A stretch of 64,000 nt of DNA from contig SJBG01000008.1 in the NCBI GenBank assembly GCA_004332195.1, forward strand, positions 38,207-102,206, in the 5' to 3' direction. Position numbers and translations under genes: made by a program. A model generated the notes under the pieces. It worked only from the letters and a program-made list of their open reading frames with translations. It was not told the origin of the DNA and did no database searches. The stretch is from Desulfobulbaceae bacterium. Its GTDB lineage: Bacteria; Desulfobacterota; Desulfobulbia; Desulfobulbales; Desulfurivibrionaceae. How positions within the stretch are numbered: position 1 is the stretch's first letter; each line of letters starts with the position of its first letter. Positions 1 through 64,000 of the stretch are shown piece after piece.

Positions 1-689
1 TGCTTCGGGGAAAAAGGCCCGGGCCAATACCAGGGCCTGGTTAAAGCCACGATGACGCAACCGTTTAAGATGTAGAGGAACCGGTAAAATATAGTCAAAC
101 TCAGCCCACCCCAAGGCGATGGCGGTCACTGCGATCGTCTTGGGAGCAAGTTCGGCGGTAGCCGGGCTTGGTTTGCTTGCAGCCAAGGTCTTAACTGGAT
201 TTGGCTTGCTTTCTGGGCCAGCTTCGCTCCCGGCCCTCGTCGATAAGTCGAATTTTAGTCCCTCGGCCTCCTCCCCGTTTCGATCGCTTCCGGGCAAAAT
301 CAAGGGGGCCAGAGCCGGGGAGCGGCGGGCCAGCGCGGCGAAAGAGGTAAGCCCGGCCAGGTCGCGATTATACTTACAGGCTAAAATGGCCGTAGTGATG
401 GGTCCCTCATAGATCATGGCTGCCCGCGCCCGGGTAAAATGAGGCGGTTTTTGCAGACATAAACCGCAAAAATGGTCGCCCTCGGCCGAATCACGGGCCG
501 CATTACTTAAAGGGCGGCCACAACAAGTGCAGAGCGGTGAGTCAAGCCAACTCAACTGCCGTAGGCATTCCTGGCAGAACAGTGGGACTTGCGAAGAGGC
601 CAAGGAGGCCCGGCAACTCAGGCAGGAGGGAGGAAAAAGTAAATCCCAGCCAGCCCGACCGAGTATTGTCAAATTAGATGAGCGCTTCA
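1..689 (-). CDS. comF: ComF family phosphoribosyltransferase (partial, runs off left edge)
   Basis: Minus-strand translation gives N-terminal Cys pairs (CRQCL..CTCCGRPL..CGLCLQKPPHF), then AAMIYEGPITTAILACKYNRDLAGL and ILPVPLHLKRLRHRGFNQALVLA, typical of ComF. Confidence 0.85.
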
Positions 690-1449
690 TCCTTTAAGCC
701 TCTCGTAGATGGCCGCAAACTCCTGGCGGTTTTCCTTGAAGGCGGCCAGCACCTGGGGGTCGAAATGACCGGGCATGGTCCGGCCGTCGCCCTCGATGAT
801 TATTCCGCAGGTGGCCGGATGATCCAAAGCTGGTTTGTAAACTCTGACATTGCGCAGGGCATCGTATTGGTCGGCAAGGTTCATGATCCGGCCGGAGAGG
901 GGAATCTGCTCGCCTTTCAGGCGGTTAGGGTAGCCGCCGCCGTCCCAACGTTCGTGGTGGGTCAAAGCGATCTCGGTTGCCATGGTCAGGCGTTGGTGAG
1001 CGCCGAGAATCTTGGCGCCGTAGTCTGGATGCTCCCTCATTTGGATGAACTCCTCCTTGGTGAGTTTACCGGGCTTTTTGAGAATATCATGGTGAATATG
1101 AATTTTGCCAACGTCGTGCATCAGGGCCTGCAGTCTGATGGTGGCGACGAATTTATCGGGGCAGCCGAGTTTGTCGGCGAGCAAGGCGCAATATTCACCC
1201 ACCCGCAGGATGTGATTGCCGGTATCCTCGTCGTTGGCTTCAGATGTCCGGGCCAGGGCATGGACGGTGTAAGCGAAGGCGTCTTCGGTCTCGCTGATCT
1301 GGCTGGCGATGGATTTCATAAACAGGGTTTGGGTCACCAAGCTTTCGATTATTGAGGCGTCGTAGCCGGTCACCTCCCGGTCGTAGTTAGCCGCCACCAC
1401 GCAGAGGGACAAGTTGCGATAAACGACCAGGTTGCTGAGCGAACTGAGG
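687..1449 (-). pseudogene. C-terminal fragment of an HD-GYP domain phosphohydrolase, separated from its N-terminus by an IS element
   Basis: HD-GYP motifs (DEDTGNHILRVGEY, LMHDVGKIHI, HHERWDGGGYPNRLKGEQIPLSGRIMNLADQYDAL); no start upstream before the IS boundary. Confidence 0.8.
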
Positions 1450-1650
1450 TGGACCCCATGTCAAGGACAAAAAATTTCAAATTTAAGGTGTACTCGATTC
1501 ATGAAGTTAACCAATCCCGTCATTTATGGCGATGAACGAGCAGGGAAAATTTCAGCGCGAGAATGGGCCATTAATAGCTCGTCGGAGCGCTGAAATTTTT
1601 CCTGCGGGCAACCTGGTAAAAATTGCTCAATGCCGATTCAATCATCTGTT

Positions 1651-2544
1651 TCATGCTGCCGCTCGGGCCAGGCCTGGGCCCCAATAGATCTCGGCAGGAG
1701 TTTTGTCATCCAGTGATTGATGAGGCCGCTCGAAATTATAAAAATCAAAATATTGCTTCAATTCCTTGACCAGCTCTTTGACATTTTGAAAATCGTGGAG
1801 ATATATTTTTTCGTACTTCACGGATCGCCACAATCGTTCAATAAAAACGTTATCCATCGCCCGGCCCTTGCCGTCCATACTGATCCGAATTCCATGTTCC
1901 TGTAACACGCCCGTGAAATGTTTGCCGGTATATTGGGTGCCCTGGTCCGTATTGAAAATATTCGGTCTGCCATATCGGCGGATGGCGCTATCAAGGGCAT
2001 TCACGCAAAAATCGTCATCCATGGTCACCGAAATTTCCCAGGACAGCACATAGCGACTGTGCCAGTCCATAATGGCGGTCAAATAGACGAAGCCGCCTGA
2101 GAGCCGAATGTATGTGATATCCGAACACCAGACCATATTCGGGCGATTGATATTCGTTCCCTTCAAGAGATACGGATAAACTTTATGGTCTCTGCGCGGC
2201 ACACTTGTGTTTGGCTTCGGCGCAATGGACTGTATCCCCATTCTACGCATCAGGCGCTGCACCCGTTTCCGGTTTACCGGGTATCCCTGCCGTCTCAGAA
2301 AAATCCGTATTTTGCGGCTGCCGTAAAACGGATGGCGCGTATACTCCTCATCGATCAGGCGCATCAGTTTCAGATCTTCTTGACTTACTCCTGATAAATT
2401 GCCCCCAGATCGATAATAACTGGATCGGGGCAGGCGTAACAGCTCACACTGCCGAACGATGCTTACGCCTGGAATTTCAGGCTCAATACAGGTTCGTTTT
2501 TCTGATACGCTCATCTCTTGTATACTACCGTTTTTTTTAACCAC
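1651..2544 (-). CDS. IS3-family transposase OrfB (DDE integrase, rve)
   Basis: HTH_21 region (YGSRKIRIFLRRQGYPVNRKRVQRLMRRMGI) and rve core (WCSDITYI...YLTAIMDWHSRYVLSWEIS...FNTDQGTQYT...GRAMDNVFIERLWRSVKYE); A8 run (2531-2538) at the orfA/orfB overlap suits -1 frameshifting. Confidence 0.92.
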   Translation of the reverse strand: MVKKNGSIQEMSVSEKRTCIEPEIPGVSIVRQCELLRLPRSSYYRSGGNLSGVSQEDLKLMRLIDEEYTRHPFYGSRKIRIFLRRQGYPVNRKRVQRLMRRMGIQSIAPKPNTSVPRRDHKVYPYLLKGTNINRPNMVWCSDITYIRLSGGFVYLTAIMDWHSRYVLSWEISVTMDDDFCVNALDSAIRRYGRPNIFNTDQGTQYTGKHFTGVLQEHGIRISMDGKGRAMDNVFIERLWRSVKYEKIYLHDFQNVKELVKELKQYFDFYNFERPHQSLDDKTPAEIYWGPGLARAAA

Positions 2545-2798
2545 TCCAATTCAACTTGCAGCTTTCCAATTTGCTGGTAAAGACGCTCCTTTTCGGCTTC
2601 ATGCGTTTCGATGTCACGATCCTTGCTCCGGGAGAAAAGTTCCGCCGAATCCTTCAATAACGTCTTTTTCCACTGCCCGATCTGATTGGGATGAACCCCA
2701 TATTCTGTTGCCAGCTCAGCAACTGTCTTCTGTCCTTTTACCGCACCCAGGGCAACACGGGCCTTGAATTCCTTGCTGAAGGTTTTTCTCTGTTTCAA
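2511..2798 (-). CDS. IS3-family transposase OrfA (helix-turn-helix)
   Basis: MKQRKTFSKEFKARVALGAVKGQKTVAELATEYGVHPNQIGQWKK. Confidence 0.9.
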   Translation of the reverse strand: MKQRKTFSKEFKARVALGAVKGQKTVAELATEYGVHPNQIGQWKKTLLKDSAELFSRSKDRDIETHEAEKERLYQQIGKLQVELEWLKKTVVYKR

Positions 2799-2858
2799 TT
2801 CGCTCCTCCTTTCTGGTCAGGAGCACACCTTAGCATATTGTCCCGTTTTTGGGGTCCG

Positions 2859-3314
2859 CTATAGACTCGAGATGTAGGGCTGCCAGTCTTTACTGACGCC
2901 CTGAAACCAGCCTCGGTGAGAAAAATCCTGGCCCAAAACGGCCTGGTTTGCGGGGTAAGCGGCGAGCTTGATCCCGACCGGCGAGACGATGTAAGCCCGG
3001 CCAATGTGCGCCGCATTTTCGATCAGATTCCGCAGATGCTGCTCCATTGTCCGCCGGTCTCCGTGCCGCACTCCCTCGACCAGCAAAGGTCTGGCCGCGT
3101 AGGCTCTGGCTAAGCTGGTATCGTGGTTCAAATGGTTCGTGATTTTGCCGGCGAGTAACTTGGCGGACTGCAGATGCGCATCCATGAGCAGCCTGGGGAT
3201 ATGGCTCCGCAATTCGAAAAAAACAAAAGCGGCCAAGATGACGAGGGGCGTCACGCTAAGCAGTATGCCCACCAGCATAATGCGCCAGCGCTTTGCGGTA
3301 ATCCATAGTCCCAT
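2859..3314 (-). pseudogene. N-terminal fragment of the same sensor protein (signal anchor + start of dCache-like sensor domain)
   Basis: ITAKRWRIMLVGILLSVTPLVILAAFVFFELRSHI..., then sensor-like text ending WQPYISSL exactly at the IS right end. Confidence 0.7.
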
Positions 3315-3458
3315 TTCAGGCCTCCTTCGTGGGCACTCGCAAGTATGGGCGGGAGCGCTCCTCAAGAACTTCTGACCTCATCCTGGTGATTCTGCCGGTG
3401 TCAGGCGGTCGCGATGGTCGTAAGCTCATGATTTTCATCTTGGTATTGCGCTTGCCGT

Positions 3459-5702
3459 TTATCCGCCTTTGCCATCCTCGTCGGACTCGATAATGGCGTT
3501 TAAGGTGGGACTGGGGCGCATGGCCCGGCTGGCCTTGACGGGATCCGGCCGGTAATAACCACCGATATCCACCGTCTGCCCCTGAACGGCGTTAAGTTCC
3601 TGGACGATCTTGGCCTCGCTTAGGGCCAACTCTTGGGCCAGCTTGGCAAAGCGAGCTTTAAGCTCACGGTCCTTATCTTGTTCGGCCAGGGCTTGGGCCC
3701 AATACAGGGCCAGGTAGAAATGACTGCCCCGGGTATCCAGTTCGCCAACTTGGCGGGAAGGCGATTTCTCGTTTTCCAGCAACTTGCCGATGGCCTGATC
3801 CAGGGTTTGGGCCAGGATTGCCGCCTTGGGGTTGTTGAAAGTGCGATGAATATGTTCGAAGGATAGCGCCATGGCGCAAAATTCACCCAATGAATCCCAG
3901 CGCAGATGGCCTTCCCGCAGGAACTGCTGAACATGCTTGGGGGCTGAGCCGCCGGCCCCGGTTTCAAAAAGACCGCCACCATTCATCAGGGGCACGATGG
4001 AAAGCATTTTGGCGCTGGTGCCCAGCTCCAGGATGGGGAACAGGTCGGTGAGATAGTCACGCAGGACGTTGCCGGTAACCGCAATGCTGTCCTCACCCCT
4101 TCTGGTTCTTGCCAGAGTGAGGCGCATGGCCTCAAGTGGCGGCATAATCCGGATATCCAGACCTTTGAGGTCATGATCGGGTAAATAGATTTTAAGCTTG
4201 GCGATCAGCCGGGAATCATGGGCCCGCTTTTGGTCAAGCCAGAAAATGGCCGGGGTTCCGGTGGCCCGGGCGCGGGTCACCGCCAGTTTGATCCAATCCT
4301 GAATGGGGGCATCCTTGGTCTGGCAGGCTCGAAAAATATCGCCTGGATTTACGGCTTGCGCCAGCAGGATTGCTCCGCTTTCATCGACCACCCGGATGGT
4401 CCCCTTGCCTGGAGCCACGAAGGTTTTGTCGTGGGAGCCGTACTCTTCGGCCCGTTGCGCCATCAGGCCGACATTGGCCACGCTGCCCATGGTGGCCGGG
4501 TCCAGGGCCCCGTGGGTCTGGCAATCCACCACCACTTCCTGATAGATCGGGGCGTAACAGCGATCGGGAATCATGGCGATGGTGTCGTGTAACTGGCCGT
4601 CCGGCCCCCACATGCGGCCGCCATCGCGGATAAACACTGGCATTGAGGCATCGATGATCACATTGTTGGGCACGTGCAGGTTGGTGATGCCCCGGCCGGA
4701 ATCAACCATCGCCAGCCGGCAGTTGTTGCGATAAACCGCCTGGATATCCGCCTCGATCGCCGCCCGCTGTTCTTTCGGCAAAATCTTAATCTTGGCATCG
4801 AGGTCGGCCAGGCCGTTGTTGACGTTGACCCCCAGCTCCTTGATGATATCGGCGTGTTTGACAAAAACATCCTGATAAAAGACGCTGACACAATGGCCGA
4901 ACATGATCGGATCCGAAATTTTCATCATGGTGGCCTTAAGATGAAGCGATAACAAGATCCCGTCCTGGCCGGCGGCCGCCATCTGTTCCTGGTAAAATGC
5001 GCGCAGGGCGGTCACGTTCATCACCGCGGCATCAACAATTTCTCCGGCGAGTAAGGGCATTTTTTCTTTAAGCGCCGTGGTGGCGCCGTTTTCAGCGACA
5101 AACTCAATTTTACCGCTGCCGGCTTTGCTGATGGTGACGGATTTTTCACTGCCGTAAAAATCTCCGCTCTTCATCTGGGCCACCCGTGATTGGGACTTGG
5201 CCGACCAGGGTTTCATCAGCCGGTGGGGGCGCTGCTTGCCGAAACGTTTTACCGCCGCCGCCGCCCGGCGGTCCGAGTTGCCTTCCCGCAAAACCGGGTT
5301 GACGGCGCTGCCCAGAATCTTGGCATAACGGGCGCGCAGTTGTTCTTTGGCCGCAGTTTTGGGCTCGTCGGGGTAATCGGGCAGCTTGTACCCCTTGGCC
5401 TGCAGCTCCTTGATGGCCTCCCGCAACTGAGGAATCGAGGCGCTGATGTTGGGCAGCTTAATGATATTGGCGTCGGCTCGTTGGCATAGTTTGCCCAGCT
5501 CACCGAGATAATCGGGAATGCGTTGATTTGCCCGCAGGCATTCGGGAAAACCGGCAATGATGCGACCGGCCAGCGAGATATCCTGTTTTTTCAGGCAGAT
5601 CCCCGTCCCCTTGGTGTAAGCCCGAAGAATGGGGAATAAGGAGTAAGCCGCTAAAGCCGGCGCTTCATCCACTTCGGTGAAGACAATTGTCTGATTGCTC
5701 AT
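3459..5702 (-). CDS. icd: NADP-dependent isocitrate dehydrogenase, monomeric type
   Basis: 747 aa; N-term [69 protein letters not shown] are hallmarks of monomeric IDH. Confidence 0.95.
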
Positions 5703-6016
5703 TTTTCCCCTTGGTTATCGTGTTGGTTAAAGGTGGCCTCAAAATGTGAAGTTATTTCTGGGTGAGCCCTAAGTGGCGCCGAGTTGAGCGCTAAGCGGAG
5801 TCAGCGTTTGTCCTGCTGCTGGAAAAAGCTGGCATAAACCGCGCGGGTTGCAAATAATGTCCACCCAACAGTCATGGTCTTGGCCGACTTTAGCAAGGAG
5901 ATTTGAAAATTGGCTAAGATCAGCTACTTTTCAACACCCTTGTCATACTTACTATAAAGCGTAGATCAAAAACCCGACCCTTATCAAACCTGGGTTTAGC
6001 GCCTTCCGTTCAGGCA

Positions 6017-6892
6017 CTATTTAGTAACCATCATCAGAACGGTTATCCTTTCCAGATCATCTGGCGAATAATAGTCGATCTCCACCCTGCCTCGTACGCC
6101 ATTCTGGACAATCCGCACCCTGGTCTTAAGGTGTCGGTTAAGCTCAGTGATCAGGTTGTGACAATAAGATTCAGGAATCCCGTTGCGGGCCCTGCGGGAG
6201 CTTCCACCGCCAGCCCCCCCGCTCTTGCGGTTTTTGCGCTTACGCCCAAGCTCCTCGGTCTGGCGCACGCTCAAACCTTTCTCCACAATTTCGTCCCGCA
6301 ACTCCCGCAGTTGTTGCTCATCCTCCAGGCTGAGCAGCACCCGACCATGACCCATACTGATCCGCCCGGCGCTCAGGTCGTCTTTGGCGAAGTCCGGCAA
6401 CTGATTGATCCGCAGAGCATTGGCTACGGTGGAGCGATCCTTCCCCACCCTTTTAGCCACCTCTTCCTGAGTTAAACCGTACTCTTTGACCAGGCGTAGG
6501 TAGGCCTCGGCCTCTTCCATGGGATTGAGATCCTGGCGTTGAATATTTTCAACCAAAGCTAGTTCCAGTTGATCTTGGGGGGATACATCTTTAATCAGAA
6601 CCGGTATTTCGTGCAGTCCGGCCAGGCCTGCGGCCCGCCAGCGTCGTTCTCCGGCAATAAGCTGATAGCGTTCAGGGGCAACCCGCCGCACCACCAGGGG
6701 CAACAGAACCCCCTTTTCTCGTATGGATTCAGCCAGTTGAGCCAGGGCCTGATTACCGATCTGTTTTCGCGGCTGACGGGGGTTGGGCTCGATGGCATCT
6801 AGCGGGCAGATGATATAGGCCCGCTTTCCGCTTTCATCGTAAGACGGTAACAGGGCGCCCAACCCTTTGCCCAAAGAATTTCGTTTGACCAT
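6017..6892 (-). CDS. parB: Chromosome partitioning protein ParB
   Basis: LGKGLGALLP; IEPNPRQPRK; RYQLIAGERRWRAAGLAGL; NIQRQDLNPMEEAEAY; HTH region GKDRSTVANALRINQLP. Confidence 0.95.
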   Translation of the reverse strand: MVKRNSLGKGLGALLPSYDESGKRAYIICPLDAIEPNPRQPRKQIGNQALAQLAESIREKGVLLPLVVRRVAPERYQLIAGERRWRAAGLAGLHEIPVLIKDVSPQDQLELALVENIQRQDLNPMEEAEAYLRLVKEYGLTQEEVAKRVGKDRSTVANALRINQLPDFAKDDLSAGRISMGHGRVLLSLEDEQQLRELRDEIVEKGLSVRQTEELGRKRKNRKSGGAGGGSSRRARNGIPESYCHNLITELNRHLKTRVRIVQNGVRGRVEIDYYSPDDLERITVLMMVTK

Positions 6893-7062
6893 GGTTTTTT
6901 CCCTCGCTCTTTACTGTCCTTACCACTTGCGCGCAAGACAAGACAACGGTCTTGGTATTTTCTTCCGGTATTGCCGGTTTTGGACAAACAACTCAGACAT
7001 GACATCCTGAAAGCACGCAACAACCCCCTGTCAACCTATGGGCTCACTCAGCAATAACTTCA

Positions 7063-7204
7063 GGCTATCTTGAAAAATTAGCTATTTTGTTCGAGTTCAA
7101 GGCATGCGAAAAAAAATTACCGCAGGCATATGGTTGATATTCCGAGGATAATTTTTTGAGCATAACGCAGAAATCGGGCGAAAGAGCAATTTTTCAAGGT
7201 GGCC
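7063..7204 (+). mobile_element. MITE-like element copy 1, between parA and parB
   Basis: GGCTATCTTGAAAAATTAGCTATTTTGTTCGAG...GAGCAATTTTTCAAGGTGGCC; inverted repeat ends; matches copies 2-6. Flanks TTCA / TTAT are not a perfect duplication. Confidence 0.85.
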
Positions 7205-7210
7205 TTATGT

Positions 7211-8053
7211 TTATTTGACAATGTCTTTTTCCTGCGCCTTTTTCTGCTGACGGAGAAACTCCCTGGCCAACTGCAGATAGCTGATCGCACCGGTGGAGCG
7301 CCGGTCGTAGAGGATAGCCGGCTTGCCGTGGCTGGGAGCCTCACCGAGGCGGATATTACGCGGGATCACGGTTTGGTAAAGCCGGCCTTTAAAATATTTA
7401 TTGACCTCGGCGCTTACCTGGTGAGTCAAGCGATTGCGACCGTCAAACATGGTCAGCAGCAGGCCCTCGATGGCCAGGCGATCATTGTAGGAGTTTTTCA
7501 CCAGGCGGATGGTCTGGACCAAATGACTCAATCCCTCGAGAGCGAAATACTCGCACTGCATGGGGATGATCACCGAATCGGCGGCGGTGAGGGCGTTAAT
7601 GGTCAACAGCCCCAGGGATGGCGGGCAATCGATAAAGACGAAATCATAATCGGTCAGCACCGGGCTCAGCAGTTGCTCCAGGTAGCGCTCCCGCCGGTCA
7701 GCGCCTATCAGCTCGACTTCCACCCCAATCAGGTCAATTTGACAGGGCAACAAACAGAGCTTGGCTCCCAGTTCGGCCACCATAACAATAGCTTCGGTCG
7801 CAGCTACGCCATCAACCAGGCAGTGATAAAGATGAACTCGCTCAGTGGTCATCCCGCCATCCCCAGCCTGACGCCGGGGATACTGAAAACCCAAGCCGCT
7901 GGAAGCGTTGCCCTGGGGGTCGGAATCAACCACCAGCACCCGCTTGCCCAAGGCCGCCACGGAAGCAGCTAGATTGATGGTGGTGGTGGTCTTACCCACT
8001 CCCCCTTTCTGGTTGGCCAGCGCTATCACCTTGGCTTGCTGTTGGTTCTCCAT
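7211..8053 (-). CDS. parA: Chromosome partitioning ATPase ParA (Soj-like)
   Basis: VIALANQKGGVGKTTTTINLAASVAALGKRVLVVDSDPQGNASSGLG deviant Walker A; FIDCPPSLGLLTINAL. Confidence 0.95.
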   Translation of the reverse strand: MENQQQAKVIALANQKGGVGKTTTTINLAASVAALGKRVLVVDSDPQGNASSGLGFQYPRRQAGDGGMTTERVHLYHCLVDGVAATEAIVMVAELGAKLCLLPCQIDLIGVEVELIGADRRERYLEQLLSPVLTDYDFVFIDCPPSLGLLTINALTAADSVIIPMQCEYFALEGLSHLVQTIRLVKNSYNDRLAIEGLLLTMFDGRNRLTHQVSAEVNKYFKGRLYQTVIPRNIRLGEAPSHGKPAILYDRRSTGAISYLQLAREFLRQQKKAQEKDIVK

Positions 8054-8149
8054 GGCCAGGCTCCATAATTAATCACTAACCAAACGACTCGTCAGCAAAA
8101 TCTGTGGATCACAAGTGCATCTAACCTTATTGAAATCAGTAACAGTTAA

Positions 8150-8290
8150 GGCTATTTTGAAAAATTAGCTATTTTGTTCGAGTTTACGGCACGCGAAAAA
8201 AATTACCGCAGGCATATGGTTGATATTCCGAGGATAATTTTTTTCGCATAACGCAGAAATCGGGCGAAAGAGCAATTTTTCAAGGTGGCC
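8150..8290 (+). mobile_element. MITE-like element copy 2, flanked by TTAA direct repeats
   Basis: GGCTATTTTGAAAAATT...AATTTTTCAAGGTGGCC; flanking TTAA (8146-8149) / TTAA (8291-8294). Confidence 0.85.
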
Positions 8291-8664
8291 TTAAGTTTCT
8301 GGGACCGGTAAAAAGCCGGACAAACATCAGGTCGCATCTTGTTTTGCCAGTCAACCTCAAACACCTCGGTTCACCCTTGCCCATCTTCGTCGAGCTTAAT
8401 CAGCGTTCGATATATGGGTTCCCCCCGGATTAAACTCGACTTCGGCGGCCACAATCCGCCACGGTCACCGGACTATTCCACCGTTTAACCGATCATGCAA
8501 CAAACATTTTTTCGTTTCTTGTTTTTGTATCCTGTCTAAGTCGCCATTTTGTCTGCCCTCAGGCCAGCCAAGCTTTCGAGCTGGGCCGCAGGTCTGCGCA
8601 ATGTCCCGTTAACAGCCGGGGGTCTCGCAAAGCCGCTGATTCACTACTTGCAAGCCGACCTGAA

Positions 8665-8680
8665 TGTTTCACGTGCAACA
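8665..8680. promoter_or_regulatory. parS: Putative parS centromere site
   Basis: TGTTTCACGTGCAACA, one mismatch from the consensus TGTTTCACGTGAAACA, about 0.6 kb upstream of parA. Confidence 0.75.
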
Positions 8681-8710
8681 TCCAGACATTTTTTTCGTGT
8701 TATCATGAGG

Positions 8711-9901
8711 TTAACCTGCAACAGCCAGGAGAAGCTCAGTGGTGCGGACCATGGAATCCAGAGTGATTGATTCATCGGTGGTGTGAACATCGGTCATCCC
8801 GATGCCCAGAATGGCGGTGGGCCGGCCTCGGGCCCCGAAGATGTTGGCGTCACTGCCGCCGCCAGCCATGATGAAGCGCAAGGGGCGATTCAATTTCGCG
8901 GCCGCGGCCTGCAAACGCCGCAAAACCGGGGCACCTTCTTTAAGGCGCATACCGGGAAATTGCTCCTCCACCCGAAAGTCAAAATCGGCTTGACGACGAC
9001 CGGAACCAGGCGCGTCGGGAAGCAAAAAACCGTGCCGCTCAATGACCAGGCGCAGCTCATTCTCAATGGCGGCGGTATAACTGGCCAACTTTCTGGCGTT
9101 GTGGCTGCGCACCTCCCCCTCGAGCCGCACCAGTTCGGGAACGATATTGGTGGCCTGGCCGCCGGAGATCAGCCCGACATTGGCCGTGCTCTCATCATCC
9201 AAACGACCCAGGGGCAGGGCGGCCACGGCCAACGACGCCAACTTGATGGCATTGATACCGTTTTCGGGATGCAAACCGGCATGCGCGGCTAAACCTCGGA
9301 TCTCGGCCCTGAAGTGATTGGCGGCCGGGGCCGCAATCACCGCCAGATCGATCCCGGTGCTGTCCAGGGCATAGCCAAATCCGGCTCGCAATAGAGAAAA
9401 ATCGAAATTTTTGGCCCCCAAAAGACCGATTTCCTCGCAAGTGGTGAAAACAAACTCCAGAGGAACCAGCAAAGCGCCATCCTCCTTAAGGCTGCGGGCC
9501 ATTTCAATCAGCATCGCGATTCCAGCCTTGTCGTCGGCTCCCAGAATCGTCGCTCCGGCGCTGACAAAAGTATTACCGTTGCGGCGGACCTTGACCCCGG
9601 TGGCGGGCTCGACGGTATCCATATGGCAGTTGCAGAAAAAAGGGGGAGCCGCATGGTTTTGATCGCCAATGCGAATCACCAGGTTGCCGGTGTCGGAACC
9701 AGTGACGGTGGCAGAATTATCTTCAATAATTTCGGCATTGAACTCGGAAGCACACAAAGACCGCAGAAAAAGGGCCAGACGCCCCTCGCCCCGGGAGGGG
9801 CTGTCAATTTCACAAAGGCGGACAAAAATATCCGCCAGACGTTCTGGTTGCAAGGACATAAAAATCTCGTAACAGTTGATCAGCGCCCCATTTTTGCCCA
9901 C
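8711..9901 (-). CDS. M20 family metallopeptidase (tripeptidase T-like)
   Basis: FFCNCHMDTVEPATGVK; ILGADDKAGIAMLIEMA; FVFTTCEEIGLLGAKN; GGGSDANIFGARGRPTAILGIGMTDVHTTDE. Confidence 0.88.
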   Translation of the reverse strand: MGKNGALINCYEIFMSLQPERLADIFVRLCEIDSPSRGEGRLALFLRSLCASEFNAEIIEDNSATVTGSDTGNLVIRIGDQNHAAPPFFCNCHMDTVEPATGVKVRRNGNTFVSAGATILGADDKAGIAMLIEMARSLKEDGALLVPLEFVFTTCEEIGLLGAKNFDFSLLRAGFGYALDSTGIDLAVIAAPAANHFRAEIRGLAAHAGLHPENGINAIKLASLAVAALPLGRLDDESTANVGLISGGQATNIVPELVRLEGEVRSHNARKLASYTAAIENELRLVIERHGFLLPDAPGSGRRQADFDFRVEEQFPGMRLKEGAPVLRRLQAAAAKLNRPLRFIMAGGGSDANIFGARGRPTAILGIGMTDVHTTDESITLDSMVRTTELLLAVAG

Positions 9902-10461
9902 TTCGGTATCTGCGCTTACCTGAACTTCTCGAATACAACATCACCGGGAAAACGAGTCAAAACCGACACTTGGTAAAAGAGCGCGGTCCTCACCGCTAAC
10001 AAAGCGGTGGCCAGCGGCTGGTAGTGTGCCTTGTTAATCCCTCAAAAAGCACCCAAACACGGTGGACGAATCCGGATTTTTAACAACCTAAAAAGGCTGG
10101 AAAAGCGCAGGCTCCGAAAGGGGCGACAATGCGGCGCCAGTGAGCTTTCATCCCGAATCGGACAATTACCATAAAACGCGGAAAAAAAGCAAAAAAATCA
10201 GTAAAAAACGGAGACCCCCAGCCGAAATGGGAATCTCCAAATGGAAATCTCCTACTTGCCGTCTATTCATTTTTAAGACTACAATGTCGGGACAAATCGG
10301 TTTGGGTTGGGCCGAGGCTAAAAATCCGGCCAAAAGTCTAAAAATCCAAACGTGAGCACCCGATTTAAACGGGTCTTAGATCTGTATTCGGACTTTCAGT
10401 CTTTTTTCACAATCCACCGATTTTAATCGGTGGTTGTTAAACTTGATGCGGGTGGCAGTGG

Positions 10462-11292
10462 ATGGCAACCAGGAAAAAATTTTATGCGGTGGCCAAAGGC
10501 CGAATGCCGGGGATTTATGCCGCTTGGTCTCTGGCCAAAGCTCAGGTTGATGGTTTCCCCGGAGCTTGTTATCAGGGGTTTGTCGATCAAGAGGAGGCGG
10601 AGAATTGGTTGACCAGGCAAGGCCCTCAACCCAAGGAGGTCACCGAGGTGACCAGTTCTCGATCAGCCGGGCCAAAAGTGAAGCCGGCAGGTCTTGCCTC
10701 TGGTGGGGGCAGAGACAGGGCGCCATCCGGCCAAGGGTCAAAAAAGGTTGAATTAAGGGATTCATGCCTCCCGCCTCAGGGTGAACCCCAAGCCAAAACC
10801 CCATCGGCTCCGGCGGGGAAGATTCTTATTTATACCGACGGTGGAGCTCAGGGCAATCCCGGACCAGGCGGCTATGGTGTTGTCCAGATTGTCAACGGGC
10901 AACGCCGGGAACTGGCCGGCGGTTACCGGCTTACTACCAATAATCGTATGGAGCTGATGGCCTGCATTGTCGCCCTGGCCGAGCTGGGGCGCTGCGATCA
11001 ACCCATCCAGCTTTTTTCCGACTCCGGCTATGTGGTCAATGGGATCAACAAGCGCTGGGCCCAGGGCTGGCGCCGACGGGGTTGGCGCAAAGCTGATGGC
11101 CGCCCCGCCCTTAATACCGACCTCTGGAGCCGCCTACTGGATCTGGAGGAGAGACTGACGGTAAAATTCAACTGGATCCGGGGTCATGCCGGCAATCCCC
11201 TCAATGAACGTTGCGACCAGTTGGCGGTGGCCATGGCCCGCCAACCCGGTCTGCCGGCGGATAGCGAGTATGAAAAACTTCTTCATCGCTAA
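10462..11292 (+). CDS. rnhA: Ribonuclease H1 with N-terminal viroplasmin-like RNA-binding domain
   Basis: KFYAVAKGRMPGIYAAWSLAKAQVDGFPGACYQGF (viroplasmin) and IYTDGGAQGNPGPGGYG...TNNRMELMACIVAL...SDSGYVVNGI...VKFNWIRGHAGNPLNERCDQLA. Confidence 0.93.
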   Translation: MATRKKFYAVAKGRMPGIYAAWSLAKAQVDGFPGACYQGFVDQEEAENWLTRQGPQPKEVTEVTSSRSAGPKVKPAGLASGGGRDRAPSGQGSKKVELRDSCLPPQGEPQAKTPSAPAGKILIYTDGGAQGNPGPGGYGVVQIVNGQRRELAGGYRLTTNNRMELMACIVALAELGRCDQPIQLFSDSGYVVNGINKRWAQGWRRRGWRKADGRPALNTDLWSRLLDLEERLTVKFNWIRGHAGNPLNERCDQLAVAMARQPGLPADSEYEKLLHR

Positions 11293-11300
11293 CAACATTA

Positions 11301-11441
11301 TGCTACCTTGAAAAATTAGCTATTTTGTTCGAACTCAAGGCATGCGAAAAAAATTACCGCAGACATATGGTTGATATTCCGAGGATAATTTTTTGAGCAT
11401 AACGCAGAAATCGGGCGAAAGAGCAATTTTTCAAGATGGCC
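11301..11441 (+). mobile_element. MITE-like element copy 3, flanked by ATTA direct repeats
   Basis: TGCTACCTTGAAAAATTAGC...CAATTTTTCAAGATGGCC; flanking ATTA both sides; starts 9 nt after rnhA stop. Confidence 0.85.
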
Positions 11442-11508
11442 ATTATAGTTTCACGGGAATCTTATTGTGTGTTGCTAGAGGGTTATGCCTTAGGTTGTCC
11501 ATCCAAAA

Positions 11509-12864
11509 TTAACAATGCCCAATTTTGAATTGGGGATCCCCGGGATCCCGCCAGGTGATGCGACCGTCCATAATGGTCAGGACGGCCTTACCTTCCATTT
11601 CCCAGGCGGAAAATGGCGAGTTCTGGCTGCGGGACTGGTTGTTTTCGGGCCGGAAGATAAACCTGCGTTGGGGATCAATCAAGGTTAGGTCCGCGGGCTC
11701 ACCCACCGCCAGTTGTCCACCGGGCACTCCGAGAATCCCGGCGGGATTGCGGGATAACAATTCCACTAGGCGCAAGGGCGTGATTAGCCCTTCCCGGACC
11801 AGGACCAGAGTGAGGGGTACGGCACTCTCCAAACCGATGATTCCGTTGGCGGCAAGATCAAACTCCAGCTCTTTTTCCAAGCCACTGTGAGGGGCGTGAT
11901 CGGTGGCCACGGCATCAAGAGTACCGTCGGCCAGGGCCGCGCGGATGGCGGCGACATCGGTGGCGGTGCGCAGGGGTGGGTTCATTTTGGCCATGGTGTC
12001 ATAAAGTCCCACCGCTTCTTCGGTCAGCGTGAAGTAATGGGGCGCGGTTTCGGCCGTAATCGATACCCCCTGACTTTTGGCCCGGCGGATCAAATCCACC
12101 GCTTCGGCCGTGCTGACATGGGCGATATGCAGGGGTCGTCCGGTATATTGAGCCAGAGCCAAATCTCGATAAACCATGATCTCTTCCGCCACTCGGGGTA
12201 TGCCCCGCAAACCCAAGCGGGTGGAAACTATTCCCTCATTCATCACCCCGTTGCGACTCAGGCTTGCCTCCTCGGCATGGCTGATCACTAAGAGCCGGTG
12301 GTCACCGGCATACTCCAGGGCCCGGCGCATCAATTGGCTATCGCTAACTGGCCGACCATCATCGCTGAGGGCCCGCACACCGGCCCGGCGCATTTCACCA
12401 AAGGGAGCCAGGGTCTCGCCCCGGCCACCCAAACTGATTGACCCCACCGGATAAACTCTGGCTGCCGCCCCCACTGCCGCCGCCATAATCAGGCGAGTAA
12501 CCTCAGGGCTATCGTTAATCGGGCGGGTATTGGGCATGCAGGCCACCGCGGTAAACCCCCCCGCCGCCGCCGCCATGGTCCCAGTGGCAATGGTCTCTTT
12601 GTGTTCATCGCCGGGTTCGCGGAGATGAACATGGATGTCGACCAAGCCAGGGGTCAGCCAGAATCCCCGCGCGTCAATCCGCCATAAATCATCTAGTCGA
12701 GCCAAAGCGCCCAAATCGGTGGCAAGGCGACCCTGGTTGAACTCTCCCGCCGCCACCGCTGCTATTTTTCCCTCCCGCACCCAAACATAGCCCGTAGCGT
12801 CCAGGCCGGAAGCCGGGTCAAGCAGGCGGGCGTTTTCCAACAAAATCGACGAATTGCTAGACAT
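11509..12864 (-). CDS. pyrC: Dihydroorotase
   Basis: WLTPGLVDIHVHLREPGDEHKETIATGTMAAAAGGFT; ALADGTLDAVATDHAPH. Confidence 0.95.
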   Translation of the reverse strand: MSSNSSILLENARLLDPASGLDATGYVWVREGKIAAVAAGEFNQGRLATDLGALARLDDLWRIDARGFWLTPGLVDIHVHLREPGDEHKETIATGTMAAAAGGFTAVACMPNTRPINDSPEVTRLIMAAAVGAAARVYPVGSISLGGRGETLAPFGEMRRAGVRALSDDGRPVSDSQLMRRALEYAGDHRLLVISHAEEASLSRNGVMNEGIVSTRLGLRGIPRVAEEIMVYRDLALAQYTGRPLHIAHVSTAEAVDLIRRAKSQGVSITAETAPHYFTLTEEAVGLYDTMAKMNPPLRTATDVAAIRAALADGTLDAVATDHAPHSGLEKELEFDLAANGIIGLESAVPLTLVLVREGLITPLRLVELLSRNPAGILGVPGGQLAVGEPADLTLIDPQRRFIFRPENNQSRSQNSPFSAWEMEGKAVLTIMDGRITWRDPGDPQFKIGHC

Positions 12865-12903
12865 TTTCTCCCCATCTCCGGTTATTCATCGCAAGATGAA
12901 TCA

Positions 12904-13830
12904 TCATCCTGCGACCAGGTACAACAGCGCCATCCGCACCGCCACACCGTTGGTCACCTGATCAAGAATCACTGAACGGGAACCATCGGCCAGGGCTGGA
13001 GTCAGTTCCACTCCGCGGTTAACAGGGCCGGGGTGCATGATGATCGCATCAGGTCGAGCCAGGGCCATGAGCTCTGGCGTGATCCCGTAAAAAATGGCGT
13101 ACTCCCGCAGAGACGGGAGCAAGGGGTCAAACTGGCGCTCCTGCTGCACCCGCAGAGCCATAACCACATCGGCATCAGCCACCGCCGCCCGCACCGAGGA
13201 ACAAACCATCGCCCCCATAGCGGCAACGCCTGGCGGCATTAAGGTGGCTGGCCCGGCCACCCGCACCTCCGCCCCCATTTTGCTGAAGCCGATAATGTTG
13301 GAATGAGCCACCCGACTATGAGTGATATCACCAATAATTGCCACCTTCAGGCCCTGAATCCGACCCTTGTGCTCCCGCACCGTCATCAGGTCAAGCAAGG
13401 CCTGACTGGGATGCTCATGGGCGCCGTCCCCGGCGTTGATCACCGAAGCCTTGACATGGCGGGCCAGCAAACCGGGCACCCCGGAACGAGAGTGACGAAT
13501 GATGATACAATCCGGGTTCATGGCGGCTAGGTTGCGGGCCGTATCCACCAGAGTCTCCCCCTTAACCGCACTACTATCGACGCTGGAGATACTAAAAGTA
13601 TCGGCGCTCAGCCGCTTAGCGGCAATTTCAAAGGAAAGGCGGGTGCGGGTGGAAGGCTCAAAGAAGAGATTGATCACCGTCTTACCCCGCAGAGTCGGCA
13701 CTTTCTTGATCGAGCGCTGCGAAATTTCCTTAAAGGATTCGGCGGTTTGCAAAATAAGCTCAATATCATCGACGCTCAGGTCGGCCAGACCCAGAATATG
13801 ACGGCGGGAAAAGGTATGCGCGTCGCTCAT
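12904..13830 (-). CDS. pyrB: Aspartate carbamoyltransferase catalytic subunit
   Basis: [65 protein letters not shown]. Confidence 0.96.
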
Positions 13831-13876
13831 GTTCAGTCACCCGGCCCTACGCCCAACTTTTCGTTCGATACTTCGC

Positions 13877-14545
13877 TCAACCCCCACTCACCCCGCCACC
13901 CGATCCGCCAATGATTCTCTGACCCAGGCGCGACCAGCGTACCCTGCTCTCTTCCCAATCCCAAGACCAATAAAGGACAAAGGCCCGGCCCTTCAGAGCC
14001 CGGGTCTCCACCGTGCCCCAAAAGCGACTGTCGAGACTGTTGTCCCGATTATCACCCAAGACGAACATCTCTCCCGGCCCCACCGTCAACGGTTCCAGGT
14101 TGTCCCGGGGCTGCTGGGCGGCAGGATAGATCTTCGGATCGAGAAACATCGCCCAAGGATCATCCAGGGGGACACCGTCAACATAAACCGTTTTATCGCG
14201 AATTGCCACGGTCTCGCCGGGTAGAGCGATCACCCGCTTAATATAGTTCTGGGAGGGATCAAGGGGAAATCTGAAGACCACCACGTCATGACGCCGAGGC
14301 TCGCCCAGATTGACCCAGACTTCGCCGCTGAAAGGGTTGCGAATACCGTAAGCAAATTTGCTGACCAGCAGATGATCGCCGATCAGAAGGGAGGGTTTCA
14401 TCGAGCCGGAAGGAATTTTAAAGGCCTGAACGACAAAGGTGCGAATAAACAAGGCCAGGATCAGGGCGATCACGATGGCCTCGGCATATTCCCGAAAAAC
14501 CGACTTCCGGCCGAGGTCATTTTTGCTGGTAATGTTAGTGGCCAA
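13877..14545 (-). CDS. lepB: Signal peptidase I
   Basis: QAFKIPSGSMKPSLLIGDHLLVSKFAYG; NYIKRVIALPGETV; FVLGDNRDNSLDSRFWG. Confidence 0.96.
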   Translation of the reverse strand: MATNITSKNDLGRKSVFREYAEAIVIALILALFIRTFVVQAFKIPSGSMKPSLLIGDHLLVSKFAYGIRNPFSGEVWVNLGEPRRHDVVVFRFPLDPSQNYIKRVIALPGETVAIRDKTVYVDGVPLDDPWAMFLDPKIYPAAQQPRDNLEPLTVGPGEMFVLGDNRDNSLDSRFWGTVETRALKGRAFVLYWSWDWEESRVRWSRLGQRIIGGSGGGVSGG

Positions 14546-14694
14546 GTTTAGCTCCTATAATCCTCTTTTGCGCTTGTAAAACCACCGACTGGGCTACCGG
14601 CCTGCTGGGCGGACGGCGATATTAATTGTTTTGGTGACGCGGCCCCCGGCGCTGCGCGCAGGCCGGGCGACCCCAACCCTGTCGACGACGCCAC

Positions 14695-15243
14695 TCATTG
14701 TTTTGGTGGCTCGGCTCTCTCTTCTGGTTGCTTGCGGTTATTTTCGTACAGGGCCAGAAAGTTGATCGGGTCTATCAAGAAAGGCATAAATCCGCCGTCC
14801 ACCGTGGCCTGACTGATGATTTGCCGGGTGAATGGGAAGAGCAAGGCCGGACATTCCACCGCCAACACCGCCGGAAGGTGGGCGACCGGTATATTCTGGA
14901 GCAGAAAAACTCCACCGTGCTCCAACTCGACGATGAACATGGTTTGGCCATTCTTGTTATTGCTTACTTTGGCCGTAATCGCCATCATCACCTCATAATG
15001 ATTATCGCCCTCCAGTTTGCGGTTTTGCAGCTTCACCTGAACATCGGCCTTGGGGTCCGCTCCCTGCTCGAGAAAAACATCCGGGGCACCGGGATTTTCA
15101 AAGGAAAGGTCTTTAACGTACATCTTTTGGATGCGAAACACCGGAACCCCTTCCCGGTTCCGTCCTTCCGGCTGTCCCGCCGCCGATCCCGTTGCCTGAC
15201 CCGTTGCCTGACCCGTTGCTCCGCCCGTCTTTGCTTCACTCAT
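14695..15243 (-). CDS. secB: Protein-export chaperone SecB
   Basis: FRIQKMYVKDLSFENPGAPDVFLE; VELEHGGVFLLQNIP; CPALLFPFTRQIISQATVDGGFMPFLIDPINFLALY; start re-assigned to MSEAKTGG. Confidence 0.92.
   Translation of the reverse strand: MSEAKTGGATGQATGQATGSAAGQPEGRNREGVPVFRIQKMYVKDLSFENPGAPDVFLEQGADPKADVQVKLQNRKLEGDNHYEVMMAITAKVSNNKNGQTMFIVELEHGGVFLLQNIPVAHLPAVLAVECPALLFPFTRQIISQATVDGGFMPFLIDPINFLALYENNRKQPEERAEPPKQ
15188..15219. repeat. 12-bp tandem repeat in the secB N-terminal extension
   Basis: CCCGTTGCCTGA x2 + CCCGTTGC, encoding (TGQA)n. Confidence 0.93.
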
Positions 15244-15477
15244 TTTTTCGTCTCCTTTTTGCTGTATAACGAAATTGAAGGAACTGTTCAGGAGCACCCA
15301 TTTTGTCCCATTGCGGCCTTCCCAAATAGCACAGGTATGCTTCGAAGTTCTATGCGACTGGAATAAACCCGGGAATATAGTCAATACCAGGCGAAAAGCC
15401 AAGCCGGTTAATTCAGCCCCGCCTGGGCTGAATTGGGCAACCGCCCCCCGGCGATCAGCATTCCGTTTATCGCTTTA

Positions 15478-15618
15478 GGCCACCTTGAAAAATTGCTCTT
15501 TCGCCCGATTTCTGCGTTGTGCTCAAAAAATTATCCTCGGAATATCAACCATATGCCTGCGGTATTTTTTTCGCGTGCCTTGAGATCGAACAAAACAGCT
15601 AATTTTTCAAGGTAAACC
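15478..15618 (-). mobile_element. MITE-like element copy 4 (reverse orientation), flanked by TTTA direct repeats
   Basis: GGCCACCTTGAAAAATTGCTC...GCTAATTTTTCAAGGTAAACC; TTTA at 15474-15477 and 15619-15622; abuts uvrA stop. Confidence 0.85.
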
Positions 15619-15623
15619 TTTAA

Positions 15624-18600
15624 TCAGTTCAGTAAGGGCCGCAGATAGCGACCGGTATGGGATTCAGAACATGCGGCGACCTCCTCCGGGGTTCCGACAA
15701 CCACCACCTGACCACCACCGTCTCCGCCTTCCGGCCCCAAATCAATAACATAATCGGCGGTCTTGATCGCATCCAGATTGTGCTCAATGACCACCACGGT
15801 ATTGCCGCTCGCCACCAGGCGATTTAAAACATGGAGCAAATGTTTGATATCGGCAGGATGCAGGCCGGTGGTCGGCTCATCCAGAATGTACAGGGTGCGC
15901 CCGGTCTGGCGTTTACTCAACTCCCGGGCAAGCTTTATTCTTTGGGCCTCGCCGCCGGACAAGCTCACCGAGGACTGACCCAGGGGAAGATAGCCCAGAC
16001 CCACATCAAATAAGGTCAAAAGCTTGTGGTAAACAGCCGGGATCGCCCGGAAAAATTCCACCCCCTCCTCCACCGTCATCGCCAGCACCGCGGCAATATT
16101 TTTGCCCTTGTAATGAATGTCCAGGGTGTCTTCGTTGTAGCGTCGCCCCCGGCAGGTTTCACAGGTAACATAAAGGTCGGGCAGAAAATGCATGGCGATT
16201 TTAATCACCCCGTCTCCCTCACAGGCCGCACAACGGCCACCCTTGAGATTGAAGCTGAACCGGCCCGGCTTGTAACCGCGAACCCGGGCTTCCGGCAGGC
16301 GGGCAAAAAGCTCGCGCACCGGCGTCAGCACCCCGGTATAGGTGGCGGGGTTGGAACGAGGAGTGCGACCAATGGGCCCCTGATCGATATCAATAACCTT
16401 ATCAATGTGCTTAAGACCAGTAAAACTCCGATGCGCCCCCGGTGTTTCCCTGGCCTGATAAAGATGGCGAGCTGCCGCCTTAAACAGGGTTTCAGTGACC
16501 AAGGTACTCTTACCTGAACCGGAAACCCCGGTGACACAGGTAAAAAGCCCCAAAGGTATCCCCACTGTGATCGCTTGTAAGTTGTTGGCTTTGGCCCCAT
16601 TGACGCGCAGCCACGCACTTTTTTTGCCGATCGGTCGCCGCCGGGCCGGGACCTCAATGGCCAGACGACCGCTAAGATAGCCCCCGGTCTGGGAGTTTTC
16701 CGTCACTAACAACCCGGCGACATCACCGCTATAAACCACCTGACCCCCGTGAACTCCCGCCCCGGGCCCCATATCCAGAACATGGTCAGCGGCCCTGATG
16801 GTATCCTCGTCATGCTCAACCACAATCACCGTGTTGCCCAGGTCGCGCAGACGCAACAGGGTATTGATCAGACGCCGGTTATCGCGCTGGTGCAGACCAA
16901 TGCTGGGTTCGTCAAGAATATAGAGGACCCCGGCCAGGCTGGAGCCAATTTGTGAGGCCAGGCGAATCCGCTGGGCCTCGCCGCCGGAAAGGGTGGAAGC
17001 CCGCCGCTCCAGACTGATATAGTCCAGGCCGACCCCCTTAAGAAAAACCAGGCGATCGTTGATTTCCTTGATGATCCGCCCGGCAACGGGGGCCTCCCCC
17101 GGGGAAAACTCGAGGGCGGCCAGGGCGGCCAGCAGCTGGGCGATACTCAAGGCGCAAAGCTGGTCAATGGACCAGGAACCGACCCGCACCGCCAAGGCCT
17201 CCGGCCGCAATCGGGCCCCATGACAAGCCGGGCAGGGCTGTTCGTTCATGTATTGCTCCAACTCCTCCCGCACCGCCCCCGACTCGGTTTCAAGATAACG
17301 CCGGGCCAGTTGCGGCAAAATCCCGGCAAAGGGTTGACGATGACTACGCCGACGACGAAAACGACTGTAGCTGAAGTTGATCGGCACATCGCCGCTGCCA
17401 TCCAGGATTATTCTCTTAATCTTCTCGGGTAGCTTAGCAAAAGGCTGGTCCGGATCGAAATCATAATGTTCGGCCAATGCGCTGATCAAGGCGGCCACAT
17501 AAGTGGATGAGCCGCGAGCGCGCCAGGGAACCAGGGCCCCCTGACGCAGGCTGAGACTCGGGTCGGGCACCACGCGTTGAGGATCGAACACCTGCTTGAT
17601 TCCCAAGCCGCCGCACGCCACGCAGGCACCCTTGGGGTTGTTGAAAGAGAAGAGCTGGGGGCTAAGTTCCGGCAGGCTGTGACCACAGCCGGCACAGGCG
17701 GCCAGTTCGCTGAATAACCGTTCGTTGCCCGCATCGCCGGCGACCGGCAGGTCGGGAAAATTAACCAGCAGGCGGCCTTCCGCCAACCTAACGGCCGTGC
17801 TTACCGAATCGGTTAAACGTCGGGCCATATCCGATTGCTGATCAACCGAATCGGCTAAACGTCGAGTCGTCTCCCTTTGCTGATCAACGGTTACATCTTC
17901 CTGTTTGCGCTTATGTTCAACCGGGATCATGCTCGCTTTCGCGACGGCGAGGTTCCTTGCCAAGCGCGTTCCGGTCACGTCCCGACGCTCAACCTGCTCG
18001 GTCGCTAGCTGCCGCTCACCCGCCCGCTGATTATTAGTCGCTACCGTCTTGATCACCAGGCGATCGACCACCGCGGCAATATGATGCTTTTTGGTCTTGC
18101 TCAGGCTGATTTCCTGATCCAAGCCCATGATTTTGCCGTCGATTCGGACTCGGACAAAGCCGTCCCGGCGTAAACGCTGCAAAACCGCCTGATGCTCTCC
18201 CTTTTGGCCATCCACCAGCGGGGCCAAAAGAACCATCCTGGTGCCCTCGGGATAACCCAGCAGGGTTTTTACCATATCCTGGACCGACTGGGGCCGGATG
18301 GACTCACCACAATGGGGACAATGAGGACGACCCACCCGGGCGAAAAGCAGGCGCAGGTGATCGTAAATCTCGGTGATAGTCCCCACCGTGGAGCGCGGAT
18401 TGCGGCTGGTGGTCCGTTGCTCGATCGACACCGCCGGCGACAAGCCCTCCAGCAGATCGACCTCCGGCTTATCCATCTGGCCTAAAAATTGGCGGGCGTA
18501 GGTGGAAAGTGACTCAACGTAGCGCCGCTGACCCTCGGCGTAAAGGGTGTCAAAGGCCAGCGACGACTTACCGGAGCCGGATAAACCGCTGAAGACCACC

Positions 18601-18683
18601 AGCCGGTTACGGGGCAGATCGACATCGATATTTCGCAGATTATGCATCCGAGCGCCCCGGATGCGAAGATATTGTGGTTCCAT
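15624..18683 (-). CDS. uvrA: Excinuclease ABC subunit A
   Basis: [88 protein letters not shown]; carries an extra ~80-aa low-complexity segment. Confidence 0.97.
17803..17886. repeat. 42-bp imperfect tandem duplication inside uvrA
   Basis: ACCGAATCGGTTAAACGTCGGGCCATATCCGATTGCTGATCA followed by ACCGAATCGGCTAAACGTCGAGTCGTCTCCCTTTGCTGATCA. Confidence 0.9.
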
Positions 18684-18761
18684 GCAAAAAAGTCCGCTTA
18701 AAAGATAATTACCGCACCGTCATCAAGCGTAGCTGAAAATGATTGGCAGAATGCTCCAAAA

Positions 18762-18800
18762 AATAAAGCAGGCCCGATAATTCGAACCTGCTTTATTTTT
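18762..18800. terminator. Bidirectional intrinsic terminator, probable end of the dsr operon
   Basis: AATAAAGCAGG-cccgataattcgaa-CCTGCTTTATT with T-tracts on both strands. Confidence 0.75.
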
Positions 18801-18876
18801 GCGGCCATAGTGTCATATCGTTTAAGCGGTCACCTTTGTTAACAACCCACAACCGGTCTAAACAAATAGCCCTAAA

Positions 18877-19017
18877 GGCCACCTTGAAAAATTGCTCTTT
18901 CGCCCGATTTCTGCGTTATGCTCAAAAAACTATCCTCGGAATATCAACCATATACCTGCGGTAATTTTTTTCGCATGCCTTGAACTCGAACAAAATAGCT
19001 AATTTTTCAAGGTGGCC
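18877..19017 (-). mobile_element. MITE-like element copy 5 (reverse orientation), flanked by TAAA direct repeats
   Basis: GGCCACCTTGAAAAATTGCTC...AATTTTTCAAGGTGGCC; TAAA at 18873-18876 and 19018-19021; terminal base is part of the dsrP stop codon. Confidence 0.87.
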
Positions 19018-20186
19018 TAAAGTCCTTTTTCCAGTTTAACGCTGATCGCCACCTTATAGAGAATGGTCAGAATCAGGCCGCCGGTGGCCCAAACAGCCGC
19101 GGTGATCCCAAGCTCGATAATGGTGGGGTAATACTGAGTCACCTGGCCGAAGGGATTAGGGACAAACCCGCCCAAGACCATACCCAAGCCCTTGTCGATC
19201 CAGAGCGAAAGAAATATCATGGCGCAGGAAACTCCCAGCAGCAGATCGGACTTGCGCGAGCGGGCCATAAGAATCAGCGCGATACCGATAACCCCGATTA
19301 CCACTGAAGCCTGCATGTACGGCACCAGATTATTAAAGATCAAGCCGTCTCGTTCCAGGCCGAAGAAGAGGTAATCCTTGGTGTACATCTTACTTGGATA
19401 CTGACTGTAGTAGGCAACGAAAAATTCGCAGGCCAGGAAAAAGAAGTTGATAATCGCCGCGTAGGTAATAATGGTAACCAGCTTGTCCTTAGCCATTTGG
19501 CCTACCCGGAAAAGCGTGTTGCGCTCAAGAACCAGGGCAATAATCAGCAAAAGAGCCGGGCCGGCGGCAAAGGCCGAGGCCAGGAAGCGAGGAGCCATGA
19601 TTGCGGTAAGCCAGTAATCACGGCCCGGCAGACCAGCATAAAGAAACGCGGTAACGGTGTGAATGCTGACCGCCCATGGGATGGACAGGTAAATAAAAGG
19701 TTTCACCCAGTTGGCATACTTGACCCCCTTGTACTCGGAGTGCAAAATCGCCCAACCGCACAACAGATTTAAGGCCAGGTAACCGTTAAGCACGATCATG
19801 TCCCAGAACATTATGGACTGGGGAGAGGGGTGGAGGATCACGTTAAAGGCCCGCATCGGTTGGCCAAGATCGGCGATGATAAACATCAAACACATCACCA
19901 CGGCGGCGATAGCCATGAACTCGCCCAAAATGGTGATCCGACCGAACGCCTTGTAGTTATGAAGATAGTAGGGGAGCACCAGCATCAAACCGCCGGCGGC
20001 AACCCCGACCAGAAAAGTAAATTGGGAAATATAGAGGCCCCAGGACACATCACGGCTCATCCCGGTGACCCCCAAACCATGGGTAAATTGCTGGGCGTAG
20101 CACCAACCGCCCACGGCGATGACCGCCAACAGACACGCTATCCAGATCCAGTATCCTTTACTCCCCTGAAACGCTTTTTCAATCAT
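19017..20186 (-). CDS. dsrP: DsrP, NrfD-family integral membrane subunit of Dsr complex
   Basis: Ten-TM NrfD-like protein (GMSRDVSWGLYISQFTFLVGVAAGGLMLVLPYYLHNYKAFGRITILGEF) directly after DsrO. Confidence 0.93.
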   Translation of the reverse strand: MIEKAFQGSKGYWIWIACLLAVIAVGGWCYAQQFTHGLGVTGMSRDVSWGLYISQFTFLVGVAAGGLMLVLPYYLHNYKAFGRITILGEFMAIAAVVMCLMFIIADLGQPMRAFNVILHPSPQSIMFWDMIVLNGYLALNLLCGWAILHSEYKGVKYANWVKPFIYLSIPWAVSIHTVTAFLYAGLPGRDYWLTAIMAPRFLASAFAAGPALLLIIALVLERNTLFRVGQMAKDKLVTIITYAAIINFFFLACEFFVAYYSQYPSKMYTKDYLFFGLERDGLIFNNLVPYMQASVVIGVIGIALILMARSRKSDLLLGVSCAMIFLSLWIDKGLGMVLGGFVPNPFGQVTQYYPTIIELGITAAVWATGGLILTILYKVAISVKLEKGL

Positions 20187-20197
20187 GACCGATCACC

Positions 20198-21010
20198 TTA
20201 AACGATATAGAAGATGGATGGACGGGTGCCCAGGGACCCTCGCCGGGTTATCGTAAATTTTTCGCGCAGCACCTGACTGATTGCCGATTGCGGATCGTTG
20301 AGATTACCAAAGAAAATGGCCTCGTAAGCTGCGGCCTCTTCGACACAGGCCGGTAGTTCCCCAACCGCCAGGCGATGCGCGCAGAAATTGCATTTTTCCA
20401 CGACTCCTATGGTGCGCGTCGGATACCTGCGGTTAAGCTTGCGAATCAACGGATTGCCACGCTCGTTCTTACCACGAGGATCTAACCAGTTGAAGTTGCG
20501 GGCCCCGTAAGGGCAGGCCGCCATACAGAAGCGACAGCCGATGCAGCGATGATAGTCCATGGCCACCACCCCGTCGGCCTTCTTAAAGGTCGCCCTAGTG
20601 GGACAAACCCGAACGCAGGGGGGGTTATCGCAGTGATTACAGAGGGCAAGAACGGGCGTACCCTGCAACTTCTCGGCTTGACGATAGTGAGTATCTTTAA
20701 CAAAGACGTGCTCGAACTTATCGGTCCAGAGCCACTTGACCTGGTGATCGGGGTTAGCGAAATCGGGCACGTTATGGATGGAGTGACAAGCATCAATGCA
20801 GCGCTGGGCCAGGCCGCGATGTTCGATAAACTTGTTGATATCGATGACCATCCCCAATCGGGTCTCGGCCTTGGTCTTTACCACCCCGGCCCGGCGCAAA
20901 CCAGAGGCCGCAGCCTCGCCGCTCAGCAGGGCATGAAAAGCAGAAGATGCCCCGATCCCCGCCACCGTAACCCCGGCCAGTTTGAGAAAATCTCGCCTGT
21001 CCTTATTCAT
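20198..21010 (-). CDS. dsrO: DsrO, periplasmic 4Fe-4S ferredoxin-like subunit (Tat signal)
   Basis: RRDFLKLAGVTVAGIGASSA signal; CNHCDNPPCVRVCPTRATF; CIGCRFCMAACPYGARNFNW. Confidence 0.94.
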   Translation of the reverse strand: MNKDRRDFLKLAGVTVAGIGASSAFHALLSGEAAASGLRRAGVVKTKAETRLGMVIDINKFIEHRGLAQRCIDACHSIHNVPDFANPDHQVKWLWTDKFEHVFVKDTHYRQAEKLQGTPVLALCNHCDNPPCVRVCPTRATFKKADGVVAMDYHRCIGCRFCMAACPYGARNFNWLDPRGKNERGNPLIRKLNRRYPTRTIGVVEKCNFCAHRLAVGELPACVEEAAAYEAIFFGNLNDPQSAISQVLREKFTITRRGSLGTRPSIFYIV

Positions 21011-21447
21011 TTTAAGATAACCTCCTCATTTAAGATAACCTCCTCATTGGTCCAGCTTAAGAGGGCCTCCTCACTGGTCGGTTCGAGATGACAATCCCAA
21101 CAGTTGGGGTCGACAGCCGTATAAACGTGGCACTGGGCACAGAAATTTTGCTTATCACGGTGGCAGCTCATGCACCCTTTTTGCAAACTACGCTCATAAC
21201 GCACGCCGCCAGTGGTAACGCCGAAGCGCGGCCCACTCTTGCGCAGAATATCGTCACGCCACTCGTTAAGGAGAACCATGTGGCTTGTCCGCATGTACAG
21301 GACATCACGCACGCATTCAGGGTGTTCGGCCGCAGGCATCTGAAGAACAGGTGGTTGCTGGGCTTTACCGGCGTTGTACCAGATGGGAAAGGTCACCAGG
21401 CCGACAAAGACGAGTAATGCTGAAATGATTCGTCCGCTTCCGTACAT
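21007..21447 (-). CDS. dsrJ: DsrJ, triheme cytochrome c subunit
   Basis: Three CXXCH motifs: CMSCH, CAQCH, CWDCH; N-terminal signal anchor; between dsrK and dsrO. Confidence 0.94.
   Translation of the reverse strand: MYGSGRIISALLVFVGLVTFPIWYNAGKAQQPPVLQMPAAEHPECVRDVLYMRTSHMVLLNEWRDDILRKSGPRFGVTTGGVRYERSLQKGCMSCHRDKQNFCAQCHVYTAVDPNCWDCHLEPTSEEALLSWTNEEVILNEEVILK
21011..21046. repeat. 18-bp perfect tandem duplication covering the dsrO ribosome-binding region
   Basis: TTTAAGATAACCTCCTCA x2 (minus strand TGAGGAGGTTATCTTAAA x2). Confidence 0.95.
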
Positions 21448-21450
21448 GTT

Positions 21451-23097
21451 TTAACCCTCCACTCCTGTCAGGGGCGCGAAACGGAGATCCATTTCCCGCT
21501 CTTTTTCTCCCTCCATAATGAGGGCGTTACCGACCAGTTCCGAAACCCCGCAGACTTCCACCTCGGGATTCCAGTATTGATTAAGGGCCAGCAAGGTGGC
21601 CCGATCAAGAGCACAGATACAAGAGAGCATATTGACCCCGTGCCGGTTAGCGACATAACCCACCGCATTAGCCCGGGGCAGGCCGGCCCGCATCCGCAGA
21701 TCCATGATCTCATTGGTATTGAGACCGGTGCCGCTGCCGCAGCAGAAGGTTTTTTCCCGAATGGTGTTTTCCGGCATTTCGTAAAAGTTATTGCAGACGC
21801 TGTTGAGCAGATAACGAGGCTCGTCCAACAGACCCATGCCGCGCGCGGGGTTACAGGAATCGTGGTAAGTGACAACCCGGTGGTCGTTGCGGCTCTTATC
21901 GATTTTAAGTTTGTTGTGGTAGATCAAGTCGGCGGTGAATTCGTTGATATGCACCATCTTGGTGCTGGCCGCGTTGGTAAAAACCGTGCCGGTAATCGAC
22001 GATTTGGGCTGTTCGAGAAAATCCGCCGGGCCGTTCATGGTGTCCATGTACTGGTGCACAACCCGCCACATATGACCGCATTCGCCGCCTAAAATCCATT
22101 TGACCCCCAGGCGCTTGGCCTCGGCATATATTTTGGCGTTGAGTTTTTTCATCAACTGGTTGTTGGTAAACAGACCAAAGTTACCGCCCTCCGAGGCGTA
22201 GGTGCTGATGGTGTAGTCCAGACCGATATGGTCGAATATCAGCAGATAGCCCATGAAGGTAAAGATCCCGGGATCGGCAAAAACATCAGCCGAGGGAATG
22301 ACAAACAGGTGCTCCGCCCCCTTACGGTTGAAGCTGAGACTTTGCAGCCGCACGCCGGTGGCCTCTTCAATGTCGTCCAAAAGAAACTCGGCGTTTTCCT
22401 TAAAGGTGTGCGGCTGCAAGCCAAGATGGTTGCCGGTGCGGTTAGAGTTAGCCGCCGGCTCCAAAATCCAGTTGGTATTGACCCCGACCAGGTGGAGCAG
22501 CTCGCGGCCCATCATGGTTATTTCGGCGGCATCAATCCCGTAGGGGCAGAAAACCGAACAGCGTCGACACTCGGTGCACTGATAGTAGTACATGAACCAT
22601 TCCTTCAAAACTTTGAAGGTCATGGGCCGGGCCCCGGCGATTTCACCCAGAATTTTGCCGGCTAAGGTGAAGTTATTGCGATAGACTGAACGCAGTAGTT
22701 CGGCCCGCAAAACCGGCATGTTTTTGGGATCACCGGTACCGAGAAAAAAATGGCACTTATCGGCGCAGGCCCCGCAGCGCACGCAGCAATCCATAAAAAC
22801 TTTTAATGAGCGAAACTTATCCAACCGCTCCTTAATCCCGTCAATGATAATTTCCTGCCAATTTTCCGGCAGTTGCCAGTCGTCGCTCTCCACGTCCCAA
22901 TCGCGAGGCTCACCAAAAATACCGGACAGGTTCTTGCGGTGATACTCGACGATACTCTTTTTGGCCGGATAGCAGTAATTGCCCGGCTTAAAGATCGCCT
23001 CCACCTCCCACCAGTTACCGGTGGGCACGGCGCCAGTTATCAGGGACGGCTCCGTGACCACCTTCGCCTTCATCTCTGCTACTTTGGTATCTGCCAT
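21451..23097 (-). CDS. dsrK: DsrK, HdrD-like Fe-S/CCG-domain subunit
   Basis: CVRCGACADKCHFFLGTGDPKNMP; CTECRRCSVFCPYGIDAAEITMMGREL; CCGSGTGLNTNEIMDLRM. Confidence 0.95.
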   Translation of the reverse strand: MADTKVAEMKAKVVTEPSLITGAVPTGNWWEVEAIFKPGNYCYPAKKSIVEYHRKNLSGIFGEPRDWDVESDDWQLPENWQEIIIDGIKERLDKFRSLKVFMDCCVRCGACADKCHFFLGTGDPKNMPVLRAELLRSVYRNNFTLAGKILGEIAGARPMTFKVLKEWFMYYYQCTECRRCSVFCPYGIDAAEITMMGRELLHLVGVNTNWILEPAANSNRTGNHLGLQPHTFKENAEFLLDDIEEATGVRLQSLSFNRKGAEHLFVIPSADVFADPGIFTFMGYLLIFDHIGLDYTISTYASEGGNFGLFTNNQLMKKLNAKIYAEAKRLGVKWILGGECGHMWRVVHQYMDTMNGPADFLEQPKSSITGTVFTNAASTKMVHINEFTADLIYHNKLKIDKSRNDHRVVTYHDSCNPARGMGLLDEPRYLLNSVCNNFYEMPENTIREKTFCCGSGTGLNTNEIMDLRMRAGLPRANAVGYVANRHGVNMLSCICALDRATLLALNQYWNPEVEVCGVSELVGNALIMEGEKEREMDLRFAPLTGVEG

Positions 23098-23141
23098 GAT
23101 CGTTGTTCCTTATCGTCAATAATTGTTTGCGTCTTGCACAC

Positions 23142-23174
23142 GGGGCAAGGGGCAAGGGGCAAGGGGCAAGGGGG
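23142..23174 (+). repeat. (GGGGCAA)4GGGGG tandem repeat, G-quadruplex motif in dsrM-dsrK intergenic region
   Basis: Read directly: GGGGCAAGGGGCAAGGGGCAAGGGGCAAGGGGG. Confidence 0.97.
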
Positions 23175-23198
23175 CCCAAAAGGGCAGAACCAGCGTCA

Positions 23199-24251
23199 TC
23201 AAGTTTTGGCTTGTTCAGTCGAGGCTTGAGCGGCTTCTTCCGGCTCGGCTACCGCGAGTTCCTGGTCCACTGGTAAATCGGCGCCAATCATGACTTCGCG
23301 GAATTCATCTTCGTAAGCCGCGTAAGAACGAGGCTTGATCTTGGGGTCGTTCCACGGATTTTTGTGGCGCACCATCCGGCTGTTATTGGCCATATTGCGC
23401 GTCGGGCTCATAAAAACTCCACCGGCATGCATCAGCTTGCTGAAAGGAAAATAGACCAACAAGACGCAAACCAGAAAGATGTGGACAAAAAAGACCACGC
23501 CAATTTCATCACTAATTGCCGGGGTGAAGGTGGTCAGCCCGACGCTCAGCTCCTTGATCGCCACGACATCAACCCGAAAGACGTGCCGCATCAGAATACC
23601 GCTGAGCCCGATGGCAAAGAGCAACAGCAAGGGAAAATAATCGGCGGGTAGGGAGATGTAGCGAAGATAGGGTTTCACCAGGCGGCGCAGAAAGAGAAAA
23701 GATACCGCCGCCAGCAGGATGAAGCCAGACAGGTAAATGGTAGTAGCCCCGATTTCAAGAAAACCGTCGATAAACTTCAGGGGAAGCACAAAACCCACAA
23801 TGGGGTCGGTAAAGAGGCGCATATGGCGCAGAATAATAACCAGCAAGCTGTAGTGGAAGAGCAGGGCGAAGAGCCAGAGCCACTTACTGGAGCCGTAAGC
23901 CAACTTGGGGCCATCGTGAACTGAGGCCTGGGTGTTGCGAAAGAGCGAGCGGAACAACAAAACTTCCAGCAGCACCCGCCCGACTGCTCCGGCCTTGGTA
24001 GATGGGCAGTCCAGCTTGTTCTGCCTGATAAAAGGCAGGGAGTTAGCCTGTCCGCAGGTAGTGGTGATCCGAAAGGGCACCGGCGACTTAGCCCAGCTCA
24101 CCACCCTATAGATAAATCCACCAAGAAAAACAATAATTGCCAGATAAGGCAGCACTATGCCTAGCAAAACTTGCCCGCCAGGCACCTGGGCCAACACCAA
24201 GGCGACCAGGATTAGCGCCACAACCGCGATAAAGGCTTGCAGGACTCTCAT
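23199..24251 (-). CDS. dsrM: DsrM, membrane cytochrome b (NarI-like) subunit
   Basis: Multi-TM NarI-like protein (LWLFALLFHYSLLVIILRHMRLF...FPFSKLMHAGGVFMSPTRNMANNSR) upstream of dsrK. Confidence 0.93.
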   Translation of the reverse strand: MRVLQAFIAVVALILVALVLAQVPGGQVLLGIVLPYLAIIVFLGGFIYRVVSWAKSPVPFRITTTCGQANSLPFIRQNKLDCPSTKAGAVGRVLLEVLLFRSLFRNTQASVHDGPKLAYGSSKWLWLFALLFHYSLLVIILRHMRLFTDPIVGFVLPLKFIDGFLEIGATTIYLSGFILLAAVSFLFLRRLVKPYLRYISLPADYFPLLLLFAIGLSGILMRHVFRVDVVAIKELSVGLTTFTPAISDEIGVVFFVHIFLVCVLLVYFPFSKLMHAGGVFMSPTRNMANNSRMVRHKNPWNDPKIKPRSYAAYEDEFREVMIGADLPVDQELAVAEPEEAAQASTEQAKT

Positions 24252-24319
24252 TGACCATTACCTCGCTTCGTTACTTGTGAGTATTTAAGGAAGAACCTAT
24301 TGCCCTTCGGGCAAAGGGG

Positions 24320-24907
24320 TCATGGGTTAACGGTTAACCCTGGGATTTTATCCGCCAACCGGGATGCTGAACAACCGTGCTGGGTGTGCATATAATTCAT
24401 GCTTTTGATTTCGTTGATCTGAGTTTGAAAAAGTCGCTCCCGACTAGCCATGTAAAGATCAAAAACTACCAAGGCCACCCGATCGACAATGTCATAAAAA
24501 CGCTCCCATTCCGCCGCAATTACCACCAGATTGCGTTCTTGGCCAACGAACTGACGCACTACGGTTTTCAGGTCAAAAATGAAAAGCACTGCTGAGGCCG
24601 GGGTAAAGGTCTGAACGGCCCGGATCTTGACGAAGGTTGCCAGCTCGTTCCGAATTTGCTCCATATTTGGTTCCGAATCCGGCTGATCAAAAAGTAAGGA
24701 ATAAACGGCGCTGAGGGTGTGCCGGGTACTGTAGCCCACGGGATTGGCGAAGCGGTCTTGTTCCCGTTTGAAAATAGCGGAGGCATCCGCAGCATAACCA
24801 TCCAGGACTCGATTGATCCAGCGCTGCTGAATTTCCCCTTTGTTTTCCTCTAAAAACCGCGCTAACCTCATCTCCTGGTTCTCCACCTTATTAAAAGCCA
24901 TTCCCAC
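24320..24907 (-). CDS. RsbRD N-terminal domain-like sensor/regulator upstream of dsrM
   Basis: LARFLEENKGEIQQRWINRVLDGYAADASAIFKREQDRFANPVGYSTRHTLSAVYSLLFD resembles RsbRD_N proteins. Confidence 0.7.
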   Translation of the reverse strand: MGMAFNKVENQEMRLARFLEENKGEIQQRWINRVLDGYAADASAIFKREQDRFANPVGYSTRHTLSAVYSLLFDQPDSEPNMEQIRNELATFVKIRAVQTFTPASAVLFIFDLKTVVRQFVGQERNLVVIAAEWERFYDIVDRVALVVFDLYMASRERLFQTQINEIKSMNYMHTQHGCSASRLADKIPGLTVNP

Positions 24908-25086
24908 CCTAAAAGAGGGGTTGGTGAATGATCACTCGGAAACTAGTGGGGTACCGGTAGCATATTTGTCCAGCCATTTCAAGATAAAACTAAAGAAACG
25001 GGAACAAAAAAATATGGAGACGAACCAAGACACGACAAGGAAAGGAGTTGGGTTACTGGTGGGGAAAAAAGCTACGGAGAAAAGGG

Positions 25087-25512
25087 TCAGGTTACGGTAT
25101 CAACCAGCAGACCCATCTCTTTCTCCAGGTTTCGCAGGAGGGTTGGAAGCTCATCGATGGTGATGGTTAGATCGGTGGTAATTAAGCTTACTTCATCACT
25201 GGCGCAATCGTAAATATCGAGCAAATAGCCGTCTGCGGTTTTGGTCAGCAACAGCCTTAAAAAAATGTCGTTCCGCTCAAAACCGCGGTTGGCTTGCGCC
25301 ACCAAGCTGCGCACTTCCCGCTCTTCTTCCGCATTAAGATACTGACGACGAGGCGAAGGACGTGCCTCATCGCGATCACGCTCCCACTCTCGCTTGAAAA
25401 CCCCTAACCTGGCCGCCGAAGCAACCGCGTCAACTGGCACCACCTTACGTTCCTGGCGGTAGGCCTTGACCGGCAACACCAAGGGAAACCTAAACTCATC
25501 GGAGATAACCAT
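25087..25512 (-). CDS. Hypothetical protein
   Basis: ORF with plausible soluble composition (VISDEFRFPLVLPVKAYRQERKVVPVDAVASAARLGVF...); start chosen at second Met. Confidence 0.45.
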   Translation of the reverse strand: MVISDEFRFPLVLPVKAYRQERKVVPVDAVASAARLGVFKREWERDRDEARPSPRRQYLNAEEEREVRSLVAQANRGFERNDIFLRLLLTKTADGYLLDIYDCASDEVSLITTDLTITIDELPTLLRNLEKEMGLLVDTVT

Positions 25513-25938
25513 AACACACCTCAACAACCCTCCAGGGATCATCCTCCAGCTGGCGGGTCGGCCAGGAACGTTAAAACTGTTAGCAACTCCTTCCTACTCC
25601 TAGTCTGCCTCCTGGTCTGCTGTTCGGCAACTTCCGCCCATTTCATTAAATCAAAAAATAATTCGAACCACACTATCATGTCGACGGTTCAGCATTAAAG
25701 CTCCAAGTACGTAGGAGATATTTTCCCTTTGACCCTGCGGATGAATTCGGTGTAGGCTGAAGATGCAATCAGGCTCTGCCCGGCCTTTGCAATTTCATCG
25801 AACCGTTGTCGCAGAGTTTCGAACGAGGGAAATCTTTTTTGCCGGTTGCATCTTCTTGTGTTAAAAATCTATCTAAACAGCTACGACTTAACGGTTTATA
25901 TGGGAAAGAACTCAAAAAATAGCCTAACGGAGGGGATC

Positions 25939-26262
25939 ATGGAATTTTGCAAGATGAAAATGGTGGTGATAATCACCGAGGCTTCTATCCTGGACAATAT
26001 CATAAAGGCCATAACGGACCTTGGGGTGAACGGCTATACGGTCTCGGCGGTCACGGGCAAAGGGGAGAGGGGAATCAGAGGGGGTAGCGGGATGCTTGAT
26101 TCTTTATTTAAAAATGTCAAGATAGCGATCATCACCGATGAGAGTACGGCTAAGAAGATCATGATAATGGTTAAAGATGACTTTTTTGAAAATCATGCCG
26201 GTATAACCTATGCGAAAGACGTGGAGGTGGATTGCCGCGAGAGATTTACATCGAACAAGTGA
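25939..26262 (+). CDS. PII-like (GlnB-fold) regulatory protein
   Basis: MKMVVIITEASILDNIIKAITDLGVNGYTVSAVTGKGERGIRGGSGML; RBS-like GGAGGGG before ATG. Confidence 0.75.
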   Translation: MEFCKMKMVVIITEASILDNIIKAITDLGVNGYTVSAVTGKGERGIRGGSGMLDSLFKNVKIAIITDESTAKKIMIMVKDDFFENHAGITYAKDVEVDCRERFTSNK

Positions 26263-26514
26263 GCGCGCTTGTAGATTAAGCTCAAGGAGAAGATATCAGG
26301 CCTCAATAGAGTCCATGCCAAGCAAAAAACACTCCTAAATTCGTGAGTTATATCGCCATCCTCCGCTAATGCGGGAGCGCTTTTTAGAAAATCGCGGATG
26401 CCAATCCGGGCATAACGTGCGGTAATGCTGGCACATACCGCTTCCTGTCTGTTTTCTGAAAAAATAGCTCAAACAGGCAAATAGCCAACGCAACTCTCCA
26501 GCCGAGCCGTCGTT

Positions 26515-27396
26515 TTATCTCTCGCCCTCCGTCGGCTGGTTGGTCTTGTTCCTTGAAACTGTGGATGGATTCCTGGTCGCCTTGGGCTGAGGCAGTCGGT
26601 GTTTAACGGTCGCTTCGCGGTTGCACTCATAGATAAGACGCAGGCCTTCCAGGGTGAGCTGGGGAATTACTTCCTCGATGACATCGGTGTAAGGAGCAAT
26701 CAATTCCGCGATGCCGCCGGTGGCAATGACTTTGGGAGTTTCCGGGGCCATTTGCCGACAAACCCGCTGGACCAGGCCTTCGATCATCCCGGCGTAGCCA
26801 AAAAGGACGCCGGCGCGAACGGCCTCAACAGTGCTGTTGCCGATAGCTGCTGTTGGCGGAATCGTAATATCCACTTGGGGCAGTCTGGCGGTGCGCTGGC
26901 CCAAAGCCTCCAGGGCGATGGCGACTCCGGGGGTGATGGTGCCGCCGAGATAATCGCCGCTGGCGGAGACGCAATCCAGGGTAATGGCCGTGCCGAAGTC
27001 CACGATGATTAGCGCGCTTTGATAGCGATGATAAGCTGCGATGGCGTTGACCAAACGATCAGCGCCGACCTCGGCCGGATTGGCCAGAGCCACTCGGATG
27101 GGAAAGTTAAGGTGGTTGTCGATCACCAAAGGGGTGACATTAAGGTCCGGGCCGATAAAACTGACGGCAAAACGACTCCAGGTGGAGGTGACCCGCGGCA
27201 CCACGCTGGCGATAACCACGCCGTCGACCTGGCTGAAGGTGATGTTTTTCATGGCAAAAAGGCCATAGACCAGGGCGGCCAGTTCGTCGACAGTAGCCGC
27301 CGGAAAGCTGCCGACCCGCCACTGACAGCGCAGGCGGGAGCCGGCGAAAAGGCCGATAACCGTGTGGGAGTTGCCCACATCGATGGCGAGAAGCAT
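26515..27396 (-). CDS. coaX: Type III pantothenate kinase
   Basis: MLLAIDVGNSHTVIGLF; PAEVGADRLVNAIAAY; IIVDFGTAITLDCV; GYLGGTITPG-like DYLGGTITPGV; ATGG. Confidence 0.95.
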   Translation of the reverse strand: MLLAIDVGNSHTVIGLFAGSRLRCQWRVGSFPAATVDELAALVYGLFAMKNITFSQVDGVVIASVVPRVTSTWSRFAVSFIGPDLNVTPLVIDNHLNFPIRVALANPAEVGADRLVNAIAAYHRYQSALIIVDFGTAITLDCVSASGDYLGGTITPGVAIALEALGQRTARLPQVDITIPPTAAIGNSTVEAVRAGVLFGYAGMIEGLVQRVCRQMAPETPKVIATGGIAELIAPYTDVIEEVIPQLTLEGLRLIYECNREATVKHRLPQPKATRNPSTVSRNKTNQPTEGER

Positions 27397-27634
27397 GGTG
27401 ATTGCCCTTTAGTTATTGGGATTCCAGCATCAAGCTGCAAAAATTGGCGATCAGGCACGAGGATGCCCCTCGCCACTATGACCTTCTTGATGATAATTTT
27501 AACGGTTGGAACAAAACCGGAACAAAACCCTGCTCCGCGCATGTTATCGCCTTATGTGATAATGCGCAAGCGGCAGAATGTCGCCAGTAATACTTTCGAG
27601 CTTGATGACCTTTGTCGACCTAACGGGGGAAAAA

Positions 27635-27952
27635 ATGGAATACATTCAAGTTATCACCACCGTAGCCACCAAGGAAGATGCCGAACGGATTGCCAGGAGT
27701 TTACTTGATGCTCATCTGGCGGCCTGTGTTCAGATTATTGGCCCGGTTACCAGCATATACTGGTGGCAAGGGGCTGTTGAGCGCGCAGATGAATACCAGT
27801 GTCAGATTAAGGCCCGAGCGGACCATTTCAGCCAGGTCGAGGAGGCCATTACCCGAATTCACCCCTATGACATGCCGGAAGTGGTGGCCATGCCCATCCC
27901 GACTTGCAACGCCGCTTATGCCAGTTGGCTGCGACAAGAGCTGCACGATTAA
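27635..27952 (+). CDS. cutA: Divalent cation tolerance protein CutA
   Basis: VITTVATKEDAERIARSLLDAHLAACVQIIGPVTSIYWWQGAVE; HPYDMPEVVAMP. Confidence 0.95.
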   Translation: MEYIQVITTVATKEDAERIARSLLDAHLAACVQIIGPVTSIYWWQGAVERADEYQCQIKARADHFSQVEEAITRIHPYDMPEVVAMPIPTCNAAYASWLRQELHD

Positions 27953-27981
27953 AGCTTGGCATAGCTAAAGAGAGTTCTCCT

Positions 27982-28170
27982 TTGCTGGGCCGTCAGCGGC
28001 GGCGGGGCCGAAAATTTGGCTGTCACTGCTGTCGCAGGGGAACGCCTTTTTGCTGGAACTGCCCATGTGGTTTTGCGATTTGCGCTGGGTGTTTCCGGGA
28101 AAACCGCTGGGGTCTCAGCAACGGACCCACCTGGATTTGCCCCGATTGCGGCCGGGTACGCATGGTTTAG
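27982..28170 (+). CDS. Small Cys-rich zinc-ribbon protein (TTG start proposed)
   Basis: FGCHCCRRGTPFCWNCPCGFAICAGCFRENRWGLSNGPTWICPDCGRVRMV: five CxC/CxxC pairs; AAGAGAG before TTG. Confidence 0.65.
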   Translation: MLGRQRRRGRKFGCHCCRRGTPFCWNCPCGFAICAGCFRENRWGLSNGPTWICPDCGRVRMV

Positions 28171-28226
28171 AAAAAGGACCACTGATACTCTTGTTAGCGT
28201 CGTTAACGGAAGCGGTGATGTTTACA

Positions 28227-28367
28227 GGCTATCTTGAAAAATTAGCTATTTTGTTCGAGTTCAAGGCATGCGAAAAAAATTACCGCAGGTATATGGTTGA
28301 TATTCCGAGGATAGTTTTTTGAGCATAACGCAGAAATCGGGCGAAAGAGCAATTTTTCAAGGTGGCC
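28227..28367 (+). mobile_element. MITE-like element copy 6, flanked by TACA direct repeats
   Basis: GGCTATCTTGAAAAATTAGC...AATTTTTCAAGGTGGCC; TACA at 28223-28226 and 28368-28371. Confidence 0.87.
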
Positions 28368-28401
28368 TACAGCTTTGACACCGGAAGGTTGATGTTGAGC
28401 T

Positions 28402-29346
28402 TTGAATATTGGAGGGAGTGTGCTGAGACAAATTATTGATGTCTTGATCATCGGCAGTGGTCCTGCGGGCTTGCAGGCGGCGATTCACGCGGCGCGCAAA
28501 AAGGTGGAGGTGGTGGTGCTGGGCAAGGCTCAGCAAAGCAGCATCTACGCGGCGCATGTGGAGAATTACCTCTGTGTTGCCGGGGTTAGCCAAGGTCACG
28601 ACCTGATGACCGTGGCTGTGGATCAGGTGCGGCGTACTGGGGCCGAGGTCATCCCCGAAGATGTGCTCACTATTGAACAGGACAGAGAGCTGTTCAAGGT
28701 AAAAATTGAAAGTGGCCGCAATCTTATTTCCCGGACTTTGATTTTTGCTACCGGCAATGCCCGCAAAAAACTTCGGGTCAAAGGTGAAAAGGAGTTGAGT
28801 GGCAAAGGGGTCAGCTACTGTGTGGATTGTGACGCCAACTTCTACCGCAAGGCCAAGGTGGCAGTGGTGGGAAATGAGTCGGCGGCGGTGGACGGGGCCA
28901 TCACCTTGACCCGTTACGCAGCGGAAGTGCATTTGGTGGCTCGCAAACTGGCAGCTTCACCCGTGTTACGCCGGGAACTTACGCAAAGCTCCGTCAAGGT
29001 TCACGAGGGCGAGTGGGTCAAGGAAATTATCGGGGAAAAAGCCGTAACCGGGCTGCTGCTGGAAAGCGATCAAAGTCTGGATGTGGACGGGGTCTTCATC
29101 GAGTTGGGGGCTAAAGGGGCTATGGAACTGGCTGCCGCCTTGGGGGTGGCCATGGACAGCGAAACCTTTTCATTTATCGCCACCAACAAAAAACAGGAAA
29201 CCAATATGTCCGGCATATACGCCGCCGGCGATATCGCCGGCCCCCCTTGGCAGATGGCCAAGGCGGTGGGGGAGGGCTGCGTGGCCGGCTGGGAAGCCAC
29301 CAAGTTTGCCGCCAAACAGAAACGTTCTGAGGCCGCCGCGGCCTGA
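28402..29346 (+). CDS. FAD-dependent thioredoxin reductase-like oxidoreductase
   Basis: IDVLIIGSGPAGLQAAIHAARKKVEVVVLGK; GVSYCVDCDANFYRKAKVAVVGNESAAVDGAI; GIYAAGDIAG. Confidence 0.88.
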   Translation: MNIGGSVLRQIIDVLIIGSGPAGLQAAIHAARKKVEVVVLGKAQQSSIYAAHVENYLCVAGVSQGHDLMTVAVDQVRRTGAEVIPEDVLTIEQDRELFKVKIESGRNLISRTLIFATGNARKKLRVKGEKELSGKGVSYCVDCDANFYRKAKVAVVGNESAAVDGAITLTRYAAEVHLVARKLAASPVLRRELTQSSVKVHEGEWVKEIIGEKAVTGLLLESDQSLDVDGVFIELGAKGAMELAAALGVAMDSETFSFIATNKKQETNMSGIYAAGDIAGPPWQMAKAVGEGCVAGWEATKFAAKQKRSEAAAA

Positions 29347-29414
29347 GACAGACCACCGGCGTGTCCCGCTTTTGCTAAATTTAACAATCCTGGCGCTCGG
29401 TTACACCCGGGTTT

Positions 29415-29933
29415 ATGGATGACTTGATTACAGACAACTTGGTTTATATGCCGGATGACTTGGTTTATATGCGTCGGGCTCTGGTTGAGGCCCAGGCGGC
29501 GGCCGAACGTGACGAGGTCCCGGTGGGGGCAGTGCTGGTCGACCAGGCCGGAGAGCTTGTTGCTGCCGACGGCAATCGGACTATTGGGCGCTGCGACCCC
29601 AGCGCCCACGCGGAAATCCTGGTTCTCCGTCAGGCCGCGGCTCGGCTGAAAAACCACCGATTGATCGGCGCCACCCTTTATGTGAGCTTGGAGCCCTGCC
29701 TGATGTGTGTCGGGGCCATGATCCAGTCGCGGATTTCCCGCCTGGTTTTTGGGGCGCTTGATCCCAAGGCGGGATCTGTGGTTTCTCTTTATCAGTTGGC
29801 TGAAGATCCCCGTCTTAATCACCGTTTTGCCTCAAGCGGCGGGTTGTTGGCCGCAGAGTGCGGCGAGTTGCTGCGCGTTTTTTTTAAGGCTCGGCGCAGC
29901 GCAGCGCACCGCCACCTGGCCCACTTGGGTTGA
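29415..29933 (+). CDS. tadA: tRNA-specific adenosine deaminase
   Basis: VPVGAVLVDQAGELVA; CDPSAHAEILVLRQAA; LYVSLEPCLMCVGAMIQSRISRLVFGALDPKAGS. Confidence 0.95.
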   Translation: MDDLITDNLVYMPDDLVYMRRALVEAQAAAERDEVPVGAVLVDQAGELVAADGNRTIGRCDPSAHAEILVLRQAAARLKNHRLIGATLYVSLEPCLMCVGAMIQSRISRLVFGALDPKAGSVVSLYQLAEDPRLNHRFASSGGLLAAECGELLRVFFKARRSAAHRHLAHLG

Positions 29934-30054
29934 CCAATTTTATGCTTTCAAAAGTTGGCGATTCGTTGTAGTCTGACTTGGTTCAGGTGTTTATCGGCTT
30001 GGCAATGAGCAGCAATAGCCGGATGCTGGCCCGCGTCGACGCGGGCACTGTACA

Positions 30055-30143
<89 letters not shown>

Positions 30144-30176
30144 TATCGCAATTCAACAAAGTCCACACTGCCGAGT

Positions 30177-30210
30177 CCCCGAGCCCTGACAAGAGTTTCG
30201 GGGTTTGTTG
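30177..30210 (+). terminator. Possible terminator downstream of tRNA-Ser
   Basis: CCCCGA...TCGGGG followed by TTTGTTGGTT. Confidence 0.5.
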
Positions 30211-30310
30211 GTTCGCCACGGTCTAGTAAAATAGCCATTGACATTCGTTACTTTTTGGTGGTGATAATCGACTTTCTCAATCAAAGATGTCGGAGAATAT
30301 TGGAGCTTTT

Positions 30311-30967
30311 ATGACAAAAAGATATATTGCCGAATATGTTGGAACATTCATTCTGGTGTTTGTCGGCACGTCAGCAATTGTTGTAAACGACATCAGTGGC
30401 GGCGCGATCACTCACGTTGGAGTTGCAATGGTTTTCGGATTAGTGGTCGTCGCCGTTATCTATGCGCTAGGTGATATATCGGGAGCCCACATAAATCCGG
30501 CTGTAACCATTGGCTTTTGGTATGCGAAACGTTTTCCCGGTAAAGATGTAATTCCTTATATCACCAGCCAAGTTCTTGGAGCCATTTCAGCAAGTACTGT
30601 GGTCCTTCTTCTTTTTTGGGGACATCCTACCCTCGGTGCGACAACGCCATCAGGGACAGTTGCCCAGTCGTTCACGCTCGAAATACTGATAACATTTGTT
30701 TTAATGTTAACAATTATTGGTATTGCCACAAGTTCAAAGGAAAAAGGTCATATGGCCGGAGTGGCTATCGGCAGTGTCGTTGCCCTGGGGGCATTATTTG
30801 CTGGCCCTATTTCTGGCGCATCGATGAATCCGGCACGCTCCGTTGGTCCGGCATTACTTAGTGGAAATTTTGCGGAGATATGGATTTACATGGTTGCCCC
30901 GGTTATAGGAGCCTTAATTGCAATCTTTTGTTGTCGTTGCGTTGGCAAAAAAGAATGTTGCAGGTGA
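30311..30967 (+). CDS. MIP-family aquaporin/aquaglyceroporin
   Basis: EYVGTFILVFVGTSAI; SGAHINPAVTIG (NPA 1); SGASMNPARSVGPAL (NPA 2). Confidence 0.93.
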   Translation: MTKRYIAEYVGTFILVFVGTSAIVVNDISGGAITHVGVAMVFGLVVVAVIYALGDISGAHINPAVTIGFWYAKRFPGKDVIPYITSQVLGAISASTVVLLLFWGHPTLGATTPSGTVAQSFTLEILITFVLMLTIIGIATSSKEKGHMAGVAIGSVVALGALFAGPISGASMNPARSVGPALLSGNFAEIWIYMVAPVIGALIAIFCCRCVGKKECCR

Positions 30968-30973
30968 AAGCTC

Positions 30974-31369
30974 ATGAAAAGTGTTTTGTTCATTTGTGTC
31001 GAAAATTCATGTCGAAGCCAAATAGCGGAGGCGTTTGGAAAAATGTTGGGGCAAGATGTCATCGCATGTCATAGCAGTGGCTCCAGGCCATCCGGCATGA
31101 TCAACCAGAAAGCGATCGCCTCGATGAGAAAGGTTGGTTACGACCTTGCAACCCATATATCGAAATCATTAAACGAAATCCCTGACATTGAGTATGATCT
31201 AGCAATTACCATGGGATGCGAAGACAAATGCCCATGGGTCAGAGCAAAAGAAAGGCAAGACTGGAAAATCCCAGATCCAAAACACATGGACGCGGGTCAG
31301 CTCGACCAAATGCGCGACCTTATCCGGGGGAAAGTGACTAACCTTATAAGTAAATATAAAGGCACTTGA
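30974..31369 (+). CDS. arsC: Arsenate reductase (low-MW protein tyrosine phosphatase type)
   Basis: VLFICVENSCRSQIAEAFGKMLG catalytic loop; ITMGCEDKCPWVRAKERQDWKIPDP. Confidence 0.9.
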   Translation: MKSVLFICVENSCRSQIAEAFGKMLGQDVIACHSSGSRPSGMINQKAIASMRKVGYDLATHISKSLNEIPDIEYDLAITMGCEDKCPWVRAKERQDWKIPDPKHMDAGQLDQMRDLIRGKVTNLISKYKGT

Positions 31370-31511
31370 AATGGATCCCTGGTCAAGGACAACGGCTCCT
31401 CAATGTTGTTAACCGACTCATGGGTTTGTCGGAACGCACCCCGCCAGGGCGTACCCTGCGGTTCTGCGCCTCGACGTCGCAAGGGGTAAGCACGCGGAGC
31501 GCCATGATGGT

Positions 31512-32147
31512 TTAGTCGATGGCAGCGTGGTGAACGTCCCGGGGTTTTGCTCCGGGTTTGCGCCAGCAAAAAAGCCGCATCGGCGGCACGTTGAGCAGTT
31601 CCAGCTCTATCTCGGGTTTACCCAACAATTCGCGACCAAGGACAGCTACCCGATCCCAAACCTGGTAGGCGACAAACATGCCTCCTGGAGCCAGGGACGC
31701 CCATACTTCCCCGATAACCCGTCGCCCCAGCGCCGGTGACATAGTGGAAAAGGGGATGCCGGAAACCACCACGTCAGGAGCCCCAAAATCGTAACGAACG
31801 AGAATGTCGCGGATATGCTCAGCACTGCCCAAATGCACATTCAACCTGGAATCGTGGCTCTTGGTCAGAAGTTCGACAAACTCCGGGGTAATTTCAATGC
31901 TTAATAGCCGCGCCGTGGGCTTCATAGCATTCAGTATGGCGAAAGTCGTACCACCGGAGCCGGGTCCCAGTTCCACCACTAAACCGGCCTGACTGATTCC
32001 GGCGCACTTGATGAGCCGTCGCTCGAGAAAGCGCGAGCTGGGAACAATCGAGGCAACCTTTTCGGGAGAGCGCAAAAAAGCATGCAAAAAAGCAAGGTTA
32101 TTGCGCGATGATGACCGCTCTCGGTCGATCTGACCATCTTTACGCAC
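31512..32147 (-). CDS. Class I SAM-dependent methyltransferase, phospholipid N-methyltransferase-like
   Basis: SPEKVASIVPSSRFLERRLI; VVELGPGSGGTTFAIL; DVVVSGIPFSTMSPALGRRVI. Confidence 0.75.
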   Translation of the reverse strand: MRKDGQIDRERSSSRNNLAFLHAFLRSPEKVASIVPSSRFLERRLIKCAGISQAGLVVELGPGSGGTTFAILNAMKPTARLLSIEITPEFVELLTKSHDSRLNVHLGSAEHIRDILVRYDFGAPDVVVSGIPFSTMSPALGRRVIGEVWASLAPGGMFVAYQVWDRVAVLGRELLGKPEIELELLNVPPMRLFCWRKPGAKPRDVHHAAID

Positions 32148-32379
32148 ATTAAACTCCTTGGCCCGGCCATTGCCGTCTGCCTTTCAATTAAACAACGCGT
32201 ATCAATCTTGCCCGGTATTGGCAAAAAAGTTTTGTTGGCACCACTTTTAACCGCTCGAGTGCCTTTGCCTTATTACGTTCTTTTTACTTCTTCTATAAGC
32301 AACCGTCAACTTTCTGAGAGCTTCTTTCTGAGAGCTTGCGTGTTGAGAGCTTGCAGCGTGGGAGATCAACAAGCTCTCC

Positions 32380-34827
32380 TTAGAGGTCCCCCTTCAGCCA
32401 ACTGAAGGCCTGGCCGACGCTATCCAGCCTGAAAACCACCATGATACTATTTTCATCGACATGGCGGCGAGCCTCAATGTCCAGAGCCCAGCAGTGGGGC
32501 TTGTAAGTCATGGTCGAGACGGCCTCGGTGATGTGTTTATCACTGAAAGAGTATCTGAGCAAGCCCCGCAAGGTCACTGCGCTGCTGAGCGGAACTGTGA
32601 CCTGAGTGCTGAGATCATGAAGCTCTACTCCGGCGGTGGTGTAAAAATACGGTTCGACCATCGTGTCGTATTTCAAGAAACGGTAGTTGAGGCGCCATTG
32701 CAAACCGGTAGGTGCGATGTAGTCCCCCTGCAACTCGTGCCGGGTAAACCCTTCCCCGTACATGCTGAAATTGGTGCGATAACGAAAACTGAGCTGCGGG
32801 ATTGGGCTGGCCTGCAAGTCGAAACGCAGATCGGAAAACTCCCGGCGCGAGTCCGTCGGCCCCAGATTGCGGCGCCGCGCCTCGGCAATATCGTAGGTTT
32901 GCGTGATCTTGAAAGAGGCCAGGGCGCGGGAATAAAAGTCTCCTCCTCCAAAACCTGCGCCGAAACCTGCGCCGGAACCCGTGCCGTAATCGGCCGTGGA
33001 ACCTGCAATGTTTCGCGATCTAAGACCCGCCAGTTCGAAATAGTTGTTCAACTCGTAGGTTAGCCAGTTCTTGACCGCGAGACGATCAACGCTGTCAAGA
33101 TTAGGTAAGCGATCCTCGGCGCTCCGAGCAGTGTAATGGTAGATCAGGTTGGGTCGAACCATATGCTCCAACCAGCGCGGCCCCACCAAAGAGTCGGCAT
33201 GCCCGGGGAAACGAGGAAAACCGGTCAGATCAAACTCCCGGACCAGAGTGGTGGCCAAATTGGCCTCAAAATCAAAGGCGATGCGGTCCTGATAGCTGTT
33301 ATGCTCCCACTGATAACCCGCCCCATGGCTGGTCACCTGGTACATGGTCTGACGTGCTCCGATGGTGAGCTGACCCTCGGTCCAGCCCCGGCTGCGGGGC
33401 ATGGGGGCAATCAGACGGGGATGGAGATCGAGCCGGTGGGCCCCGATTCCCCGACTGCGCCAGTAATGGATATATTCACTGTGCCAAGCCAGGCTCAGAG
33501 GTAGAGGTAAACTTTCAATTGGTATACGACCGGAAAAAAGCAGCCGGGGCAAGGCCTGCAGGGGGGCGGGGCCAAGATAACGCCATGCGCTCTCACTTTT
33601 CTCAAGCACCCCGTCAGCATTATGATTGGCAAGCAGTTTCAGGCGGTGTCGACTGTCCTGTTGAAGCAAAAACTCCCCGGCCAGCAATGTTTGCGGGGTG
33701 CTTCTGGTCAGTTGTAAAGAAGATGGACGAGTGCTCAGGGAGGGGTTGGACAAATCGCGACCAAACATCTCCTTGAAATCCCGGTTGTTACGGTTGTATC
33801 CCTGAGAGCCGGAATTGAACTCCTGAATGAGGTCCTGGTCGGAGACCAGATCGAGATCAAGACGAAGAACCAGATTGTCACCAAGGTCGTGATTGGCCTT
33901 GCCCCGTAGCCAGTAGCGGTCGGTGCTGTCGCGCAGCAGGTTGTCGTCTCTGAAATCATCTTGATCACTGTCGAGATGGCGATCACGCAAAAAACTGGCG
34001 ATCAACATCCCCCGCGAGTCAGGAGTAACGACATAACGAAACTCGGCCCCGGCCAGCAGACCACGCTTGTCCATATAACGGGGGTAAAGGGTGAGGTCGG
34101 CGCTGGGCGAAATATTAATAAAATAGGGGAGATTGATGCCGAAACCATCCCGGCGGGAAAGCGACCATTCAGGAAAGAGAAAACCGCTTTGGCGGGTGAT
34201 CTTGGCCGGCAACAAGAGATACGGTGCGTAGAGTACCGGGACCTCCTTGATTTGGAAGCGGGGATGGTGAAGATGGGCCATGCCGTCCAGGGTGATATTG
34301 ACCCAACTGCTTTTCAGCGACCAGGCCGGTCGACAATTTTCATCGCCCGGGCGGCAAGCGGAAACCCAGGCATCGGCCAGTGAGTAAGTTTCTTCTCCGG
34401 TTTTTTTGATCTTGTCGCCCTTGATAAACAGGCCCCGGTCCACCAAATGGATCGTGGCCTGTTTAAGGGAACCGGTCTGGCTTTCCAGATGAAGGAAAGC
34501 GGCGGCGGCGGCGGTGCTTTTTTCAGGGGTCTCGATCGTGACCCGCCCCCGAGCCTCCACCACCCCCAGTTGCGGATCATAACTCATCCAGTCGGCCCGA
34601 ACTATCAAGGGTTCACCCTGAACTTCCGGCCGAGAAAGCACCACATCACCTTCGGCGATAATTTTCTGAGGCTCCTGCTGATGGCGGATCGTTTCAGCGC
34701 TGAGCTCCCAGCGCAACTCGCCCACTGCCTGAACATCCGGCACCGCCAACAACAGCCAACCAAGCAGCAGCGCCAAGGACAAGCTCAATTTAACGCTGCA
34801 AGCCTGTCGGGCTTTGATTGTAATCAC
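32380..34827 (-). CDS. lptD: LPS-assembly protein LptD
   Basis: Signal peptide, OstA-like N-term (ELSAETIRHQQEPQKIIAEGDVVLSRPEVQGEPLIVRADWMSYDPQLGVVEARGRV), WVSACRPGDENCRPAWSLKSSWV, FLFPEWSLSRRDGFGINLPYFINISPSADLTLYPRYMDKRG. Confidence 0.93.
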   Translation of the reverse strand: MITIKARQACSVKLSLSLALLLGWLLLAVPDVQAVGELRWELSAETIRHQQEPQKIIAEGDVVLSRPEVQGEPLIVRADWMSYDPQLGVVEARGRVTIETPEKSTAAAAAFLHLESQTGSLKQATIHLVDRGLFIKGDKIKKTGEETYSLADAWVSACRPGDENCRPAWSLKSSWVNITLDGMAHLHHPRFQIKEVPVLYAPYLLLPAKITRQSGFLFPEWSLSRRDGFGINLPYFINISPSADLTLYPRYMDKRGLLAGAEFRYVVTPDSRGMLIASFLRDRHLDSDQDDFRDDNLLRDSTDRYWLRGKANHDLGDNLVLRLDLDLVSDQDLIQEFNSGSQGYNRNNRDFKEMFGRDLSNPSLSTRPSSLQLTRSTPQTLLAGEFLLQQDSRHRLKLLANHNADGVLEKSESAWRYLGPAPLQALPRLLFSGRIPIESLPLPLSLAWHSEYIHYWRSRGIGAHRLDLHPRLIAPMPRSRGWTEGQLTIGARQTMYQVTSHGAGYQWEHNSYQDRIAFDFEANLATTLVREFDLTGFPRFPGHADSLVGPRWLEHMVRPNLIYHYTARSAEDRLPNLDSVDRLAVKNWLTYELNNYFELAGLRSRNIAGSTADYGTGSGAGFGAGFGGGDFYSRALASFKITQTYDIAEARRRNLGPTDSRREFSDLRFDLQASPIPQLSFRYRTNFSMYGEGFTRHELQGDYIAPTGLQWRLNYRFLKYDTMVEPYFYTTAGVELHDLSTQVTVPLSSAVTLRGLLRYSFSDKHITEAVSTMTYKPHCWALDIEARRHVDENSIMVVFRLDSVGQAFSWLKGDL

Positions 34828-35214
34828 ATCGTCCTCTATATTTTAAGAGTAGCCCCTGGATTTTGTAAACGTGACAAAAATAAGTGTTGGCGACAAAAAC
34901 ATGGTAACAAAAACAAGATGCAAAAAAACCTGAAAAAGGTAAAATCGCTCAGACCATTACCCCCCAGGATTAACAGCCAAAATTAATAACCATCAGAATT
35001 AACACCCAGGTAAACAACCTCAGAAAGCGCCTGTTTTCGTGAACGGACAGCGTAACAAACGTAGTGCTTGAATGTCATCCAAAAAAGTTGTTGTCAGCGG
35101 CTGTTGACCACCCCCCGCTGCTAAACATTTCTCAACTCTCCGTAATCTGGCCGCGAAAGTCCGGATAGCGCTGGATCACCAGGCGACCATTGAATCAATG
35201 TGAGGATTTTTATG

Positions 35215-36597
35215 ATGCCGACCAAGTATTTGCCTCTGGTGGCTTTAATCGGGCGGCCCAACGTCGGCAAGTCCAGCCTTTTCAACCGGCTCGTTGGTGC
35301 TCGTAAGGCCATTGTCGATCCCACCCCCGGGGTAACGCGCGACCGGCATTATGAAAAAGTCAGTTGGCAGGAGCGAGAGTTCATGCTGATCGACACCGGC
35401 GGCCTGGAAAGCGACGGTGGCTCGGAAATCAACCGGCTGATTGGGGAACAGACTCGCCAGGCAATGGCCGAAGCCGATGTGATCTTGTTGCTTTTTGACG
35501 GCCGAGAAGGGGTGCTGCCCGACGACCGGGAGGTGGTGGAAATTCTTCGTCGTTCAGCTAAAAAAGTCCACTATCTGGTCAACAAAATCGATACCTTCGA
35601 GCAGACCGCCAAGTTGCTGCCGCCCTTCTATGAACTGGGAGTGGCCGAACTCATGCCCGTCTCCGGGGCCCACGGCCTGGGTCTGAGCGATATTCTTGAT
35701 CGGGTCATCGCTGATTTGCCCGTTCAACCGGAGGAGGAGCCGACGGCCGGTGATCTCGACGGCTCGGCCCTCATTCGCATGGCTTTTATTGGCCGACCCA
35801 ACGTGGGAAAGTCGTCGCTAATTAACCGCCTGCTGGGTGAGGAACGGATGGTGGTCTCCGATCTGCCCGGCACCACTCGAGATTCGGTGGATACCCTGCT
35901 TGTTCGGGGGGACAAAAAATACCGACTCATCGATACCGCGGGAATCCGGCGCAAGGGCAAGGTGCGGGAGCGGGTGGAGAAGTTCAGCGTGGTTCGGGCC
36001 CTGCACACCCTGGAGCAATGTGATTTGGCCCTGATTATTATCGATGCGGAGGAGGGAGTCACCGAACAGGACACCAAAATTATTGGCTACGGCCTGGAGC
36101 GGGGCCGGGCTTGCCTGGTGCTGCTCAACAAATGGGATTTACTCAAAAACGACCGCAAAAAGCAACAACATCTGCTGAGCGAGGTTGAACGGGCGGTTCA
36201 TTTCGCCGGGTTTGCGCCAATACACCAAGTGTCCGCCCGCACCGGGATTGGGGTTGGCAAACTCTTCCCGCTGATCGATAAGGTTTACCAGCAATACAGT
36301 CAAAAATTTCCCACCGCTCGACTTAATCGGATTCTGGGCGAAGCGGTGCAGGCTCATCCCCCGGCCCTGCACCAGGGGCGGCGAATAAAGCTCTACTATG
36401 TCACCCAGATCGCCGCCGGCCCACCTACCCTGATTATCTTTACCAACGATCCCAAGGGGATTCATTTTTCCTACTTGCGCTTCCTAATCAATCAATTTCG
36501 CGAGGCCTTGGATTTAAGTCAAGTGCCCGTGCGGATTTTTTTCCGCCAAAGACCGCGACGGGGAGAGACAGCAACCGGAACATCTGTCAAGCAGTAA
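35215..36597 (+). CDS. der: Ribosome biogenesis GTPase Der (EngA); start could also be 35200
   Basis: Two G domains: LIGRPNVGKSSLFNRLVG and FIGRPNVGKSSLINRLLG; KH-like C-term. Confidence 0.96.
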   Translation: MPTKYLPLVALIGRPNVGKSSLFNRLVGARKAIVDPTPGVTRDRHYEKVSWQEREFMLIDTGGLESDGGSEINRLIGEQTRQAMAEADVILLLFDGREGVLPDDREVVEILRRSAKKVHYLVNKIDTFEQTAKLLPPFYELGVAELMPVSGAHGLGLSDILDRVIADLPVQPEEEPTAGDLDGSALIRMAFIGRPNVGKSSLINRLLGEERMVVSDLPGTTRDSVDTLLVRGDKKYRLIDTAGIRRKGKVRERVEKFSVVRALHTLEQCDLALIIIDAEEGVTEQDTKIIGYGLERGRACLVLLNKWDLLKNDRKKQQHLLSEVERAVHFAGFAPIHQVSARTGIGVGKLFPLIDKVYQQYSQKFPTARLNRILGEAVQAHPPALHQGRRIKLYYVTQIAAGPPTLIIFTNDPKGIHFSYLRFLINQFREALDLSQVPVRIFFRQRPRRGETATGTSVKQ

Positions 36598-38471
36598 TGT
36601 TTACCCCCCAACTGATCAAGAATGTAAGCGCCGGCCCCGGGGTTTATCTGATGCGGGATGCCGCCGACCAGGTGCTCTACGTTGGCAAGGCCATCAGCCT
36701 GCGCAAGCGCTTGCAATCCTATGTCAGGGTTGATTCCGGCACAAGCCGGGCCAAAACCGCGGCGCTGCTGAGCAAAGTCGCCGCGGTGAACACCATGCTC
36801 ACCCGCACCGCCAAGGAAGCCCTGATTCTTGAGGCGAGCCTGATCAAACAGCACCGTCCCCGATACAACGTCCTGCTCCGGGATGACAAAAGCTATCCTC
36901 ATCTTAAAGTAACAACTCAGGAAGAGTGGCCCCGGTTGCTGATGACCAGGAGAGTGATCAAAGACGGTGCCCGTTATTTCGGGCCCTACACCTCAGTCAC
37001 CGCCATGTGGGCGACCTTGCGGCTTCTTAACTCTCTTTTTCCCTTGCGTCGCTGCAAAACCTCAAAATTCAAGTCCGACCAGCGGGCCTGTCTGAATTTT
37101 GAGATGAAACGCTGCCCCGGCCCCTGTATCGCCAAAATCAGCCCGCAGGACTACCGGAAAAGGGTGGAAAGGGTGCTGACCACCCTGGAAGGCCGGAAAC
37201 GGGAATTGACCCGTGATCTCGAACAACAGATGAACACGGCGGCAGCTGGTCTGCGCTTTGAAGAGGCGGCGGCCCTGCGCGACCAGGTTCGGGCCCTCAA
37301 CCAGACCCTGGAAAAACAGGTGGTGTTGCTTCCCGATAAGCTGGGAGGCGATCAGGATGTTTTTGGTTTCATCCGGCAGCAAGATCAGGTGGCGGCGGCC
37401 CTGCTTTTGATGCGGGAAGGCGCCCTGGTCGATAAGCGAGAATTTTTCCTGGGTGAACCGGTGGGGGCAGACCGAGACATTTTAGCCGAACTGCTCAGGC
37501 GTTACTATGAGCCCGCGGAAAGACTGATTCCTCGTCGAATTTTCCTGCCTTTTATCCCCGAAGGCACAGGGGTTTTGGCCGAATGGCTCAGTGAAAAACG
37601 AGGCGGATCGGTACAACTTACAATTCCTCGGCGCGGGGATAAAAAAGCCCTGGTCGAATTGGCGACCGATAACGCCCTTCAAGGGTTAAAGGCTCGACAA
37701 CAACGGCAAGCAAGCTGGGAATACCTGACCGAGGCCATCCGGCGCAGCCTGCGGTTGCCTGCGCCGCCGCAACGAATCGAATGCCTGGATATCTCCAATT
37801 TTGGCGGTCATGAGGCCGTAGGTTCGCTGGTTGCTTTTCGCGATGGCCAAAAAGATTCCTCTCGTTACCGCCATTTTAAAATTCGCAGCCTGGATACGCC
37901 GGATGATTACGCGATGATGCGGGAAGTTCTGCGGCGTCATCTCAGCCACGGGGCCAAAGAACAGACCTTGCCCGATCTGTTGGTTCTCGACGGGGGCAAG
38001 GGTCAACTGGGGGTGGCCCAAGCGGTGATGGCTGAATTGAATTTAGTTCAAGGTCCGGCTCTGGCTGCCATTGCCAAGGACCGGCAGGATGAGGAGGGGG
38101 CGACGGTGGGAGAAAGAGTCTTTTGTCCGGGGCGCAAGAACCCTCTGGCCTTGGCCGCCCACTCCCCGGTGTTGCTGTTCTTGATGCGGATTCGTGATGA
38201 GGCCCATCGTTACGGCGTCACCTTTCATCGCAAGCTCCGCGGACAAAAACAATTATCCTCGCAGTTGGATCAAATTCCCGGGGTCGGCCCGGCCCGCAGG
38301 CAAGCCCTGCTCAAAACCCTGGGCAGCCTCCGAGCCGTTGCCGCAGCCAGCCGGGAAGAGCTGGCCGCCGTCTCCGGCATTGGCCCGGAACTGGCGACCA
38401 GCATCTACGCCCACCTCCATCCTGCGCTTGAGCGCTCCTCGAGTTTACCCGAATCTCCCCCTGTCTTCTGA
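36597..38471 (+). CDS. uvrC: Excinuclease ABC subunit C
   Basis: GVYLMRDAADQVLYVGKAISLRKRLQSYV; ECLDISNFGGHEAVGSLVAF; DLLVLDGGKGQLGVA; HhH C-term. Confidence 0.97.
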   Translation: MFTPQLIKNVSAGPGVYLMRDAADQVLYVGKAISLRKRLQSYVRVDSGTSRAKTAALLSKVAAVNTMLTRTAKEALILEASLIKQHRPRYNVLLRDDKSYPHLKVTTQEEWPRLLMTRRVIKDGARYFGPYTSVTAMWATLRLLNSLFPLRRCKTSKFKSDQRACLNFEMKRCPGPCIAKISPQDYRKRVERVLTTLEGRKRELTRDLEQQMNTAAAGLRFEEAAALRDQVRALNQTLEKQVVLLPDKLGGDQDVFGFIRQQDQVAAALLLMREGALVDKREFFLGEPVGADRDILAELLRRYYEPAERLIPRRIFLPFIPEGTGVLAEWLSEKRGGSVQLTIPRRGDKKALVELATDNALQGLKARQQRQASWEYLTEAIRRSLRLPAPPQRIECLDISNFGGHEAVGSLVAFRDGQKDSSRYRHFKIRSLDTPDDYAMMREVLRRHLSHGAKEQTLPDLLVLDGGKGQLGVAQAVMAELNLVQGPALAAIAKDRQDEEGATVGERVFCPGRKNPLALAAHSPVLLFLMRIRDEAHRYGVTFHRKLRGQKQLSSQLDQIPGVGPARRQALLKTLGSLRAVAAASREELAAVSGIGPELATSIYAHLHPALERSSSLPESPPVF

Positions 38472-38615
38472 ATACCTTGCCTCTTTTACTCTTGACCAGC
38501 TCTTTTTGACCCAAAACACTGGTCTTGATGACAAGTCCTTCTCTTATTTGCTTGAATCTGCTACACTGCGGGGACATTCGTTTTTCTTACTTTTATCTTC
38601 AGCCAAAGGATTCCC

Positions 38616-40460
38616 ATGACGACCACCGACACCCCCCGATTCGACCAGTTACCGCTGGCGCCGGCCATCCAACAGGTAGTTAGCGAAATCGGTTTTGAAA
38701 CCCCAACCCCGATCCAGATCGAGAGTATCCCGCCGCTGTTGGCCGGGCGCGATCTTCTGGGTCAGGCCCAGACCGGCACCGGAAAAACCGCCGCCTTTGC
38801 CCTGCCCCTGCTGAGCCGCCTCAATGTGAGCGATAGGTTTCCCCAACTGCTGGTGCTGACCCCCACCCGTGAGTTGGCCCTTCAGGTGGCCGAGGCAATG
38901 CAGACTTTTGCCCGTCATTTGCCGGGCTTTCAGGTTTTGCCCATTTACGGCGGCCAGAACATGGCCCTGCAGTTGCGCCAGTTACAGCGCGGGGTTCAGG
39001 TGGTGGTCGGCACCCCTGGACGGATTCAAGACCATCTGCGTCGGGGGACGCTCAAGCTGGACCGGCTGATGGCGGTGGTAGTCGACGAGGCCGACGAAAT
39101 GCTGAAAATGGGCTTTATTGATGCCGTGGAGCAGATTCTTAAACATGCCCCACCGGCACGTCAAGTCGCCCTTTTTTCAGCCACCATGCCAGCGGAAGTT
39201 TTGCGGGTGGCTCGGCGTCAGTTGAAAAACCCGGTGGAAATCAGAATTAAAAGCCAAACAGCCACCGTGGGGACCATTGCCCAATACTTCTGGCAGGTTA
39301 AAGGGGTGCACAAACTCGATGCCCTGACCCAGATTTTTGAGGCCGAAGAGGTGGAGGCGATGCTGGTCTTTGTCCGCACCAAACTGGTGACCGTAGAGCT
39401 GTCCGAAAAACTGGAAGCCCGGGGCTTGGCCAGCGCCGCGCTCAATGGCGACATGACCCAGCAGATGCGGGAAAAAACCGTCGAGCAACTCAAAAACGGC
39501 ACCCTTGATATCGTGGTCGCCACCGATGTCGCCGCCCGAGGCTTGGATATCCAGCGGATCAGCCATGTAGTCAATTACGATGTGCCTTACGACAGCGAGT
39601 CTTATGTGCACAGAATAGGCCGCACCGGTCGAGCCGGTCGCCCCGGCAAGGCCATTATTTTTGTCGCCCCGCGGGAGCGACGGTTGCTTACGGCAATCGA
39701 ACATGCCACCCGCCAACCCATCGCCCCCATGCGTCTGCCCAGCCGCCAAGATGTTTCTCAGCGGCGGATCAGCCTTTTTAAGGAACAGGTCAGCGAGGCT
39801 ATGGCCAGTCAGGAACTGGAATTTTTTGAGGAACTGATTGACAACTTCCAGGAAGAATACGATGTCGCCCCCCGGCGGATTGCCGCAGCTCTGACCTACC
39901 TGCTGCAAAAGGAACGGCCCCTGCAAGCAGACCTCGACAGCGAGACGGAGGAGCGAGAAAGTTTGGCTGAACAACAAGCCTCCTGGCCCGGTGAGCAAAC
40001 CGGTGCGGCTCGCGGCGTTACTCGCAAACGATCTCCGGGGGCAAAGGACCGGGATGGCGGCCGCAAACGGGAAGATCGCACGGCATGGCAACGCTATCGT
40101 ATCGAAGTGGGCCAGGGGCATGGGGTGGAGCCAGGCAATATTGTCGGGGCCATTACCAACGAGGCCAATCTTGGCAATCGGGATATCGGGGCGATCAAAA
40201 TTTACGACTCTTTCAGCTTGGTAGACCTCCCTGTCAATCTACCACCAGCCATCGTGGATCACTTGGAGACGGTTTGGGTTTGCGGTCGGCAAATGCAGCT
40301 TCATTTGGACGGAGAGGAGCCACCGCCATTGCGCAACGGTCGAAGCGCGAAGCCAGACCAGCCAGCTCAGCCCGACCGGCCCGACCGGCCCGACCAGCCC
40401 GGCCACGCACCGGGGTCAAAAGATATCCTCGCAGCAAAGCAGGGGGAAGCTGATTGTTAA
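38616..40460 (+). CDS. DEAD-box ATP-dependent RNA helicase with DbpA-like RNA-binding domain
   Basis: GQAQTGTGKTAAFALPLL; VVVDEADEMLKMGF; SATMP; HRIGRTGRAGRPGKA; C-term IEVGQGHGVEPGNIVGAITNEANLGNRDIGAIKIYDSFSLVDLP. Confidence 0.93.
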   Translation: MTTTDTPRFDQLPLAPAIQQVVSEIGFETPTPIQIESIPPLLAGRDLLGQAQTGTGKTAAFALPLLSRLNVSDRFPQLLVLTPTRELALQVAEAMQTFARHLPGFQVLPIYGGQNMALQLRQLQRGVQVVVGTPGRIQDHLRRGTLKLDRLMAVVVDEADEMLKMGFIDAVEQILKHAPPARQVALFSATMPAEVLRVARRQLKNPVEIRIKSQTATVGTIAQYFWQVKGVHKLDALTQIFEAEEVEAMLVFVRTKLVTVELSEKLEARGLASAALNGDMTQQMREKTVEQLKNGTLDIVVATDVAARGLDIQRISHVVNYDVPYDSESYVHRIGRTGRAGRPGKAIIFVAPRERRLLTAIEHATRQPIAPMRLPSRQDVSQRRISLFKEQVSEAMASQELEFFEELIDNFQEEYDVAPRRIAAALTYLLQKERPLQADLDSETEERESLAEQQASWPGEQTGAARGVTRKRSPGAKDRDGGRKREDRTAWQRYRIEVGQGHGVEPGNIVGAITNEANLGNRDIGAIKIYDSFSLVDLPVNLPPAIVDHLETVWVCGRQMQLHLDGEEPPPLRNGRSAKPDQPAQPDRPDRPDQPGHAPGSKDILAAKQGEADC

Positions 40461-40479
40461 TGTTTGAGGTTCACCGGCC

Positions 40480-42591
40480 ATGAAAATTGTCAAAATTGGG
40501 TTACTGGCCTTCGTTGTGCTGGCGCTGCTGCTGGTCATCGGCCTGGTGGCGGCAGTCAACTTCTTTGAGATCAACCGCCACCATGAGCGGATATCGCAAA
40601 TGGTTTACAACCACACGGGTCGGGAACTCCAGCTATACGGGGACCTGGAATGGGGCTTGTGGCCCAAGCTGTATCTCGCCGGCGGTCCCCTGAGCCTGGG
40701 GAATGCCCCCAACTTCGGCCCGGAACCTTTTCTCCATTTGGAGAGTTTTCATCTGGCGGTGGTCACTAGCCCCCTGCTGCGCTCCAAACTGCTCGTAAGC
40801 GCTGCTAAGTTTACCGGCCTGCGGCTGAATCTGGCTCGTAATCAGGCCGGAGTCACCAACTGGCAAGACCTGACCGCGCGAATGTTTCCCGCACCACCGC
40901 CCAAGGCGGCTCCGCCCTTTGCCGCCATGGCCCTGGGCGGGGTTCAGTTGCAGGACGTCTTGATTAGTTGGCAAGACGAGATCAGCGGGCAGACCGCGGA
41001 AATCCGTGACCTTGAGCTCCAGATCGAGCCCCTGGCCCTAGGTGATCCCATCCAGTTGAACCTGAACTTCATCGCCAACAGCGAGCACCCCAAACTCCAG
41101 GTAATAACCGAGCTAAGCGGCACCGCGCTTTATGATCTTAAGGCCGGTCAATACTCCCTTAAACCCCTGGAGATCGCAGCCGCTTTCAGCGGCCCCACCG
41201 TGCCCGGCGGTCGGGCTGACCTGACCCTGCGCGCCCGACTTGATCTCGACACTAAACAGGAGCAACTGCAAGTCAACACCGATTTGATCAAAGCTCAGTT
41301 GGGGGTCAGTGATTCCAAAGATCAGCCGGAGGTCAATGACTTCAACGCTCCGCCCCTGAGCTTGACCGCCAGCGCCAACCTGGATGTCAAAGAAATTTTC
41401 ACCTCTCCCAATTTCACTCTGAACCTGGACTTGCCTTCCTTCAATCCCCGCCAACTTATGGCCCTGCTCAAGCGGCCGATCCCTGAAACCGCTGATGCCA
41501 AAGCCTTGAGTCGCTTGGCCCTAAACACCAAAATTAGCGGCACTCCAGGAAAATTCACGGTCAAGCCCATCGACTTGCGCCTGGATGACAGTCACATTAA
41601 CGGCGAACTGACGATGCGGGATCTTAATCTGCGAGATATTTCCTACAAAATTGAGATCGATCAAATCGATCTGGACCGCTACCTGCCGCCAACCAAGGAA
41701 AAGCGGACCATCACCCCGGACGCGGCAGTTGTCGGGGCGGCCCTGCTGCCGCTGGAGTTGCTGCGCAGTCTGCGAATTGCTGGGGAAAAGCGGGCGGCGA
41801 AATTAAAAATTTCCGGCCTGACTCTGGAAAATCTGGTCCTGGGGGTCAAGGCCGCTGATGGCCAAATCAACGTGACTCCACTTGCGGCCACCCTTTACGG
41901 CGGTCGGATGGTTGGCCAGGTCAATCTTGACGCCCGCGGCCAACAGCCGATAATCAAAAGCGAAAATCGTTTAAGCGGAATCCAGGTCGGGCCCCTGTTG
42001 CGAGATTTCACCGGAAAACAGGAGTGGCTTCGCGGCCAGGCTAATATCGATTACCGTCTCCACACCACGGGGGCGACCTTTGCAACCATGAAGGCCAACA
42101 TCAACGGCGAGGCCAATTTCAGCGTGACCAATGGGACAGTGGCCGGCGTCGATATCGATCGGCTGCTGCGTCAGGCCAACGCCCTGCTTCAAGGAGGCGC
42201 TTTGCCGGTCGCTCAAAGGGATGATCGTACTGATTTCACCTCCTTTAGCGGCAGTCTTCAGATTAAAAACGGTCTGATTAGCAATCATGATCTCAGCCTG
42301 ATCTCCCCCCTGCTCCGGATCAGCGGCAAAGGCAGCGCCCACCTGGTCACCGAGCAGGTCGACTATCGGTTGAGAGCCGCAGTAATCGCCGACCCCCAAG
42401 ATCGGAAAAGCCGCGATTTGGCCCGGTTGCAAGGCATTGCCATCCCTATCCAGATCAGCGGAAATTTTGCCTCGCTCAGCTATCGTCCTGACCTGAGTGG
42501 CATCGGCTTGGACTTGCTCAAGGATAAAATCCGCCAACGGGGAGGGCCGAGCCCGCAAGAAAGGCGGCGCATTATGGAGTTACTGCCATGA
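40480..42591 (+). CDS. AsmA family protein
   Basis: N-terminal TM, YNHTGRELQLYGDLEWGLWPKLYLAGGPLSLGNAPNFG..., C-term DYRLRAAVIADPQDRKSRDLARLQGIAIPIQISGNFASLSYRPDLS. Confidence 0.9.
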   Translation: MKIVKIGLLAFVVLALLLVIGLVAAVNFFEINRHHERISQMVYNHTGRELQLYGDLEWGLWPKLYLAGGPLSLGNAPNFGPEPFLHLESFHLAVVTSPLLRSKLLVSAAKFTGLRLNLARNQAGVTNWQDLTARMFPAPPPKAAPPFAAMALGGVQLQDVLISWQDEISGQTAEIRDLELQIEPLALGDPIQLNLNFIANSEHPKLQVITELSGTALYDLKAGQYSLKPLEIAAAFSGPTVPGGRADLTLRARLDLDTKQEQLQVNTDLIKAQLGVSDSKDQPEVNDFNAPPLSLTASANLDVKEIFTSPNFTLNLDLPSFNPRQLMALLKRPIPETADAKALSRLALNTKISGTPGKFTVKPIDLRLDDSHINGELTMRDLNLRDISYKIEIDQIDLDRYLPPTKEKRTITPDAAVVGAALLPLELLRSLRIAGEKRAAKLKISGLTLENLVLGVKAADGQINVTPLAATLYGGRMVGQVNLDARGQQPIIKSENRLSGIQVGPLLRDFTGKQEWLRGQANIDYRLHTTGATFATMKANINGEANFSVTNGTVAGVDIDRLLRQANALLQGGALPVAQRDDRTDFTSFSGSLQIKNGLISNHDLSLISPLLRISGKGSAHLVTEQVDYRLRAAVIADPQDRKSRDLARLQGIAIPIQISGNFASLSYRPDLSGIGLDLLKDKIRQRGGPSPQERRRIMELLP

Positions 42592-43977
42592 ATCTGCCCC
42601 GCACCAAAAGCCAACAACGTGACTGCGGCTCGTTGACTTGCTCGATAGCAAACGGAAAAAATCTGTCATCCTGCAGTAATCGTTATTTTTGGCGCCTCCG
42701 GCGATCTCACCGCCCGCAAGCTGATTCCCGCTCTGTTCAACCTGTTTCGCCACCGTTGCCTGCCACCCAAATTCAACATCGTCGGCTGCGGTCGCAGGAC
42801 CATGAATCACTCGGGTTTTCGCCGGAGCCTGGCCGCCTTTGTCCAGGAGCGCCAACTAACCCTTGGGAGCGCCAACTAACCCTTGATGGAACCCAGTGAG
42901 AGCAATTTTCCACCAATATCTTCTATCTGGGGCTGGCCTACGACGATCATCACTCCTACCAACAACTGGCCGAACTACTCGGGTGACTCGATAAGGAGCG
43001 CTAGATTAGCCCCAACCGAATCTTCTATCTCTTCGTCCCCCCTGTCCTTTATCCGGTAATCGCTAAGCGCTTGGGATCGACCAGGCTGACGGCCCAGAAC
43101 GACGGCAACTGGTCCCCCCGGATTGTCGTGGAGAAACCATTCGGCCACGATTTGGCATCGGCCGTTGCGCTGGATAAAGCCCTCAACTCCGTCTTCAATG
43201 AAGAACAGATTTTTCGGATCGACCATTACCTGGCCAAGGAAACCATACAAAATATTTTGATGCTGCGCTTTGCCAACACCATCTTTGAACCCATCTGGAA
43301 CCGTGGCTACATTGATTACGTGGGGATTATCAGCGCTGAGAAATTGGGAGTTGAACACCGGGCCGGTTTTTACGAATAGGCCGGGGTTTTACGGGATATG
43401 TTCCAAAATCACCTGATGCAACTGCTGGCGCTCATCTCCATGGAACCACCTTCCCGGTTTGAGGCCGCCCAGGTGCAGGACGAAAAGGTCAAAGTCTTTC
43501 GCGCCTTAAAGCCCCTGAGCAGCGGCAGTTTAGCCGACAATCTGATGCTTGGTCAGTACGGCCCCGGCAGCATCGACGGCCGGGCAGTGGCGGGCTATCG
43601 TCAGGAACCGGGGGTGGACCCCGACTCCAACACCCCGACCTTTGCCGCGATGAAGGTGGAAATCGACAACTGGCGTTGGCGGGACGTGCCTTTCTACCTG
43701 GTTTCGGGCAAGCGCATGGCGGCCAAGGAAACCCGAATCATCATCCAGTTCAAGGAGGTCCCGCACGTGATGTTTCGACCGGAAACAGCCGCCGGGCTCC
43801 GAGCTAACCGCTTGATTCTCGGGGTTTTCCCCGAGGAAAAAATCGGCCTCAAAATCCAGGTCAAGGCCCCTGGCGCCAAAGAATGTCTCCACCCGGCCAC
43901 CATGAGCTTCAACTATGAGCGCCGCCGGGAAGACGGCGGCCACTTTGGCGCTTACGAAATGGTCCTGCTCGATTGCA
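42588..43977 (+). pseudogene. zwf: Degenerate glucose-6-phosphate 1-dehydrogenase
   Basis: Pieces in several frames: VIFGASGDLTARKLIPALFNLFRH / FYLGLAYDDHHSYQQLAELL / IVVEKPFGHDLASA...FRIDHYLAKETIQNILMLRFANTIFEPIWNRGYIDYV...HRAGFYE* / AGVLRDMFQNHLMQLLALISMEPP...AYEMVLLDC. Confidence 0.88.
42846..42885. repeat. 20-bp tandem duplication in the zwf pseudogene
   Basis: GGAGCGCCAACTAACCCTTG x2, perfect. Confidence 0.95.
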
Positions 43978-44654
43978 TCATCATTACCACCCTGCTGGCG
44001 ATTGATGATGACCCCGACATTCTTATGGTTCTTAAGGCCAATCTGGAGCTGCACGAGTTTACCCTGCTCACCGCCGAATCCCTGGCTGCCGCCCGGGAAA
44101 TTTTAGCCGCCAGAACACCCGCCCTGATCCTGCTGGACCTAATGCTACCGGACGGCAACGGCCTGGATTTCTGTGGTTTCATCAAGGAACATTATCCCCA
44201 CCTGCCGATAATTATGATCAGCGCCAAGGACCAGGTGGCCGACAGAGTGGTCGGCCTGGAGCTGGGAGCCGACGATTACCTGATCAAGCCCTTTGCCACC
44301 GCCGAACTGCTGGCCCGGATCAGGGCCCGGCTGCGCCCGCCCGCCCTGCCGCCATCGGAGTCGCTGACTTTTGATGGTCTTTATATCGATCTGCAAAATC
44401 AAAGGATAAAAGTCGGTGACCAGGAAGTATCTCTAACCCCCAAACAGTTTCAACTGCTCGTCTTGCTGGCGACCAACCCGGACAGACTGGTAACCAGGGA
44501 CGAAATCCAGCAAAGCATCTGGCGGAATCCCAAGCTCTATGCCTGGAGTCGGGTTATTGATGTTCACATTCAACATCTGCGCCGGAAAATCGAACCAAAC
44601 CCGTCCGAACCGCGCTACATCATCACCGTTGTTGGGCCGTGGTTATCGTTTTAA
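43978..44654 (+). CDS. OmpR/PhoB-family response regulator, in frame with the zwf remnant and frameshifted at the C-terminus
   Basis: LLAIDDDPDILMVLKANLELHEFT; ILLDLMLPDGNGLDF; DDYLIKPFATAELLARIRA; winged-helix LTPKQFQLLVLLATNPDRLVTRDEI...VIDVHIQHLRRKIEPNPSEPRYIITV. Confidence 0.85.
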
Positions 44655-44777
44655 AGGGAAAACTTTGGGCAAAACAAGCTTATAGTCAACCAAAGCAAAA
44701 AAAATCTGCCGCGCGCTGTATAACCATGATTGGTGGTTCTCCGTCGTTGCTGCCTGCGGTGCGGCAACTTCCAGTCA

Positions 44778-45593
44778 TTAATCAAGAAAACAATGCGGCC
44801 TTAGCCGGTTATTTTCAGCGGTTTCCGCTCGATTGAAAGCCACCGCGTCGGTGTACTTTACTCCCTTGCCCCCGAAAATGTCCAGAGCGCTGCCGATGGT
44901 GACATCCAATCGGCCTTGACCAATCTCTCTGATCCGGTAAAGATCCTCAATTTTGGCCACCCCGCCGGCGTAGGTGGTAGGCAAGGGGGAGTGCGCGGCC
45001 AAGAGCTCCAGGAGGCCATCGTCCACCCCGCAACACTTGCCCTCAACATCAACAGCGTGAATCAGAAATTCGGCGCAATAATCGGCGAAATAGGCCAGAG
45101 AGGCGGCATCAACCGTCGTGGTGGTGAAGTTTTGCCAGCGATCGGTGACCACCAGGTAGCGGCCATCCCGCTTGCGGCAACTTAGATCAATGACCAGGCG
45201 TTCCCGCCCCACAGCCCGCGTCAGTTGCCGCAGACGATCGGTCAAAACCAGGCCGTCCCGGAAAACAAAGGAGGTCACAATCACCATCGCCGCCCCCCGA
45301 TCCAACCAGGCGGCGGCGTTGTCGACATTGATCCCGCCGCCGATTTGCAAGCCGCCGGGGTAGGCAGTCAGGGCCGCGACGGCCGCCGCCTGGTTGCCGG
45401 GGCCCAGCATGATCAGATGCCCGCCGGATAGTTCGTCCCGGCGGTACATGGCGGCATAGTAAGCTGCGGGATGGGGGGAACTAAAGTTGGTGGTCAGGGT
45501 ATCACTGCTGCCATCGGACAAGGTGGAACCGACAATCTGCTTAACCTTGCCGTCATGTAAGTCAACACAGGGCCGGAATTTCACGGTAAACAT
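44778..45593 (-). CDS. hisA: Phosphoribosylformimino-AICAR ribotide isomerase, eukaryotic HIS6-type
   Basis: KFRPCVDLHDGKVKQIVGSTL; HLIMLGPGNQAAAVAAL; LQIGGGINVDNAAAWLDRGA; VIDLSCRK. Confidence 0.85.
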   Translation of the reverse strand: MFTVKFRPCVDLHDGKVKQIVGSTLSDGSSDTLTTNFSSPHPAAYYAAMYRRDELSGGHLIMLGPGNQAAAVAALTAYPGGLQIGGGINVDNAAAWLDRGAAMVIVTSFVFRDGLVLTDRLRQLTRAVGRERLVIDLSCRKRDGRYLVVTDRWQNFTTTTVDAASLAYFADYCAEFLIHAVDVEGKCCGVDDGLLELLAAHSPLPTTYAGGVAKIEDLYRIREIGQGRLDVTIGSALDIFGGKGVKYTDAVAFNRAETAENNRLRPHCFLD

Positions 45594-45647
45594 CCTTGGC
45601 TCTGGGGGCGCGAGCGAGACCCACCCCCCGGAAAGGCGATCCGCCCC

Positions 45648-46352
45648 CTAAAGGCCTTCTTTGACCATAAAGGTGATGGGATCAAGCTGCAGGCGGTCAC
45701 TTGCTCCACCGGTATTGTCCTTGATAATTTTCAGGTCGACCCAGGCGCTCTCGACATCGGGCTGCAACAAAACCACCGTATCGAAAAAATCGGCGACTTC
45801 GTGGCAGGGAGCAGGCACCCCCTCCGGACTGGTCCGCTCATCACCCCGATGACTAATCGCCGAAAACCAGATCTGCACATCCATCACCTGGGCTAGCTCC
45901 CGCAGATCACTCAGGGTTTCGGGGGCAACAACGGTGAAATCATAGCCATCCACCACGATACATCCGGGCCGGATAACATTTTGATAAACCAAATCATTGA
46001 GGCGCTCTTCCAGGCGAGAACGGGTGAAGGCGGTCGCCTTGAAGGTCATAATCATTCGGTTGCGCATGATCTCATCGTAAATCGCGTAGGGGTTGCAGAT
46101 TTTACAACCCGCGACGATATCCTTAAAAATATCGTCATACCAGATTCGGGTTTTCTCCAGACTTTGACCAATGCCGACATGGACCACTTGTCGACCGTTG
46201 AGCAAGGAATCCAGGGCAATCTGAACCAACATCGCGGTCTTACCAAGGCCAGCCCGCGCCATGACCAAACCCATTCGTGAACCGCTGGCGCTTTCGACTC
46301 CGAAGTTCAACTGACGAATCGGATTTTTGGCGATCAACTCCTGCTTAGACAT
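45648..46352 (-). CDS. RecA/KaiC-like P-loop ATPase of unknown function
   Basis: GLVMARAGLGKTAMLVQIALDSLLNGRQVVHVGIG (Walker A), CIVVDGYDFTV (Walker B-like). Confidence 0.7.
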   Translation of the reverse strand: MSKQELIAKNPIRQLNFGVESASGSRMGLVMARAGLGKTAMLVQIALDSLLNGRQVVHVGIGQSLEKTRIWYDDIFKDIVAGCKICNPYAIYDEIMRNRMIMTFKATAFTRSRLEERLNDLVYQNVIRPGCIVVDGYDFTVVAPETLSDLRELAQVMDVQIWFSAISHRGDERTSPEGVPAPCHEVADFFDTVVLLQPDVESAWVDLKIIKDNTGGASDRLQLDPITFMVKEGL

Positions 46353-46408
46353 AACGGCAGCCCCCTCGTATTTCGTATATCTCGTAAAACGGCTAAATTT
46401 TCAAATGG

Positions 46409-48487
46409 TTATTTCTTCTCTTTTTCTTTTTTGGCCTCGGCAATAAGCTGCTCGGAGACGCTCTTGGGTACCGACCTATAGGCAGCAAACTCCATGGTGA
46501 ACTCCGCCTTGCCCTGGGTCATGGAGCGCAGATAAGTAGAGTAACCGAACATCTCGGAAAGGGGAACCTCGGCCTCAATCACCGTGTAATTCTCCTCCTC
46601 GGTGGTTCCAATGACTATCCCCCGCCGCTGGTTAATGCTGCCCATGACCGCCCCCTGAAACTCGGTGGGCCCTTCCACCGCAACCTTCATGATTGGCTCC
46701 ATGATTACCGGCTTGGCCTTGAGGTATCCCTCACGAAAGGCCCCAATGGCCGCCTGCTGAAAGGCGATGTCGGAAGAGTCCACCGCATGGGCGGCGCCGT
46801 CATTGATCACACAGCGCACCCGGGTGATGGGAGCACCGATCAAGGAGCCCTTGACCTTGGCCTTTTGGAAACCCTTGTCGCAGGAACCGATGAACTCGCG
46901 GGGGATAGACCCGCCGACAATTTTATCGACAAATTCGTATTCACCCTCTTCCAGCGGCTCCACAAAGCCGGCCACTCGGCCAAACTGGCCGGCGCCGCCG
47001 GTCTGCTTTTTGTGCGTGTAGTTGAAATCGCCCCGTTGCGTGATGGTTTCACGATAGGCGACCTGAGGGGCGCCGACTTCCACGACGGCGCTGTATTCCC
47101 GTTTCATTCGCTCAACATAAACTTCCAGGTGCAACTCGCCCATGCCGGAAATAATGGTCTCGTTGGTTTCAACGTCAACGAAGGTTTTGAAGGTGGGATC
47201 TTCCTTGGTGAAGCGGCTCAAGGCCTTGGACATACTGATCTGGGCTTTGTTGTCAACCGGCTTGATCGCCAGCGAAATAACCGGATTGGGCACGTGCATG
47301 GAGCTCATCGAATAGTTGAGGGTCCCATCGGTGAAGGTATCGCCAGTGGCACAATCAACCCCAAACAGGGCCACGATATCGCCGGCTCCGGAAACGTCGA
47401 TATCCTCCATCTGATCGGAGTGCATCCGAACCAGGCGCCCAACTTTGATTTTTTTACCGGTCCGGGCGTTGACAATAAAATCACCCTTTTTCATGGTTCC
47501 CTGATAGGTCCGCAGGTAGGTAAGCTGTCCGTAGCGGCCGTCTTCCAGCTTGAAGGCCAGGGCCAGCAGCGGACCCTGGGGATCGCCGATTACCGCCACC
47601 TCGGCCTCGCTCTGGTCCAGATCAAGAGCGTAGTTGGTGACATCCAGGGGAGCAGGCAGGTAATCAGTCACTCCGTCCAGCATGGTCTGGATGCCCTTGT
47701 TCTTGTAAGCCGAGCCCATCATGACCGGAGTCAGCTCCAGAGACAGCGTGCCCCGGCGAATGGCGGCACAAATCATTTCCTCACTGGGACTGCCCTCCAG
47801 CATCGCCTCCATCAATTCGTCGGAAAACATTGAGGCGGCATCCAGCATGATTTCCCGCTGCTCTTCAGCTGCTGCCCGCAGGTTGGCGGGAATTTCTGTC
47901 TCACGGATTTCATCGCCGTTTGCCCCCTCAAAATAAATAGCCTTCATTCGGACCAGGTCCACCACTCCGCGGAGATCGGCCTCCAGACCAATGGGCAGTT
48001 GAATGGCCACGGCATTAAGGCTGAGCTTGTCGCGCAACTGCCGGATAACCCGCTGCGGATTGGCGCCGGTCCGATCACACTTGTTAATGAAGGCAATGCG
48101 AGGGACCCGATAGCGCGTCATCTGGCGATTAACCGTAATACTCTGGGACTGCACCCCACCCACCGAACAGAGCACCAGCACAGCCCCATCCAGTACTCGC
48201 AGAGCCCGTTCCACCTCGATGGTGAAATCAACGTGACCGGGAGTATCGATGATGTTAATCGAGTGTCCGTTCCAGTTGCAGTAGGTAGCGGCAGACGCGA
48301 TGGTAATACCACGTTCCCGTTCCAGCTCCATGGAGTCCATGGTGGCCCCGACCCCATCCTTGCCGCGAACTTCGTGAACCGTGTGAATCCTCTTGGTAAA
48401 ATATAAAATACGTTCAGTCAGGGTGGTCTTGCCTGAATCAATATGGGCGCTGATCCCGATGTTCCGAACTTTAACCAAATCTTTCAT
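46409..48487 (-). CDS. fusA: Elongation factor G (HIDSGKTT variant)
   Basis: [63 protein letters not shown]...[30 protein letters not shown]. Confidence 0.95.
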
Positions 48488-48585
48488 GGTGCTTTCCTCG
48501 GTTGTTGGCTTCGTTGTTGCTGGTTGTCTTTGGGTTACTTTTTACTTTTCTTTGCACTTCTCACTTTTGGGGCCACTAAAGAAAA

Positions 48586-48625
48586 CCCGCCGCTGCCGCA
48601 GTTCGCGACAACGGCGGGCTTGATG
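48586..48625 (-). terminator. Intrinsic terminator downstream of tRNA-Phe
   Basis: CCCGCCG...CGGCGGG followed by TTTTCTTT on the minus strand. Confidence 0.65.
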
Positions 48626-48632
48626 GGTCTAA

Positions 48633-48708
48633 TGGTGCCGGGACCAGGAATCGAACCAGGGACACTCGGATTTTCAGTCCGATGCTCTACCAACTGAGCT
48701 ATCCCGGC
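48633..48708 (-). tRNA. tRNA-Phe (anticodon GAA)
   Basis: GCCGGGATAGCTCAGTTGGTAGAGCATCGGACTGAAAATCCGAGTGTCCCTGGTTCGATTCCTGGTCCCGGCACCA. Confidence 0.97.
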
Positions 48709-48884
48709 ATTCTCATAGCAAAACGAAACAATCTTTTTTATTTAAATACCGACGAAATGTCAACAGTTTTCTGGTCACTCCGCCCCTTTAGCAAAAGAAG
48801 ACGCCTGGTTGAGGATCGGTCGATGCCGACGCCGCTCATTACCGACGCACCTTCATGCTGCCGTTTCGCACCGTGAAAAACCTG

Positions 48885-51443
48885 CTAAACTGCCGCGGTC
48901 CGGCTCCAGACCTTTAATACCCGCGCCGCGGCCACTTGTGTTTGATCCAGTCCGCATAAAGCAGCGGCAACCTCCAAAGGTTTGACCGTGGGCCGACCAA
49001 CCTCCTGCCAGAGTAGCAACTCCAGCTCGGCAGCATCAGAAGTGAGGCAATCATGAACCATGGGTCGGATATCCATGGTGCGATTTACCCCTTTGCGTCG
49101 CACTGTCACCGTAAATTCCTTGGAACTAAGCAAGTTTTCGGTCCAAGCGGGATCAATAGTAACCGGCAGACTGATGCGATACCGGGAGAGCAACCGTCTC
49201 GGTTGGCGGCGGTGGCCGGGCTTAAGCGAGATTACCGCCAACCCGGCCGGCAATTGGCGATTCAAGTCCGCTCGGGCCTGTTCAAGGTTGGTCAGGGTAT
49301 GGGTCAACCCCAACCAGAGAAACTCATCCAGGCTTTCAGTGCCCAAGGGCAAAGCCGACCCGAAGGAAACCTTGGGACTGGGATTAAACCCTTGGCTAAA
49401 AGCCAGCGGCCAACCCGCCCGACAAAACGCCCGCAAAAAGACTTGCAGGATCTCCAGGTGGCCTAAAAGCCGGGCCTCGGCCCGGCGGGCATAAGTCAAG
49501 CGATAGCCGACCGCAGTCGCTCCCTTTGGGATGGTTGATGATTTTTGTTCATCCATCCCTCGGTTGGCTGATGATTTTTGCTCATTTGTCGCCGGTTTGC
49601 TGTTGTCGGCAGTTTGGTGTTTAAAAACCACGGGTTTGATCGTTTTGAAATCACACAACCCGCACTTGCTGCAGCTATGAACCCGACAATCCGGGGTGGA
49701 GGTTTCGGTCAGGGCTTTTTGGTATTCCTCGGCCAGAAAACGGCGATCAACCCCGGAATCGAGATGGTCCCAAGGCAGAGGTTCATCGAGCTCACGGCGA
49801 CGTAGATAAGCGGCAAGGTCGATTCCGAGTCCGGCGGCAGCTTTCTGCCATCGTTCAAGACGAAAATGATCGGACCAGGCATCTAAACGAGCCCCGTCCC
49901 GCCAGGCTTGCTCCACCAAAGCGGTCAGGCGCCGATCGCCACGACTAAAAACTCCTTCAAGAAAGCTCTGGTGCGGATCATGCCACTTGAGCTTGATTTT
50001 TTTATTGGGCAGTCGCCTTTTAAGAAAATTAATCCGGGCAAAACCCTCCTCCATCGTCAACTGAGGCTCACGCTCAAAAGGGGTATGGGGCTTGGGCACA
50101 AAGATTGCGCTGCTAAGCGTTACCTGACAACGCCCGGCGGGTCCGGTGCGCAGCACTTTGGTGGCCAGATTGACAATGGCGGCCACATCCTCCTCGGTTT
50201 CAGTGGGCAGGCCAAACATGAAATAAAGCTTGATCAACTTCCAACCCAGAGCGTAAGCGCTGCCACTGGCATTCAGCAGGTCTTCCTCGCTGATCTCCTT
50301 GTTGATCACCCGGCGCAGTCGGTCACTGCCCGCCTCGGGGGCCAGGGTGAATCCGGTTTTGCGTACCCGCTGGATTTGTTCCATCATCGCCGGGGTCAGA
50401 GTCCCTACCCGCATTGAAGGCAGGGAGACGGAAACTCGCAAAGGGCTCAGGTTATCCATCAGCTTGACCAGCAGATCGTTGATACAGGCATAATCTCCGG
50501 TGCTCAGAGAAAGCAGCGCCACCTCCGCAAAACCGGTTTGCTGAACTCTCGCCAGAGTCTCTGTGAGTACCCGTTGCGGATCTCTTTCCCGTACCGGCCG
50601 ACTGATAATGCCCGCCTGACAAAAGCGACAGCCTCGGGTACACCCCCGGGCGATTTCCACCGCCAAGCGGTCATGAACGATTCGAGTGGCCGGAACCAGC
50701 GGTGACCAAGATCTTTCCTGTTGATTAAGATCGGCCAAAACCCGTCGGCGCACCGGGGGGAGGTCGGGACGCAGGACCTTAATGCCGAGAAAGTTAGCCC
50801 CGACATCATAGCGGGGCGCAAAAAAGGCGGGGACGTAGACACCCTCAATCCCGGCCAGTGCGGTTAACAGACGATCCCGGGAAAGTCTTTTCTCTTTGCC
50901 CTGCTGAACTATCGCCAGCATTTCCAGCAAAGCCTCCTCGCCATCACCCAACAAAATGGCATCGAAAAATTCAGCCACCGGCTCGGGATGAAAGGCGCAG
51001 GGGCCGCCGCCGATCACCAAGGGATGGCCCTCATCGCGGGCCATCGCCCGCAACGGTAAACCGGCAAGATCAAGAATGGTCAGGACATTGGTGTAGCAAA
51101 GCTCGTAGGGCAGAGTAACCCCTAAAACATCAAACTCCGCCAGGGGATGGCGTGATTCCAGAGAAAAAAGCGGGAGTTTGGCGCTACGCAAAACCGCTTC
51201 CAGGTCAAGATCCGGGGCATAAACCCGTTCCGCCAGCCACTGGGGCCGCTGATTGACAAGATGGTAGAGAATCTGTAAGCCCTGATGGGACATCCCGATT
51301 TCATAGAGATCGGGAAAGGCAAATACTACCCGCAGGCGGGCATCTTGCCAGGGTTTCCTGATCATATTAAACTCGTTGCCGCAATAACGGCCAGGGCGAT
51401 TCACCTGGGACAGCAAGGCGTCACAATCCACAGTGGGCATCAA
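48885..51443 (-). CDS. B12-binding radical SAM protein (TIGR03960-like) fused to C-terminal DUF2344/TIGR03936-like domain
   Basis: FPDLYEIGMSHQGLQILYHLVNQ; EIARGCTRGCRFCQAGIISRPVRERDP; C-term YRLTYARRAEARLLGHLEILQVFLRAFCRAGWPLAFSQGFNPSPKVSFGSALPLG. Confidence 0.9.
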   Translation of the reverse strand: MMPTVDCDALLSQVNRPGRYCGNEFNMIRKPWQDARLRVVFAFPDLYEIGMSHQGLQILYHLVNQRPQWLAERVYAPDLDLEAVLRSAKLPLFSLESRHPLAEFDVLGVTLPYELCYTNVLTILDLAGLPLRAMARDEGHPLVIGGGPCAFHPEPVAEFFDAILLGDGEEALLEMLAIVQQGKEKRLSRDRLLTALAGIEGVYVPAFFAPRYDVGANFLGIKVLRPDLPPVRRRVLADLNQQERSWSPLVPATRIVHDRLAVEIARGCTRGCRFCQAGIISRPVRERDPQRVLTETLARVQQTGFAEVALLSLSTGDYACINDLLVKLMDNLSPLRVSVSLPSMRVGTLTPAMMEQIQRVRKTGFTLAPEAGSDRLRRVINKEISEEDLLNASGSAYALGWKLIKLYFMFGLPTETEEDVAAIVNLATKVLRTGPAGRCQVTLSSAIFVPKPHTPFEREPQLTMEEGFARINFLKRRLPNKKIKLKWHDPHQSFLEGVFSRGDRRLTALVEQAWRDGARLDAWSDHFRLERWQKAAAGLGIDLAAYLRRRELDEPLPWDHLDSGVDRRFLAEEYQKALTETSTPDCRVHSCSKCGLCDFKTIKPVVFKHQTADNSKPATNEQKSSANRGMDEQKSSTIPKGATAVGYRLTYARRAEARLLGHLEILQVFLRAFCRAGWPLAFSQGFNPSPKVSFGSALPLGTESLDEFLWLGLTHTLTNLEQARADLNRQLPAGLAVISLKPGHRRQPRRLLSRYRISLPVTIDPAWTENLLSSKEFTVTVRRKGVNRTMDIRPMVHDCLTSDAAELELLLWQEVGRPTVKPLEVAAALCGLDQTQVAAARVLKVWSRTAAV

Positions 51444-51500
51444 TAAATCTCCGGGGGTAAAATCGGCGTAATCTTGTAACCCTTATTTCTTTACAGACCC

Positions 51501-52466
51501 TTATTGCACTGGTTGGCGCTCGAAGTTGCGGGGGATGGGAAGATAAAAGTCGGTGGCGCTCAGGCCGCAGTCGGTAAGCAGATCGCTCAGGCGAATGGTC
51601 ATGCTTAAACCGTGGTGGTTGCGGGATTGCACGTCAATGCGGTGAGGCAACAATACCTTCTCACCGTTTCCAGCCACAACCACCGAGCGAAAGTCCGCGT
51701 AGATTATCTCCGTTGATTGACGATCGTCAGGGCCATAAAGCCGGATCCGCCGCAGCAACCAGCCTGCGGCGGGATCGTCTTCAGTTGACTCTTCGCCCGT
51801 TCCGGGAGCAAAGAGCAGGCGGGCCCCGGGCGGGTCGGCCACCTCCAGCCAATATCCTTCCCAGGTAGTATCCTGGTAAACCCCAATAATCTCCGAGGCA
51901 AAGGGCATTCCACCGCTGAACCAGGCAAAAAGGGAATAGGGCAAGCCGGCCGCCGTCAAACCGGCAGGCAAGTGACGACTGAAAGCCTCGGCCGTGGTTG
52001 GACCTTCGTAAATCTTGGCTTCCGGGATTACGATCAAGCGAAAGGTTGCGCCATCGGTGATCAGGGCCAACACCGGTCGCCCCAAAGGATCAAGACCGAT
52101 AAATTTCAGGCTGGCCGGCGGTATGAGCTGAAGATAACCGGGCAATACGCCGGAGCGCAGCAAGGTTCGCCAACTAAGCTCAGCGGCGGCATCGAGACAC
52201 TGTAAACGTTCTTGCCGCTGGGCCACGGCGGCAAGGAAGGTGGCTTCAACGACTAAACGCTTGTCAGCCAACAATGGTTCACCAATGGGAGCGCGAACCG
52301 CGCAACCGGTCAAAAATAAAAGCAGTAGCCCCCAGATCCACAAATAATGGCAAATCAGCCCGCCGTCACCACCAGTACTACCATTATCGCCGCCATTGCC
52401 TCCGACGACGATCATTGCTTTCTGCCGGTTGTTGCCGGCGCCCCTGGCATTCTGCCCCCGCCTCAC
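51501..52466 (-). CDS. Putative outer-membrane lipoprotein (LolB/DUF4292-like)
   Basis: Lipobox LLLFLTGCAV; YLQLIPPASLKFIGLDPLGRPVLALITDG; start codon uncertain. Confidence 0.55.
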   Translation of the reverse strand: MRRGQNARGAGNNRQKAMIVVGGNGGDNGSTGGDGGLICHYLWIWGLLLLFLTGCAVRAPIGEPLLADKRLVVEATFLAAVAQRQERLQCLDAAAELSWRTLLRSGVLPGYLQLIPPASLKFIGLDPLGRPVLALITDGATFRLIVIPEAKIYEGPTTAEAFSRHLPAGLTAAGLPYSLFAWFSGGMPFASEIIGVYQDTTWEGYWLEVADPPGARLLFAPGTGEESTEDDPAAGWLLRRIRLYGPDDRQSTEIIYADFRSVVVAGNGEKVLLPHRIDVQSRNHHGLSMTIRLSDLLTDCGLSATDFYLPIPRNFERQPVQ

Positions 52467-52478
52467 TTGCTCTTCACC

Positions 52479-54290
52479 CTACATCAGTTCCTCAATTTTG
52501 TTTTTGATGGCCCGATACTTCTCGCCATCGCTCTCCGGATCGAGCAACTCCAAGGCCCGACGATAAGCGTTAAGGGCATCCTCGCGCTGACTCAACTTGC
52601 GGTAAGCATCACCCAGGTGATCATAAAGTTCAGGGTCATCAGCCAGTAACTCCACCGCCAGCTCCAACTCCGCTACCGCCCGATGATAATCTCCCAGGCG
52701 GTAAAAAACCCAACCTAAACTGTTGCGAATGGCCCCATCTTCGGGCCTGAGTCGAACTGCCTCTTTGATGTAGATCAAGGCCTGTTCCAAATTCTCCCCT
52801 CGATCGGCCCAGGTATAACCGACATAATTCAGGGCGTAAGGATTTTGCGGATCCAGGGCGATTACCCTCTGCATCTTGTCCATGGCCCCGGCGATATTTC
52901 CGATTCGATCAAGATAACGAGCGTATTCAAGCAAGACCGGGGCGATGGGACCTAATTCCCGCAGGGCACGTTCAAAGACTCGCACCCCTTGGCCGGCGTC
53001 GTGAAGCTCGATATGGAGCAAAGCCAGAGTGACGTAGAAACTCAAATAACGATGATCAGGGTCGCCCAGGGCCCTGGTCAACACTTGAGCGGCAGCGACC
53101 GGTTGACTGCTGGCGTAGTAAAGCCGAGCCGCCATTAAAACCGCATCTTCGTAACCGTAATCCCCGGACCGGACTTCTTCTAACAAGAGGTGAGCCCGGT
53201 CGACCCGGTCCAAGCGATAATAAACTGTAACCATCAGAGAGCGGATCGCGTCCAGGCGAGGCTCATCACCAGTTATGGTATAGAGCAGGGCTAAAGACTC
53301 TTTGAGGCGACCTTCATCGAGCAAAATCCGGGCAATGGTTAGATCGACATGGTCACGATGATCAGGGTCGGTGATATAGTGGCGCAACTCGGCTAACTCA
53401 GTCAAAGCCGCATCGACTCGATTCAGGCGCAGATAAGTGTCGGCCAGCAAGCTCCGAGCCCTTTTATCTGTAGGGTCATCGGCGATTATCTGTTGATACA
53501 GGCGCCGACTTTCCTCGTAAAGTCCGGCGCTCGTGTAAGCCGCCGCGACCTCTTGGGCCAAGAGCGGCGACCAGTTCAAGACCAGAGCCCGCTCATAGGC
53601 CGCCATGGCTGATGTGACTTGCTCAAGCTCCAGATAAAGCCGAGCCAGGTAATAATGACCCGGAAAAAAATCGGGGTGTTGGGCAACCAGTTCTTCCAGT
53701 AGAGCCAGGGCCTTTAGCGGTTGATCGTCACCAACATACAACTTCCCCAGTAGCAGCATGATTTTGGCATTGCCCGGGTCAATCGCCAGAATCTCCCGGT
53801 AGATGGCGGCGGCCTTCAGGGACTCACCGACAACGGTGTGGAGATTGGCAAGCAGGGCGAGAGTATCGATATCGTCCGGTTGCAACTCAGCCATCCGCTG
53901 GGCCCAGACGATGGCTTCCTGGCGCTGGTTCTGGCGCAATAACAGCATGGTCAAACTGCGCATCACATGAACGGCCGTGCGATCGCGAAGCAGGACTTGC
54001 TGGTAAGCGTAGCGGGCTTCATCCAGACGACCGGCCAACTCGGCGCTTTTACCCCGGATAAAATAAAAATAAGCGCTGCCTGGACTCACGGCATCATCCC
54101 CGGGCGCCAGATCTGGGGGTTCTAGTTTTGCCACATAACCAGGAGTCTCCTTGTGAGGTGCGACTATCTCGGGGGCCATGTCGGGTCGCAATCCGCAGCC
54201 CCCGGCCGCCAGCAAAACCGCAACCAACAACAAAGTTGTAAAAAGCGGTGGTCTATTCCCTCTTGTGCTTATACTTATGCTCATGCTCAT
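52479..54290 (-). CDS. TPR-repeat lipoprotein
   Basis: Signal + lipobox LLAAGGCG; many TPR units (AIRNSLGWVFYRLGDYHRAVAELELAVELLADDPELYDHLGDAYRKL). Confidence 0.85.
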   Translation of the reverse strand: MSMSISISTRGNRPPLFTTLLLVAVLLAAGGCGLRPDMAPEIVAPHKETPGYVAKLEPPDLAPGDDAVSPGSAYFYFIRGKSAELAGRLDEARYAYQQVLLRDRTAVHVMRSLTMLLLRQNQRQEAIVWAQRMAELQPDDIDTLALLANLHTVVGESLKAAAIYREILAIDPGNAKIMLLLGKLYVGDDQPLKALALLEELVAQHPDFFPGHYYLARLYLELEQVTSAMAAYERALVLNWSPLLAQEVAAAYTSAGLYEESRRLYQQIIADDPTDKRARSLLADTYLRLNRVDAALTELAELRHYITDPDHRDHVDLTIARILLDEGRLKESLALLYTITGDEPRLDAIRSLMVTVYYRLDRVDRAHLLLEEVRSGDYGYEDAVLMAARLYYASSQPVAAAQVLTRALGDPDHRYLSFYVTLALLHIELHDAGQGVRVFERALRELGPIAPVLLEYARYLDRIGNIAGAMDKMQRVIALDPQNPYALNYVGYTWADRGENLEQALIYIKEAVRLRPEDGAIRNSLGWVFYRLGDYHRAVAELELAVELLADDPELYDHLGDAYRKLSQREDALNAYRRALELLDPESDGEKYRAIKNKIEELM

Positions 54291-55017
54291 GCTCGCCTGT
54301 GCTTACGCTTGTGTTCTTTGCCTCTTGTTCATGCTTATGCTCGTACTCGTTCCCGACACTTTTTCCCCGGACCAACAACCCTTGCACCGCTTGCCAAATA
54401 TCCCTTTGCACCTGATCAAGGCGGCCATCCGCGTCAATCCGCACCAGGCAAGGCTGAGTAAAACCGGCAAAAATCGCGGCCACCCGCCGCAAGTAATCTT
54501 CCCGTTCAAAGTCGTTGGGACGCTCACCACGCAACTCTCGGACCCGTCGCACCCCGAAGGTCGGCGGGAGAGTCAGAAGCAAAACCAGGTCTGGTCGAGG
54601 GGCAAAAGCCTCGTTGGTGGCCAGAATCGCCGCCGGATCATGACCGACGGCCCCCTGATAGGCGGCGGTGGAAAAATAATAGCGATCGGTCAAGACCACT
54701 TTACCCGCGGCCAGAGCCGGGCCGATCAAGGTGGCGACGTGCTCTCGGCGGTCCTCAATAAAAAGCCGCAACTCCTCATCCGGGTTCAGGGCGGCCCGGT
54801 CACTAAACAATTCCCGCAAGCGCCGACCGTGCGGACCAGCGGTGGGCTCGCGGGTCGTCACCACGTCTAACCCCTCACGCCGCAGAGCTTGAGCCAGACG
54901 TTGAATCTGGGTAGACTTGCCGGCGCCGTCAATGCCCTCCAGAGCAATCAACAAACCTCGGCGACGAGTACCCACCGGACGAGTACTCACCGGTTGATGG
55001 TCATGCTCGGTGTTCAC
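54253..55017 (-). CDS. tmk: Thymidylate kinase
   Basis: GLLIALEGIDGAGKSTQIQRLAQALRREGLDVVTTREPTAGPHGRRLRELF; VVLTDRYYFSTAAYQGA; repetitive C-terminal tail overlaps next CDS. Confidence 0.94.
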   Translation of the reverse strand: MNTEHDHQPVSTRPVGTRRRGLLIALEGIDGAGKSTQIQRLAQALRREGLDVVTTREPTAGPHGRRLRELFSDRAALNPDEELRLFIEDRREHVATLIGPALAAGKVVLTDRYYFSTAAYQGAVGHDPAAILATNEAFAPRPDLVLLLTLPPTFGVRRVRELRGERPNDFEREDYLRRVAAIFAGFTQPCLVRIDADGRLDQVQRDIWQAVQGLLVRGKSVGNEYEHKHEQEAKNTSVSTGEHEHEHKYKHKRE

Positions 55018-56180
55018 TGGTTGGTCATCTCTCTATTGACCACAATTTGAGCAGCCAGATCAAAAGCGGCCCGCAAACTGGCGTGATCGGCCAGACCCGT
55101 GCCGGCGATATCATAGGCGGTGCCGTGGTTAACCGAGGTCCGCACGATGGGTAAACCAATGGTTAGGTTGACTCCATCCTGGAAATGCAGGAGTTTGAAG
55201 GGTATCAACCCCTGGTCATGATACATCGCCACCACCGCGTCATAGTCGCCACGGGCAGCCTGATGGAATACCGTATCCGGGGGCCGGGGCCCGGACACGG
55301 TGAACTCGCCACTCGCCTCGGCCACCGTCCGGGCGATAGCCGGAGCAATTATTTTTGCCTCCTCATCGCCAAACATCCCACCCTCACCCGCATGAGGATT
55401 GAGAGCGGCGACGGCGATTCGCGGATTTAAAATGGCAAAATCACGCCGCAGAGACGCAGCGGTGAGCAAAATCAACCGGACCACCGCCTCTTCATTGATC
55501 GCGGCCGGAACCGCCGCCAGGGGGCGATGGATACTGAGCAGGGTGACCCGCAAGCGTTTGCCCGCCATCATCATGGCATATTTCCGGCCATTACACAAGG
55601 CGGCAAGCATTTCGGTGTGACCGGGATAATGATAGCCCCCGGCATTGAGCATATCTTTGCCGATCGGGCAGGTAACCATGGCCGCCAGCTCGCTGGTCAG
55701 AAGCAACGACACGGCTCTTTCAATATAAGTTCCCATGGCCCGGCCACTGACTGGTGTCGGCTGAGCCGGGGCGGGAATCGGATTCAGGGTGGAAAGGGGT
55801 AAAACATTGAGGGCTGTGGTCACCGGAACCATCCCCGGTTGCCAGGGTTGTAGGTTGACTTTAATTTGCAAGCGGTGGGCGCGTTCAGCCAGAACCCCGA
55901 TATCTCCCAACACCACCATGGTTGGGGGCGGGGACAGGCCGGGGGTGAGGGCCGAGGCCAAGGCTGGGGCTGGAGTTGGGATCGAGCCCGATGTCGGGGT
56001 CGGAACCAGGGCTAGGCTCGACCCCGGTCGTTGCGATACTGCCGGATATGCGGGTCGGCTCAAGCCCGTCTCTACCTGTTGCCGGTGCAGGCGCAGAATA
56101 ATTTCCGGGCCAATACCGGCTGGGCACCCCATGGTGACGCCAATTATTGACGGCATATCAACCCAGTTCACCGGCGGCAA
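55014..56180 (-). CDS. pdxA: 4-hydroxythreonine-4-phosphate dehydrogenase
   Basis: IIGVTMGCPAGIGPEIILRL; AMVTCPIGKDMLNAGGYHYPGHTEMLAALC; LNPHAGEGGMFGDEE; YHDQGLIPFKLLHFQDGVNLTIGLPIVRTSVNHGTAYDIAGTG. Confidence 0.95.
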   Translation of the reverse strand: MPPVNWVDMPSIIGVTMGCPAGIGPEIILRLHRQQVETGLSRPAYPAVSQRPGSSLALVPTPTSGSIPTPAPALASALTPGLSPPPTMVVLGDIGVLAERAHRLQIKVNLQPWQPGMVPVTTALNVLPLSTLNPIPAPAQPTPVSGRAMGTYIERAVSLLLTSELAAMVTCPIGKDMLNAGGYHYPGHTEMLAALCNGRKYAMMMAGKRLRVTLLSIHRPLAAVPAAINEEAVVRLILLTAASLRRDFAILNPRIAVAALNPHAGEGGMFGDEEAKIIAPAIARTVAEASGEFTVSGPRPPDTVFHQAARGDYDAVVAMYHDQGLIPFKLLHFQDGVNLTIGLPIVRTSVNHGTAYDIAGTGLADHASLRAAFDLAAQIVVNREMTNQ

Positions 56181-56511
56181 GAAAGCGTAGCGAAATTTCC
56201 GCCAACTGCCGTGCCCTGTTTATCCCTTCTGTATTTCACCACTGCTCTCGATGATTGTTTTGCTATCATGATGCGGAGCAAGCCGTTTACTTATTGCCCT
56301 TTTTGCTTTGCTTTTCTTTCCACTGTGATATTATCACATGCCTATGGAAAATAAAACAAAATCTCGTCCCCACCGGCTACCGCCCCATTTACTGGTCCCC
56401 ATTTACCCCCATGTGTCACCAAATCTGACCCCTCGCGTCAAAATCCAAGCGCGATATTGATCAAACTGTTTCCTGTGCAGGCCCTTACGCCGTTTTTTTG
56501 CGAGTTTTTTC

Positions 56512-59500
56512 ATGCCTTCATCTCTTGCCGTTACCGAAGATTTCGACCTTGCTCCCGGGCTGAACAGTCCGCCTGATTTGCCAATTACCCAGTTTCGAGA
56601 GGAAATTATCGCCGCTATTGCCGCCTCACCGGTGGTGATTATTGCCGGGGAGCCGGGCAGCGGGAAGACCACCCAGATTCCCAAGTTTTGCTTGCTAGCC
56701 GGGCGCGGTCGTCAAAAAAAGATTGGCTGCACCCAGCCCCGGCGGATCGCCGCCATCTCCATGGCCACTCGCCTGGGCGAGGAGCTGGGCCAAGGTGGGC
56801 AAGGTGAGCAAGGGCTGGTGGGCTACCGGATCCGATTCAGCGATCGCACCGGCAGAACCACCCGGATCAAATTCATGACCGACGGCATCCTTTTGGCCGA
56901 AGTCCAGCGCGACCGTAAGCTGTTGGACTACGACACCATTATTGTCGATGAGGCCCATGAACGCAGCCTTAACATCGATTTTCTGCTGGGAATACTCAAA
57001 GACTTACTGCCTCGTCGGCCGGATTTGAAGTTGGTCATCACCTCGGCCACCATTGATACCGAAAAATTTTCCCGCCATTTCGATCAGGCCCCGGTAATCC
57101 GCGTAACCGGTCGGGCTCATGCGGTGGAAGTCCGCTACCGGGAACCGCTTGAAAATCGTGATCTTATGCCGGAGGAGTTAGTCGAGTTAGAAGGGGGAGA
57201 GCCGGGCTACGTTGAGCAAGCGGTGGCTGCCGTGCTGGAGCTTGAACAGCAAGAAGCCCCCGGCGATATTCTGATCTTCATGCCCACCGAACGAGATATT
57301 CGTGAAACTGCGGAAAGCCTGGAGCAGTACTTGGTCGGAAGCCAAAAGAATCGAAAAAATAAACCTGTCCCCCTTTTGCCGGGCCGATTGGTGATCATGC
57401 CCCTTTACGGAAGACTGTCGCCCACCGAACAGCGACGGATTTTTCAGCCGGTTAAGGGGCGGAAAATCGTCATTGCCACCAATGTGGCGGAAACCTCGAT
57501 CACCATACCAGGTATCCGTTATGTGATTGATACCGGTCTGGCCCGGATTGCCGTCTACAACCCCCGGGCTCGAACCCACAAACTGCCGGTGGCGCCGATT
57601 GCCCGCTCTGCCTGCGATCAACGGGCCGGACGTTGTGGCCGAGTTGGCCCCGGCATTTGCATTCGCCTCTATTCCGAAAAAAATTATCTAAACCGAACCC
57701 TCTACACTCCTCCGGAAATTGTCCGCTCTAACCTGGCCGAAGTCATCTTGCGCATGACGGCCCTGCAACTGGGCCACCCCGCCGTCTTTCCTTTCGTCGA
57801 TCCCCCTTCCGGTCGGGCAATCAAGGACGGCTACCAACTGCTGGCCGAGTTGGGCGCCCTGGAAGGAGTCGAAGCAAAAGGGCAAGAGGACGTGGGTTGT
57901 CCTGATGTCGTCGCTTCACCAGCAGCAGGGCCTGGTGATGAGCAGAAAATTTTTCCGGCCCGCTTGCCGATGGCCCGGCAAGCAAAAAATTCGCCGACCA
58001 GCCGGATAAGCAATAAGTTGCGCCTTTCACCCCAGGGGCGATTGATGGCCCGCCTGCCCCTGGACCCCCGCATTGCCCGGATGATTCTGGCGGCCAGAGA
58101 CCATAACGCCCTGCGCGAGGCCTGCATTATTGCCGCCGCCCTCAGCGTTCAGGATCCGCGTCAGCGCCCGGCCGGACGGGAAAAGGAGGCCGATAAGGCT
58201 CATCAATCTTTTGCCGTCCGGCAATCCGATTTTCTTTTTTATCTCAAACTCTGGGATACCCTCCATGCAGTCTTGGCCCAAACCGGCAGTCAGGGGAAAA
58301 TCCGCAAGTTTTGCGCCGGTCACTTTCTTTCCTATCAGCGACTGCGGGAGTGGCAGGATGTTCATGAACAGATTCTGCGGATTCTCGCTGATGAACGGGG
58401 ATTTACTTTCAACACCAAAGCGGCCGAAGACGCAGCCATCCATCAGGCTCTGCTCAGTGGCAATCTACGCAATATTGCCCTGAAAAAAGAAAAAAACATT
58501 TATCAGAGCGGAGGCGGCCGCGAGGTGACGATTTTCCCCGGTTCCACCCTTTATCATCGTAATTTCCCAACCCTTCAGCCACAACGGGGAACCGAGGCGG
58601 TAAAGGGCCGGGGCAAAACCGTTCCCAGCGGTTCGCCCCAATGGATTATGGCCGCAGAACTGGTGGAAACCGACCGGCTTTACGCGCGCACCGTGGCGGC
58701 CATCGCTCCGGAATGGCTCGAACCTCTGGCTCGACCCTTGATGCTGATGCGCTACAGTCACCACGATCCTCATTGGGAAAAAGGTCGAGGTCAGGTGGTG
58801 GCTTGGGAAAAGGGTACACTGTTTGGCCTGGTGGTGGTCGCCGGCCGTAAAGTCGCTTATGCCCGAATCGACCAAGAGGAGGCTCGCCGGATTTTTCTGC
58901 AAAGCGCTCTGGTGGCGGGCGAATTACGGGGCAGTTACCCCTTTCTTGAACATAACCGGGAGTGCGTTGCCCGCCTGCAAAACCTGGAGGAACGCAGCCG
59001 TCGTCGTGATCTTCTGGTGGACGAGCACACTATTTTCGATTTTTACGACCAACGCCTGGGGCCGGAGGTGTACGATCAGGCCAGCCTCAATCATCTGCTT
59101 AAAACCAGGCGGGGCGATGACTTTCTGCAAATGAGCGAACAAGACCTGAGTGTGCGAGAACCGGAGGCCGATCTTGGCGAAAAATTCCCGACTGCCTTGG
59201 AAATCGGGGAAATCAGCTTAAAGTTGACTTATTGTTTTAAGCCAGGCGCCGAAGATGACGGCCTAAGCGTGTTAATCCCGGCACACCTGGCCGCCGATTT
59301 GCGGCCGGAGTTATTTGAATGGCTGGTGCCGGGGATGCTGCCGGAAAAAATTTTGTTTCTGCTCAAAAACCTCCCGAAAAATCTGCGTCGTCACCTGGTT
59401 CCCATTCCCCAAACAGCCGCCGCCGTCACTGCAGCTCTGACCTGCCCCGGGCAACCCGGCAATACTGCGCTTTATCAAGCTCTGAGCCGGGCAATTTACG

Positions 59501-60774
59501 AGATGTTCGGCCTGCGGATTGATCGCGACGCCTGGCCGCTTGCGGACTTGCCGCCTCATTTGCGTTGTCGTTTCTGTTTGCTAGACGAAGAGGGAAAGGT
59601 GTTGACCGCAGGGCGCAACCTGAGCGCCCTAGTCCGCCGGAAGCCAACTGAAGCCGGGATTTTGCCGACCGCGGCGGTGGCCGCTTTGCGCAAGCAATGG
59701 GAACTAAAAGGGATCGCTCCCGCCGAGCTGCCGAAGATTCCCGCACGCCTGCCCTTACTGGGAACGGACGGGCTACTGTGCGGTTATCTTTTCCCTGGTC
59801 TTGAGGAAAGCGATGACCAGGTAAATCTGCGGCTTTTCACCAGCGAAGTGGCGGCCCGGGCCGCCACCCGTAACGGCTTGTTAAGGCTTTATCGACAAAC
59901 ATTTGCCTCCAGGCTGAAAGTGTTGCGTAAAGATTTGCTTTTTCCTCGTCAGCATTGGCGGCTGGCCCAGGGGTTTGGCACTCTGGAACAATTAAGTCAA
60001 GCGATCTCGACTTTCATCCTGCGGCAAATCTTTGATGTTGGGGAAGGGCGGTTGATTTCAGCCGCCCAGTTCATCGCGACCACCGAACAAGTTGACTGGC
60101 CAGGCCTTTACATCGAGGCCCGTCGCCTTTTCGCCTTGGTGTTGGCGGTTTTGAGCCAGCGCTTTGAAGTACTCAATGCCCTGACCCGACTGCAGCAACT
60201 CAACCAGGCCCCAACCTTGTCTCCCGCTTTATCGCCAACCCTATCGCCAGCCGTCCTCGACAAGGCCAATCCAAGAATGAACCCGGCCAAGGCTCAAGGC
60301 CGCCGCCCCGGCCCGGCGGATAAAAATTCAGCCTTGGTCGCAGAGTTGTGCGGTCAACTGAAAGCCCTGGTGCCCCCAGACTTTCTTGACCACTGCACCG
60401 CCTCATCCCTGGCCCGGCTGCCCGTTTACATCAAAGCGCTGGAAATCAGAAGTCAGCGCGCCCAAGTCGCCCCGGCCAAAGACGCCACCAAGGCCGCCCA
60501 GTTGAAGCCCTACCAGGATCGCCTGCAAAAAAACTACCCGACAGCTGCCGCGTTGTTCGGAGAATTGCCAGGCAGACTATCGGAACAAAAAAAAGCGCGT
60601 CTCACCGAATATCGCCTTATGCTGGAAGAGTATAAGATCAGCCTGTTCGCCCAGGAACTAAAAACTTTATTTCCCGTTTCCCCCCAACGTCTGGATGAAA
60701 AATGGCGGGAGGTGGAAGAGGAGGCGTTTCAGGGGTACTCCATATTGGTTCATAAGGAGGGTGATTTCCTTTAA
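56512..60774 (+). CDS. hrpA: ATP-dependent RNA helicase HrpA-like (DEAH)
   Basis: [66 protein letters not shown]; DUF3418-like C-term. Confidence 0.93.
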   Translation: [1420 protein letters not shown]

Positions 60775-60806
60775 GCTGTCGCCAGCTGGGAACCACCGGG
60801 GTTTTC

Positions 60807-62576
60807 CTAGGATTTGCGCAAACGAATGTGTTTCGGTGTGACCTCCACCAGCTCATCATCATTGATGTAAGAGATGCAATCCTCCAAGCTCATCTGTACC
60901 GGCGGGGTGAGGATCACGTTTTCGTCGGAGCCTGAGGCCCGCATATTGGTCAACTTTTTGCCCTTGGCCGGGTTGACCACCATGTCGCCCTCGCGGCTGC
61001 TTTCGCCGATGATCTGGCCTTGGTATGTTCGCTCGCCGGGGCCGACGAAAAGTTTACCGCGCTCTTGTAGATTGAACAGGGCATAAGCCACCGTGGTGCA
61101 GGGATCCTTGACCACCAAGGCGCCGCCTACCCGGTTTTTGATCTGACCGGCATAAGGGCCGTATTCGGCAAAAACGTAGTTCATCACCCCCATCCCTTTA
61201 GTGTCGGCCATGAATTGGGCACGGTAACCTAATAAACCCCGGGTGGGGATCTTGTAAAGTAGCCTGATCATCCCGCTGTTCTGATGCATCTCCATCATTT
61301 TGCCTTTAAGCTGGCCTAGTTTTTCAATCACCGCCCCGCTGTACTGTTCGTCAACGTCGATGGTCAACTCTTCATAAGGTTCCAGCTTGACTCCGTTTTC
61401 CTCGCGCATGATCACCTGTGGCCGAGTCACTTGCAACTCGTAACCCTCTCGCCGCATCCGCTCGATTAAAACGGACAGGTGCAGCTCGCCGCGTCCGGCC
61501 ACCACGAAACCGGTGGCGGTGGTCAGCGGTTTGACCTGTAGGGCCACGTCGGAAATAGTCTCCTTGCGCAGACGTTCTTCGATGTGGCGCGAGGTGATGA
61601 ATTTGCCCTCCTGGCCAGCAAAAGGCGAATCATTAGGGAGAAAGTTCATGGCAATGGTGGGTGGGTCAATATCGATCAGCGGCAATGGTCGGGGATCGCC
61701 GGGGTCGGTGAAGGTTTCCCCCACGGTAATGTCGTCCATCCCCGCCACCGCCACGATTTCCCCGCAGCCGGCATTGGTTGTCGCCACTTTGTCGCTGCCC
61801 TCAAAGGTGTAAATTTTGGTGATTCGGGCAGGCTTGATTGAGCCATCCCGCTTGATCACCACCACCGAGTGATTAGTGTTGAGCGTACCATTCAAAATCC
61901 TGCCGATGGCCAGTCGTCCGAGATAGGGCGAGGCGTCTAAAGAACTGATCTGCATTTGCAGAGGGGCACTGTGGTCCCCGGTTGGCGGTGGAATTCGCTG
62001 GATGATAAGTTCGGCGATGGCGTTGAAATCATGTCCGGTGGCGGGCAAGGTGAGTGAAGCATAACCATGCTTGGCCGAGGCGTAAACCACCGAAAAATCC
62101 AGCAACTCATCGGGGGCCCCGAGCTTGATAAAAAGGTCGAAAACCTGATCCACTACCCAGTCGGGTCGAGCTGCGGGCTTGTCAATTTTGTTGATCACCA
62201 CGATCACCGGCAGTTTAGCCGCCAGAGCTTTCTTTAAGACGAAATAAGTCTGGGGCATAGGCCCTTCCTTAGCGTCAACTAAGAGCAGACAGCCGTCGGC
62301 CATCCGTAACACCCTCTCCACCTGGCCGCCAAAATCGGCATGGCCTGGGGTGTCGATGATATTGATCCTATATCTACCGTGGATAAAAGTCCCGTTCTTG
62401 GCCGTAATGGTGATCCCCCGCTCCTTTTCCAGGTCCATGGAATCCATCAGGCGCTCGACGACTTGCTGATTGTCACGGAACATGCCACTCTGGCGGAAAA
62501 GTTGGTCCACCAAGGTGGTCTTGCCGTGGTCGACGTGAGCGATGATGGCGACGTTTCTGATCTCTTGCTGATTCAT
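60807..62576 (-). CDS. typA: Translational GTPase TypA/BipA
   Basis: RNVAIIAHVDHGKTTLVDQLFRQSGMFRDNQQVVERLMDSMDLEKERGITITAKN; DLEPYEELTIDVDEQYSGAVIEKLGQLKG-type C-term. Confidence 0.97.
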   Translation of the reverse strand: MNQQEIRNVAIIAHVDHGKTTLVDQLFRQSGMFRDNQQVVERLMDSMDLEKERGITITAKNGTFIHGRYRINIIDTPGHADFGGQVERVLRMADGCLLLVDAKEGPMPQTYFVLKKALAAKLPVIVVINKIDKPAARPDWVVDQVFDLFIKLGAPDELLDFSVVYASAKHGYASLTLPATGHDFNAIAELIIQRIPPPTGDHSAPLQMQISSLDASPYLGRLAIGRILNGTLNTNHSVVVIKRDGSIKPARITKIYTFEGSDKVATTNAGCGEIVAVAGMDDITVGETFTDPGDPRPLPLIDIDPPTIAMNFLPNDSPFAGQEGKFITSRHIEERLRKETISDVALQVKPLTTATGFVVAGRGELHLSVLIERMRREGYELQVTRPQVIMREENGVKLEPYEELTIDVDEQYSGAVIEKLGQLKGKMMEMHQNSGMIRLLYKIPTRGLLGYRAQFMADTKGMGVMNYVFAEYGPYAGQIKNRVGGALVVKDPCTTVAYALFNLQERGKLFVGPGERTYQGQIIGESSREGDMVVNPAKGKKLTNMRASGSDENVILTPPVQMSLEDCISYINDDELVEVTPKHIRLRKS

Positions 62577-62982
62577 AAGTTGCTAAATCCAAAGCTTAAG
62601 GTTCTGGAACAAGTCACATGAGAATGGTTCAGATTCGGGATAGGGCCACAACTGGTTTATGGGGCTCCAAAAATTCTGAACCACGAATAGTAACAATGAT
62701 TTCGTTAAAAGTCAAAAAAATACTGCAAAAAATACTGCTGGACGCTGGATATTCGATATAGATTCCGGTAATCTTAAAAGCACGGCGGATTTGGGTGCCA
62801 GATGAGCCCCGCAACTTTCGTGTGGGGTTTTCACTACATCAAGGAGCCTGGGAGTCCCCGGTGAAGCGCATCTGATTTCCTTTCGCAATAGTTGTTTGTG
62901 GGAGAGATAAAACTTTGTGCTTTGTGGGGAGATAAAATGTCGTGGAACCTGAGAAACGTCACTTAAGTTGAGAGAATGCCTG

Positions 62983-63348
62983 TCAACCCAGCTCAAAGGC
63001 ATTTTTGATATGCTCTATGGTCGGTTTGCCCTTGGTGAAAATTACTGCCACCACATCAAAGCGGGCCGCCACCCCCTGGGCCTTTTCTCGAAGCAGATAT
63101 TCGCGAGCCGCCAAGGCAATTTTGCCCTGTTTATGACGAGTAATCGCCTCTAAAGGAGAGCCGAAAGCCAAAGTATTGCGACTTTTCACTTCGACAAAAA
63201 CCAACTCGTCTCGATCAAGGGCTACAATATCCAGCTCAGCGCCCCGTGTGCGATAGTTGCGGGCCAGGATTTGATATCCGGCCTGTTCAAGAAAAGAGCT
63301 GGCCTGCTCTTCGCCTCGACGACCTAAGCCTTGTCGTTGCCAGGTCAT
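62983..63348 (-). CDS. YraN family protein (UPF0102, predicted endonuclease)
   Basis: GRRGEEQASSFLEQAGYQILARNYRTRGAELDIVALDRDELVFVEVKSRN. Confidence 0.92.
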   Translation of the reverse strand: MTWQRQGLGRRGEEQASSFLEQAGYQILARNYRTRGAELDIVALDRDELVFVEVKSRNTLAFGSPLEAITRHKQGKIALAAREYLLREKAQGVAARFDVVAVIFTKGKPTIEHIKNAFELG

Positions 63349-64000
63349 ACCAAGGGATCCAGACCGCGAGCGACCGGTTTGAAACTGCGACGATGGATGG
63401 GGCAGGGGCCATGCTCACCGAGCAGACACAGGTGTTCGGCAGTGCCATAGCCCTTGTGACGACCAAAATTGTATTGAGGATATTGAAGATGATAATCGGC
63501 CATGATCGCGTCGCGCCGCACCTTGGCCACAATGGAGGCGGCAGCGATGGAGGCGCTGCGGGAATCCCCTTTGACCAGAGCTTGTTGGGGCAGATCCAGT
63601 GGTATTTTGAACTTGCCGTCCACCAAAATAAAATCGGGTAAAAGAAGATTAGACCAAGCAAAATCCGTGATCAAGGACATCACCGCCAGCTTCATGGCCA
63701 ACAGTGAAGCCTGGAGAATGTTGATCCGATCAATTTCCGCAGCGTTCACCACTCCGATCCCTTGACGGCAACCGGGCATGGCTAAAATTTCTGCCGCCAG
63801 TTCCCGGCGCATCTTGATACCCAGTTGCTTGGAATCGCGAAAACGGCTGACCAAGCAGGCATTCACGGCATTGCAATCTTTCGAGACCCGGCAATTTTGC
63901 GAGTGGCCAGGGGCGTGGCCAGGGGCGTGGCCAGGGGCGTGGCCAGGGGCGTAGACAACGGCACAGGCGGCGGCCACGGGCCCAGATAAAGATCCCCGCC
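63345..64000 (-). CDS. rnhB: Ribonuclease HII (partial, runs off right edge)
   Basis: RGSLSGPVAAACAVV at right edge; RDSKQL; ILVDGKFKIPL; VKGDSRSASIAAASIVAKVRRDAIM; YPQYNFGRHKGYGTAEH. Confidence 0.92.
   Translation of the reverse strand, partial: RGSLSGPVAAACAVVYAPGHAPGHAPGHAPGHSQNCRVSKDCNAVNACLVSRFRDSKQLGIKMRRELAAEILAMPGCRQGIGVVNAAEIDRINILQASLLAMKLAVMSLITDFAWSNLLLPDFILVDGKFKIPLDLPQQALVKGDSRSASIAAASIVAKVRRDAIMADYHLQYPQYNFGRHKGYGTAEHLCLLGEHGPCPIHRRSFKPVARGLDPLV
63904..63951. repeat. 12-bp unit repeated 4 times in frame within rnhB
   Basis: TGGCCAGGGGCG x4, encoding APGHAPGHAPGHAPGH. Confidence 0.97.

Follow-up and report, generated by a model that had tools for sequence, protein, structure and literature searches.

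Heptanucleotide repeats have been described as the most abundant type of repeat in the majority of genomes covered by one survey and have been ascribed to polymerase slippage (PMC4679880, PMC4692102). A Beggiatoaceae genome carries 169 TAACTGA sets (PMC4679880). The closest described systems are the G-rich, quadruplex-forming heptamer repeats of Xanthomonas (GGGAATC) and Nostoc (GGGGA(C/T)T), which fold in vitro and most commonly lie less than 50 nt upstream of an ORF with their G-rich strand antisense; a regulatory role was not identified for these repeats, their position was deemed compatible with regulation, and phase variation was deemed unlikely (PMC4692102). In Geobacter metallireducens, 49 elements consisting of four GGACCGG repeats have been proposed to be regulatory (PMC2700814). 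We found no account in the literature of GGGGCAA as a bacterial repeat or of tandem repeats in Desulfurivibrio.

The repeat described here is located between dsrM and dsrK of a Desulfurivibrio-like bacterium, in the window (i.e., the whole 64-kb stretch of DNA that was analyzed), where the relevant features are as follows.

23142..23174, plus strand: (GGGGCAA)4GGGGG heptanucleotide array, a potential four-tetrad quadruplex with CAA loops (identified from the sequence and by repeat and motif scans)
23199..24251, minus strand: dsrM (NF038037, 491.8 bits)
21451..23097, minus strand: dsrK (NF045796, 706.1 bits)
23098..23198, minus strand: untranslated dsrM-dsrK spacer of 101 nt, which holds the array (delimited by gene coordinates; congener spacers are 49-71 nt and have no array)
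23098..23117, minus strand: dsrK ribosome-binding region, in which GATAAGGAAC precedes the ATG; congeners are nearly identical here

At these coordinates, the plus strand reads exactly (GGGGCAA)4GGGGG, as an earlier note on this DNA had reported; the array is 33 nt long, with G-tracts of 4, 4, 4, 4, and 5 nt and loops of CAA. As a perfect tandem array of a 7-nt unit with at least four tracts of at least 3 G and short loops, it has the sequence characteristics of a quadruplex-capable heptanucleotide simple sequence repeat. The array is intergenic, and the gap of about 100 nt in which the earlier note had placed it measures 101 nt, as given by the coordinates of dsrM and dsrK; the dsrK start codon is found 44 nt downstream of the array and the dsrM stop codon 24 nt from its other edge. 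With both genes on the minus strand, dsr transcription uses the G-rich strand as its template and the dsr mRNA strand carries CCCCC(TTGCCCC)4, so the note was also right in placing the G-rich strand opposite the mRNA and a C-tract repeat in the transcript. An intact ribosome-binding site for dsrK is retained, and the GATAAGGAAC end of the spacer is nearly the same here as in congeners. A frameshifted dsrM tail was ruled out; the dsrM C-terminus aligns with those of congeners and terminates in two stop codons. Past dsrK, the gene order is dsrJ, dsrO, and dsrP, while a gene for a protein with an RsbRD N-terminal domain (PF14361, 62 bits) is found directly upstream of dsrM, at 24320-24907; a protein of this type beside dsrMKJOP is a possible sensor or regulator.

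Within the window, GGGGCAAGGGGCAAGGGG, a two-and-a-half-unit pattern searched with up to two mismatches, gave three overlapping matches as compared to 0.02 expected from dinucleotide shuffles, and the longest period-7 run comprised 25 matching positions as compared to no more than 11 in 40 third-order Markov simulations. The array was also the sole quadruplex motif with tracts of at least 4 G in the 64 kb (0.04 expected). As these shuffle, Markov, and motif counts are far above expectation, the array is real rather than a random succession of single bases; its natural cause would be tandem duplication. Quadruplex motifs with tracts of at least 3 G were at background level in the window (8 vs. 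5.5 expected). A stronger tandem array (12 bp × 4.2; GTGGCCAGGGGC) is located at 63903-63952; on the minus strand it is in frame and encodes (APGH)4, near the N-terminal part of an ORF (63345-63998, minus strand) whose product we take to resemble RNase HII.

The G-rich strand of the array can probably fold as a very stable quadruplex in K+, given that the similar published oligonucleotides (GGGGACT)3GGGG and (GGGGATT)3GGGG fold with a T1/2 above 95°C in K+ (PMC4692102); by this analogy, the quadruplex potential that had been proposed for the array is borne out. Modeling of the G-rich strand with RNA parameters likewise strongly favored the quadruplex (-37.7 vs. -11.1 kcal/mol). One could thus envision that a template-strand quadruplex serves as a functional roadblock, which lowers passage of RNA polymerase from dsrM into dsrKJOP and thereby sets subunit ratios. 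The strand, the high stability of similar oligonucleotides, and the position of the array, which represents the preferred class among the Xanthomonas and Nostoc repeats (PMC4692102), are all consistent with such a roadblock, and template-strand quadruplexes, by contrast with non-template ones, block T7 RNA polymerase in vitro (PMC7341879). Comparison with relatives, however, makes a functional roadblock unlikely. Among 109 relative dsrMK loci, of which 85 were distinct and which represented approximately 700 kb in all with flanks, the array was absent from all 85 distinct loci, including those of four congeners (G001-G004) that encode DsrK proteins with 88-89% identity and have spacers of 49-71 nt; moreover, neither two tandem GGGGCAA units nor three CCTTGNN units were found anywhere in the 109 loci and their flanks. 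The same-site conservation that would be expected of a cis-regulatory dsr element was hence not seen (0 of 85 distinct loci), the array is a singleton in its genome, and congeners have a working operon that lacks it. Because the DsrMKJOP subunits assemble into a single complex, stopping transcription downstream of dsrM would be expected to carry a cost. GGCCTTGCC is present in the spacer of two congeners and represents a possible single-unit seed from which the array may have grown, with the alignment being ambiguous.

A function that is specific to one species may be compatible with absence of the array from relatives, and some effect on dsrK transcription may exist, since T7 RNA polymerase can be stopped in vitro by template-strand quadruplexes (PMC7341879). 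The most far-reaching version of this idea, in which a template-strand quadruplex of variable length works like a rheostat that adjusts the proportion of membrane cytochrome DsrM to DsrKJOP and provides lineage-specific control of core sulfur energy metabolism, nevertheless appears very unlikely.

Variation in unit number is plausible for an array of this type, and a related proposal is that slippage alters the number of units and that dsrK is hence switched, or its expression tuned, from cell to cell in a phase-like manner. The array is a perfect short tandem repeat, and quadruplex repeats have been found to raise mutation rates in E. coli (PMC7023247), both of which fit a contingency locus; on the other hand, the array is noncoding, with about 20-45 nt between it and the dsrK ribosome-binding site and start, and RNA folding predicted an unpaired probability of 0.55-0.69 for the dsrK start across 0-8 units, with no trend. 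Further evidence against a contingency locus is that the stretch scanned for promoters had no promoter-like site on the dsr strand and that, for comparable repeats, phase variation was judged unlikely (PMC4692102). In addition, core energy genes would be unusual targets, and overall we regard phase-like switching of dsrK as decidedly remote. Predicted folding of the spacer RNA was ordinary (z = -0.73), by which a structured RNA in the spacer was rejected; two tRNAs were the only Rfam families found in the window, and neither a promoter nor a terminator was predicted on the dsr strand within the spacer. The regulatory role at dsr that the earlier note had put forward is therefore not upheld, in view of the absence of the array from 85 of 85 distinct relative loci, its occurrence as a genome singleton, and the finding that predicted accessibility of the dsrK start does not change with the number of units.

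The C-rich stretch of the mRNA, CCCCC(TTGCCCC)4, could also be envisioned to load Rho and hence cause polarity between dsrM and dsrK in this genome, which does encode Rho (TIGR00767, 689 bits). However, the C-over-G excess at the array (17 in 78 nt) is not distinctive, because it is exceeded by a stretch inside dsrM (19) and because an excess of at least 19 occurs in hundreds of windows across the 64 kb; as the array is also unconserved, we consider Rho loading at this site extremely improbable.

Genome-wide pattern searches identified the array as the sole instance of a GGGGCAA triple in its own genome (1.66 Mb, 21 contigs), even when two mismatches were allowed, and as the sole instance of a CCTTGNN triple. 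A heptamer family dispersed through the genome, as in Xanthomonas, Nostoc, and G. metallireducens, was accordingly not found, with one array in the genome; one other motif with four G-tracts and 3-nt loops is present on contig 15. With a stated completeness of 100, this genome of 1.66 Mb may possibly be reduced, as two near-complete congeners have genomes of 2.8 and 3.1 Mb.

GGGGCAA triples were found in 6 of 258 Desulfobulbales genomes (no matches for the reversed control pattern) and in 4 of 247 genomes of a phylum-wide sample (one control match). Elsewhere in the Desulfobulbales, the GGGGCAA unit is part of a mixed and patchy heptad family, CCTTGNN, which has two variable bases. Across 61 CCTTGNN arrays, for which counts are descriptive because the loci were chosen for carrying arrays, CCTTGAA (104) and CCTTGCC (90) were the most common units; 46 of the arrays were located outside ORFs of at least 100 aa, even though ORFs of that size, spurious ones included, account for 87% of the sequence that was read. 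The number of arrays fell off as unit counts rose above three, which was the minimum searched for, and arrays of four units were not in excess. Since neither strand of CCTTGAA contains a run of 3 or more G, the feature that is shared by the family is the 7-nt period rather than quadruplex capacity. In the congener G003 (contig 3, 74000-93900; L144), CCTTGNN arrays separate small genes one by one over approximately 13 kb, among them a putative gene for a PIN-like protein and several pieces of what may be an ATPase-like gene; this stretch is a possible recombination-prone island. Long arrays of up to 13 units are located at contig ends at L145, L148, L149, L150, L151, and L162 (G220, G225), where assemblies probably break, so array counts represent lower bounds. 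Viral spread was considered and rejected, as a 3.5-unit array was found in only 3 stretches of an IMG/VR scan.

We consider it likely that the array is a slippage-born heptanucleotide microsatellite that is tolerated in the untranslated dsrM-dsrK spacer of one species, and it is probably quadruplex-capable and near-neutral. Slipped-strand replication would have created and expanded the array, GGGGCAA on the plus strand and TTGCCCC on the mRNA strand, with quadruplex stalling at replication possibly aiding slippage. The array would be tolerated because the spacer is untranslated and the dsrK ribosome-binding site is intact, and it would alter the transcription of dsrKJOP as compared to that of dsrM only slightly, if at all. 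The proposed slippage origin is supported by the perfect 7-nt periodicity of the array, which far exceeds chance, by its absence from relatives and its occurrence as a singleton, and by the patchy CCTTGNN family. As a counterpoint to the near-neutral reading, the array falls into the same position class as the Xanthomonas and Nostoc repeats, which was thought to be compatible with regulation (PMC4692102). Were dsr subunit ratios indeed tuned by the array, this bacterial operon would offer a clean natural experiment on a template-strand quadruplex.

Overall, the array belongs to the already described class of G-rich bacterial heptamer repeats and represents a lineage-specific example of this class, located inside an operon for core energy metabolism. 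Among the CCTTGNN arrays of other Desulfobulbales, which resemble it in being mostly outside ORFs, one of the two most common units is CCTTGCC (reverse complement GGCAAGG, the same array); those arrays, however, are long, composed of mixed units, clustered (e.g., in the 13 kb on contig 3 of G003), and in many cases located at contig ends, whereas the dsrM-dsrK array is made up of a single pure unit and is the only one in its genome. In these heptads the 7-nt period persists after loss of the G-tracts, which argues that heptamer repeats expand by period and not through quadruplex function. With the G. metallireducens GGACCGG elements, found in a related group, the array shares an organization as about four tandem G-rich heptamers between genes, but the unit is a different one and there are 49 dispersed copies there as compared to one array here. 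Resemblance to the Xanthomonas and Nostoc repeats extends further, to a 7-nt period with at least four tracts of 3-4 G and loops of 3-4 nt, as well as to an intergenic position between co-directional genes, with less than 50 nt to the downstream ORF and an antisense orientation of the G-rich strand; while those repeats are spread genome-wide, the unit here is GGGGCAA, present as a genome singleton whose folding is predicted by analogy to theirs.
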